Source: Selenomonadaceae bacterium (lineage in GTDB: Bacteria; Bacillota; Negativicutes; Selenomonadales; Selenomonadaceae). From it: a stretch of 44,810 nucleotides of DNA. A program made the position numbers and the translations under genes. Location: assembly GCA_017477125.1 (NCBI GenBank), contig JAFUXN010000127.1, positions 1 to 44,810 of the forward strand. Reading direction: 5' to 3'. The notes under the pieces were generated by a model, which ran no database searches, had not been told where the DNA came from, and was given only the letters and a program-made list of their open reading frames with translations. Below are positions 1 through 44,810 of this stretch, piece by piece; the stretch's first letter is position 1, and each line of letters begins with the position of its first letter.

Positions 1-379
1 GGGCGAAGGTTGAAGAGAGGGGCGCCCGTCTTCTAAGCCGGCGGCTCGCCCCACTGCCCACACGGTCGGCGCTAAAACTTGATCCGAAGCTCAACGGTTG
101 GGGTGGCGATGAAAAGTAGGGGCGCCCGCCTTCGATGCCGGCGGCTCGCCCCCATTGGTCGGCGCCGAAATCTAACCCCAGGCTCAACGGTTGGGGTGGC
201 GGCGAAAAGGACGAGCGCCCGCCTACTCACGGGGCGGCTCGCTCGGATCATTTTGTAGGCGCCCAATAAAAGTTTTGGGCAGGAAAATGTTGTGGGCGAA
301 GGTTGAAAGGTTGGGGCGCTCGCCTTCGATGCCGGCGGCTCGCCCCATTAACCAGAAACTCAACAGTTGGGGACGGCGA
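1..379. repeat. Array of four GC-rich palindromic repeats, no gene
   Basis: No credible gene lies here. Four related hairpins sit at about 18-52, 119-153, 211-246 and 313-346, spaced 92 to 102 bases apart. Each has a GGGGCGCCCGCC-type left arm and a GGCGGCTCGCCCC-type right arm around a short loop (often TTCGATGCC). Between them recurs a CTCAACGGTTGGGGTGGCG-like segment (about 91-109, 182-200, 360-378). The third copy is the most diverged. The stop codon of the neighbouring ygbA-like gene sits directly at the edge of the array. A related but distinct palindrome family lies at the right end of the window. The function is unknown; the copies may be intergenic palindromic elements or act as transcription-stop hairpins. 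Confidence 0.75.
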
Positions 380-877
380 TCATTTTTTCTTCTTCTTCTT
401 TTTGGATTTCGACTTGGGGGACTTCGTCGCGTTGGCGATCTTCGCTTTGACTTTCGCCTCCGCCTCCTTCTGCTTGTCCGTCGATTTCTTGTCCCGCTCC
501 TGCTTGGCATAATCCACGCCCAAACTCTGCAACTTATGTTTGACCGTCATGATCGGGTGGGACAACAGCATCTTGCGTTGAGACGATCTCATAACCTCAA
601 GGAAATCTCGCGTCGGCACCTCTCCAAAGCATGGCGTCTCGCACCGATCGCATATCGGTTTCGTGATCCCGTACGGGCATCGACTGATCTTCATGAACAC
701 CGTCGTCAACAGCGCCGTGCACTTCGGACAGAGTTTGTCGCCCTCGGTGTTGTGGTTCGCTCGGCAGTACACTTCGAACGTCTTGCGGATATTCTCCTTC
801 TCCTTCGGCACGTTGTTGACCTGCTCGGGCGGCTTGCGCTTCGGCAGCAAACTTTTTATCTTATCAAGAAGTCCCAT
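380..877 (-). CDS. ygbA: YgbA-family (nitrous oxide-stimulated promoter family) cysteine-rich protein
   Basis: The 165-aa product matches the YgbA_NO family by its conserved cysteine pattern and spacing: YCRANH, LCPKC, CPYGITKPICDRC, CFG and then the MLLSHPIMTVKHKL segment. The family is linked in enterobacteria to nitrosative stress, but its biochemistry is unsettled; the cysteines suggest metal or Fe-S binding. I chose the ATG at 877 rather than an upstream in-frame ATG at 919 because an AAAGGAG ribosome site lies 7 bases upstream of it. After the conserved core (about residues 25-110) comes a charged tail ending in a run of seven lysines, encoded by an A-rich, TTC-repeat-like tract at 383-405 (plus-strand view) that could slip. 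The gene stands alone, divergent from the glycosyltransferase run. Confidence 0.8.
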   Translation of the reverse strand: MGLLDKIKSLLPKRKPPEQVNNVPKEKENIRKTFEVYCRANHNTEGDKLCPKCTALLTTVFMKISRCPYGITKPICDRCETPCFGEVPTRDFLEVMRSSQRKMLLSHPIMTVKHKLQSLGVDYAKQERDKKSTDKQKEAEAKVKAKIANATKSPKSKSKKKKKKK

Positions 878-914
878 AATGCTCTCCTTTGTCATTGATG
901 TTTTACACGTCTTT

Positions 915-943
915 ATCATAAACCAAATTCACGGCAAGCGCAA
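915..943 (-). promoter_or_regulatory. Predicted sigma-70-type promoter of the ygbA-like gene
   Basis: Read on the minus strand, TTGCGC (938-943) is followed after 17 bases by TATGAT (915-920). It lies about 40 bases upstream of the ATG at 877 and within the 91-base divergent intergenic region. It is assigned only by match to consensus. No equally good plus-strand promoter for the glycosyltransferase run was found in the same interval. Confidence 0.45.
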
Positions 944-968
944 TGTTTTTGCCGTCGAGAGGATCACC

Positions 969-2066
969 ATGAAACATTTAAAACTCTCAGCGTGTTGGAT
1001 CGTTCGCAATGAGCAGGACGATCTCCAACGTTCGATCGACAGCGTCAAGGGGCAAGTCGATGAAATGATCGTGGTCGACACCGGCTCGACCGATCGCACC
1101 GTCGAGATTGCTCAACGGGCGGGCGCCGACGTATTTCATTTCGATTGGATCGATGACTTCTCCGCTCCGAGGAATTATGCGATCGAGCAGGCGACGGGCG
1201 ATTGGATCATCTTCCTTGATGCCGACGAGTATTTTATCGAGCCCGAGAAAGTTCGTCGAGCGGTGGAGAAGTTTGCGGTCAAGGACGCGATCTTGATCCC
1301 GCGCATCAACATTGATCCCGAGCGCGGCGGTCGAGAGGTCAGCCGAGATTGGAACGCGAGGATATTCCGTCGAGCGCCCAACCTTCGTTATCGCGGGCTG
1401 ATCCATGAGAACATCGCCAACCTCAACGGCAAGCTCGAATACATCTTCGCCGACGCTCGATTGGCGACGTATCATACCGGTTACAGCTCCGCGCGGATCG
1501 AGAGCAAGTTACGGCGCAATCTGAAACTGATCGAGCTTGAGATTGAGCGGGACGGTCACCAGGTGCGCCACGACATAGCGTTGGTTGATTGTTACTACGG
1601 ATTGGGCGATTACGAGCGGGCGATCGAGCATGCGAGACGGGCGTTGACGTCGGAAGCGGGAGCGGTGACGGGGCGCGGCAATCTCTATCATAAGATGCTC
1701 GATGCGATGAGGGCGTTGCATTATCCCGACGAGCAGCAGTTGACGGTGGTCGACGAGGCGATCCGAACACTGCCCCAACTGCCGGAGTTCTACGCCGAGC
1801 GTGGAATGATCTTGTGCGGGCTCAATCGGCTCGACGAAGCATATTTGGAATTTCATAAGTCGCTGGAGGTGTGGCGTCGCATGCCGTCGACCGTCCATGA
1901 GAACTCATACTTTGCGGCGGCGGTCGGCAAGGTGTATGCCAGACTTGGAGAGTTCGAACTGCTGGTGGGCAACATCGTCGAGGCGCGGAAGAATTTTGGT
2001 AAGGCGGTCGAGCTCGAGCCCGGCAATCAAGAATTTAAGAGGCGTCTGGCTCAATTGAAAGGGTGA
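969..2066 (+). CDS. GT2-family glycosyltransferase with C-terminal TPR-like helices
   Basis: A 365-aa protein. Residues about 5-110 form a GT-A (GT2) domain: SACWIVRNE opening, VVDTGSTDRT for nucleotide binding, DDFSAPRN, and the metal-binding FLDADEY (DxD-type). The rest is helical with TPR-like repeats (for example YYGLGDYERAIEHARRAL and the C-terminal VGNIVEARKNFGKAVELEP). ATG at 969 is preceded by GAGAGG; the open frame runs further upstream but without domain homology. It is the first gene of a nine-gene plus-strand run and is directly followed by a paralogue. Given the OGT-like and FliB genes downstream, the likely role is glycan transfer in flagellin or surface-protein modification. 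The sugar donor and acceptor cannot be told from sequence. Confidence 0.85.
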   Translation: MKHLKLSACWIVRNEQDDLQRSIDSVKGQVDEMIVVDTGSTDRTVEIAQRAGADVFHFDWIDDFSAPRNYAIEQATGDWIIFLDADEYFIEPEKVRRAVEKFAVKDAILIPRINIDPERGGREVSRDWNARIFRRAPNLRYRGLIHENIANLNGKLEYIFADARLATYHTGYSSARIESKLRRNLKLIELEIERDGHQVRHDIALVDCYYGLGDYERAIEHARRALTSEAGAVTGRGNLYHKMLDAMRALHYPDEQQLTVVDEAIRTLPQLPEFYAERGMILCGLNRLDEAYLEFHKSLEVWRRMPSTVHENSYFAAAVGKVYARLGEFELLVGNIVEARKNFGKAVELEPGNQEFKRRLAQLKG

Positions 2067-3167
2067 ATGGAATTGAAGAAACCAAAGCGCGCCGTCAAGT
2101 CGAAGGCGCAACTGCTGATGGAGATGTCGGCGAAGAAATTTGAGGCGTTGAAGGTGAGCGCGTGTTGGATCGTGCGCAATGAGGAGAATACGTTGGCAAA
2201 CTCGATCAACAGCGTGAAGGCGTACGTCGATGAACTGATCGTGGTCGACACCGGCTCAACCGACGGGACGATCGAGATTGCCGAACGATTTGGGGCGAAG
2301 GTGTTCAAACTTGATTGGGCGAACGACTTCTCCGCTCCGAGGAACCATGCGCTCGAGCAGGCGACGGGCGATTGGATCGTCTTCCTCGATGCCGACGAGT
2401 ACTTTGTTGAGGACTGCGCCAAAAACATTCGTCAGTCGATCCAATTGGCGGTCACGAAGAAGAGGAGCGCGCTGTTGATCGAGCTGGTGAACATCGATCT
2501 TGACGACAACAATCGGGTGCTCGATTCGACGTACTTATGTCGAGTGTTCAAGGCGGGCGCGCGCTACGTCGGGCGGATACATGAGGAGCTTCGGATCGAC
2601 GGCAAGCCGCTGATGAAGACGTTGACGGTGCCCAACACCATCATGCAGATCGTGCACACGGGATATTCGAAGGGGCTCAATCGGGAGAAGGCGGCGCGCA
2701 ATTTGAAGATGCTGTTGGCGGAGCTGGAGGCGACCGACGAGCCCGAACGCATTTACGGATATCTGGCGCAGTGCTATAATGGATTGGACGAGTACGCGGA
2801 GGCGGAGAAGTATGCGCGGCTCGACATTGAACGCGGGCGCCGTGACTCAACGTTTGCAAGCTCGTCGCATCGCATACTGATCAACATACTGTCGAAGGGC
2901 GATGTGGATCGGCTCGATGATCGATTGGCGGAGGCGAGGCGTGCCGTTGAGGACTTCCCGACCATGCCCGAGTTCCGCGCGGAGCTGGCAGAATGCTTGG
3001 CGGCTTCGGGCGATTACGAGCGGGCGATCGTCGAGATGAAGGCGGCGCTCAAGAGCTTTGAATCGTATCGCGGGCTCGAGCCGACGATGTTTGATCAATC
3101 GATGGCAGCCTTCGCCGCCGAGCGGATCAGGCAGTGGAATAAAATTTTGTTGGAGGGAATTCGTTAA
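2067..3167 (+). CDS. GT2-family glycosyltransferase, tandem paralogue
   Basis: A 366-aa paralogue of the preceding gene, beginning at the base after its stop codon. It has an N-terminal basic extension of about 30 residues, then the same GT2 signature: SACWIVRNE, VVDTGSTDGT, DDFSAPRN, FLDADEY, followed by TPR-like helices (AQCYNGLDEYAEAEKYARL; AASGDYERAIVEMKAAL). About 80 bases around the DDFSAPRN-to-DADEY segment (2320-2400) are nearly identical to 1147-1227 in the upstream copy, while the rest has diverged, so the pair arose by tandem duplication with either strong constraint or gene conversion in the catalytic core. Probably part of the flagellin or surface glycosylation pathway; specificity is unknown. 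Confidence 0.85.
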   Translation: MELKKPKRAVKSKAQLLMEMSAKKFEALKVSACWIVRNEENTLANSINSVKAYVDELIVVDTGSTDGTIEIAERFGAKVFKLDWANDFSAPRNHALEQATGDWIVFLDADEYFVEDCAKNIRQSIQLAVTKKRSALLIELVNIDLDDNNRVLDSTYLCRVFKAGARYVGRIHEELRIDGKPLMKTLTVPNTIMQIVHTGYSKGLNREKAARNLKMLLAELEATDEPERIYGYLAQCYNGLDEYAEAEKYARLDIERGRRDSTFASSSHRILINILSKGDVDRLDDRLAEARRAVEDFPTMPEFRAELAECLAASGDYERAIVEMKAALKSFESYRGLEPTMFDQSMAAFAAERIRQWNKILLEGIR

Positions 3168-6100
3168 ATGCGTAAGATCAAAGTCAATAAAAAGGACGCC
3201 GAACGCAAAAATAAACAGGTCGCGGTGGTTCTCGAGGAGCTCTTCGATGCTCACTTGAAACTGCATGACCGAGACAAAACAATCGAGCTTTGTAAAAAAC
3301 TGCTCGCCCTCAATCCAAAAGATCCGTACCCCGTCGAGAAGCTCACATCAATCTGCATCGATCTTAACGCCTACGATGTCGCCAAGGCGGGCTCCGATTA
3401 CATGGAATCGCACTTCCCGCCCAGTGGTTATCGCGTCTTCCTCAAGTCTCGAGTGTGCGACATCAATCAAGATTACGGCGGCTGCATCAAATACGCGGAG
3501 GAGGCGCTCACCATTCCGGGCAACGAGCTCCTCACCAAGATGATGATCCACAACATTCTCGGTCACGCGTATCGATACGTCGGCGACGCCGAAATGAGCC
3601 TCAAGCATTACGAGATCAGTGCGATGACCGACATCTCCGTCGGCAAGGGCACCGACCGCTACAGTTATCTGTTCGGAATCAAGTGCGACGACTACAGCAA
3701 TTATCTGTTCAGCCTCCACAACGTCAACGTCAGTCGCGAAAAAATTTTTGAGGGCGTCGAACATTATAATGACATCTTCGCCGACATCAAACCGTTCACT
3801 TACGACCCGACCACTCACCCGCGCCACAATAAAATTCGCATCGGATACATCTCGCCCGACATTCGTCGGCACGTCGTGGCGTTCTTCAGCTACGCCTTCT
3901 ATAAATCCTATGACAAATCCAAGTTTGAAGTCTATTGCTATCCGAAATGCCCCGAGGACAATGTCAGCGCCGAATTTAAAGAGGGCGTCGACGGTTGGAA
4001 CAACATTCTCCACGACAGTCCCAAGGCTGCCGCCGAGAAGATCAGAGCCGACGAGATTGATATCCTGGTCGACCTCAGCGGACACACCGCCAATAACTGT
4101 TTGAGAGTGATGGCTTATAAGCCGGCGCCCGTCACGATCAGCGGCATCGGCTGGTTCAACTCAACGGGCTTGAAGACGATTGATTACTTCCTCGCCGACA
4201 AATTCACCGATCCCGAAGGGCTCAACGATCGGTTCTTCACCGAAAAAATTCTCCGCCTCCAACATTCTCACTTCTGCTATATGTGGCACGACGCGCCCAT
4301 GGAGATTAAGCCCGCGCCATGCTTGAGGAACGGCTACGTCACATTCGTCAGCTTCAACAATTTCATCAAGACCACCGACGAGGCATTGAAGGCGTGGGCG
4401 ACGATCCTTGAGCGCGTTCCCAACTCCCGACTCTATGTCAAGGGCAAGGCGTTCCGATCCAAGTACGGCATCGACCTCGCCGTTCGACGTCTCAAGGAGG
4501 CGGGCATTCCTCTCGAACGCGTCAAGATGGAGCCCGACGAAATGAATTACCTCGTCAAGTATGCGACGACCGACATCGCGCTTGACACCTTCCCTTATCC
4601 CGGCGGCGGCACCACATGCGACGCGCTCTTCATGGGCATTCCCGTCATTACGCTCGTCGGCGAACGGCATAACGGTCGATTCGGTTACTCGCTGCTCCAC
4701 AACATGGGGCTCGATGAGCTTTGCGCGTTCAGCGAGCAGGAGTACATCGATAAGGCGGTCGAGCTCGCCAACGATTACAATCGGATTACCGAATATCATT
4801 TGACGATCCGTCGGCGCATGAGCCAGTCGCCCGTCATGAACGATTCGATCTACATGTCAGAGCTCGAGGCGGCTTACGAAAAAATTTATAACGCTTGGAT
4901 CAACGGCGAACCGCTTCCCGATTTCCACGACGACGAGCCGCCCATCACTCCCGAAGACGCCGCTCAATATTATCAACGCGCGCTCGAATACATCAACGCC
5001 GAGCGGCAGTTCCATGACGGCATCATCAAAAATATCGTCAACGTCAAGCGCGCCGATTATTGGCTCGAGCAGGCGGCGAAGGCTGACGCTCACGACCGCG
5101 CGGAAATTCATCTGCAGCTGTCCTACACCAAACAATATCTTGCCAATCCCGTCGCCGCTTACGAGAAAATTCAAGTCGTCGAAGAGTGTCTGCCCAAACG
5201 CGAGAATGATACGCCTCCGCTCGTCGCTCAATCGTTCACTCCCGTCGTCGAGCAACGTAAGTTCAGCCGCGACTTCCTCAAACAGTATCACACGCGCCGC
5301 GCAAAGTTGGCGATGGTCAACAGTAATCCCACCGACGGCGTCAAGCACTTCAACATCGCAGTCAATCTCACCGACGTTCCCACCGAGCAGGCGGCAATCT
5401 TCAGCGCCGCGCTCCATTATCTCCATTACCTCAACCTGCCGAGCGAAGAACTGATCGCCAACATCTTCCGCTATCAAAACATCTTCAGCGATGTCAAGCG
5501 CTTCACCGAGTTCGAAGGGATTGCTCAATCCAAACGCGGCGACCGTCGGATCAGGATCGGCTACCTGCTCCCGAACTTCAGGCTCAACAACATGTTCTCG
5601 CTCTCGTGCGCGCCCATGGTCTGCGCCAACAAGCAACAATTTGAGTGCTTCGCTTATAAAACGATCGAAGGCGAAGATTACTACTGCAATCTGCTCAAGA
5701 AATCTCCGCTCGAACACTTTGTTGAGGTCGTCGGCATGACGCCCGAACAGATCGCTCAACGCATTCACGACGATCAGATCGATATCCTTGTCGATCTCGG
5801 CGGTCACAGCGAGCTCAGTAATCTTCCAATCATGGCATATAAGCCCGCCCCGATTCAAATGACCGGTTCCGGTGCGCTGTCAACGTCGGGGCTCAAGACC
5901 GTCGATTACTTCTTGACCGATGAGATTGCCGATCCTCCCGGGCTCCACAACAAATTTTTTGCCGAGAAGCTCCTCTACCTCCCGAGCCAGTTCAGTTACA
6001 TTGCACGCAACGATGTCGCCGAGCCGAGCGACGCGCCCATGGTCAAGACCAAATTCGTAACGTTCGGCTCCTTCAACGATTACCAATCGCTCACCGACGA

Positions 6101-6635
6101 AATTCTTGGCGTCTGGTGCGAGATTCTCAAGCGCGTCCCAAATGCTCGATTGATCATGCGCGCCAAGGAGTTCAACAGCGACGCCGTCATCGATGCCGCT
6201 TACAAACGATTGAAGGCGCTCGGATTCAATATGAATGCCATCTTGTTCATCGGGACGGCGTTCGATCACATGAAAGATTTTCAACGCATCGATATCGCCC
6301 TCTCGACCTATCCGCAAACCGATCCCGCCATGACCATCGACGCGCTCTACATGGGAGTACCGGTCATTTCGATCTACACCGGTCGTCGCGACACTCGTCT
6401 GGCGTTCGATCTGTTGAGCCACGTCGGATTGCCGGAGCTCGCTTGCGAGAACGCTCAAGATTATCTCGTGAGGGCGGTCGGGCTCGCTACCAACCTCGAT
6501 ACGCTTAACACTCTGCATAAGAATTTGCGTGCGATGATCCGTCGCGCCCAAACCATTAACCCCGGTAATTATGTCGCCAACCTCGAGCAGCAATATCGTC
6601 GACTGATTGATGATTATCGGATCGAGGCGATCTGA
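3168..6635 (+). CDS. Double-domain O-GlcNAc transferase-like (GT41/SPINDLY) protein with TPR segments; second domain probably inactive
   Basis: An 1155-aa protein containing two OGT C-terminal catalytic-type domains. The first (about 220-590) follows a TPR-like region and keeps the residues that matter in human OGT: His235 in SPDIRRH (His498 equivalent), Lys401 in NNFIKTTDE (Lys842 equivalent) and Thr482-Thr483 in GGGTTCDALFMG (UDP-phosphate binding). The second (about 785-1150) has the same fold signature (ILVDLGGHSELSNLPIMAYKPAP) but Asn807, Ser974 and Met1055 at those positions, so it is predicted not to catalyse transfer and may serve acceptor binding or assembly. ATG at 3168 follows GGAGGG and adjoins the upstream stop codon. 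fliB directly downstream suggests flagellin Ser/Thr as the acceptor; this is inference. Confidence 0.88.
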   Translation: MRKIKVNKKDAERKNKQVAVVLEELFDAHLKLHDRDKTIELCKKLLALNPKDPYPVEKLTSICIDLNAYDVAKAGSDYMESHFPPSGYRVFLKSRVCDINQDYGGCIKYAEEALTIPGNELLTKMMIHNILGHAYRYVGDAEMSLKHYEISAMTDISVGKGTDRYSYLFGIKCDDYSNYLFSLHNVNVSREKIFEGVEHYNDIFADIKPFTYDPTTHPRHNKIRIGYISPDIRRHVVAFFSYAFYKSYDKSKFEVYCYPKCPEDNVSAEFKEGVDGWNNILHDSPKAAAEKIRADEIDILVDLSGHTANNCLRVMAYKPAPVTISGIGWFNSTGLKTIDYFLADKFTDPEGLNDRFFTEKILRLQHSHFCYMWHDAPMEIKPAPCLRNGYVTFVSFNNFIKTTDEALKAWATILERVPNSRLYVKGKAFRSKYGIDLAVRRLKEAGIPLERVKMEPDEMNYLVKYATTDIALDTFPYPGGGTTCDALFMGIPVITLVGERHNGRFGYSLLHNMGLDELCAFSEQEYIDKAVELANDYNRITEYHLTIRRRMSQSPVMNDSIYMSELEAAYEKIYNAWINGEPLPDFHDDEPPITPEDAAQYYQRALEYINAERQFHDGIIKNIVNVKRADYWLEQAAKADAHDRAEIHLQLSYTKQYLANPVAAYEKIQVVEECLPKRENDTPPLVAQSFTPVVEQRKFSRDFLKQYHTRRAKLAMVNSNPTDGVKHFNIAVNLTDVPTEQAAIFSAALHYLHYLNLPSEELIANIFRYQNIFSDVKRFTEFEGIAQSKRGDRRIRIGYLLPNFRLNNMFSLSCAPMVCANKQQFECFAYKTIEGEDYYCNLLKKSPLEHFVEVVGMTPEQIAQRIHDDQIDILVDLGGHSELSNLPIMAYKPAPIQMTGSGALSTSGLKTVDYFLTDEIADPPGLHNKFFAEKLLYLPSQFSYIARNDVAEPSDAPMVKTKFVTFGSFNDYQSLTDEILGVWCEILKRVPNARLIMRAKEFNSDAVIDAAYKRLKALGFNMNAILFIGTAFDHMKDFQRIDIALSTYPQTDPAMTIDALYMGVPVISIYTGRRDTRLAFDLLSHVGLPELACENAQDYLVRAVGLATNLDTLNTLHKNLRAMIRRAQTINPGNYVANLEQQYRRLIDDYRIEAI

Positions 6636-7868
6636 TTGGATTTCAAGAAGAATTTCGTGTGTGTCGAACCCGAGTACGTCAAAGATTTTCGTTGCGACGG
6701 ACGAAAGTGCAATGCAAAATGCTGTCGCGGCTGGCAGGTTGATATCGATCGGCGCACCCATGAAGTTTATAAAAGTATTTCCGACCGAGAGATGCGCACC
6801 AAGATTCTCGACAACCTCTATTGGAACGAGCCGACCAATACCTATCGCATGAACCTCAATCAAACGTCGTGCCCCATGCTCGGCGACGATCTGCTCTGCT
6901 CGATCCAAAAAACTTACGGTGCCGGCTACCTGTCGAATACATGCGCCGAGTTCCCGCGTCGCACGTTCGTGATCGATGATTTTGTCGAACGATCGTTGTC
7001 AATGACGTGCCCCGTCGCCGCCGAACTCGCTTTACTAAATCCCGAGCCCATGAAACTCGTCCGCACCAAGCTCAACACGACGCGCGCCGCATGCTTCTTC
7101 TATCGGAGCAATCAAGAGATGCCCGCGCGGAAGTTTTTATATCAACTGCAATCGATCAGTTTCGACGTCCTGCAGGATCATCGATTGACGCTCAATCAAC
7201 GGTTGAAGGCGCTGGCGATCGTCATGTCGGAGCTCGACAGCCTGATCCACAACGGCAGGGAGCAACAGCTTGAATTGGTCTCGCGCGTCTACCACTCTGC
7301 CGACTACTTTCAATCGCTGACAGCGCGGGTCAAATCGATCCCGTTCGTCCTGCCGCACTACATGACTACGATGTTCGGATTGCTCGAGACGCTCAACGCC
7401 AAAGCGATCGTGTACTACTCGCCGACGCAGAGGGTTTTCGTCAATTATCCGATTCAAGCGTTTCAGACCGACGAGACGATCACCACGTGGCAACAGATGG
7501 CGACGGTCTACGATCGGAACATCGAGGCATATCGGGAGCATGTGCTGACGCGGTTCGGGCATGTGGTCGAGAATTATCTGGTGCACAGTTTCTTCGCGGG
7601 CATCTACCCCTGCCACGCGCCCATGACTCTGCTCAACAATTATCTGCTGTTCCTGACGTTGTGGAAGTTCTTTGAGTTCGGATTGATCTCGATGGCGACG
7701 GTGATGGGCGAGAAGTTTTCGCTCGATGATCTGTTGGAGTTCATAGAGCGGTTTGCAAATCGGCTCGACCATGCGTCGCTGTTCCATCAGATGACGTTGG
7801 ATTTCATCACCAAGGAATTATCCGAGCCGATCGAATTTCTGTCGGGTCTGGTCGACGACGGCGTTTGA
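6636..7868 (+). CDS. fliB: Flagellin lysine-N-methylase
   Basis: A 410-aa FliB-family protein, the enzyme that methylates surface lysines of flagellin. The N-terminal Fe-S-type cysteine cluster is clear: FRCDGRKCNAKCCRGWQ (Cys20, 25, 29 and 30), followed by CPML, LLCSIQ, LSNTCAEFPRR and LSMTCPVAAEL. The remaining, mostly helical half carries few recognisable motifs, as in the family. The start is a TTG at 6636 placed right after the upstream TGA, which implies translational coupling. Its position behind three glycosyltransferase genes is the best argument that this operon modifies flagellin. The flagellin gene itself lies about 18 kb away at 26386-29598. Confidence 0.9.
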   Translation: MDFKKNFVCVEPEYVKDFRCDGRKCNAKCCRGWQVDIDRRTHEVYKSISDREMRTKILDNLYWNEPTNTYRMNLNQTSCPMLGDDLLCSIQKTYGAGYLSNTCAEFPRRTFVIDDFVERSLSMTCPVAAELALLNPEPMKLVRTKLNTTRAACFFYRSNQEMPARKFLYQLQSISFDVLQDHRLTLNQRLKALAIVMSELDSLIHNGREQQLELVSRVYHSADYFQSLTARVKSIPFVLPHYMTTMFGLLETLNAKAIVYYSPTQRVFVNYPIQAFQTDETITTWQQMATVYDRNIEAYREHVLTRFGHVVENYLVHSFFAGIYPCHAPMTLLNNYLLFLTLWKFFEFGLISMATVMGEKFSLDDLLEFIERFANRLDHASLFHQMTLDFITKELSEPIEFLSGLVDDGV

Positions 7869-7880
7869 GGAGAGGAGCAC

Positions 7881-8504
7881 ATGACCAAGGTAAAGATTTG
7901 CGGGATCAAAACGATTGAGGCGGCGGAGGCGGCGGTTGAGCATGGTGCCGCCTTCATCGGGTTCATCTTCTTCGATCGCAGTCGTCGATACGTTGAGCCG
8001 AACGTCGCCGCCGAGATATGCCGTCGGGTGCACGGCGTCAAGAAGGTTGGGGTGTTCGTCGACGAGGCGAGCGATGCGGTCAATGTGATCGCCGATCGTG
8101 TGGGGCTCGATTATGTTCAACTGCATGGTCGGGAGACGAGCGATTACGCGCGGGCGATCGAACGACCGATCATCAAGGCGTGGAGGTTCGGCGATAACTT
8201 TGATGTTCGCTCGGCGGACGAGTTCCCTTGCGATATCATCTTGCTCGACAGTTACATCAAAGGCATGGCGGGCGGGACGGGTCAGCTGTTCAATTGGACG
8301 GCGGCGGCTCGTCTCACCGCAGGATTGAGCAAGCCGTTGATGATCGCGGGCGGCATTTCGATTGAGAATGTGGGGACGGCGATTGACATGTTCAGACCGT
8401 TCGGTGTCGATGTGAGCGGCAGTTTGGAGATCGACGGCGTCAAGTCGGTTGAGCTGATCGAGAAATTCATGAGCGCGGTGCGTTCGATAGACGGAGGTGA
8501 TTGA
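7881..8504 (+). CDS. trpF: Phosphoribosylanthranilate isomerase
   Basis: A 207-aa TrpF, converting N-(5-phosphoribosyl)anthranilate to CdRP in tryptophan synthesis. Diagnostic segments are VKICGIKT at the N-terminus with the catalytic Cys, GFIFFDRSRRYV, VGVFVD, VQLHG, ILLDSYIKGMAGGTG with the catalytic Asp, and IAGGI near the C-terminal phosphate site. Length is normal for the family. ATG at 7881 is preceded by GGAGAGGAG and lies 12 bases after fliB. It forms a three-gene block with an ACT-domain gene and trpC; trpA, B, D, E and G are not in this window. Confidence 0.95.
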   Translation: MTKVKICGIKTIEAAEAAVEHGAAFIGFIFFDRSRRYVEPNVAAEICRRVHGVKKVGVFVDEASDAVNVIADRVGLDYVQLHGRETSDYARAIERPIIKAWRFGDNFDVRSADEFPCDIILLDSYIKGMAGGTGQLFNWTAAARLTAGLSKPLMIAGGISIENVGTAIDMFRPFGVDVSGSLEIDGVKSVELIEKFMSAVRSIDGGD

Positions 8505-8873
8505 ATGCGGTTGAAGAAATTATCGAGCCCGATGACGGTGTGCAAGGTATCGACGATGGAGGACGCGATCGCCGACGGGCAATTTCTGTTCATAGGTCGG
8601 ACGGATCGGGAGCTGTCGGTTGTATGCGAGACGGCGCATGTCCCGAGCTCGACGGTCGAACGCGATGACGGCTGGTTGGGCTTTCGCATCGAGGGGCAAT
8701 TGGATTTCTCATTGATAGGAGTGCTGGCGCGCATCTCGAAGGTGCTGGCGGACGCGTCGATAGGAATCTTCGTTGTCTCAACGTTCGATACGGACTACGT
8801 ATTGGTCAAGGCGATCAATTTCGAGCGGGCGATGTCGGCGTTGGTCGATGCGGGCTACGAATTTGTTGATTGA
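8505..8873 (+). CDS. ACT-domain protein (predicted amino-acid sensor) between trpF and trpC
   Basis: A 122-aa protein starting at the base after the trpF stop, with GGAGGTGA as ribosome site. The C-terminal half (about 65-122) has the ACT pattern: FSLIGVLARISKVLADASIGIFVVSTFDTDYVLV, with the typical Gly-to-Leu loop where amino acids bind. The N-terminal part (RTDRELSVVCE) resembles the first half of the two-lobed ACT proteins related to CASTOR-like sensors. No catalytic domain is present. Its place between two tryptophan genes suggests it responds to an aromatic amino acid or to tryptophan-pathway flux, but the ligand is a guess. Confidence 0.8.
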   Translation: MRLKKLSSPMTVCKVSTMEDAIADGQFLFIGRTDRELSVVCETAHVPSSTVERDDGWLGFRIEGQLDFSLIGVLARISKVLADASIGIFVVSTFDTDYVLVKAINFERAMSALVDAGYEFVD

Positions 8874-8882
8874 GGTGAACAG

Positions 8883-9662
8883 ATGAGGAACATATTGGCG
8901 GAGATCGTCGAGCAGAAGCGTTCGATAGTCGACGAGGCGAAAGCTCAACTGCCGCTCGATCGGATCAGATCGGAGCTTGAGGTTGGGCACTTCGGAATGT
9001 CGCGAGCGATCGTCAAGGGCGGGTGGTCGTTGATAGCGGAATGCAAACTGCAATCGCCGGCGAAGGGACGTCTGAACTCAACGCACTCGGTAGTGGAGAT
9101 GGCGAAGATTTACGAAGCGAACGGCGCGGCAATGTTGTCGGTTCATACCGATCCGCACTTCCTCGGCTCGAACGAAGATTTTAGTAGGGTACGGCAGGCG
9201 GTGAATTTGCCGCTGTTGAGGAAGGACTTCATCATCGACGAATATCAATTGTATGAGGCTCGACGGTTGGGGGCGGACGCGGTGTTGTTGATCGTTCGCA
9301 TCTTGACGGCGGAGGAGCTTGAAAAATTTTTGTATGTGACGTGGACGCTGGGAATGGACGCGTTGGTTGAGGTGCATGATGCGGCGGACATGTCGACGGC
9401 GTTATCGACGCGAGCGGCGTTCATCGGGATCAACAATCGGAACCTCAAAACATTCGAGACGACGATCGATCAAACGCTCGAGCTGCTGCCGCTGGTCCCG
9501 ACGGCGGATCGCTCTCGAGTGTTGATCAGTGAGAGCGGCGTTCGGTCGATCGATGACATAAAAAAACTCCGCGCGGTTGGGATCGACGGAGTGTTGGTTG
9601 GGGAAGGGCTGGTGCGCGCCGACGACATGGCGGAGCAAACGCGTCTCTTCGCCGACGGTTGA
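8883..9662 (+). CDS. trpC: Indole-3-glycerol phosphate synthase
   Basis: A 259-aa TrpC that closes the indole ring from CdRP. The family landmarks are present: AECKLQSPAKG (catalytic Lys region), LSVHTDPHFLGS, LLRKDFIIDEYQLYEARRLGADAVLLI, ALVEVHD, INNRNLKTFETTID and ISESGV. GTG-like alternatives exist, but ATG at 8883 with GAGGTG just upstream gives the standard N-terminus (ILAEIVEQKR). Gene order trpF-ACT-trpC places two consecutive pathway enzymes around a predicted sensor. Confidence 0.95.
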   Translation: MRNILAEIVEQKRSIVDEAKAQLPLDRIRSELEVGHFGMSRAIVKGGWSLIAECKLQSPAKGRLNSTHSVVEMAKIYEANGAAMLSVHTDPHFLGSNEDFSRVRQAVNLPLLRKDFIIDEYQLYEARRLGADAVLLIVRILTAEELEKFLYVTWTLGMDALVEVHDAADMSTALSTRAAFIGINNRNLKTFETTIDQTLELLPLVPTADRSRVLISESGVRSIDDIKKLRAVGIDGVLVGEGLVRADDMAEQTRLFADG

Positions 9663-9681
9663 GACAGGAGCGATGGCGTAA

Positions 9682-10632
9682 ATGATCAGAGTATTAATCT
9701 GGGGCACGGACGATCTCTTTCCTCAACTCGCGCCCCACTATTTTCATTATGCTCAACAGGGCTTGATGTCGATCGTCGGGTTCGGCGTTTATACGGGGGG
9801 GGGGTTGACGCTATTTAAAGACCTTAACGGAACCAAACTTGAGGGCAATCCGACATTCGAGCGAGTGATCCTCTCGACCAAAAATAATTTCTATGATCGA
9901 ATGAAACAGTTGGAGGGCATGGGTATACCGCGGCAGATCATCATCGACGGAGTCATTTTTGGGATTCCCGGTTTCGACTTTAAAAATTTCATCGAGACCG
10001 GCAAAGTCGTCGCGAGATTAAAACCCGGCAGAGTGGCTATGGTCGATTTTTCCATTTACCCCCGGATTTACATTGGGTCCGGCTATGCCATTACCATGGG
10101 AACAAAAAGTGCGATCGCCGGCGCTGAGATCGACGGCTTCGGCATGATCAATATCGGCAAGTACAGTCAGTTGTCATGGAAATTGGTGTTTGAAATGCAG
10201 CTGGCAATGGCAACTAAATACTACGACGGACATGATTATCACAGTGTCTTGTCATTCGATCCCGCTCATTTGAGTTGGCATGGGATCAGACCGAAACCAT
10301 TGCAAGGTCAACAAAAACCATGTCGAATCATGTTCGGCAATGACGTATGGGTGGGACGCGGCTGCTTCTTCAAGTCGAATGATCCCGATCGCCCGCTCGT
10401 GATTGGAGACGGAGCGGTCATTGCCTCCGACAGCGTCGTCGTCAAATCGGTCGAGCCTTATACGATCGTCGGCGGCAACCCTGCACGCTTCATTAAGTAT
10501 CGCTTCGACGATCCGAAAGTGATCGAGGGACTTCAACGCATTCGATGGTGGGATTGGTCGCTCGATAAAATTCATGATAACTACAAGTACTTCGATGACC
10601 CGCGCGCGTTCGTTGAGCGCTTCGATCAATAA
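9682..10632 (+). CDS. Left-handed beta-helix acyltransferase (CatB/XAT-like), putatively phase variable
   Basis: A 316-aa protein. The C-terminal part (about 115-275) shows hexapeptide-repeat acetyltransferase features: IYIGSGYAITMGTKSAI, GMINIGKYSQLSWKLVFEM, GNDVWVGRGCFF, IGDGAVIASDSVVVKSVEPYTIVGGNPARFIKYRF, the last being a hallmark of CatB-type O-acetyltransferases. The N-terminal about 100 residues (VLIWGTDDLFPQLAPHYF) are unassigned, perhaps a nucleotide-binding lobe. A run of ten G bases (9795-9804) encodes three glycines near residue 40, and loss or gain of one base would truncate the protein. A GGAG lies 11 bases before the ATG. As the last gene of the flagellin-modification run, it may acetylate a glycan. 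It ends exactly where cobS begins on the other strand. Confidence 0.78.
   Translation: MIRVLIWGTDDLFPQLAPHYFHYAQQGLMSIVGFGVYTGGGLTLFKDLNGTKLEGNPTFERVILSTKNNFYDRMKQLEGMGIPRQIIIDGVIFGIPGFDFKNFIETGKVVARLKPGRVAMVDFSIYPRIYIGSGYAITMGTKSAIAGAEIDGFGMINIGKYSQLSWKLVFEMQLAMATKYYDGHDYHSVLSFDPAHLSWHGIRPKPLQGQQKPCRIMFGNDVWVGRGCFFKSNDPDRPLVIGDGAVIASDSVVVKSVEPYTIVGGNPARFIKYRFDDPKVIEGLQRIRWWDWSLDKIHDNYKYFDDPRAFVERFDQ
9795..9804 (+). repeat. Homopolymeric G10 tract inside the acyltransferase gene
   Basis: Ten consecutive G bases cover ACG-GGG-GGG-GGG (Thr-Gly-Gly-Gly). It is the longest G run I can see in the window. Tracts of this length and kind in surface-glycan genes are classic slipped-strand contingency loci. 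The sequence given is in the ON (open) register. Confidence 0.85.
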
Positions 10633-11406
10633 TCAACCGCGCACGATCAGAAATACGATCAAAACCACGAGCTCGGAGAGCAGAGCGACCGCACCGTACA
10701 CGTCGCCCGTTAACCCTCCGAGCTTTTTCGTTGCGTGCCAACCGAAATACACCGTCAACGCCAACGCCGCCAACGCCGCCATCATCGCCGTCAAAAATAT
10801 TTCCGCCGACACGATCATCACAGGCGCCATCAACAACATCGCCTCGACCGTCGAGAAGATCATCGTCCGCCCGTCCGTCCGATCCGCAAACGCTTTGCCC
10901 ATCCCCGACGCCCGCGCGTAAGGGAATAATCCTATCGCCAGCACCATCATCAGCCGCCCGACGAGCGGCATCGCGTAGAGCGCCGACAGAAATTCTTCCG
11001 TCGACAGCCGCGCCAACTCGATTAGCGTCGCAAATTCCATCATCGACAGCATCACGAAGCTCACCACGCCGAACGCCCCAACTCGACTGTCCTTCATGAT
11101 CTCCAACATTCGAGCTCGATCCCGTCCGCTGAACAGCCCGTCGAACGTGTCCATGAATCCGTCGCAATGGATCGCGCCCGTCAACGCCGTCGACATCAAC
11201 AACGCAAGCGCCGCCTCCAATGTCGGGAACCGCCCCGCCGTCAGATCAATCATCGCAAACATCATCAACGCGTAAATCGAGCCGAGTACCGCGCCCACCG
11301 GCGGAAACCAACGCACGCTCCGACCAAAATCTTCTTCGGTCCACACCGTTTGACGCTCGAGCGTGATCCGCGTCAAGAATTGCAATCCGATCAGAAACGA
11401 TCTCAT
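10633..11406 (-). CDS. cobS: Adenosylcobinamide-GDP ribazoletransferase (cobalamin synthase)
   Basis: A 257-aa integral membrane CobS, joining adenosylcobinamide-GDP and alpha-ribazole in the last step of cobalamin synthesis. Key motifs are the N-terminal MRSFLIGLQFLTRI, FPPVGAVLG, and the metal-binding HCDGFMDTFDGLFSGRDR with KDSRVGAFG. Several transmembrane segments follow. ATG at 11406, with GAGAGG upstream, gives the usual family start; the frame is open further up to 11484 without homology. No other cobalamin genes are nearby. Its stop codon directly abuts that of the convergent acyltransferase, leaving no room for an intergenic terminator. Confidence 0.93.
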   Translation of the reverse strand: MRSFLIGLQFLTRITLERQTVWTEEDFGRSVRWFPPVGAVLGSIYALMMFAMIDLTAGRFPTLEAALALLMSTALTGAIHCDGFMDTFDGLFSGRDRARMLEIMKDSRVGAFGVVSFVMLSMMEFATLIELARLSTEEFLSALYAMPLVGRLMMVLAIGLFPYARASGMGKAFADRTDGRTMIFSTVEAMLLMAPVMIVSAEIFLTAMMAALAALALTVYFGWHATKKLGGLTGDVYGAVALLSELVVLIVFLIVRG

Positions 11407-11427
11407 CAACGTCGCCTCTCTGTCAAT

Positions 11428-11456
11428 TTCCAATTTCAACGTCGGCATGATATAAT
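11428..11456 (+). promoter_or_regulatory. Predicted promoter of the metal ABC transporter genes
   Basis: TTCCAA (11428-11433), 17 bases, then a perfect TATAAT (11451-11456) preceded by TG (extended -10). Transcription would start about 5 bases before the GTG at 11468, so the mRNA would be almost leaderless. Its -10 box overlaps that of the opposing cobS promoter. Confidence 0.55.
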
Positions 11457-11475
11457 CTCGCCGGGGAGTGATCAA
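11447..11475 (-). promoter_or_regulatory. Predicted promoter of cobS, overlapping the divergent ABC promoter
   Basis: On the minus strand TTGATC (11470-11475) and TATCAT (11447-11452) are 17 bases apart, placing the start about 35 bases upstream of the cobS ATG. The two divergent -10 elements share bases 11451-11452, so the two polymerases should exclude each other. Confidence 0.45.
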
Positions 11476-12238
11476 CATTTTCAAATCGATTTTACATCAC
11501 GGCGCCTCGAGCCCCGATTGCGCTAAAGTCTGCTGCACTCGCATTGAGCACTTCGGCGTTCGAGCGGGCGATCTGATCATCTTCGACGATGTCAACCTCC
11601 ACGTCCATTGCGGTCAGCTCACCGCGCTCATCGGACCAAACGGCGCCGGCAAATCTACTCTGCTCAAAGCGATCCTCGGCGAGGTCGAGCACACCGGTTC
11701 ACTTCATTACGTCGATGCAAAGGGCAAACACACCGGGCACCCGATCATCGGCTACGTCCCTCAATATTTGAGCTTCGACGTCAGCGCGCCCGCCTCGGTC
11801 ATGGATTTGTTCATGGCATGCTTGTCAAGACGTCCCGTCTGGCTGTTCTCGTCGCATCACCTCCGCCGTCAAGTGCTCGAAAATTTGTCGAGAGTCAAAG
11901 CCGATCACCTCATCGATCGACGGTTGGGAGCATTGAGCGGCGGCGAGTTGCAACGAGTGCTGTTGGCGTTGGCGCTCGAGCCGCTGCCCGATCTGCTGCT
12001 GCTCGATGAACCCGTCAGCGGCGTCGATCAAAACGGGCTCGAATTGTTTTATCAGATCGTGTTGGAGCTGCGGGCGAATGAAGACATGGCGATCATCTTA
12101 ATCTCTCACGACCTCGACCTCGTATCAAAGTACGCCGATCAAGTCGTGCTGTTAAACAAAAAAATACTCGCCGTAGGCAGTCCCGATGAGGTGTTCGCCG
12201 ACGCGAGCATGAAAAAAATTTTCGGCTCGATCATATGA
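11468..12238 (+). CDS. znuC: Metal (zinc/manganese-type) ABC transporter ATP-binding protein
   Basis: A 256-aa ABC ATPase: Walker A GPNGAGKST, Q-loop YVPQYLSFD, signature LSGGELQR, Walker B LLLLDEPVSGVD and H-loop ISHDLDL. It groups with zinc/manganese importers by its GELQRVLLALAL context and by the permease that follows. The N-terminus carries an unusual Cys cluster (PDCAKVCC) ahead of the nucleotide-binding domain, perhaps binding metal. GTG at 11468 is the only sensible start in frame; a GGGGAG lies immediately before it. The solute-binding protein ZnuA is not in the window, so it must be encoded elsewhere or be shared. Confidence 0.82.
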   Translation: MINIFKSILHHGASSPDCAKVCCTRIEHFGVRAGDLIIFDDVNLHVHCGQLTALIGPNGAGKSTLLKAILGEVEHTGSLHYVDAKGKHTGHPIIGYVPQYLSFDVSAPASVMDLFMACLSRRPVWLFSSHHLRRQVLENLSRVKADHLIDRRLGALSGGELQRVLLALALEPLPDLLLLDEPVSGVDQNGLELFYQIVLELRANEDMAIILISHDLDLVSKYADQVVLLNKKILAVGSPDEVFADASMKKIFGSII

Positions 12239-12250
12239 GGAGGCAGACGC

Positions 12251-13048
12251 TTGTTCGATTATCAATTCATGGTCAACGCGTTCATCGCGATCCTGCTCGT
12301 CACGCCGCTGTTCGGTCTGCTCTCGACCATGGTCGTCTCCAATCGCATGGCGTTCTTCTCCGACTCGCTCGGGCACGGCGCCTTCACCGGCATCGCCATT
12401 GGTGTGCTGCTCGGCTCGAGCTCGCCGCTGATCTCGCTGGTCATCTTCTCGATCGCCTTCGCACTGCTGATCACTTACATAAAAAATCGATCGCGCGTCG
12501 GCGCCGACACCGTCATTGGCGTCTTCTCGTCGACCGCGATCGCCGTCGGTCTCATGATCATGTCGAGCGGCGGCTCGTTCAATAAATTTTCGTCTTACCT
12601 CATCGGCGATCTGCTCAGCATCACCGTCGACGATCTCATCGCGCTGTCGATCGTGTTCGTCGCCGTGCTCGTCATGTGGGCTCTGCTCTTCAATCAACTG
12701 CTCGTCATGTCGATCAATGCGTCGTTCGCGCGGAGCAGAGGGATCGCCGCGTTGAAGGTCGAAGCGATCTTCGCCGCGATGCTCGCCGTCGTCGTTTCGA
12801 TCTCGATCCAATGGGTCGGCATCTTGATCATCAACTCATTGCTCGTGTTGCCCGCCGCCGCCTCTCGCAACGTCACCAACGACGTCAAGCATTACAATCT
12901 GGCGTCGGTGATGATCGCGTTGATCTCGGGCGTGAGCGGGCTGATGATCGCCTACGAGTTCGACACCGCGGCGGGCGCCACCATCGTCGTCATCGCCGCC
13001 GCAATCTACTTCATCACCTTCGCACTGCGCAAGCGGTTCATCAAATGA
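12251..13048 (+). CDS. znuB: Metal ABC transporter permease (ZnuB/MntB family)
   Basis: A 265-aa membrane protein with about eight hydrophobic segments and ABC-3 family features: TPLFGLLSTMVVSNRMAFFSDSLGHGAFTG near the N-terminus (the FFSDSLGHGA block is typical), SRVGADTVIGVFSS, WVGILIINSLLVLPAAASRNV, and a short basic C-terminus. TTG at 12251 is chosen because an excellent GAGGAGG site lies 9 bases upstream; it sits 12 bases after the ATPase gene. It should form the transmembrane channel of a zinc- or manganese-type importer. The stop codon abuts that of the convergent phosphatase gene with no gap. Confidence 0.85.
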   Translation: MFDYQFMVNAFIAILLVTPLFGLLSTMVVSNRMAFFSDSLGHGAFTGIAIGVLLGSSSPLISLVIFSIAFALLITYIKNRSRVGADTVIGVFSSTAIAVGLMIMSSGGSFNKFSSYLIGDLLSITVDDLIALSIVFVAVLVMWALLFNQLLVMSINASFARSRGIAALKVEAIFAAMLAVVVSISIQWVGILIINSLLVLPAAASRNVTNDVKHYNLASVMIALISGVSGLMIAYEFDTAAGATIVVIAAAIYFITFALRKRFIK

Positions 13049-13768
13049 TCACGCCGCGCGCTTGTGCTCGCCCTCGTAAACGTAACCGAGATGATCGACG
13101 GAGTTGAGCAACACGACGTGCCACTTGCCGCCCTCGTACTGCAACACGTTGATGCAGGTGTTATCCTGAGGAAAGAAATAGAAATGATCGAGCCCGACAT
13201 CGAACAGCTCACACAGCAATGCCATGTTGCCTTTCGAGTGCGCGCCGATAAAAATCGTCTTGCCGGGGTATTTCGCAACCGCCTCGTCGAGCGCCGCCCG
13301 ATAACGAGCCTGCACTTGTTTGAGCGTTTCGCCGTTGGGGAATTTCATCTTGTGCGGCTTGTTCTTCCAAACGTAGTGCAGCTTGGGATATTGCTCGGCG
13401 ATGTCGGCTTTATACTCGCCCGCCCAATCTCCGTAATTGAGTTCGACGAGACGCTCATCGGTGTAAGCGATCGGCATGTTGTGGAGCTCGGCGACGGCTT
13501 TGGTCGTGGCGACCGCGCGCCTCATCGGGCTCGAGATGAACACATCGATCTGAACGTCCTTGAGGCGTTCGGCAAGCAGCCGCGCTTGATTGATTCCCGT
13601 CTCGTTGAGCGGCATGTCCTTCAGCCCCTGAAAACGTCTCTGTCTGTTGTAATCGGTTTCGCCATGGCGAACGAGGATCACCGTCGTGACCTCGCTCTTG
13701 TCGGCGGCGAAGGCGTTGAGCGGGATCAACAACAAGACGATCACGAGCGCCGATAAAATTTTTCTCAT
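13049..13768 (-). CDS. Exported histidine phosphatase (phosphoglycerate mutase superfamily)
   Basis: A 239-aa protein with a clear signal peptide (MRKILSALVIVLLLIPLNAFAA). The mature part is a branch-1 histidine phosphatase: LVRHGETDYN with the phosphorylated His, ISSPMRRAVATTKAVAE, ELNYGDWAGEY and GAHSKGN with the second catalytic His. It is therefore likely a periplasmic phosphatase; the substrate is unknown. ATG at 13768 follows a strong AAGGAGGAG site; the frame is open upstream to 14215, but that stretch is rlmN in another frame. It overlaps the rlmN stop by ATGA and is the last gene of the long minus-strand operon. Confidence 0.85.
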   Translation of the reverse strand: MRKILSALVIVLLLIPLNAFAADKSEVTTVILVRHGETDYNRQRRFQGLKDMPLNETGINQARLLAERLKDVQIDVFISSPMRRAVATTKAVAELHNMPIAYTDERLVELNYGDWAGEYKADIAEQYPKLHYVWKNKPHKMKFPNGETLKQVQARYRAALDEAVAKYPGKTIFIGAHSKGNMALLCELFDVGLDHFYFFPQDNTCINVLQYEGGKWHVVLLNSVDHLGYVYEGEHKRAA

Positions 13769-14787
13769 ACAAAACTCCTCCTTAACTGCCCGCATGCCGC
13801 ATTGATCTCCGCGCCGAACTCCTTTCGAAGCGTCGCGCCGATCCCGCGCGCCTCGAGCACTTCCATGAAAGCGTTGATCGTTCGAGACGGCGGACGTTTG
13901 AAATCGCGCTCGACCACGGGATTGATCGGGATCACATTGACGTTCGCCAACTGATCTTTTAGTAATGTCGCCAGCTGTCGAGCGTGCTCCGTCGAGTCGT
14001 TGACGCCGTCGATCAAAATATATTCGTAAGTCACCCGCCGCCCCGTCCGCTCGCCGTAATCTCGTCCTGCCTTGATCAGAGCGTCGAGCCCGAACGTCCG
14101 ATTGATCGGCATCAGCGTCGAACGCAGCTCGTCGGTCGGAGCGTGCAACGAGATCGACAACGTGATCGGCAATTTCAGTTGAGCCAGCTCGTAAATTTTC
14201 GGGACGATGCCGCATGTCGAGACCGTCAGCCGTCGATAGCTCATGCCCAACGTGTAAGGCTCATGGATCAGTCGAAGGAAGGCGATCAAGTTGTCGAAGT
14301 TCATGAGCGGCTCGCCCATGCCCATCACCACGATCGAATCGACTTTTGCCGACTCCGCGCGGAGCTCGTCGTTGATGAAGATCACTTGCGCGATCATCTC
14401 GGCGGCGGTCAAATTTCGTTCGAGCCCGTTGAGAGTCGACGCACAGAACGCACAGCCCATCGCGCAACCCGCTTGCGACGAAATACAGATCGAATTGCCG
14501 TAGTCGTGTCGCATCAGAACGCATTCGACCGTCGACCCGTTGAGATCGAGCAGAAATTTTGCGGTCGAAGGCGAATCGAGCCGCGTGATCAATTGCGCCG
14601 CTCTGATCTCATATCGTTCGGACAGCTGCCGACGAAGTTCCTTCGAAAGATCGGTCATGGCGTCGAACGAGCGCGCCCCACGTTGATAAATCCACGCCGC
14701 CATTTGAGCCGCGCGGAATTTTTTTTGCCCGATCGACACCAGTTCGTCTTGCAGTTGAGCGAGCGTCAAGCCGAATAAATTTTTCAT
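13765..14787 (-). CDS. rlmN: Dual-specificity RNA methyltransferase (23S rRNA A2503 / tRNA A37)
   Basis: A 340-aa radical-SAM methylase RlmN. The 4Fe-4S triad is in AGCAMGCAFCAST (C-x3-C-x2-C) and the C-terminal catalytic Cys in INAACGQLRRS. GMGEPLMNFDNLI, ISLHAPTDELRS and TYEYILIDGVND are family segments. It overlaps the preceding rsmB and the following phosphatase gene by ATGA, so translation is coupled along the operon. C2 methylation of A2503 in the peptidyl-transferase centre is the expected reaction. Confidence 0.95.
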   Translation of the reverse strand: MKNLFGLTLAQLQDELVSIGQKKFRAAQMAAWIYQRGARSFDAMTDLSKELRRQLSERYEIRAAQLITRLDSPSTAKFLLDLNGSTVECVLMRHDYGNSICISSQAGCAMGCAFCASTLNGLERNLTAAEMIAQVIFINDELRAESAKVDSIVVMGMGEPLMNFDNLIAFLRLIHEPYTLGMSYRRLTVSTCGIVPKIYELAQLKLPITLSISLHAPTDELRSTLMPINRTFGLDALIKAGRDYGERTGRRVTYEYILIDGVNDSTEHARQLATLLKDQLANVNVIPINPVVERDFKRPPSRTINAFMEVLEARGIGATLRKEFGAEINAACGQLRRSFV

Positions 14788-16070
14788 GACGCGCGTCGGA
14801 GCTTGGCGAAGAAAAACCCGTCGGTGCCGTCGACGTGGGGCAACAGCATTCGGGTCTCGACAAGCTCAAAATTATCGTGAGCCGCCATAAAATTTTCGAT
14901 GACGCCTTCATTCTCGTCGCGCTCGAGCGTGCAGGTGCTGTAGACGATCACGCCTCCGACCTTCACCGCCTCCGCCGCGCTCGACAGTATTTCCGATTGA
15001 AGTTGGGGCAGTTGAGCAAGTTCATCGGGCGTCTTCCGCCAACGGAGATCGGCTTTGCGTCGAAGCACGCCCAGCCCCGAGCACGGCGCATCGATCAGCA
15101 CTCGATCGGCGCGTTGCTTAAATTCGTCGCCGAGCTCTCGAGCGTCGAGAACCATGGGCTTGACGATTTTGATCCCCAACCGTCGGGCGTTGTCGTTGAT
15201 CAGTTTGAGTTTGTGCTCGTGGACGTCGACGGCAATCACCAGCCCGCGATTGTTCATCAGTTCAGCGATGTGCGTCGACTTGCCGCCCGGCGCCGCGCAA
15301 CAATCGATCACAAATTCATCGGGCTTTGGGTCGAGGGCGTGAGCGACGAGCATTGAACTTTCGTCCTGCACGATGCACAATCCTTCGGTCAACGGTTTGA
15401 GATCGTCGAGCGCGCCGAGCTTTTGACAGACGATCCCATCATCAACGATCGCCGACGGTTGAGCTTCAACGCCGAGCGCTCTCAACTGCTCGATCAGTTC
15501 ATCGCGATTGGTCTTGAGCCGATTGACGCGAAGGGTGATCGGCGCGGGTCGATTGTCAACGTCCAATAAAATTTTCGTCTGCTCGAGCCCGAATTGATCG
15601 ATCCAACGCTCGACCAGCCACTTCGGATGAAAAGTTCTCAACGCCAGCGACGCGGGCGAGTCGTCGGTCGGGAACGTCGCTTTTTGACGATCGCGCGTCA
15701 TTGAGCGCAACACTCCGTTGACGAATTTCGAGCTGCCGACGCTTACGACCTTGGCGATCTCAACCGACTCATTGATCGCCGCCGATTCGGGCACTCGATC
15801 GAGAAAAAATAATTGGTAGACGCCCACGCGGAGGATCGCCAAAATTTTGGGGTCGACCTTGCGCAACGGACGGTTGATGAATTTCGCAATGATCCAATCG
15901 AGCGACGCCCCGCACTTGATCGTTCCGTTGACGAGCTCCGTGCAGAACCGACGATCGATGTCTCTGAGCTCGACCGTCCGCAACGCCTTCGTCAGGGCGA
16001 TGTTGGCGTACGCGCCGCGGCTCATGACCTCGTGGATCACAGCCACGGCGGTGTGCCTTGCTTTGTCCAT
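14784..16070 (-). CDS. rsmB: 16S rRNA (cytosine-967-C5) methyltransferase
   Basis: A 428-aa RsmB. The N-terminal NusB-like helical domain (ARHTAVAVIHEVMSRGAYAN to about residue 135) is followed by a SAM-dependent methylase: CCAAPGGKSTHIAEL (SAM site), LIDAPCSGLGVLRRK and YSTCTLERDENEGVI with the catalytic Cys residues. I prefer ATG at 16070, with GGGGA 8 bases upstream, over a TTG at 16085; either way the start lies inside the end of the upstream folate gene, with about 34 bases of overlap. The stop overlaps rlmN by ATGA. Confidence 0.93.
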   Translation of the reverse strand: MDKARHTAVAVIHEVMSRGAYANIALTKALRTVELRDIDRRFCTELVNGTIKCGASLDWIIAKFINRPLRKVDPKILAILRVGVYQLFFLDRVPESAAINESVEIAKVVSVGSSKFVNGVLRSMTRDRQKATFPTDDSPASLALRTFHPKWLVERWIDQFGLEQTKILLDVDNRPAPITLRVNRLKTNRDELIEQLRALGVEAQPSAIVDDGIVCQKLGALDDLKPLTEGLCIVQDESSMLVAHALDPKPDEFVIDCCAAPGGKSTHIAELMNNRGLVIAVDVHEHKLKLINDNARRLGIKIVKPMVLDARELGDEFKQRADRVLIDAPCSGLGVLRRKADLRWRKTPDELAQLPQLQSEILSSAAEAVKVGGVIVYSTCTLERDENEGVIENFMAAHDNFELVETRMLLPHVDGTDGFFFAKLRRAS

Positions 16071-16666
16071 ATCTGCATTCCCCAATCGTAGATGGCATCG
16101 ATCTTCGCTTCGGTGATGATCACATCGACATTGACATCGTGCGGCTCGAACGGCACTTGATATTCCAATTGGAAATTGAACGCGAGCGCGATCTTGGGCG
16201 TGTTGCCGACGCGCGCCAGAAATTGATCGTAGTAGCCGGCGCCCATCCCCAGACGCCTGCCGTTGTAATCGAACGCCGCGCCCGGCACGATGATGAAGTC
16301 AAACGCATCGGGCTGAAGGAAGATGCGATCCTCCTCCTTGACCGTCTTGATCCCAAACTGCCCTTCGGTCAACACGTCCGGCGACGAGTACAGCACCGGG
16401 CGCATCACATTGTTTTCGGTGATCAACGGGATCGCCAGCCGCTTGCCGTCCTTGAACGCTTGATCGAAAAACGTTTGGAGCTGAACCTCGTCGGGCATCG
16501 ACACGTAAGCCATGATCGTGTTGGCGCGCTGATAGGTTTTCGAATCGAGCAGTCGTTGAACGATCGCCTCACTGACGCGCTCGCGTTCGAACGGATCCAT
16601 CTCGCGCCGCTTCTTCACCATTCGACTGCGCATCGTCTTCTTGAATTGCATGATTGGTTCAGGCAT
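16037..16666 (-). CDS. 5-formyltetrahydrofolate cyclo-ligase
   Basis: A 209-aa protein of the 5-FTHF cyclo-ligase family (MTHFS), converting 5-formyl-THF to 5,10-methenyl-THF with ATP. Evidence: N-terminal RSRMVKKRREMD, the IMAYVSMPDEVQ substrate region, IIVPGAAFDYNGRRLGMGAGYYDQFL (the phosphate-binding G-x-GxGYYD hallmark) and ALAFNFQLEYQVPFEPHDVNVD. ATG at 16666 with GAGGAGG upstream. It lies between yajC and rsmB in the operon and overlaps rsmB. Confidence 0.92.
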   Translation of the reverse strand: MPEPIMQFKKTMRSRMVKKRREMDPFERERVSEAIVQRLLDSKTYQRANTIMAYVSMPDEVQLQTFFDQAFKDGKRLAIPLITENNVMRPVLYSSPDVLTEGQFGIKTVKEEDRIFLQPDAFDFIIVPGAAFDYNGRRLGMGAGYYDQFLARVGNTPKIALAFNFQLEYQVPFEPHDVNVDVIITEAKIDAIYDWGMQIWTKQGTPPWL

Positions 16667-16690
16667 GTTGAGCCCTCCTCTCGAAAAAAT

Positions 16691-16972
16691 TTAATTCTCG
16701 TCGACCACGACCGAGTTGACCGAGCCGCGCGCCACTTTGATCTCAACGTTGTCGGCGATCTTGAGCATGAGAGTTGTCTCGTCGATCGCCGCGATCTTCC
16801 CGTAGATGCCTCCGATCGTGATCACGTCGTTGCCGACCTTGAGGCTGTTGAGCATCTCCTCGCGTTGGCGTTGAGCGTTCTTCTGCGGGCGGTACAGCAT
16901 GAAGTAGAAGATGATCAGCATTACGATGATCGGTCCCCATGCCGCGAACGCCGCTGTCGATTCTGCGTCCAT
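16691..16972 (-). CDS. yajC: Preprotein translocase subunit YajC
   Basis: A 93-aa YajC: one N-terminal transmembrane helix (AAWGPIIVMLIIFYFMLYR) directly followed by the diagnostic RPQKNAQRQREEML and then the small beta-rich VGNDVITIGGIYGKI domain. It works with SecDF in the Sec machinery. Start ATG at 16972 with GAGAGGAA upstream. The tgt-yajC order is a widely conserved pairing; secD and secF are not adjacent here. Confidence 0.93.
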   Translation of the reverse strand: MDAESTAAFAAWGPIIVMLIIFYFMLYRPQKNAQRQREEMLNSLKVGNDVITIGGIYGKIAAIDETTLMLKIADNVEIKVARGSVNSVVVDEN

Positions 16973-16986
16973 TTAAATCATTCCTC

Positions 16987-18682
<1,696 letters not shown>

Positions 18683-18686
<4 letters not shown>

Positions 18687-19708
18687 ATTCTCGCCTCGAT
18701 GAACATGGCGTCGCCGAACGAGAAGAATCGGTAACGCTCACGGATTGCCTCTCGGTACGCTTGCAAGATGAACTCTCGACCTGCGAACGCGCTTATCAAC
18801 ATCAACAGCGTCGACTTGGGCAGATGGAAGTTGGTGATCAACGCGTCGACCAATTTGAATTTGAATCCGGGGTAGATGAAGATGTCGGTTGAGCCCTCCG
18901 TTCGCCCGTCGCGAGCAAAACTTTCGAGCGTCCGGATTGATGTGGTGCCGACGGCGATCACTCGACGGTTGGATTTTTTTGTTTGATTGATCAGCTCGAC
19001 GGTCGATTGAGGGATCGAATAGAACTCCTCATGCATTTTGTGATCCTCAATGGTGTCGACGCGGACGGGGCGGAAGGTTCCCAACCCGACATGCAACGTG
19101 ACGAAGCCGAGGTTGATGCCGGCGTCGGCGAGCTCGTCAAGTTGAGCGCGAGTGAAATGAAGCCCTGCGGTGGGCGCGGCTGCCGATCCGCGCACTCGAT
19201 TGTAAACGGTTTGATAACGTTCGGCGTCGTCGAGCGTCTCATGAATGTAGGGCGGCAGAGGCGTTTGACCGAGACGGTCGAGAATTTCTTCGAATACGCC
19301 GTCGAAATGAAACTCGACAACGCGCCCGCCGAAGTCGGTACGCTCAATAACGGTGCACGACAGTTCATCGCCGAAGCTCAATCGGGAGCCTTCGACAATC
19401 TTGCGCCCGGGCTTGACGAGCGTCTGCCAATGAGTTGCGTCGAGTTGACGGAGTAAGAACAGTTCAACGCGTCCGCCCGAGGGACGTTGACCGATCAATC
19501 GCGCGGGGATCACTCGAGTATCGTTGAAGATCAATGCGTCGCCCGGCTCGAGAAATTTTTGAAGCTCGAAAAATTTGTGGTGGCTGATGCTTTGACGGAT
19601 CGGATCGAGCACCATCAATCGGGAGGAGTTGCGCGGCTCGACGGGGCGTTGCGCGATCAGTTCTTCGGGCAGTTCATAATCAAAATCGCTTAGCAGTATG
19701 GTTATCAA
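18683..19708 (-). CDS. queA: S-adenosylmethionine:tRNA ribosyltransferase-isomerase
   Basis: A 341-aa QueA, making epoxyqueuosine from preQ1-modified tRNA and SAM. Motifs: [102 protein letters not shown] and [10 protein letters not shown]. Length and motifs are complete, in contrast to the truncated copy just downstream. The start codon is uncertain: the TTG at 19708 sits very close to its GGAAGG site, and a CTG a few codons later is another option. It overlaps the chimeric copy by ATGA. Confidence 0.93.
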
Positions 19709-19714
19709 CCTTCC

Positions 19715-20863
19715 TCAATAAATTTTTTTGAGCTCGATGCCCTTGTAATAGTGGTTGAGAATTTCTTTGTAGGACTTGCCGCGCTCGGCGAAACCTTTCG
19801 CGCCGTACTGCGACATGCCGACGCCATGCCCGCGACCGTAGCCGCTGATCTCGATCGCCCCGCCATTGATCGCGACTTCGAACAGAGTACTCGGCAAGCC
19901 CAAGATGCTCCTCATATCCTCGCCCGACAATTTGATCTCGCGATCGGAGCCGACGATCGTAATCTCGCGCACTCGTCCCGACGGCGTTCGATCGCCCGCG
20001 CCCTTGCCGATCTCGAGCGCCGACAATTTGATCGACTTCACGCTGCCGACGCCTTTGCTCGCCGCGTTGAGTTTCGATGCAAACTCGTCGCTCGTCATCT
20101 TGACCTCCCAAGGTTGAGTTTTCATCTCGTAATCCTCAACCGATTGCAGATAGGGAAGGTCGCCGCCCCAAACGTTGGCGGTGCTCTCGGTCATGCCGCC
20201 CGAATCGGTATGGAACATCGCGTTGATGAGCGCGCCCTTGAACACCATGACTTCGCCCGCCGTGTCTGCGATCGCCTTATCGGCATTCTCGTGAGCGCCC
20301 TCGGCTCCCTTGAACACTTGGCAATGAACGGTGGTGCAGACGTCGAAACCCGCCGCCTCATGGCGCTTTCGATTTTGCATGGCGAAGGTACGCGCGGCGA
20401 TCGTTTGAGCTTTGAGCGCCTCGACGTGCCAGCCCGCGGGCATTTCCGACGGGACGACGCCGCGAAGATATTGCTCGACGGTGGTCAAGTTGATCAGGAC
20501 GAAATGACCTTCCGACAGCACGAGACGCACGCCGCCCGACAATTTTTGATCTCCGACGGCGGTGATCATCTCGCCAAGTTGAGAGTCGACGCGCGGACGG
20601 ATATCGATGGCGGCAGTGTTGAGCATGATGCCGTTGACGGAGATTTTATTTTCGTTGATGGTGATGGCGATGGGTTTATCTTTGCCGAGCATGCCGATGG
20701 GCTGATCGTTTGAGGCGTCCGACAGCACGGCGGGCAGTGAGCATTGGATTGAGAAGGTCGACGCGGTTGAGGACAAGCCGATGCGCAGTTCGGGTTGCCA
20801 CGCTGCCGACGCGATTGAAGGCAAAAAAAATATTGCGATGAACAACGCAACCAATCGGAGCAT
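19715..20863 (-). CDS. spoIID: SpoIID/LytB-domain protein (secreted peptidoglycan glycosidase-like)
   Basis: A 382-aa exported protein: signal peptide MLRLVALFIAIFFLPSIASA, a beta-rich middle, then the SpoIID/LytB domain with GVVPSEMPAGWHVEALKAQTIAARTFA, VCTTVHCQVFKG, FHTDSGGMTES, LPYLQSVEDYE and the C-terminal GYGRGHGVGMSQYGAKG. SpoIID of endospore formers is a lytic transglycosylase; whether this one has that activity is not shown. ATG at 20863 with GGGAGG upstream is preferred over the longer frame to 20941. In Negativicutes-like genomes spoIID next to queA-tgt is a recurrent order. It leads the long minus-strand operon from the promoter at 20913-20941. Confidence 0.88.
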   Translation of the reverse strand: MLRLVALFIAIFFLPSIASAAWQPELRIGLSSTASTFSIQCSLPAVLSDASNDQPIGMLGKDKPIAITINENKISVNGIMLNTAAIDIRPRVDSQLGEMITAVGDQKLSGGVRLVLSEGHFVLINLTTVEQYLRGVVPSEMPAGWHVEALKAQTIAARTFAMQNRKRHEAAGFDVCTTVHCQVFKGAEGAHENADKAIADTAGEVMVFKGALINAMFHTDSGGMTESTANVWGGDLPYLQSVEDYEMKTQPWEVKMTSDEFASKLNAASKGVGSVKSIKLSALEIGKGAGDRTPSGRVREITIVGSDREIKLSGEDMRSILGLPSTLFEVAINGGAIEISGYGRGHGVGMSQYGAKGFAERGKSYKEILNHYYKGIELKKIY

Positions 20864-20912
20864 TGCCAAACCTCCCGTCTGAAATGATGGCACTCGATCG
20901 TGTTTCATAGAA

Positions 20913-20941
20913 ATTTTAACAAGGCATGCTAGAATTTGCAA
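20913..20941 (-). promoter_or_regulatory. Predicted promoter of the spoIID-queA-tgt operon
   Basis: On the minus strand TTGCAA (20936-20941) is followed after 17 bases by TAAAAT (20913-20918). The whole block, including spacer bases, is almost the same as the etfB promoter at 26271-26299, which supports both assignments. About 45 bases of leader precede the spoIID ATG. Confidence 0.65.
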
Positions 20942-20964
20942 CCATAAAGTAATTGATCGAGGCG

Positions 20965-21486
20965 ATGACGTTGAAGGTTCGGATAGCGGGGTTGGAAGAA
21001 GAATCGTACGTGGACGGCGAGGGCATTCGGTATGCGATATTCGTGCAAGGGTGTCCTCATCATTGCGAGGGCTGTCATAATCCGCAGACGTTCGACTTTG
21101 ACGGCGGGCGATTGATTGAGATCGATGAGTTGCTCGATCGGATCAAGGGCAATGCGTTGTTGAGCGGAGTGACGTTGACGGGCGGCGAACCGCTCTGCCA
21201 GTTGAGAAGTTTGACGGAGCTGGCGCGCGCGGTGCAAGGCATGGGCTTGACGGTGTGGTGCTACACGGGTTTCACGTTTGAGGAGCTGATTGGCGGCGTG
21301 GAGAGATATTTCAGCGCCGACGAGGTGCGGGAGTTCCTTCGGCATGTAGATGTGTTGGTCGACGGACCTTTTGTTGAGAGGCAACGGGATTTATCGTTGG
21401 CGTTCCGCGGGTCGGGCAATCAGCGGTTGATAGACGTTCCGAAGACGCTGTCGGGACATGAGGTCGTCTTGATCGATCTCGATTAA
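20965..21486 (+). CDS. nrdG: Anaerobic ribonucleotide reductase-activating protein (radical SAM)
   Basis: A 173-aa NrdG-type radical-SAM activase. The N-terminus reads VRIAGLEEESYVDGEGIRYAIFVQGC and continues with the cluster-binding C-x3-C-x2-C in GCPHHCEGCHNPQT; TLTGGEPLCQ is the SAM-binding GGE motif and VWCYTGFTFEEL follows. It would generate the glycyl radical on NrdD for oxygen-free deoxynucleotide synthesis. nrdD is not adjacent, which is unusual but not rare. The start is ambiguous: ATG at 20965 gives the standard N-terminus, but a TTG at 20953 is in frame and neither has a good ribosome site. Confidence 0.9.
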   Translation: MTLKVRIAGLEEESYVDGEGIRYAIFVQGCPHHCEGCHNPQTFDFDGGRLIEIDELLDRIKGNALLSGVTLTGGEPLCQLRSLTELARAVQGMGLTVWCYTGFTFEELIGGVERYFSADEVREFLRHVDVLVDGPFVERQRDLSLAFRGSGNQRLIDVPKTLSGHEVVLIDLD

Positions 21487-21487
21487 T

Positions 21488-21526
21488 AAAAAATAGCGCG
21501 GCTCCCACAACAGGGGTCGCGCTTTT
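21488..21526. terminator. Bidirectional Rho-independent terminator between nrdG and larA
   Basis: An A-run (21488-21493), then a stem GCGCGGCTCCC / GGGGTCGCGC with loop ACAACA, then TTTT. It serves the two convergent genes. The element and about 18 bases after it recur with one mismatch at 37532-37575, also between convergent genes. Confidence 0.85.
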
Positions 21527-21548
21527 GAATTTCAATCGATCGGATCGA

Positions 21549-22811
21549 TCAACGGACGATGACCGAAACGCCGTCGGGAATGAGCGAGACGGTTGCATCA
21601 TCGCCCTTGAGCTCAAACGCGCGCGCAAGAGCCTCGTCGAAAGTTTTTGCGTGATCCATGTGCATGCCGGTGATCATTTTCGGATCGCACATGTCGGTAA
21701 CCATGATGACTTTGAATTTGCTCAAGATGCGGCAGAGGATTTGAGCTTCCCACTGATCGGGCTTGGTCTCGTTGCGCGGAATGCGTGAGAACTCTTCCAA
21801 GAGCTGTTGAGGAGTTTGCGCCTCTGTCACCATGCGGCAGAATGATTCTCCTCCATGCCCGTCGCTCAACCCCGACACCATGATGATAACGCCGCCGTCT
21901 TTGCAATTGGCTTCCGCCGCCGTCATGCCCTTGACCGCTTGATAAATGTTCTGATCCAAAGGGTAGCCGCCGTTGGTCACGATGACGATGTCGGTAGGAT
22001 TCTTCTCCACCTTCGACATGTTGAGGACGAATTGACAGCCCTCGATGTGCGCCTTCTGCGAATCACCTGCGAAGGCGGCGATGACCTTCTTCTTGGCGTC
22101 GATGACCACGTTGAGGATGAACGCCAGCTTAGCCTGCTCGGCGGCGTAGAGCATATCGCGATGGATCGGATTGTCCTCGAGATTGCCGGTGCGGGCGCGG
22201 GGACTTGCAATGAACTCGCTACAGTGATTAGCCATGACGGTCGTGGCGGAGGCGATGCCCGGGAGGATTGCCTTTCGACCGCCGGAGAATCCCGCGAAGA
22301 AGTGCGCCTCGATAAAACCTTCGGCGATCAACAGATCGGTATCGACGGCGACCTTGTTGATGAGGAGCTTGCCGCCCGAGGGCAACGTTCCCAAGTCCGC
22401 CATCTCGTCGTCGTGGGAGCGATGTATTACGATATGCTCACGCTCGACGATCTCCTCGCCGTAGCGCTCGACGAGTTCTTCATGAGTTGTCGGACGGTGG
22501 AAGCCCGTCGCGATCAGAATGGTGATGTCGATGTCGGGGTTCGCCTCTCGAATGCGGCGCAAGAGGATCGGCATGGTCACGCGGCTCGGGACGGGACGAG
22601 TGTGATCGCTCGAGATGATCACCATGCGGCGCTTGCCCTTGACGAGCTCCTCAAGCGACGGCGATCCGATCGGATTGTCCATCGCGCGCTCGACGATCTC
22701 TTGCTCGGTGCCGTTGACCTCGGCGTGATGAGCTGTGAGCGTGCCGACCAAATTCTTGTCGGGGATTTCGATCGGCATGCGCGTCTTGTGATAGGGGATC
22801 GTTGTTTTCAT
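21549..22811 (-). CDS. larA: Nickel-dependent lactate racemase (LarA family, lctF-like)
   Basis: A 420-aa LarA-family protein interconverting L- and D-lactate with the nickel-pincer cofactor. The residues known from Lactobacillus LarA line up closely: SSDHTRPVPS, His105 in GFHRPTT, His170 and the cofactor-bearing Lys180 in FSGGRKAILPG. ATG at 22811 has a strong TAGGAGG site. It is the last gene of an etfB-etfA-lctD-larA operon whose layout parallels the Acetobacterium woodii lct operon, in which lctF is the racemase. The cofactor genes larB, larC and larE are not in the window. Homologues outside the lactate-specific clade can act on other 2-hydroxy acids; here the operon context favours lactate. 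Confidence 0.87.
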   Translation of the reverse strand: MKTTIPYHKTRMPIEIPDKNLVGTLTAHHAEVNGTEQEIVERAMDNPIGSPSLEELVKGKRRMVIISSDHTRPVPSRVTMPILLRRIREANPDIDITILIATGFHRPTTHEELVERYGEEIVEREHIVIHRSHDDEMADLGTLPSGGKLLINKVAVDTDLLIAEGFIEAHFFAGFSGGRKAILPGIASATTVMANHCSEFIASPRARTGNLEDNPIHRDMLYAAEQAKLAFILNVVIDAKKKVIAAFAGDSQKAHIEGCQFVLNMSKVEKNPTDIVIVTNGGYPLDQNIYQAVKGMTAAEANCKDGGVIIMVSGLSDGHGGESFCRMVTEAQTPQQLLEEFSRIPRNETKPDQWEAQILCRILSKFKVIMVTDMCDPKMITGMHMDHAKTFDEALARAFELKGDDATVSLIPDGVSVIVR

Positions 22812-22822
22812 TGTGCTACCTC

Positions 22823-24229
22823 CTAATCGGCGAAACAAACTTTGCCCGGGTTTAGTATGTTGTTGGGATCGAAGACTGCTTTAACGCCGCGCATGATCGA
22901 CAGACATTCCGGCGGCAGAAATTCTTTCAAGTAAGGTTGCTTGACCAGCCCGATGCCGTGCTCGCCCGATACCTGCCCCTTGAGCTCCCTGCCCTTATCG
23001 TACATTCGATCCATCGCCATGCTCATGAGCTCATGCCATTTGTCCTCGGGCAACTCGTCGCGCAGGATATAGACGTGCAGATTGCCGTCGCCCGCATGCC
23101 CGAACGATTTGATCCGAATGCCGATCTCCTCTCGAAGGGCATGGACAAACTCCACAAAATCATTCACCCGATTGCGAGGGACGACGATATCAACCTCGTC
23201 CATCATGGTCGTGTTGCCCTTGATCGCCTCGAGGAATGCGCCGCGCGTCTTCCAAACGGGAGCACTGCGATCCTCCGTGTCGGCGATGAGCAGATCGATC
23301 GCGCCCTGATCCAAACAGATTTGCGCGACATCGTCATAGTACTTGGCGATCTCCTCCTTGGAGTTGCCGTCGAATTTTAGTAAGAGATAAGCGTCCGCCT
23401 GATTGTCGGGGAACTTCTTGCCGAGATATTCTTCGGCGTCCAAGATCACTTCGCGCTCCATGAACTCGATTGCGGTCGGGATCGCCTTCGACTTGATGAT
23501 CAACGGCACGGTTCGGATCGCTTGCGCCAACGTCGGGAACGGGATCAGCAGACTGATGTTGCACGGCGGCAGCGGCACCAATCGAAGGACGGCTTTGGTG
23601 ATGAAGGCGAGCGTTCCTTCCGAGCCGATGATCATGTTTTTGAGATCGTAGCCCGAAGAATTTTTGACAACCTTGCCGCCGAGCTCAAGGATCGTTCCGT
23701 CCGCCAAGACGACCTCGAGCGCCCGAACGAAATCGCGCGTGACGCCGTACTTCACCGCGGTCATGCCTCCGGCGTTCGTGCTGATGTTGCCGCCGATCGT
23801 CGCCGATTTCTCTCCGGGATCGGGAGGATAGTAGAAGCCGCGCTCCTCGACGTAAGCGCGCAACGTCATGATCAAAACGCCGGGCTCGACCGTCAGCGTC
23901 AAGTTCTCCTCGTCGAGCTCCAAGATGTGATCCATGAGCGTCGTGTCGATCATGATGCCCTTCTCGATCGCAACCGACGCTCCGACCAATCCCGTGCCCG
24001 CTCCGCGCGGAGTGACGGGGATCAACTTCTCGTTGGCGTACGCCATGATCTTGGAGACCTCTTGAGCGGAGACGACGCGCGCCACCAGATCGGGGTAGGA
24101 ACGCTTGACGAGCAATTCATCATGGCTGTACTCCTCTTTGATCTCGTCGCGCCAAAGGATTCGCTCCCGATCGAGGAACGTGGAGATAACCGCCAAGTCT
24201 TGCTCGTCCATCGGTTTGTAATTGCTCAT
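22823..24229 (-). CDS. lctD: FAD-linked D-lactate dehydrogenase / glycolate oxidase subunit D type (LctD-like)
   Basis: A 468-aa FAD-linked oxidase. The PCMH-type FAD domain has [41 protein letters not shown] and [22 protein letters not shown]; the C-terminal half ends with [17 protein letters not shown] and [14 protein letters not shown]. Together with the adjacent EtfA and EtfB it should form the electron-confurcating lactate dehydrogenase complex, which uses reduced ferredoxin to push electrons from lactate to NAD+. ATG at 24229 overlaps the etfA stop by ATGA. Confidence 0.88.
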
Positions 24230-25416
24230 GCGATGCCCCTCCCCTGCTTAATCCTGTCGATGAGCCGCGGAATGATCTCATAGAGATCGCCGACCACGGC
24301 ATAGTTCGCAACCTTGAATATCGATGCCTTCGGGTCGTTGTTGATCGCAAAAATCTGTTCGGAGTGCTGCATGCCCGCCACGAATTGAACGGAGCCCGAG
24401 ACGCCGCAGGTTATGATCAGCTTCGGGCGGACGGTGCGCCCCGACAGACCGATCTGCCGTTTGGGATCGAGCCAGCCGCCTTCGACCAGCGGACGAGTGC
24501 ATGCGTAATCGCCGTTGAGCACGTCCGCCAGCTGACGGATCAGATTTAAATCCTCCTTTTTCTTGACGCCGCGCCCCGCCACCACCAGCACCTCGGCGTT
24601 CTCGATGCCGCGTTCTTTCGGTTTCTTGGTGACGCTCAACACTTCGACCTTACTGTTGAGCTTCGCGGGATCGATCTCAAGCTGTTCGATGGTGCCCGCA
24701 GGCTCGTCGAGACGTTGAGGCGCGTCCATGATCTTATATCGAACGGTCGCCATCTGCGGACGATGATTGGGCGTGAGGATTTCCGCCATGATGTTGCCGC
24801 CGAACGCGGGACGTATCTGAACCAGATCGGTGTTGTCTCGAATGTCGAGCACGGTGCAATCGGCGGTCAAGCCCGTACGGAAACGAGCCGCCACCCTCGG
24901 CGCCAGCTGTCGACCGACGGGAGTTGCCCCGACCAAAATCGCCGACGGCTTCACCTTATTGATAAAGACCTCGAACGCCGCGGCGTAGTTCTCGATGTTG
25001 AACGCGCCGAGCTCCGATCGATCGCAGACGTAAACTTTATCGACGCCGTAATGCAAAACCTCATCCGCCCGTTGAATGATGTCGCCTCCGATGAAGATCG
25101 CATACACCGACTGATCGGTTTTGGCGGCGAGCTCCCTTGCCTTGCCGATGAGCTCATAAGTGACGGGGTGAATCTTGCCTTCGACGTGATCGACGTAGAC
25201 AGCGATGCCGCGCCAATCCGTTTTGTCGATCGCCGCGCTCGTCTCCTCAACGTATTCGAAAACGCCCGCGCCTCGTTTGACGCACAGCTTACACAATCGG
25301 CAGGCGGCATTGATCTCAATCCTGCCGTCAACGTTATCCATCGCTCCGAACGGGCAGATTTTTATGAGCGACGCGGCGTCTTGCACTCGTTCGTTGTGCA
25401 CGATTAATTTTCCCAT
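24226..25416 (-). CDS. etfA: Electron-transfer flavoprotein alpha subunit with N-terminal ferredoxin-like domain (LctC-like)
   Basis: A 396-aa EtfA. An N-terminal extension (about 1-60) has Cys21 in ICPFGAM and Cys39, Cys42 and Cys45 in ACRLCKLC, giving four ligands for one [4Fe-4S] cluster, as in the EtfA of the A. woodii lactate dehydrogenase complex. The C-terminal FAD domain has [40 protein letters not shown] and [12 protein letters not shown]. The Fe-S extension marks it as part of a bifurcating or confurcating ETF and not a housekeeping one. ATG at 25416 with GGGAGGG, 12 bases after etfB. Confidence 0.9.
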
Positions 25417-25428
25417 GGTGCCCTCCCG

Positions 25429-26220
25429 TTACGCAGTGAATTTCATCCTCTTGAGCGCGTCGTAAATTCGATCGGATAACTCCTCGGCGGTGCCCGTCCA
25501 CGTCTCTTGCACCTTGTCGGACGTCGGCGGGAAGATGCGCTGAACCTTCGTCGGCGATCCGTCGAGCCCGTAATGCTTGGCGTTCCTGTCCTCCATGTCG
25601 TTGAGCGCATAGATGCTGATCGCTCTGTCGGCGGTCGCCTTCTGCTTCTTGTACGACGGCAAGCGCGGCTCGCAAATGTCCTTCTGCACGGTGATCAGAC
25701 ATGGGAACGGCACCTTGAGCCTCTCGATGTCCTCGCTCATCTCCATGTCGACGACGATATGATCATTCTCAACGCCGCCGATCGATCGGACATTGCACAC
25801 GCATGGAATGCCGAGCGCTTCAGACACTTCGGGACCGACTTGAGCGGTGTCGCCGTCGGTGGTTTGGAGCCCGCAGATTATGAGATCGAACTTGCCGAAC
25901 TTGCGAATGCCTTGAGACAACGTGTAGCTCGTGGCGAGAACGTCCGCGCCTCCGAACTTCCTGTCGGTGATGAGCCCGCCCTTGTCGGCGCCCATCGCAA
26001 ACGCCTCATAGAGGATCGCTTTGGCTTGAGGCGGTCCCATGGTCAAGACGCTGACCGAACCTCCGTACTGCTCACGGAGTCGGAGCCCCGCTTCCAACGC
26101 AAACAGATCGTAGGGATTCATTTTGGCGTCGGCGCCGGTACGCTTGAGCACGCCCGTCACGGGATCGACCTCGACCTTATTCGAGCCCGGCACCTGTTTG
26201 ATGCAAACAAGAATTTCCAT
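25429..26220 (-). CDS. etfB: Electron-transfer flavoprotein beta subunit (LctB-like)
   Basis: A 263-aa EtfB: MEILVCIKQVPGS, MNPYDLFALEAGLRLRE, SVLTMGPPQA, CGLQTTDGDTAQVGPEVSEALGIP and VDMEMSEDIERLKVPFPCLITV. The NPYDLFALE and DGDTAQVGP segments are typical of bifurcating ETFs, where the beta subunit carries the bifurcating FAD near the NAD site. It is the first gene of the lactate operon, behind the promoter at 26271-26299. ATG at 26220 with GGGAGGG upstream. A lactate permease gene, present in the A. woodii operon, is absent. Confidence 0.92.
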   Translation of the reverse strand: MEILVCIKQVPGSNKVEVDPVTGVLKRTGADAKMNPYDLFALEAGLRLREQYGGSVSVLTMGPPQAKAILYEAFAMGADKGGLITDRKFGGADVLATSYTLSQGIRKFGKFDLIICGLQTTDGDTAQVGPEVSEALGIPCVCNVRSIGGVENDHIVVDMEMSEDIERLKVPFPCLITVQKDICEPRLPSYKKQKATADRAISIYALNDMEDRNAKHYGLDGSPTKVQRIFPPTSDKVQETWTGTAEELSDRIYDALKRMKFTA

Positions 26221-26270
26221 GATAACCCTCCCGTCACAAAAAATTTTACGCCCGATAGCTTATCGAAGGA

Positions 26271-26299
26271 ATTTTAACAAGGCACGCCGAAATTTGCAA
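26271..26299 (-). promoter_or_regulatory. Predicted promoter of the lactate operon, with a small inverted repeat at the start site
   Basis: On the minus strand TTGCAA (26294-26299), 17 bases, TAAAAT (26271-26276), nearly identical through the spacer to the spoIID promoter. Just downstream, over the expected start, lies the inverted repeat CGATA-GCT-TATCG (26253-26265), absent from the spoIID copy; it could be an operator for a lactate regulator, but this is speculative. Confidence 0.6.
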
Positions 26300-26385
26300 C
26301 CGCGAAATGATCAAGGCGATGATGTTTGAGCCTCGATCGAATGAACAACGGTTTGGTTTTTGGTCTCACGGAGGAGGAATGCTTC

Positions 26386-29300
26386 ATGGCGATGACGGTG
26401 ATGCACAACGCGAGTGCTCAATTGTCGTTGGGCGAGCTCAACAAGAACATCAACAAGTTGGGCAAGGCGTTGGCAATCGTGGCGAGCGGTCAGAAGATCA
26501 ACGGTGCCAAGGACGATTCGGCGTCGTTTGCGATCAGTGAGGTGATGAGGGAGAAGATCAGATCGCTCGAGCAGGACGTTCAGAACGTGCAGAACGGGTC
26601 GGCGATGCTCAAGACTGCCGAGGGCGGCATTCAAAATATCGTCGACGAACTGCGCGAGCTCAGAGAGTTGGCGATCGATGCGGCGAACGACAGCAATACC
26701 GATGACGATCGCCGAGTGATGCAGAAGGTATTGGATCAGAAGCGGGCGAACATCGAGGACATAGCGGTGTCGACCAACTACAACGGCAAGCGTCTGCTCG
26801 ATGGAGCTTACGTTCGACCGATGGGCGACATTCAATATCTTCAAATCGGAATGAAGACGCGCATAACGGTCACCGGCAATCCGCCGAGCGTCACCAAAAT
26901 TCCCAACAAGGGCGGCGGCTATACGATCCGACAGGACAATAAATTTCCCGACGTCTACGGCGATCTTCAACAGATCGACAACAGCATCACCAAACAGACG
27001 ACGAATGTCATGTCGGGCAACGGCGTCGAGTGCGATTTCGGTTTCAGCGGCTCGTATAACGGTTGGTGTTGGAGCGATGAGTTCGGCAATGATGAGGCGG
27101 CGAAAACTTACGGCAACGAAATTTTTTCCGCCAACAATGCGTCGCAACAGGAAGTCATTCAAGGTTTCATGAAGACGTTGGACGCGTCGACTCGCAACAG
27201 CGGCGGCAAAGAACTCGATGACGCCGTCAAAATTTGTTCGAACGGCAAGTTCAGCAGTTTCGACGATCTCAAGACGCAATTCATCAGCGATCTGCAATCG
27301 AACCCGAGCTCGTTCCTGTCAACCTACTGCGGGATCGATCTGACCAACGCCGACACGGGAGCGATCACGGGATCGGACACGGGCGGCTCGACGAAGACCG
27401 CGGCAGATGTCGTGCCCGAGAGTAATTTTGCGTCGTGGATCGATCCGACGCCGGGCTCGTCTTCGACCTTCGACGGCTTGACGGTCAATTGGCCTTCGAC
27501 GGGCGCGAGCGGAACCTTGACCGCCAATGAAGAAGCGATCCTCCGCGGTCTGAACGGCGATTGGATTCAACAGAGCCTCGATCTCATTTCGGACACTTAC
27601 GGCATGGATTTTCAAGAGGGCTCCGTCGATACAACCTTCGGCTCGACCAACATCAACACTCTCAACGTGACGTTCACCGATTCGACCGATACTCGAACCG
27701 CTTACATCACGACCGTCAACGGCAGTTTCAATCTCAACATCAACATGGCTCAATGCGATAATCTGACCACGCCTTATGAGGAGAACGGCGAGGTCGGCAC
27801 GGAATATCTCGATCGAACCGTCGCGCGCGAGCTCACCAAAGCCGTCATCGATGCCAACGTTAAAAATTACGGCTCGATCCCGTCCGCCGTCAAACAAGGC
27901 ATCGCCCATCTCACCACCGGCGCCGATGATGTTCTCGCCTCCGAAATCCAATCATTGATCGACGATCCGAGCACGATAAGCACCGCGCTCAACTCGAGCA
28001 CCGATAATTCGACGGCGGCTGGTTACATGCTCATGCGCTATCTTGCCAATCAGTCTGAAGGCGGAAACATCTCTCTGAACCAAGTCACCTACTCGCCCGC
28101 GCCTTCGACGCAGGGGCAGATCGGCGTCAACCTCAACTTCGACATGTCGACCATCAACAGCCTCGGCGATCTCCACGGCGACGGCTTTTCGATCCTGTGC
28201 GGCGGTTGCGGTCAATACATCAGTTTCAATTTCGATTCGACGATCGGCGTGAGCGATTCGACGTTCGTCCGCAGCACCGACGACAGAAATAAGGGCAATT
28301 ACACCATCGGCATCAGGGACATCGACATCACCGACGGCAACGATCTGGCAAAGGCGATCTTCGACGGCGTTTCGGTTTGTGCTCTGTCCGACAGAAATTC
28401 CACCGATCGAAGTCAATCCGATATAACCGTTACGAATACGAATTTGACGTCGCCTGATGATCTCGTCAGCCTCGTCGTCGACGGCAATCATGGTTTACGC
28501 ATCGCCAAAAATCCTTCGGGCGACGGATATGTTTTCGTCAAGGATAATTCGCCCGAGATGGATTTCATCACTCAAGGCACGGTGCTGGCGGTCGAGTACC
28601 CGGGTGAGGTCGATGATCTTCCCGACGACGAGGGAGAGACCATCGTATTGACCGAGCCGACCGAGATCAATATCGGTCCGCCCATCTACGCCTACCGCGA
28701 ATATCAAGATGATCCCGGCAATCCGCTTACAATCCATCACGGAACCAAATCCAATGAGGCGATCAACGTTTTCATCAAGAGCATGAGGACGTCGGCGTTG
28801 CACGTTCCCATTCCAAACGTCCACGACGTTGAGCAACTGCTTCGTTCAACGGACTTCGTCACTCAAAATCGTGAGCTCGTCGACACCGCCGATCAACTCA
28901 AAACCGCGCTTGAGGCAATGGAGATCGATATCACTCAGATCAAACGTTCGCCGCTCATCGACATCATCAACGAGCTCGACAGCGAACTGCAGCGGGAGGT
29001 AAACGACAGGACTTTGCCGCAAACGTCGGAGCTGAACGAGTATCCGCAGTTGAGGAGATTCTTTGAGGGCTCGGTCGACGCGCTCAACGTACAAGATTCC
29101 GATGCAAGTTTGGAGCGCTCGTTCAACATCGACGTGTTCATTGGCAATCTCAAAGAATATCCCGACCTGCAACCGATGCTCGAGGCGGTGATGATCAACC
29201 ATGCGATCGTCAATCGAGCGGAGGGCGAATCGGTTGATCTGATCAAGGCGGCGTCCGATAAGACGCTCGACGAGATCACATTCACGGGAACGAGCGCGCC

Positions 29301-29598
29301 GCCCATGACACCGGTGCAGAGTTCGAAGGCGGCGTTGAGGGTGATCGACAGTGCGATCACGTATGCGCTCGAACAGGCGACGTATGTCGGGGCGAACCTT
29401 GCTCGATTGGAGTACACCGATGCCAATCTCAACACCGAGGTCGACAACGTTCAGGCAGCCGACTCGACGATCCGTGACGCTGACATGGCGAAGGCAATGA
29501 CCGAGTACACCAAGAACAATGTGCTGGCGCAGGCGTCTCAATCGATGCTCGCTCAAGCCAATCAAAATCTCTCGGGCGTGCTGAGCCTCCTGCAATAA
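26386..29598 (+). CDS. Giant flagellin with a central domain of about 800 residues
   Basis: A 1070-aa flagellin. Residues 1 to about 150 are the conserved D0/D1 half (LSLGELNKNINKLGKALAIVASGQKING, SFAISEVMREKIRSLEQDVQNVQNGSAMLKTAEGGIQNIVDELRELRELA). The last about 100 residues are the C-terminal half (LEYTDANLNTEVDNVQAADSTIRDADMAKAMTEYTKNNVLAQASQSMLAQANQNL). Between them lies a Ser/Thr/Asn/Asp-rich insert forming surface-exposed D2/D3-type domains; ordinary flagellins are 270 to 500 residues. The insert has about eight cysteines (including WCWSDE and LCGGCG), rare in exported filament proteins. ATG at 26386 with GGAGGA is preferred over an upstream in-frame start at 26326. It is the likely target of the FliB and OGT-like enzymes at the left of the window. 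Confidence 0.93.
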   Translation: MAMTVMHNASAQLSLGELNKNINKLGKALAIVASGQKINGAKDDSASFAISEVMREKIRSLEQDVQNVQNGSAMLKTAEGGIQNIVDELRELRELAIDAANDSNTDDDRRVMQKVLDQKRANIEDIAVSTNYNGKRLLDGAYVRPMGDIQYLQIGMKTRITVTGNPPSVTKIPNKGGGYTIRQDNKFPDVYGDLQQIDNSITKQTTNVMSGNGVECDFGFSGSYNGWCWSDEFGNDEAAKTYGNEIFSANNASQQEVIQGFMKTLDASTRNSGGKELDDAVKICSNGKFSSFDDLKTQFISDLQSNPSSFLSTYCGIDLTNADTGAITGSDTGGSTKTAADVVPESNFASWIDPTPGSSSTFDGLTVNWPSTGASGTLTANEEAILRGLNGDWIQQSLDLISDTYGMDFQEGSVDTTFGSTNINTLNVTFTDSTDTRTAYITTVNGSFNLNINMAQCDNLTTPYEENGEVGTEYLDRTVARELTKAVIDANVKNYGSIPSAVKQGIAHLTTGADDVLASEIQSLIDDPSTISTALNSSTDNSTAAGYMLMRYLANQSEGGNISLNQVTYSPAPSTQGQIGVNLNFDMSTINSLGDLHGDGFSILCGGCGQYISFNFDSTIGVSDSTFVRSTDDRNKGNYTIGIRDIDITDGNDLAKAIFDGVSVCALSDRNSTDRSQSDITVTNTNLTSPDDLVSLVVDGNHGLRIAKNPSGDGYVFVKDNSPEMDFITQGTVLAVEYPGEVDDLPDDEGETIVLTEPTEINIGPPIYAYREYQDDPGNPLTIHHGTKSNEAINVFIKSMRTSALHVPIPNVHDVEQLLRSTDFVTQNRELVDTADQLKTALEAMEIDITQIKRSPLIDIINELDSELQREVNDRTLPQTSELNEYPQLRRFFEGSVDALNVQDSDASLERSFNIDVFIGNLKEYPDLQPMLEAVMINHAIVNRAEGESVDLIKAASDKTLDEITFTGTSAPPMTPVQSSKAALRVIDSAITYALEQATYVGANLARLEYTDANLNTEVDNVQAADSTIRDADMAKAMTEYTKNNVLAQASQSMLAQANQNLSGVLSLLQ

Positions 29599-29607
29599 AA
29601 TTTCAGT

Positions 29608-29637
29608 TTGACTTCGAGCCGCTTCAATTGATACACT
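29608..29637 (+). promoter_or_regulatory. Predicted promoter of the aldo/keto reductase gene
   Basis: TTGACT (29608-29613), 18 bases, TACACT (29632-29637), within the 64-base gap after the flagellin gene. No obvious hairpin terminator follows the flagellin stop codon. Confidence 0.45.
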
Positions 29638-29662
29638 CGACATCAAAGGAGGCGATTCATCA

Positions 29663-30673
29663 ATGAGAACTCGCAAGCTCAGAGACTTCGAAGTGTCGGC
29701 GGTCGGCATGGGCTGCATGGGATTCAGCCACGGCTACGGAGCCCTGCCGCCCGAGGACGAGGCGATCCGTCTGATCCGATCCGCTTATTACGATTACGGT
29801 TGCACCTTCTTCGACACCGCCGAGGGTTATGGTCCCTACGTCAATGAGGAGCTCGTCGGCAAAGCGGTCAAGCCCTTCCGCGACAAGATCATTCTCTGCA
29901 CCAAGTTCATGCCTGAAGTCTTCTTGCCCGGGCAGGAGATTCCCGAGGGCAAGACTTCTCGTCGCGGATTGCGCAACTCGATCGAAGCGTCGCTCAAACG
30001 ATTGCAGACCGATCACGTCGATCTCTACTACGAACATCGGGTGCCCCGTCATCGCGACGTCGGCGAAGTGGCTCAATGGATGGGCGAACTGATCAAGGAA
30101 GGGCTCATCGGCGGTTGGGGCATCTCCGAAGCCGACGCCGATCAAGTCCGTCGAGCGCATGAGGTCACGCCGTTGACCGCCGTTCAATCCGAGTACTCGA
30201 TCATGGAACGCAAATACGAGAAGGAAGTTATCCCCGCCTGCGTCGAGCTCAACATCGGATTCGTCGCGTTCAGCCCCATGGCGAGCGGCTTCCTCAGCGG
30301 CAAGTACGACAGCAAATCGGTATTCAAGGGCGACGACGTTCGACTGGCGATCACTCGATTCAACAAGGAGAACATGGACGCCAACATGCCCCTGCTCGAT
30401 CTGTTGAAACAATTCGCCGCCGACAAGGGAGCCACGCCCGCGCAAATTTCTCTCGCGTGGATGCTCAATAAGTGGTCGAATGTCGTTCCGATCCCGGGCA
30501 TGCGTCGCGACGAGCGGCTCAAGGAGAACCTTGGCGCCGCCGACATCGACCTCTCCGCCGACGAGCTGTCCAAACTCGAGGACGCGCTGTCGAAAATCAC
30601 AATCCATGGCGATCGCAAGGACAGCGACATTCAGAATAAGCTCGGCACCGTCAAAGTACACGCCAAAAGTTAA
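29663..30673 (+). CDS. Aldo/keto reductase
   Basis: A 336-aa NADPH-type aldo/keto reductase with a TIM-barrel pattern. The tetrad positions are visible: Asp in FFDTAEGYG, Tyr in the same segment, Lys in LCTKF and His in YYEHRV. QSEYSIMER, FSPMASGFLSGKYD, ISLAWMLNKWSNVVPIPGMRRDERLKENLGA (cofactor phosphate site) match the AKR13/YakC-like group. The physiological substrate cannot be told. ATG at 29663 with AAAGGAGG upstream. A monocistronic gene between flagellin and the carboxypeptidase. Confidence 0.9.
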   Translation: MRTRKLRDFEVSAVGMGCMGFSHGYGALPPEDEAIRLIRSAYYDYGCTFFDTAEGYGPYVNEELVGKAVKPFRDKIILCTKFMPEVFLPGQEIPEGKTSRRGLRNSIEASLKRLQTDHVDLYYEHRVPRHRDVGEVAQWMGELIKEGLIGGWGISEADADQVRRAHEVTPLTAVQSEYSIMERKYEKEVIPACVELNIGFVAFSPMASGFLSGKYDSKSVFKGDDVRLAITRFNKENMDANMPLLDLLKQFAADKGATPAQISLAWMLNKWSNVVPIPGMRRDERLKENLGAADIDLSADELSKLEDALSKITIHGDRKDSDIQNKLGTVKVHAKS

Positions 30674-30680
30674 TTTGAGA

Positions 30681-30709
30681 TTGCCAATGCCCCGTCGAGA
30701 TGATACAAT
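30681..30709 (+). promoter_or_regulatory. Predicted promoter of the D,D-carboxypeptidase gene
   Basis: TTGCCA (30681-30686), 17 bases, TACAAT (30704-30709) with an extended TGA just before the -10. It lies 34 bases before the ATG at 30744. Confidence 0.6.
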
Positions 30710-30743
30710 CGCCTCAACAACTTGTCAGAGGTGAACGTCTTCG

Positions 30744-31916
30744 ATGGGGAAATTTTTTTTGACAATGTTAATCGTGATGGTGTCGACGTTCGGGACGGTG
30801 AGCGCCGCCGTCGACGAGCCGATCATCTCAGCCGATTCGGCGATACTCGTCGAAGCATCGACGGGGCGAGTGATCTACGAGAAGAACGCCGACGTTCAGC
30901 GTCCGCCCGCAAGCATAACCAAGATGCTCACGAGTATCATCTGCCTTGAGTGGCTCGATCCCGACACGCCGATCACGATCGATCAGTCCGCCGCCTACGC
31001 AGAGGATTGCACCTTCGCTTGGACGCCCGGCGATTCCATGTCAATGCGCGATCTCAACTATGCGATGATGCTCGTCAGCGACAACGGAGCGGCGATTGCG
31101 ATCGCTCAAGCGGTGGCGGGCAATGTCCCCGACTTCGCCGCGATGATGAACGAGAAGGCTTACGAGCTCGGCTGTTATGATTCCAATTTCGCCAACCCCA
31201 ACGGGCTGCCCAATCCCAATCATTATTCGACCGCTCGAGACATGGCGCGCATCGCTATGTACTGCATGCAGGACAGTCGTTTTCGAGAGGTGGTCGGCAC
31301 CAAAGTTGAGACCATTCATTGGCTCAACGTCGACAAGAAGGATCTGGCGGAGAGTACCAACGAATTATTTTACAAGGACGGTCAAGGCTATTGGTACGAG
31401 GGCGCGACGGGAATAAAGACGGGTTGGACGCAAGCGGCGGGCGGTTGCTTGGCGGCGTCGGCTAAACGCAACGGCACCGAACTGATAGCGATCGTCATGC
31501 ACTCGGCGGATCACAACACTCGCTTTGAGGACGCGCGCAAGCTGCTCGACTACGGATTCGATCGGGTCAAGATCAAGCAGATCATCAATCGGGATCGGGT
31601 TGAGAAGGTGGTGCTGGTCGAGGACGGGCGGAGCGCCATGGTGCACGTCGGACCGCGCGACGATCTCAACTTCCCTCTGCTCGACGGCGAAGACATCTCG
31701 AAATTGCGGTTGAGCTATGAACTGCCGAAGGTGGTGCAGGCGTCGGTGCGCAAGGATCAGGTATTGGGCGAGGCGGTGTTGACCTACGACGGCAAGAAGG
31801 TCGCATCGGTTCCGTTGATCGCTCGCGAGAACGTTCCGCGCGGATTCAGCGTGTCATCGATGCTGGTGGGAATGATGTCTCCGATCTTGACGGCGGCACA
31901 AAATTTTTTCGTGTGA
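30744..31916 (+). CDS. dacF: D-alanyl-D-alanine carboxypeptidase (DacF/PBP5-type)
   Basis: A 390-aa class C low-molecular-weight penicillin-binding protein. A signal peptide (KFFLTMLIVMVSTFGTVSAA) precedes the peptidase S11 domain with SITK (catalytic Ser and Lys), SDNG and KTG in GIKTGWTQAAGG. A C-terminal beta domain follows (about 280-370), and the last about 20 residues (SSMLVGMMSPILTAAQNFFV) form the amphipathic or hydrophobic membrane anchor. It trims the terminal D-Ala of peptidoglycan stem peptides outside the cytoplasmic membrane. ATG at 30744 with AGAGGTGA. Confidence 0.92.
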   Translation: MGKFFLTMLIVMVSTFGTVSAAVDEPIISADSAILVEASTGRVIYEKNADVQRPPASITKMLTSIICLEWLDPDTPITIDQSAAYAEDCTFAWTPGDSMSMRDLNYAMMLVSDNGAAIAIAQAVAGNVPDFAAMMNEKAYELGCYDSNFANPNGLPNPNHYSTARDMARIAMYCMQDSRFREVVGTKVETIHWLNVDKKDLAESTNELFYKDGQGYWYEGATGIKTGWTQAAGGCLAASAKRNGTELIAIVMHSADHNTRFEDARKLLDYGFDRVKIKQIINRDRVEKVVLVEDGRSAMVHVGPRDDLNFPLLDGEDISKLRLSYELPKVVQASVRKDQVLGEAVLTYDGKKVASVPLIARENVPRGFSVSSMLVGMMSPILTAAQNFFV

Positions 31917-31931
31917 TAACCGACAGGATTT

Positions 31932-31967
31932 AAAAGAGCTCTCCGACACTCGTCGAAGGGCTTTTTA
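31932..31967 (+). terminator. Probable Rho-independent terminator after dacF
   Basis: AAAAGAGCTCTCCGAC, a short loop and GTCGAAGGGCTTTTTAA form an imperfect hairpin (strong CGAC/GTCG inner stem, AAAAGnnCT/GGGCTTTT outer stem) ending in a T-run, 15 bases after the dacF stop. Confidence 0.55.
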
Positions 31968-32030
31968 ATTTCCTTGTAAAAACGGTTCGTCTTCGTAAAA
32001 AGTGCGGAGCCCGAACGGAACGCGATAAGG

Positions 32031-32036
32031 TATAAT
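32031..32036 (+). promoter_or_regulatory. Candidate -10 element for the hybrid histidine kinase gene
   Basis: A perfect TATAAT lies 45 bases upstream of the ATG at 32082. The hexamer 17 bases before it (AGCCCG) is not a good -35, so an activator may be needed. A second weak candidate is TTGTAA-N16-TAAAAA at 31974-32001. Confidence 0.35.
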
Positions 32037-32081
32037 AAAGAGATACATCTTGGAAAATATACAGCTTGGAAGTGAAGTCTA

Positions 32082-35000
32082 ATGGATTTGAAGGAATGGC
32101 AAATACTGAAAAAGGGCAGACGGTCGGACTTCATGATAATAGCGGCGATCACGGCGATATTTTTGCTGGTGATGGCGATGAATCTGCACCTGTTATTTCA
32201 AATGACCTCGAGCCAAGCGGAAGAAACGGGACGATCGAAATTGGAGACGATCCGATCGAGCTTTCAAAGAAGTCTCCGAACAGCTGAAGGCACGACAATG
32301 CAATTGGCAAAGGAAACGGAAGAACTGTTAAAAGCGAATGCGCCGTTGAAGGACGTCGAGGATTTTTTTAACAGGAGTAAGCGCGAGCAGAACCGATTGA
32401 CGGACGGAGTATGCTTCAACGTCTACATGGCGAACGACAATTGGTCGATAATCCCCGATTTTGATACGCCGCCCGAATATCATGCAACCGAAAGGATTTG
32501 GTACAAGGACGCGTTGAAAAATCCCGGCAGGGTCCATATAACCGAGCCGTATATCGATGCGCTGACGGGCGTGATGTGCTATACGATGTCGAAGGCGTTG
32601 CCCGACAACAAAACGGTGGTGGGAACAGACTTTAATCTCTTGGAAATACAGAATCTGATACACGAGATGAGCGCGACGAGAGATCACGAGGCATTAATCG
32701 TGACGCCGAACGGAATGATCATCGGCTGCTCCGATATGAGTTTGGTCGGCGAAAACATCTCGGAGAAGTTGCCCGACTGCGAGGAGATTTTAAATCGCAT
32801 CGTTCAATCGGGCGATCACGAAAGTTTTACGGCGCAAATTGACGGCGACACGCATACGATTTTCAGTTCCGCCACGAATAACGGTTGGTACATGATAGTG
32901 AGCGTGAACAATTGGGAGCTCTACAAAAACAGTTACAGGCAAATGATATTCTCGGCGCTGTTAAACTTGCTGATGATGTCGGTGATAATTTTTTTCTACT
33001 TGCGCGCGATGAGAAATGCTCTGCGATCGGAAACGATGTTAAAAGCAAAGGACGAATTTTTATCGCGGCTTTCGCAAGAACTGAAAGCTCCGTTGCGAAA
33101 TATTTTAGACCTGTCGAGTACACAAACGTTAGAGAGCAACGCAAACCCGATCGAGTGCGCCGCGCAAGTACGCGAGTCGGCGTTGAGGCTGTCGGACATG
33201 CTGGAAAATCTGTTTTCGTTCTCGAAGATAATATCAAAAGACGAAATAGATATGTCCGTCGAAAGGAAACTTCAGGATGCGGAGCTTGCAAAGGTCAGTC
33301 GCTACGCGCGGGTCGGCATCATATCGGTTTTAATTGTCGCGATGACGTTGGCGTTCGGAATATGCTTTACAACGGTCAAGAGCTGGGGCGATACCGAGAT
33401 GCATCGCGAAGTAGAGAACTACGATAATCAACTTTACAACTGGATAGCAAATCAGCGGGCGATCCTAAGCATGTTCGTCAACCTTTTGAGAGAGCACCCC
33501 GAACTGATGGACGATTATCCGAGCGCCGTCAAATTTCTGGACGATCTGGCGAAACACTACCCCGAAATATCGGTGTGCTATCTTGCAAATCCTTACAAAG
33601 AGCACAGTGTCATAATGAACAACGGCTGGCAACCTCCCGATGAGTTTAAACCCGAAACTCGTCCTTGGTACATAGCAACCGAACATTCGGTGGCGGGATT
33701 CAGCATTTCCGCGCCATATTACGACGTGCAGACGGGACTTTACTGCATAACGATGGCGCAGATCGTCTTCAGCGATAAAAATGAGTTCATCGGGATTTTC
33801 GCGATAGACTTTTATATTGACAGCCTGATTTACGTTTTGGGCACGAGTTACACTCAAAACAGCTATGCATTTCTCGTCGACAGCAACGGGATCATAATAA
33901 ATCACCCGAATGCAGATTATCAGTTGTCAAACAGCCGGGCGACGAATATCGGAGGCACCGAATACGCCGAGGGTTACGGAGGTACCGGCGTTCGGATCTT
34001 CCGCGATTACACCAACAATTTCGTGGCGTGCACGACGAAAAAAAATGCCGTGTCGGACTTTACGGTTGTGGTGGCGAACAGCTGGTGGAACATCTACGGC
34101 AATATGATCCTGTTGGGCGTGATATTCCTCGTATTGCTCGGAGTTTGCACGGTTATCGTCCGTGTGTTGATAAATCGGCTGTTGCGTTGGCAGGAGACGG
34201 TGAATGTGCAAATGAAGGCGGCTTCGGATACGGCAGTTGCCGTCAGTCAATCAAAATCTCAGTTCTTGGCGCAAATGAGCCATGAGATCAGGACACCGAT
34301 CAACGCAATACTCGGCATGAACGAAATGATTCTGCGCGAGAGTAAGTCCGACGACATTTTGGATTATGCGACGAATATCCGAAGCGCGGGACGGACTTTG
34401 TTGACTTTGATCAATTCCATTCTGGACTTCTCAAAGATCGAAGACGGCAAGATGGATATAGTGCCGGTGCGCTACGAAACGCGGAGTTTGATAAACGACC
34501 TGGTGAATATGACGGTCGAGCGTGCGAAGAAGAAGGGCTTGGATTTCAAAACGGAAATATCGCCGAGCTTGCCGAAGAGTTTGTACGGCGATGATGTGCG
34601 TTTGCGTCAAGTGATCATGAACCTGTTGACGAATGCGGTAAAATACACGCCCGAGGGCTCGGTCACGCTCAAGATGGAGGCGCGCGAAATTGACATCGAT
34701 ACTTGCGAACTTCAAATCGCCGTCAGCGACACGGGGATCGGCATTCGCGCCGAGGATATGGATAAGTTATTCCTGTCCTTCCGCAGATTGGACGAAGAAA
34801 GAAATCGCAACATCGAGGGCACGGGGCTCGGCATTACGATCGTCCAAAAACTGCTGGGCATGATGAAAAGCAATTTGGAAGTAGCCAGCGAATACGGGCA
34901 CGGCTCGAAGTTTTCATTCAAGCTGATCCAAAAGATAATTGACAGAACCCCGATGGGCGATTATGATATTCATCGACTTAAATCAGCCGATGACAATGCG

Positions 35001-35846
35001 AAAAAACGGTATTTGACGGCTCCGAATGCGAAAGTGCTTGCGGTAGACGATAACGACATGAATTTGAAGGTTATAGCCGGACTGCTCAAGCGAAACAAAA
35101 TAGTTCCCGACCTGGTTGAGAGCGGACAGCTCGGCATTGAGCTTGCGAAGAAAAATTTCTATCACGTGATCTTTTTGGATAACATGATGCCGGGGCTGAG
35201 CGGTGTGGAGACTTTAAAGATCATGCAACGGGAAAAAATATTGAGCGACAAAACGGCAGTCGTGATGTTGACGGCGAGTGCAATGGCAGGCATGCGCGAA
35301 ATGTATCTGCGTGAGGGTTTCCATGACTATTTGAGCAAGCCGATTGAGGTCAAAGAACTTGAGTCGATCTTGGAGCGATACCTTCCCGCCGAAATAGTTT
35401 CGTTTGAGGTTGAAGGTCAAGAAAAACCGATTGCCCCCGAAGAGACGGAGGAAGTCGTCGACGAAGATGAGTTCGGCACGAGCGAACGAAAAAGATTTGC
35501 GGAGATTTGCCCCGACATTAACCTTGAGACGGGTTTGAATTACTGCATGGACAGCAAAAGTTTCTTCAATCAGATGTTGATGATGTACGCGGACGCCGAA
35601 AGAGCGGAAAAAATTCAAGAGGCGTTCGATGCGGGCGACGTGAAGACTTATCAAATTCTGGTGCACGCGCTGAAATCAACCTCGATGTCGATAGGCGCGG
35701 AGGCTTTCGGCGAACGGGCGAGGAAATTGGAGCTCGCCGCCAAGAACAATAACCTTGACGAAATTCGAGCGGGACACGCCGATCTGATGGCGGCTTATCA
35801 AAAATTATGCCGGGAGATATCTGAGTGGCTGGAGGTTGGCACATAA
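32082..35846 (+). CDS. Double-sensor hybrid histidine kinase (Cache - pseudo-HisKA - Cache - HisKA - HATPase - REC - HPt)
   Basis: A 1254-aa membrane kinase with two successive sensor modules. Order: TM (about 17-38), extracytoplasmic dCache-like domain, TM (about 288-308), a HisKA-like helix pair where the phospho-acceptor His is replaced by Gln332 (FLSRLSQELKAPLRNIL), TM (about 408-428), second dCache-like domain (RPWYIATE and GLYCITMAQIV segments), TM (about 668-692), intact HisKA with His734 (FLAQMSHEIRTPINAIL), HATPase with N box NLLTNAVKY, DTGIGI and GTGLGITIV, receiver with Asp1033 (VIFLDNMMPG) and HPt with His1195 (LVHALKSTSMSIG). The first half has no ATPase domain. ATG at 32082 with GGAAGTGAAG. 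It overlaps a solute-binding lipoprotein gene. No DNA-binding output domain is present, so a separate response regulator must exist. Confidence 0.9.
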   Translation: MDLKEWQILKKGRRSDFMIIAAITAIFLLVMAMNLHLLFQMTSSQAEETGRSKLETIRSSFQRSLRTAEGTTMQLAKETEELLKANAPLKDVEDFFNRSKREQNRLTDGVCFNVYMANDNWSIIPDFDTPPEYHATERIWYKDALKNPGRVHITEPYIDALTGVMCYTMSKALPDNKTVVGTDFNLLEIQNLIHEMSATRDHEALIVTPNGMIIGCSDMSLVGENISEKLPDCEEILNRIVQSGDHESFTAQIDGDTHTIFSSATNNGWYMIVSVNNWELYKNSYRQMIFSALLNLLMMSVIIFFYLRAMRNALRSETMLKAKDEFLSRLSQELKAPLRNILDLSSTQTLESNANPIECAAQVRESALRLSDMLENLFSFSKIISKDEIDMSVERKLQDAELAKVSRYARVGIISVLIVAMTLAFGICFTTVKSWGDTEMHREVENYDNQLYNWIANQRAILSMFVNLLREHPELMDDYPSAVKFLDDLAKHYPEISVCYLANPYKEHSVIMNNGWQPPDEFKPETRPWYIATEHSVAGFSISAPYYDVQTGLYCITMAQIVFSDKNEFIGIFAIDFYIDSLIYVLGTSYTQNSYAFLVDSNGIIINHPNADYQLSNSRATNIGGTEYAEGYGGTGVRIFRDYTNNFVACTTKKNAVSDFTVVVANSWWNIYGNMILLGVIFLVLLGVCTVIVRVLINRLLRWQETVNVQMKAASDTAVAVSQSKSQFLAQMSHEIRTPINAILGMNEMILRESKSDDILDYATNIRSAGRTLLTLINSILDFSKIEDGKMDIVPVRYETRSLINDLVNMTVERAKKKGLDFKTEISPSLPKSLYGDDVRLRQVIMNLLTNAVKYTPEGSVTLKMEAREIDIDTCELQIAVSDTGIGIRAEDMDKLFLSFRRLDEERNRNIEGTGLGITIVQKLLGMMKSNLEVASEYGHGSKFSFKLIQKIIDRTPMGDYDIHRLKSADDNAKKRYLTAPNAKVLAVDDNDMNLKVIAGLLKRNKIVPDLVESGQLGIELAKKNFYHVIFLDNMMPGLSGVETLKIMQREKILSDKTAVVMLTASAMAGMREMYLREGFHDYLSKPIEVKELESILERYLPAEIVSFEVEGQEKPIAPEETEEVVDEDEFGTSERKRFAEICPDINLETGLNYCMDSKSFFNQMLMMYADAERAEKIQEAFDAGDVKTYQILVHALKSTSMSIGAEAFGERARKLELAAKNNNLDEIRAGHADLMAAYQKLCREISEWLEVGT

Positions 35847-36652
35847 TGAGGAAGATTTTATTGCCGCTGTTGTTTTTGATTTTGTTGGTGACGGGTTGCG
35901 GCGAAGAAGGTGACGACTTCGCAAACGATAAAGGCGTGAAACACGGCAATAAAATTGTAATCGGGCTCGACGACGAATATGCACCGATGGGATTTCGCGA
36001 CGAGAAGGGCGAGATTGTCGGTTTCGACGTTGATCTTGCCAAAGAGGCCGGCAAAAGAATGGGCGTTGAGTTTGAATTTAAACCGATCGACTGGGACAAC
36101 AAACGCGAGGAGATCACCTCCGGCAACGTCGATATTCTTTGGAACGGCACGGACATCACCGAGGAGCGCAAGGAGTATATGATCTTCAGCAGACCCTACA
36201 TGGAGAACCGCCAGATTTTGATAGTCCCGAAAGGCAATCCGCAAGACATTCATACCGCCGGCGACCTTGCGGGCAAAATCGTCGGCACGCAAGCCGGCTC
36301 TTCGTCCAGATATTATGTCGACGACAATCCGAATCTCAAGAACAGTTTTAAGGAGTTTAAAACCTATCTGAACTTCAAAATAGCGTTCGCGGATTTGGAA
36401 GAAGGCAACGTCGACGTGCTCATCTGCGACGAATTGGCGGGGCGTTACGAAATCGGCAGGGCGCCGCAAAATTTCATGGTGATTGAGTCAACGATAGGTC
36501 CCGCTTGCGAAATCGGAATCGGCTTCCGCAAAGACGACGTCGAATTGCGCGACAGAGTGCAAGAGGTTTTCGACGAGATGATTAAAGACGGCACCGTTAG
36601 AAAAATCTCCGAGAAGTGGTTCAAGATAAATCTGGTTAAGTTTCGCAGGTAA
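35846..36652 (+). CDS. Amino-acid-type solute-binding lipoprotein (SBP family 3)
   Basis: A 268-aa lipoprotein: signal peptide MRKILLPLLFLILLVTGC with lipobox LVTGC, then an SBP_bac_3 domain (IVIGLDDEYAPMGFRDEKGEIVGFDVDLAKEAGKRMGV, DILWNGTDITEERKEYMIFSRPYM, LAGKIVGTQAGSSS, ADLEEGNVDVLICDELAGRYEI, IGIGFRKDDVELRDRVQEVF). The ATG shares its A with the TAA stop of the kinase gene, and GGAGG lies upstream, so the two are translationally coupled. No ABC permease or ATPase genes follow. It may feed a transporter encoded elsewhere, or present ligand to the kinase's Cache domains. Confidence 0.88.
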   Translation: MRKILLPLLFLILLVTGCGEEGDDFANDKGVKHGNKIVIGLDDEYAPMGFRDEKGEIVGFDVDLAKEAGKRMGVEFEFKPIDWDNKREEITSGNVDILWNGTDITEERKEYMIFSRPYMENRQILIVPKGNPQDIHTAGDLAGKIVGTQAGSSSRYYVDDNPNLKNSFKEFKTYLNFKIAFADLEEGNVDVLICDELAGRYEIGRAPQNFMVIESTIGPACEIGIGFRKDDVELRDRVQEVFDEMIKDGTVRKISEKWFKINLVKFRR

Positions 36653-36689
36653 GGGCTCATTGTTTTGAGCGCGGGCGGTCGAAAAAAAT

Positions 36690-36718
36690 TTGACAAGGGC
36701 AATCGATTGTGATACATT
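36690..36718 (+). promoter_or_regulatory. Promoter of ssrA (tmRNA)
   Basis: A perfect TTGACA (36690-36695), 17 bases, TACATT (36713-36718), placed 21 bases before the tmRNA 5' end. This is the best -35/-10 match in the window, as expected for an abundant RNA. Confidence 0.75.
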
Positions 36719-36739
36719 AACGGCGTTTAAATTATCATT

Positions 36740-37093
36740 GGGGATGTAAATGGTTTCGACGGGGGTAGATGGGACAGCGATAGCGAGCCCCGGGGTCATC
36801 GAACCGGGTCAGTAAGGTGAACCTTGCTTTAAATATAAAAGCAGACAACGATTACGCTCTGGCAGCTTGATGCCAGCCTCCGCCGCCCGATCTCCCGCTA
36901 AGGCGGGTCGGAGGTCAGCGCGGGATACCGATTCGTGAGTGCGTCGTAACGAACGGGAATAATTCAGACGCTCGACCAAATTGAGTCTGCCTTGCGAACT
37001 CAACGCGGTTTAAATTCGATCACAAGGCTGCGCTCGGAGAAGTTACTGTAACAATGCTTTCGGACAGGAGTTCGACTCTCCTCATCTCCACCA
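36740..37093 (+). ncRNA. ssrA: Transfer-messenger RNA (tmRNA)
   Basis: A one-piece tmRNA of about 354 bases. The 5' end GGGGATGTAAATGGTTTCGA pairs with the 3' end CATCTCC plus the encoded ACCA tail; the T-loop arm GGAG-TTCGACT-CTCC precedes it. The resume codon is GCA at 36841, and the tag reading frame gives ADNDYALAA, then TGA at 36868-36870; the ALAA end is the usual ClpXP degron. Downstream GC-rich hairpins (for example CCCGCT-AAGGCGGG near 36894) are the pseudoknot region. The RNA rescues stalled ribosomes together with SmpB, which is not encoded here. Confidence 0.95.
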
Positions 37094-37145
37094 ATCGCAA
37101 TTTAATAAACCAACATAGATTCGATCGATCGAAGGAGGCAATAAC

Positions 37146-37508
37146 GTGGAAGTTAAGTACGAAGTCACGATCACGGCAGTCGGTTCGCAGGCTCGAGAGT
37201 TCCTCGACAACAACAGCAGCGTCATTCTGCTGGACACGGGCAAGCATCCCAACCTCGCCGACATGGTTGTCGAGCACAGCGTCGGTGAGCTCAAGGCTGA
37301 TATCGAAGTCGGCGACAAGCTCAAATTCGGCAACACCGATTTCAAAGTGACGAAGGTCGGCGACGTGGCGAACAACACCATCCGCGAGGCGGGGCACTGC
37401 ACGATCCTCGTCAACAAGGAAGGCGCGTTGCCAGGTCAGATTTCCGTCAAGGGCGTCATGCCTCCGCGTCTTCGCGTCGACGACGTCATTCGCTTCTTCA
37501 AGAAATAA
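37146..37508 (+). CDS. PTS glucitol/sorbitol-type enzyme IIA protein
   Basis: A 120-aa protein of the PTS EIIA-Gut family, comparable in length to E. coli SrlB. Shared features are the opening YEVTITAVGSQA, the VVEHSVGEL segment aligned with the phospho-His region of SrlB, VTKVGDVANNTIREAGHCTI and the C-terminal VDDVIRFF. GTG at 37146 with a strong AAGGAGG. No IIB, IIC or sorbitol dehydrogenase gene is near, so this orphan IIA may be regulatory or may serve a transporter encoded elsewhere. It lies between ssrA and a terminator shared with the nrdG-larA junction. Confidence 0.85.
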   Translation: MEVKYEVTITAVGSQAREFLDNNSSVILLDTGKHPNLADMVVEHSVGELKADIEVGDKLKFGNTDFKVTKVGDVANNTIREAGHCTILVNKEGALPGQISVKGVMPPRLRVDDVIRFFKK

Positions 37509-37524
37509 TTTCAGGCTCGAAATA

Positions 37525-37562
37525 AAAATGGCGCGGCTCCCACAACGGGGGTCGCGCTTTTG
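37525..37562. terminator. Bidirectional terminator between the PTS IIA gene and the helicase-TIR gene
   Basis: An A-run (37525-37529), stem GCGCGGCTCCC / GGGGGTCGCGC with an ACAAC loop, then TTTT. The element and its 3' flank match 21496-21539 with one mismatch. It stops the IIA transcript on the plus strand and the defence-like operon on the minus strand. Confidence 0.85.
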
Positions 37563-37577
37563 AATTTCAATCGAGCA

Positions 37578-40500
37578 TCAGCCCTCCTCCACACGCTTGA
37601 GGAAGTCCTTCAACGTCTTGTTTAATCCGCCTTCGCTCAACGATGTGCTGTAACCGTCGTTGGCTCTATATTTCTCATGATATTTACAGTGATCAGTGTT
37701 CGGCGGGTTCAACAACCAAAGCCGACGCCTCCCCTTCAGTGTCGACAACCGTTCGATAATCGCCGCCAGCTCCTTCTTGCAATTGACGCTGTCCGCGCAA
37801 TCGTAATACTCATCGTCGAGAAGAATGAAGAACGCGCATTCCTTGTACTTTTCCAGCGTCCATGGTTGAGCTCCGTCGCCGTTAAACTCATGGCTTGCGC
37901 AATCGCTTTGGTCGAACAGCACCAAGTCTTTATATTTTTCCTCCAGCCCGGCAACAAATTTCTTCAATAGCCGAACGCCCTCGCGCTCATTGTCAAATTG
38001 CCGCTCGTGTGCGTACGACACTCCGATTAGATATTTTTGATCGCGCCACTTCCTCAACAGCAGTCGGAACCCGATGCCGATGTCCTCTGCGAAATTTCTC
38101 GTGGTCTCGCAATGGGCGAACGGCGCGCCCCATTCTTCAAATTCCTCCCTCGAGCGACATATCCCATATGTCCGTCGATAGCCGTCCTTCCCGAGCCCGT
38201 AACAAAATTTATCCAGACTGCTGAAGCTCCTCACCGTGCTCCGCGACAAGAACAGTAGCGTCGGCTCGTCGGGTCTTTGCTCCCGCTCCGCACCCAACGC
38301 CTCGCCCCAGGATAATTCCCGATACTCGATCCCAACTTCCTTGAGCACCTTCCTCAAATCGTTGAGCGCCGCCCAATTGCGTTTGTCGCACAGCAATCGA
38401 ACACGCTTGTCGCCCTCGATCTCCTCCGAATTGTGCTCATAGTTCTGTAGCAGCTGATTCAAATTCTTGAGATTCGGTCTGAACACGCCGTTGATATCCC
38501 ACAACAGCGCCATCAACATCTTGCCCTTGAAATCCGTTATCTTGATCGAGTGAGCGAGTAGCCACACAAACGTTTCGTATGTCATTGCCGACAAATTATT
38601 TTTCAGCCCGTCGAGCGCCTCATAATCTTGCCGTACCTCATTGAGTTTCTCGTCGAGCTCCGCCGTCAACAGGATCACTTTGAATTTGCCCGCCCGCTTG
38701 CTCGCCCGCTTGAATTGATTTTCGTACTCCGCACCAATCTTGCCGCTTGCCTTGTCGTTGAGCGCTATCAAGAAGAACGTCTTGTCGTTGCACTCGAGCA
38801 TCGCAAAGTTTTTGTCGGCAATCGGGAAATCCAATTTGATGTTGTCGCCGAAGATATGATCCCTCTCCTCCGATTCAAGTTCGTTGAGGAAAATCTTGCT
38901 CAAGCTCGGTAGCACACATTTGTCGTCGCGAGCCGATTGATCCGCAAGCAAATTCTTCAGCGCGTCCTCAACCTCGTCGCTAAGATTCGTCAAATCCCTC
39001 TTGATCGCCTCAAACAAATTTTTGATGTCATTGTGCTCGCTCGATTCGTCTATCCGACGTAGCAACTCCTCACATATCTCGCCACTGATTATCTTGAGTA
39101 TCCTGGCGGGATCATTCTTCCAAAGGTCGCGCAACATCGCCGCCACATCATCATCGTACCGCTCCGGATACTCCCTGCACAGATTGTAGAGATCAAATAT
39201 CGCCTTCCGCTCGAGCTTGGGCACATTCTTGTTCGCTATGCGCACCAAATTCCGCGGTACGCCGTAGTTTACTTGAGTCGACAGTCGATAGAGACGCGGT
39301 AATAAGATCAAGAGGTTGGTTGTGTTCCTGCCGCGCTCGCGGTACTCCGTTCGACTGATCGCTTCGAGCTGATACGCGACAATTTCCGCCAACCGCGCGA
39401 TGTCGCCGACCACCAGCGGCAATTTAAATTCGGTCTCCTCCTCAATTTTTTCGATTAGATCGCCGCGCGTCCAATGCCACAAGATGATCGCTCGCATCAG
39501 CGGATTGATGTATCTGCTCTCATAGATCCAATCGCAATCGTCATTAACCGCCAGTTCCAACGTGCTGTCCTTCCAAAACTTGCAATGCCCTGCTTGATGC
39601 ATTTTCTTGAGCGCCTTCAAGACTGCCGCCGACGCCTTGCGCGATTCCTCAAGACCGTTGGGGATGCTCACTTGCGGAAATCCGATCACCTCGGGTGTTT
39701 GGCACAAAATATAAAGCATGTCGAGCAGATAACCTTTGAGGCTCAGCTCATCATTCGTCGTGTCGAACGGCAGACCGCCCTGTCCGTCCTCCAATGCCGT
39801 CTGCTTCTCCTTGTAGCCGCCGTTAAAAAAATATCGCCTTATCTTGTTGCACGTCTTGATGCCAAACGCATACGCCGCCAATCCTCTCCCGAAGGGTGTC
39901 AGCTCATAGTGCTCGAGCTCATCATCGTCGTCACTGCTCTTGGGTCGACACAGCTTTGCCTTCATCAGCACATCGCACATCTTTTGAGCGTCAATCGCTC
40001 GACCGCCGCACTTGCACGAAAAACTTTCCTCCCAAAACGACTGCACCGTTTCAGACGTGTAATCATCGCCGCACTCGCTCAACAAACTCAAATAATACGG
40101 CGCTTGACCGATCTCGGGCTCGTCCTTCAGCGATGATACAATGTCCTCCTTCAACGAATTAACGTAGCCGTTCCAAAAACGATGCGCCTCATCGTCCTTG
40201 GTCGCGATGATGAAACTCATGCCGCTCTTCATGTTCTGTTGCCCCAAACGACCCGCGCGCCCGACATAGTTTTTATACTCTTGACCGGTGAGCGGCTGAG
40301 CGTGTTGAGTGGTGTCGCCCTTCTTTCGAGGCACTTCATTGTCGAAGATGATCATCACATCGACCGGCATGTTCATCCCGACGGTGAGCGTTTCAGTCGC
40401 CACCACCAATCGCAACGAATCCTCCGCGCCGTCAAACAGCTCCTCAATCAACTCGCGCAATGCCGTAGACATCGCCGCGTTGTGGCATGCTATCCGACGC

Positions 40501-41672
40501 GGGAACAATCGATTGCGGAGCAGTTTCTGATACTTGTCGACGTCATAGTTTTCGATCCGTGAAAGCCTCTCGCTCATCTCGAGCCGCGGCAAAATCTTAT
40601 CGTCGGCAATCTGGTTCGCAATGTAATCCGCCAGGTATCGGGTTCGCTCGCGCCCGTTCACGAATACCAATACCTTCGCCTTGCGATTCCGCGCATAAAT
40701 CTCCCTCAACAGCGCCTTTAACAAACGCCTCTTGGGCTCGTCGGAACGCCCGCCCCTGAGCTCTACGTAATCGGGAACGGATATCTCACCGCGATACTCC
40801 AATCTGCCGCCCTCGTCATTGAGCTTCTCAGACTTGCCATATGGGCTGAACTCCTTAATATTGTCCTCGCCCCGGCTCGCCGACGCCCTGTAACTGCCGT
40901 CGGTCAGTATCACATGCTCGAGTAGTGAGGTCGGGCGCATCTCGTTTCGGATCACTATCGGAGAGTTACTATCGATCGTCAACCACTTCTCTATGAAGCT
41001 CGCATTGCAATCGCACGTCGTCAAACACATGATCCGCGTCAAAGTTTCGTTGCCGCCCAGCGCATTTCGACGCAACACCTTTTGGATTGCCACCTCGAGT
41101 TTGGGACCGCGGTCATGCTTGTTGAGCATCTGCAGTTCGTCGACCACCAGCAGACGGCATTTCTTCAGCATCTTGCCGTTCGACTGCAACAGCATGGCAA
41201 AGAACTTCTCATAGACGATCACCGCGATGGTGTAATCGCCTTCAACGATCTCACCATCGTGATCCAAGTAGTCACTGCTCGATGCATATATCCCGGTCGT
41301 CCCCTGCGCCTCAAGGTCTTTGCGTAATTGATTGCACCGCTCGCGAACCATCGCCTTCAGCGGCACCAGCACGATGCATTTGTTTTCGGGATCGTTCTCG
41401 TGCTTTAGAGAGTCGAGGATCGCCATCTCGCTGATCAAAGTCTTGCCGGCGCTCGTCGCGCCCTGCACCACGATGTGTCGATTCTCCTCATGCTCCGACA
41501 GCCAGAAGCCTTTGGTGTCGAAAAGCGCCATCCGTTGAAGACCGGTGTATTCGGTTTCGTCGGGCGATATCCCCATCGAACGCGCCAGCCTCTCATTGAT
41601 CGCCTTCAACGCGTCGGCGCTCAACTCATGTCGCTCCCTGATATCCTTGAAATTATCGATCTTAATGCCCAT
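37578..41672 (-). CDS. Ski2-like SF2 helicase with C-terminal TIR domain
   Basis: A 1364-aa protein. Helicase core (about 45-500): Q-like TGLQRMALF, motif I GATSAGKT (71-78), Ia VPLKAM, motif II VVDELQML (Asp178-Glu179), III CLTTCDC, IV VLVFVNGRERTRYLADYI, V ATETLTVGMNMP and VI YKNYVGRAGRLGQ. Then come long helical and winged-helix-like regions, an unassigned alpha/beta segment (about 960-1210), and a TIR domain (about 1210-1330): LIGVSYAHER (strand A), LVLFDQSD, CAFFILLDDEYYDCADSVNCKKELAAI, where Glu near 1300 in CKKEL is the expected NADase residue. ATG at 41672 with GGGGGAG, 32 bases after helicase A. The fusion of RNA/DNA helicase with TIR suggests nucleic-acid-triggered NAD+ cleavage; this is inference. 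Confidence 0.85.
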   Translation of the reverse strand: MGIKIDNFKDIRERHELSADALKAINERLARSMGISPDETEYTGLQRMALFDTKGFWLSEHEENRHIVVQGATSAGKTLISEMAILDSLKHENDPENKCIVLVPLKAMVRERCNQLRKDLEAQGTTGIYASSSDYLDHDGEIVEGDYTIAVIVYEKFFAMLLQSNGKMLKKCRLLVVDELQMLNKHDRGPKLEVAIQKVLRRNALGGNETLTRIMCLTTCDCNASFIEKWLTIDSNSPIVIRNEMRPTSLLEHVILTDGSYRASASRGEDNIKEFSPYGKSEKLNDEGGRLEYRGEISVPDYVELRGGRSDEPKRRLLKALLREIYARNRKAKVLVFVNGRERTRYLADYIANQIADDKILPRLEMSERLSRIENYDVDKYQKLLRNRLFPRRIACHNAAMSTALRELIEELFDGAEDSLRLVVATETLTVGMNMPVDVMIIFDNEVPRKKGDTTQHAQPLTGQEYKNYVGRAGRLGQQNMKSGMSFIIATKDDEAHRFWNGYVNSLKEDIVSSLKDEPEIGQAPYYLSLLSECGDDYTSETVQSFWEESFSCKCGGRAIDAQKMCDVLMKAKLCRPKSSDDDDELEHYELTPFGRGLAAYAFGIKTCNKIRRYFFNGGYKEKQTALEDGQGGLPFDTTNDELSLKGYLLDMLYILCQTPEVIGFPQVSIPNGLEESRKASAAVLKALKKMHQAGHCKFWKDSTLELAVNDDCDWIYESRYINPLMRAIILWHWTRGDLIEKIEEETEFKLPLVVGDIARLAEIVAYQLEAISRTEYRERGRNTTNLLILLPRLYRLSTQVNYGVPRNLVRIANKNVPKLERKAIFDLYNLCREYPERYDDDVAAMLRDLWKNDPARILKIISGEICEELLRRIDESSEHNDIKNLFEAIKRDLTNLSDEVEDALKNLLADQSARDDKCVLPSLSKIFLNELESEERDHIFGDNIKLDFPIADKNFAMLECNDKTFFLIALNDKASGKIGAEYENQFKRASKRAGKFKVILLTAELDEKLNEVRQDYEALDGLKNNLSAMTYETFVWLLAHSIKITDFKGKMLMALLWDINGVFRPNLKNLNQLLQNYEHNSEEIEGDKRVRLLCDKRNWAALNDLRKVLKEVGIEYRELSWGEALGAEREQRPDEPTLLFLSRSTVRSFSSLDKFCYGLGKDGYRRTYGICRSREEFEEWGAPFAHCETTRNFAEDIGIGFRLLLRKWRDQKYLIGVSYAHERQFDNEREGVRLLKKFVAGLEEKYKDLVLFDQSDCASHEFNGDGAQPWTLEKYKECAFFILLDDEYYDCADSVNCKKELAAIIERLSTLKGRRRLWLLNPPNTDHCKYHEKYRANDGYSTSLSEGGLNKTLKDFLKRVEEG

Positions 41673-41704
41673 TGCCGGCACTCCCCCATCGCAATTCGTC
41701 TCGA

Positions 41705-44005
41705 TCAAATTTTGCTCTGATACGTCAGCGCCTCGGTCAGCTCGTTGAGCCAAGCGGTTGCCTCGATAAAGCGTTCGGTCGTGAGCTCCTGCCTCAACAA
41801 TCGCTTTTTGACGCCCGACGCCAACGGCAAACTGAATTTGATCACGTCGAGACGGTAGCAAACGATCTCCAACAGCCGACGCATCTGCTCGTAATAAATT
41901 TTAAAGCCGTCGAACATCACCGTGGTCGAGCACGCCGAGCTCCGCCACAACAGGATCGACGCCAACAATCTCAACGCCTTGAACTCGTCCTCGTCGAAGA
42001 AATTATATTGTCGAGCGCCGAATCGTCGGGTGTATCTGCTCACCGCGCTCAACAATTTATTCAACAGCTCGGGACTCGTCCAATCGGCGAAGTACCGAAA
42101 GATTTTCCTCATCGCCGCCAGCGAGTTCCTGATGAATAAAATATCTCTGCCGTTCGGATCGAAATTCCCTACAATGACGCCGCCCTGCCCCAAGATGCCT
42201 TTCGTGTTGACGATTATGTTGAGCATGTCGACCTCGAAAAATTTCTCGGGCGTGACGAAATTTCTGATCGAGTTCAACAGGTCCTCGAAATCGCTGATGA
42301 GGATCACGTAGCCCGCCAGTTGCCTGCCGACGTCGGTGGCGGCGTACTCGGGTTCGTCCTCGTCGTCGACGTCGTCATCATTGATCTGCTGAATGAGTTT
42401 GAGCTCGAGCAATTTGGCGATCGGCTCGTCGCAAAAATAATTTTCGTTGAGGCGTTTGGAGGAGGGCAACGGCAATCCTCTCAACAGAAATTTTATATCG
42501 GATTGCTTGATGCCCGATGACGTTTGCGCATTCGAATTCGAGAACAGGCTCAAAATATAGAACGGCAGATATCCGCGCTCGACGCTCAACAGTTGGCTGA
42601 AGGTGCGGTCGGGTTCGTTGACCTTGCGATTGAGCGCCTCCCATAAATTTCTCTGATCGTTGGGTCTGCCCTCAACGCCGAAGTACTTTGATTCAAGGAG
42701 CGGGTAGACGTAGCCGACGCATTTTTGTTCGGGCAGCGACGGGTTGAGGCGTCCCGCTCTGCCCGCATAATTCATGTACTCGTTTGGATAGAGGAAGCGG
42801 AGTTCGTTATGAATGCCGCGGTCGTAGGCGCGTTTCTTCATGCGCGGAATGATCACGACGTCGGCATTGCTGTTGACGCCGTAGGCGAGCGTTTCTGTAC
42901 TGCAAACGATCTTGAGCTTGCCGTCGACGGCGAGGAAGTCCTTCTCGATCAGATATCGCATGCTCAGAGGAATGTTGGCGTTGTGATAGCTGATGCCGTG
43001 GGCGAACGCTCGATAGTCGTCCTCGTCCATGGTGCCGTAAAGAATATCGTCGGCGTCCGCTTGGATCGAGCGCAAGATGTAATCGCGGCACTGCTCCTCA
43101 TCGATCCATGGTGTCAAGATGCCGCGCTCGACGAGTTCTTTCAAGAGTACCTTCGACAGCTCGCGAACCTCCTGCCGATTGTTGAGGAAGATGAGAATTT
43201 TATCGCCGCGTTTGAGGTGGTGAATGCAGATGGCGGTGACGATGCCGTTGACGCGATTGATAAAGCGTTTGTCGTAACCATCGGGGAAGTCGACCGTCTT
43301 CACCGGCTCGCAATCCGTCTCGACGTGTTTAACGCCCGTCTTGTTGTAGAAGATCGGCAGGGTCTTGAGCTCGACGGGGCGGGTCAACTCTCTGATCTCG
43401 GTGAATTGAAACTTATCGATGTACTCTCGCCAATCGTAGAAGGGAGTGCCCAACGCGATCACTCTCAACTCTTGGTGGCGTCGAGCGCGGAGCATGATGA
43501 AATCGGTTTTGATGCCGCGGTTGACGTCTTGAGCGAGAGCGATCTCGTCGAGGACGATCAGATCGTACTTGTCGAGGAAAGTTTGATCGGCGGAGGCGAA
43601 CATAAAAATTTTCTCGTTGATGATGACGGCGATATCGACCTTGCCGGCGATGATGCTTGGATCGTCGAGAAGATATTCGCTGGTCGATTGAACGATCTTG
43701 AGGGACAGATCGAGTTTGCGCGCGAAGTCTTTGATCTCGTCGAACTTTTGAGAGGCGAGCGCTCGATAGGGGACGGCGAACAGCATTCGATAGGGGCGAC
43801 CGCGTTCTGCTGCCAACTGCTGTTGTCGGAAGTAGCTCAACAATGCGATGAGAGTTTTGCCGGAGCCGGTGGTGCCGATCACGAACAGCCACTTGCCGAC
43901 GTCATAGAAGTCGGGGCAATCGAAAGCCTTCCGTTGAAGGTCGGTGAGCTCATTGAATCCGGCGCGCGTCGCCAACGAATTGATGTCCGATCTGTCGTTC
44001 CCCAT
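41705..44005 (-). CDS. Ski2-like SF2 helicase, partner of the helicase-TIR protein
   Basis: A 766-aa DEAD/DEAH-type helicase. Motifs: LTDLQRKAFD (Q-like), motif I GTTGSGKT (44-51), Ia VPYRALASQ, motif II VLDEIALAQD (Asp153-Glu154), III ALGTPF, IV ILIFLNNRQEVRELSKVL, V CSTETLAYGVNSNADVVI and VI YMNYAGRAGRLNP near residue 412. The C-terminal about 330 residues are helical, with an acidic DDDVDDEDEPEY linker, and have no recognised domain; there is no TIR or nuclease. It is clearly a distant paralogue of the downstream helicase. ATG at 44005 with GGGAGG, 20 bases after the RyR gene, so the three genes form one operon. Confidence 0.85.
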   Translation of the reverse strand: MGNDRSDINSLATRAGFNELTDLQRKAFDCPDFYDVGKWLFVIGTTGSGKTLIALLSYFRQQQLAAERGRPYRMLFAVPYRALASQKFDEIKDFARKLDLSLKIVQSTSEYLLDDPSIIAGKVDIAVIINEKIFMFASADQTFLDKYDLIVLDEIALAQDVNRGIKTDFIMLRARRHQELRVIALGTPFYDWREYIDKFQFTEIRELTRPVELKTLPIFYNKTGVKHVETDCEPVKTVDFPDGYDKRFINRVNGIVTAICIHHLKRGDKILIFLNNRQEVRELSKVLLKELVERGILTPWIDEEQCRDYILRSIQADADDILYGTMDEDDYRAFAHGISYHNANIPLSMRYLIEKDFLAVDGKLKIVCSTETLAYGVNSNADVVIIPRMKKRAYDRGIHNELRFLYPNEYMNYAGRAGRLNPSLPEQKCVGYVYPLLESKYFGVEGRPNDQRNLWEALNRKVNEPDRTFSQLLSVERGYLPFYILSLFSNSNAQTSSGIKQSDIKFLLRGLPLPSSKRLNENYFCDEPIAKLLELKLIQQINDDDVDDEDEPEYAATDVGRQLAGYVILISDFEDLLNSIRNFVTPEKFFEVDMLNIIVNTKGILGQGGVIVGNFDPNGRDILFIRNSLAAMRKIFRYFADWTSPELLNKLLSAVSRYTRRFGARQYNFFDEDEFKALRLLASILLWRSSACSTTVMFDGFKIYYEQMRRLLEIVCYRLDVIKFSLPLASGVKKRLLRQELTTERFIEATAWLNELTEALTYQSKI

Positions 44006-44025
44006 GAGTGTGTCGCCTCCCGCGT

Positions 44026-44325
44026 TTAAGTCGAATCGTTACGAGTTATGTTGAAGCCGAGCTTGACGATGAGCTTGAGGGTTTCCATGGCGGTGCGGCG
44101 ATCGTAAATTTTCTCGGCATCGGGCAGTTGGGAGTAGGGCACCAGGCATGGAGTTTGTTTGAGTTGATCGTCGCGAGTGTCGCCGTAGGTCCAGCCGTCG
44201 CTGATACGAGTCGCCGCCCAGACCTCGTGGACGTTCTCGGCGATCAGTTCGGTGAGCCGGATCAGTTCGGGGCTCAGCTCGACGTCGTTGGTGTCGATCG
44301 GTTGAGGCGAGTAATATTTGTTCAA
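44026..44325 (-). CDS. Stand-alone RyR-domain protein
   Basis: A 99-aa protein that is essentially a single RyR (ryanodine-receptor repeat) domain: PQPIDTNDVELSPELIRLTE, LIAENVHEVWAATRISDGW, TYGDTRDDQLKQTPCLVPY, LPDAEKIYDRRTAMETLK and LIVKLGF. These are the family's hallmark positions (NVHEVWA, GWTYG, PCLVPY, EKxYDR). TTG at 44325 is the start, with AAGGAGG 8 bases upstream. It is the first gene of the operon with the two helicases. Bacterial RyR domains have been predicted by comparative genomics to bind nucleotide-derived signals in conflict systems; with a TIR domain in the same operon, an ADP-ribose-type ligand is a reasonable but untested guess. Confidence 0.9.
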   Translation of the reverse strand: MNKYYSPQPIDTNDVELSPELIRLTELIAENVHEVWAATRISDGWTYGDTRDDQLKQTPCLVPYSQLPDAEKIYDRRTAMETLKLIVKLGFNITRNDST

Positions 44326-44414
44326 CGGTTGAGCCTCCTTTCGATGATAGAAGAATTATGGGTGGCGGGAAAAAATCCTGCCGCTCCAATCAAAATTTGT
44401 TCAGTCGAAGATAT

Positions 44415-44810
44415 AAAAGAAGGCGTCGCCGCCGTGTCGCGTGGCGGACGACGCTGTATTCTCCGCTCAAAAAATTTTAGCCTCTGCTACATGAAAGGGC
44501 GCGCCGCCCCTTCGAGAGGCGGTCGCCCATCTTTTACCGTCGTCCCATAAAAAAGGCGTCGCTGCCGGTTCGCGGGGCGGACGACGCCAGCTCCCTCCGC
44601 CGTACAAAAATTTTTAGCCGTGCCATGTTGAATACGGTGAAAGTCGACCAAAGGAGAAGGGCGAGCCGCCCCATGCCGAGGCGGTCGCCCATCTTTCATC
44701 GCCGTCCCATAAAAAAGGCGTCGCCGCCGATTCGCGGGGCGGACGCCGCCGGCTCCCTCCGCCGTACAAAAATTTTTAGCCGTGCCATGTTGAATACGGT
44801 GAAAGTCGAC
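44415..44810. repeat. Tandem repeats with two palindromes per unit, no gene
   Basis: One unit runs 44549-44710 (162 bases), and the next copy starts at 44711 and continues past the window edge with few differences. A shorter, more diverged copy lies at about 44415-44548 and lacks about 30 bases of the unit. Each unit has a hairpin of the type GGCGTCGCCGCC / GGCGGACGACGCC after an A-run, an AAAAATTTTTAG block, and a second hairpin GGGCGAGCCGCC / GGCGGTCGCCC. The second hairpin resembles, in the opposite orientation, the left-edge palindromes at 18-346. Small open frames here are by-products of the repeat. Between 44326 and 44414 there is only the upstream region of the RyR gene, with no convincing promoter. 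Confidence 0.85.

Follow-up and report, generated by a model that had tools for sequence, protein, structure and literature searches.

Thoeris, one of the known systems closest to the locus described here, pairs a TIR protein (ThsB) with an effector, ThsA, of the SIR2-SLOG or TM-macro type; upon infection its TIR produces a signal that is cADPR or derives from ADPR. In passages of PMC11204291, macro-type ThsA binds ADPR and IAD, whereas 2'/3'cADPR is not bound; His-ADPR is mentioned there from other work. RyR domains have come into view from the phage side: as set out in sections of a preprint of May 2026 (PMC13232231), phage RyDEP hydrolyses 2'/3'cADPR, its key residues being H75, W78, H100 and D117. 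Six of the eight homologues tested there bind these signals without degrading them, and the surrounding ligand residues are needed for degradation. Two further groups bear comparison, namely the Card1/Can2 nucleases, which are accessory to type III CRISPR, and the helicases of Hachiman (HamB) and of PADLOC PDC-M23B. The initial annotation of the locus stated that no named antiphage system is known to have its set of genes, and a comparison with the literature by title and abstract likewise found none that describes a helicase-TIR and RyR set (Yirmiya 2025 and Burroughs 2015 lay outside this comparison).

The window, i.e. the whole stretch of DNA that was analysed, is 44,810 nucleotides long and makes up an entire contig (C92) of a Selenomonadaceae genome, which probably belongs to a relative of Quinella, a rumen dweller. 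The initial annotation had described a compact minus-strand operon with gaps of 20 and 32 bases, consisting of a stand-alone RyR gene and two Ski2-like helicases, the second fused to a TIR domain, that starts beside repeats and ends at a terminator; apart from the terminator, which is only plausible, each element of this description held. The coordinates, strand and gaps were all confirmed, with a small RyR gene (44026..44325) followed by HelA (41705..44005) and HelTIR (37578..41672). RyR encodes 99 aa from a TTG start that sits 3' of a AAAGGAGG stretch, and matches Pfam PF02026 at 1.8e-35. HelA is a Ski2/Hel308-like helicase of 766 aa, whilst HelTIR (1364 aa) joins a helicase of the same kind to a middle region and a C-terminal TIR domain; its start is the ATG at 41672, a longer reading frame from 41861 running into HelA. 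Upstream of RyR, at the contig end, are dispersed G+C-rich repeats (44416..44810, no strand assigned) that have 141 matches across the genome, the query itself counted. The window ends in these repeats 485 bases upstream of RyR, and they may have caused the contig break. Just past the other end of the operon lies a 12-pair hairpin (37530..37558, listed on the plus strand), a possible terminator. However, terminator-like sites are not enriched in 37400-44810 (5 found against 8.3 expected from shuffles), and it is therefore only plausible that the operon ends at a terminator.

In Pfam, HelA and HelTIR both exceed the cut-offs for DEAD and Helicase_C; they are closest to Hel308/Ski2-type profiles, and contain the Walker A, DExx box and GRAGR motifs by which Ski2/Hel308-like SF2 helicases are recognised (Walker A codons from 43876 and GRAGR stretch from 42769 in HelA). 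Their DExx boxes read DELQ and DEIA, the usual helicase form being DExH. Both helicase cores also score against the HamB and PDC-M23B profiles of PADLOC, and the HelTIR profile matches solved HamB. However, the operon differs from Hachiman in its putative TIR output, in its two helicases and in having no HamA-type protein among its three genes; none was found in a Pfam scan of the three window proteins, or in the PADLOC matches listed (the best 25 of 30 and the best 25 of 34 for the helicases, and none for RyR). Scans of viral contigs with the HelTIR and HelA profiles found no relative. In plasmids, 31 of 72,556 records matched HelTIR, none over 80% of the query, and the 20 of these 31 matches that were listed are all helicases.

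The TIR domain of HelTIR (37581..38060, minus strand, start approximate) is diverged. A Pfam scan of the whole protein returned no TIR family at E<=1, seven C-terminal pieces searched against Pfam gave stray families only and no TIR, a PDB sequence search with the region found no TIR, and an 11-sequence TIR profile missed HelTIR at E 0.01. The pattern G.SY.H ... D ... Y..C..F..LDD.Y ... C..E, which we take to be a TIR signature, is invariant in 7/7 HelTIR homologues, and the candidate catalytic residue, Glu1301, is encoded by a checked codon at 37772-37770. Comparison of the region with three Pfam-confirmed TIRs by hhalign gave E=9e-5 (probability 59%). As a control, HelTIR was scanned in 17 windows and HelA in 5; the C-terminal window of HelTIR alone scores against the TIR profile (1.7e-4), its two neighbours reaching 0.011 and 0.063 and all others 0.14 or worse. 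Structure prediction, which the initial annotation had put forward as a check, gave a moderate model of the HelTIR C-terminus (pLDDT 70.8, pTM 0.41; pLDDT about 80 in the TIR region). Foldseek placed this model beside the TIRs of TcpB (TM 0.51), TRIF (0.59), IL-18R (0.53) and MAL (0.50), in weak rows (E 0.2-0.4, probability 0.89-0.97) that ranked below unrelated top rows, the best being nicking endonucleases (TM-scores below 0.25, rmsd above 25) and Hel308. The rows also include TIR-1 of C. elegans and SARM1 as whole proteins, which superpose poorly. Taken alone, the fold evidence is weak; together with the motif and the profile comparison, it makes the C-terminus of HelTIR a diverged TIR domain on which Pfam is silent.

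Going by the titles of their records, homologues of HelTIR belong to Selenomonadales, Oscillospiraceae and Lachnospiraceae. HelA lies upstream of HelTIR in 6/7 fetched loci from three families, the other locus (L007) starting inside HelTIR, and the pairing is therefore not due to chance. Two loci (L002 and L003) have the order nuclease, 276-aa gene, RyR, HelA, HelTIR, with an additional 579-aa gene at the head of the run in L003, and a third (L004) lacks RyR but keeps the 276-aa gene, HelA and HelTIR. The nuclease in L002 and L003 is a candidate effector of 1191 or 1323 aa with kinase-like, Rossmann-like, RyR-like and Card1 endonuclease parts. Elsewhere the position after HelTIR is occupied. 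In L007 a Card1-type nuclease overlaps the HelTIR stop by 4 bases, in L006 a TM-ThsA_Macro protein (PF20016, 2.5e-39) overlaps it by the same length, and in L008 another such protein (8.2e-35) is placed likewise; both macro proteins have two hydrophobic stretches and a ThsA_Macro domain. That is, the effector slot after HelTIR swaps between a nuclease and a Thoeris-type TM-macro protein. L006 is followed by homologues of NsnA, NsnB and NsnC (PADLOC), which make up a known defence system, and seven flanking proteins of L008, L002 and L130 had no PADLOC match.

The signal maker swaps too, as genomes of the same genus without a HelTIR match pair RyR and the nuclease with Pfam-confirmed TIR proteins. 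In L093, nuclease pieces are found with RyR and a TIR protein, the latter two overlapping by 4 bases. Two TIR genes head a run with a 579-type gene and the nuclease in L092/L129, where RyR and the 276-aa gene are divergent. L091 has nuclease and RyR with no visible TIR, and L094 has RyR and a 579-type gene with neither TIR nor nuclease. In the fetched HelTIR loci, the search for other TIR genes gave only a weak antisense match in L003 (E=0.005), with a profile that misses HelTIR too.

In the genome of the window itself, the effector candidate and the operon are on separate contigs (C67 and C92, respectively). The end of C67 carries the same nuclease, with 61 and 55% identity over two stretches, and a homologue of the 276-aa gene (79% identity) that runs off the contig end. 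Both are ordered and oriented so that they would lead into the window, and we infer that this pair adjoins the operon. As the likely effector thus lies on a second contig of this genome, the system probably extends beyond the three genes.

Co-occurrence was counted in a single sample of 149 relatives, the genome of the window included. HelTIR was matched in 13 of these at E<=0.001; 5 are true (9.8e-195 or better) and the other 8, being weak and partial matches to helicases, were left out. The effector profile matched 87, with 8 true nucleases (1.5e-66 or better) and 79 dropped, the best of the latter at E 4.1e-9 and the rows listed falling in the kinase part of the model. RyR domains were found in 17 relatives, of which 7 were kept and 10 outside the genus, with RyR in frames of 403-931 aa, were dropped. 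HelTIR occurs with the nuclease in 5/5 genomes, on the same contig in 3/5 (Fisher 9.8e-8; within the genus, N=66, 6.3e-6), RyR with the nuclease in 6/7 (1.4e-8) and HelTIR with RyR in 3/5 (p=6e-4), although these p-values are rough and overstated as the genomes are related and fragmented. Because only 3/5 HelTIR genomes carry RyR, the small RyR is dispensable for the helicase-TIR pair; it tracks the nuclease instead, 6/7 RyR genomes of the genus carrying one. RyR was found in only 2/7 genomes holding the fetched HelTIR loci. HelTIR is rare, with 2/397 and 1/400 genomes in two other families, all three of which were already among the fetched homologues.

RyR domains are found in 55/397 Lachnospiraceae. 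Fourteen RyR regions outside the genus (the 13 best-scoring of these 55 and one Priestia plasmid region; 3.6-18 kb) were compared with 20 control regions of 17 kb that were taken from four of these genomes. A three-sequence TIR profile, trained on the genus only, found a TIR gene in 6/14 RyR regions and 0/20 controls (p=0.002) and none in the other 8/14. Pfam confirms eight TIR genes in five of these RyR regions, the Priestia TIR being by annotation. Also outside the genus, L147 again combines nuclease, RyR and a 579-type gene with several TIRs. When only untrained loci were counted, TIR genes were present in 2/11 RyR regions and 0/20 controls (p=0.12). A count of 9/18 against 0/20 was set aside, as the profile behind it had been trained on those very loci. 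Two plasmid records that were inspected, out of seven with an RyR match, have no annotated TIR gene; they were left out of the 14-region count.

On balance, we favour a reading in which the window carries the part of a Thoeris-like TIR immune operon that senses the invader and makes the signal, the effector being the RyR-like nuclease. This draws on the genes and their conservation, the swaps of signal maker and effector, the retained candidate ligand and nuclease residues, and the co-occurrence. HelA and HelTIR would detect invader nucleic acid or its processing, and detection would free the TIR domain of HelTIR to convert NAD+ into an ADP-ribose-type signal. This signal would bind the RyR-like domain of the kinase-Rossmann-RyR-like-Card1-type nuclease and turn the nuclease on, so that infection is stopped. 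The small RyR may bind or slowly turn over the signal, or pair with the RyR-like domain of the effector, and in this way set the threshold. The main argument is comparative: macro and RyR, two candidate sensors of ADP-ribose that are unrelated, stand behind one type of TIR, and on the best reading of this the TIR of HelTIR would make an ADP-ribose signal. As the ligands of macro-type ThsA differ from 2'/3'cADPR, the TIR products that macro effectors and RyR effectors need may differ; if each sensor keeps its known ligand, the product would differ between lineages.

The initial annotation had likewise proposed an immune operon with TIR signalling and an RyR protein that binds the product. The candidate effectors beside HelTIR, NsnABC beside L006 and the binding by phage RyR proteins described in parts of PMC13232231 agree with it, whereas the three genes probably do not make a complete system, and the helicase-TIR pair can do without the small RyR. 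As in Thoeris, a TIR-domain protein (diverged here, as judged by motif, profile comparison and weak fold) is found beside a candidate effector for an ADP-ribose signal, and a ThsA-type TM-macro effector is present in L006 and L008. However, it is present in these two loci only; no ThsA-type effector (SIR2-SLOG or TM-macro) was recognised in the window lineage, which has the RyR-like Card1-type nuclease, and the TIR forms one protein with a Ski2-like helicase, which is partnered by a second helicase. By analogy, the operon is best read as working like Thoeris without being filed as a member of it.

The role of the small RyR can be considered separately. The window protein is close to B. theta 3nrt and to animal RyR repeats. 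Its H33, W36, T58 and D75 take the places of RyDEP H75, W78, H100 and D117 at identical spacing, in a mapping made from the residue numbers in PMC13232231 and not from the RyDEP sequence. All of 21 small or phage RyR sequences have H33, W36 and D75. Position 58 (RyDEP His100) is H in 3/3 phage records and 2/2 gut records, T or S in 7/7 RyRs of the genus; the remaining nine sequences have T, N, D or H. Relatives were found in 201 of 50,697 phage records, 2 of which cover at least 80% of the query. The window RyR thus shares with the RyDEP family the RyR domain and the H..W and D residues, but is host-encoded and found in or near TIR operons. It may be that the small RyR is a self-encoded off-switch (a glycosidase or a sponge) like phage RyDEP and neither a sensor nor a partner of the effector, a possibility that we lean against but that concerns its role only and is compatible with the favoured reading. 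The match of H33, W36 and D75 to RyDEP speaks for such a switch, as does the finding in PMC13232231 that RyDEP hydrolyses the signals and that six of the eight homologues tested bind them. However, the same preprint makes the surrounding ligand residues a requirement for degradation, and the His100 position is T or S in 7/7 RyRs of the genus; moreover, RyR tracks the nuclease rather than HelTIR.

A less likely alternative is direct NAD+ depletion, in which the helicases would sense the invader and the TIR would destroy NAD+, the nucleases and macro proteins being separate defence genes of an island. TIR domains can act in this way, TIR-STING being an example given in part of PMC13142454, and in one locus (L005) the 828 bases that separate HelTIR from the contig end contain no recognised effector. 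Both the 4-base overlaps of effectors with the HelTIR stop codon in L006 and L007 and the presence of the nuclease in 5/5 HelTIR genomes among the 149 relatives argue against this alternative.

In the favoured reading, the RyR-like domain of the nuclease would be the reader of the signal. It matches the small RyRs by profile at E=1.6e-7, a match confined to that part of the protein in a window control, and RyR structures at E=6e-6 for a two-repeat chain and 0.1-0.2 per repeat. The Pfam RyR model matches 4/6 members, all below the cut-off (best 0.0043), and a PF02026 scan of the genome of the window reported the small RyR alone, missing the domain in the effector. H, W and H are kept in 6/6 members; D (RyDEP D117) is kept in 5/6 by manual reading of the alignment, the automatic alignment placing this column elsewhere. 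As in Card1/Can2 nucleases there is a Card1-like endonuclease, whose motif NE.DC...ECK is intact in 6/6; the endonuclease scores above the Pfam cut-off in L002, L003, L007, L067, L091 and L093 but below it in L147. In contrast to those nucleases, the effector adds an N-terminal kinase-like part (in 4/6 members), a Rossmann-like part and the RyR-like part, and is linked to TIR genes. No relative of it was found in scans of viral contigs or of plasmids. An AlphaFold model of the effector was too poor to use (pLDDT 47.8) and was set aside. Parts of the effector match CARF-PDDEXK and Can2-type proteins, and a CARF part is seen in L091, by PADLOC profile coverage only. The signal, perhaps a cyclic oligonucleotide, might accordingly be read by a CARF-like part of the nuclease and not by the RyR-like domain, with the TIR as a second output. 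We think this improbable, more so than NAD+ depletion, as the nuclease co-occurs with TIR modules and RyR and no oligonucleotide cyclase was recognised in general scans of the operon genes. Finally, a DNA or RNA repair operon outside immunity, to which the Hel308-type helicase cores would be suited, is very improbable given the patchy distribution, the TIR domain, the ThsA-type and nuclease effectors, and the NsnABC neighbours in L006.

More tentatively than the favoured reading itself, and with somewhat less than even confidence, we suggest that these genes represent a bacterial cADPR-RyR-type axis, in which a helicase-coupled TIR signal would be read by an RyR-type domain built into a nuclease. 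It would be a counterpart of the link proposed in animals between cADPR and the ryanodine receptor, and the phage RyR proteins would derive from, or mimic, host receptors. If this is true, RyR domains would be placed on the host side of TIR immunity, and TIR signalling would gain a trigger that senses nucleic acid. Moreover, the action of cADPR-type signals on RyR domains would become directly testable in a small bacterial protein, and the presence in phages of RyR proteins that bind or break such signals would be easier to understand.

Two further gene families accompany the Card1-type nuclease in several loci. A gene encoding a protein of 530-579 aa lies ahead of the nuclease in four loci, namely L003 (71-1810) and L067 (7948-9540), the same-genus locus L129 (4596-6254) and L147 from outside the genus (1270-2967), with one further ORF standing between it and the nuclease in L147. 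This family is without a confident Pfam match. The second family, that of the 276-aa protein, was found in L002 (4149-4979), L003 (5936-6766) and L067 (13704-14361). The N-terminal part of this protein is conserved and its C-terminus is hydrophobic and glycine-rich. PADLOC PDC-M72B is a weak match, and the start of the protein, as we read it ourselves, looks PD-(D/E)xK-like.

In genome G043 the nuclease gene (L093, 4162-7930) is split across three reading frames, whereas the frames of the RyR and TIR genes of the same locus are open. The G+C-rich dispersed repeat at the end of the window (44416-44810) has 141 matches genome-wide, including the query itself, some of them close to contig ends.

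On a Priestia plasmid (NZ_CP128553.1, L159), an annotated adenylate/guanylate cyclase gene is followed directly by a small RyR gene, which has a Pycsar effector gene nearby and, on its other side, a TIR gene beyond two hypothetical genes. Among the records labelled as phage that carry an RyR gene, two had notable surroundings. One of these, MT836850.1 (L073), looks by eye like bacterial DNA; its RyR gene adjoins genes resembling those for anti-sigma and outer-membrane proteins. In the other, Arthrobacter phage Argan (L184, 424-1158), the RyR gene is immediately ahead of an annotated PnuC-like nicotinamide riboside transporter gene, a neighbour that fits a link to NAD+.
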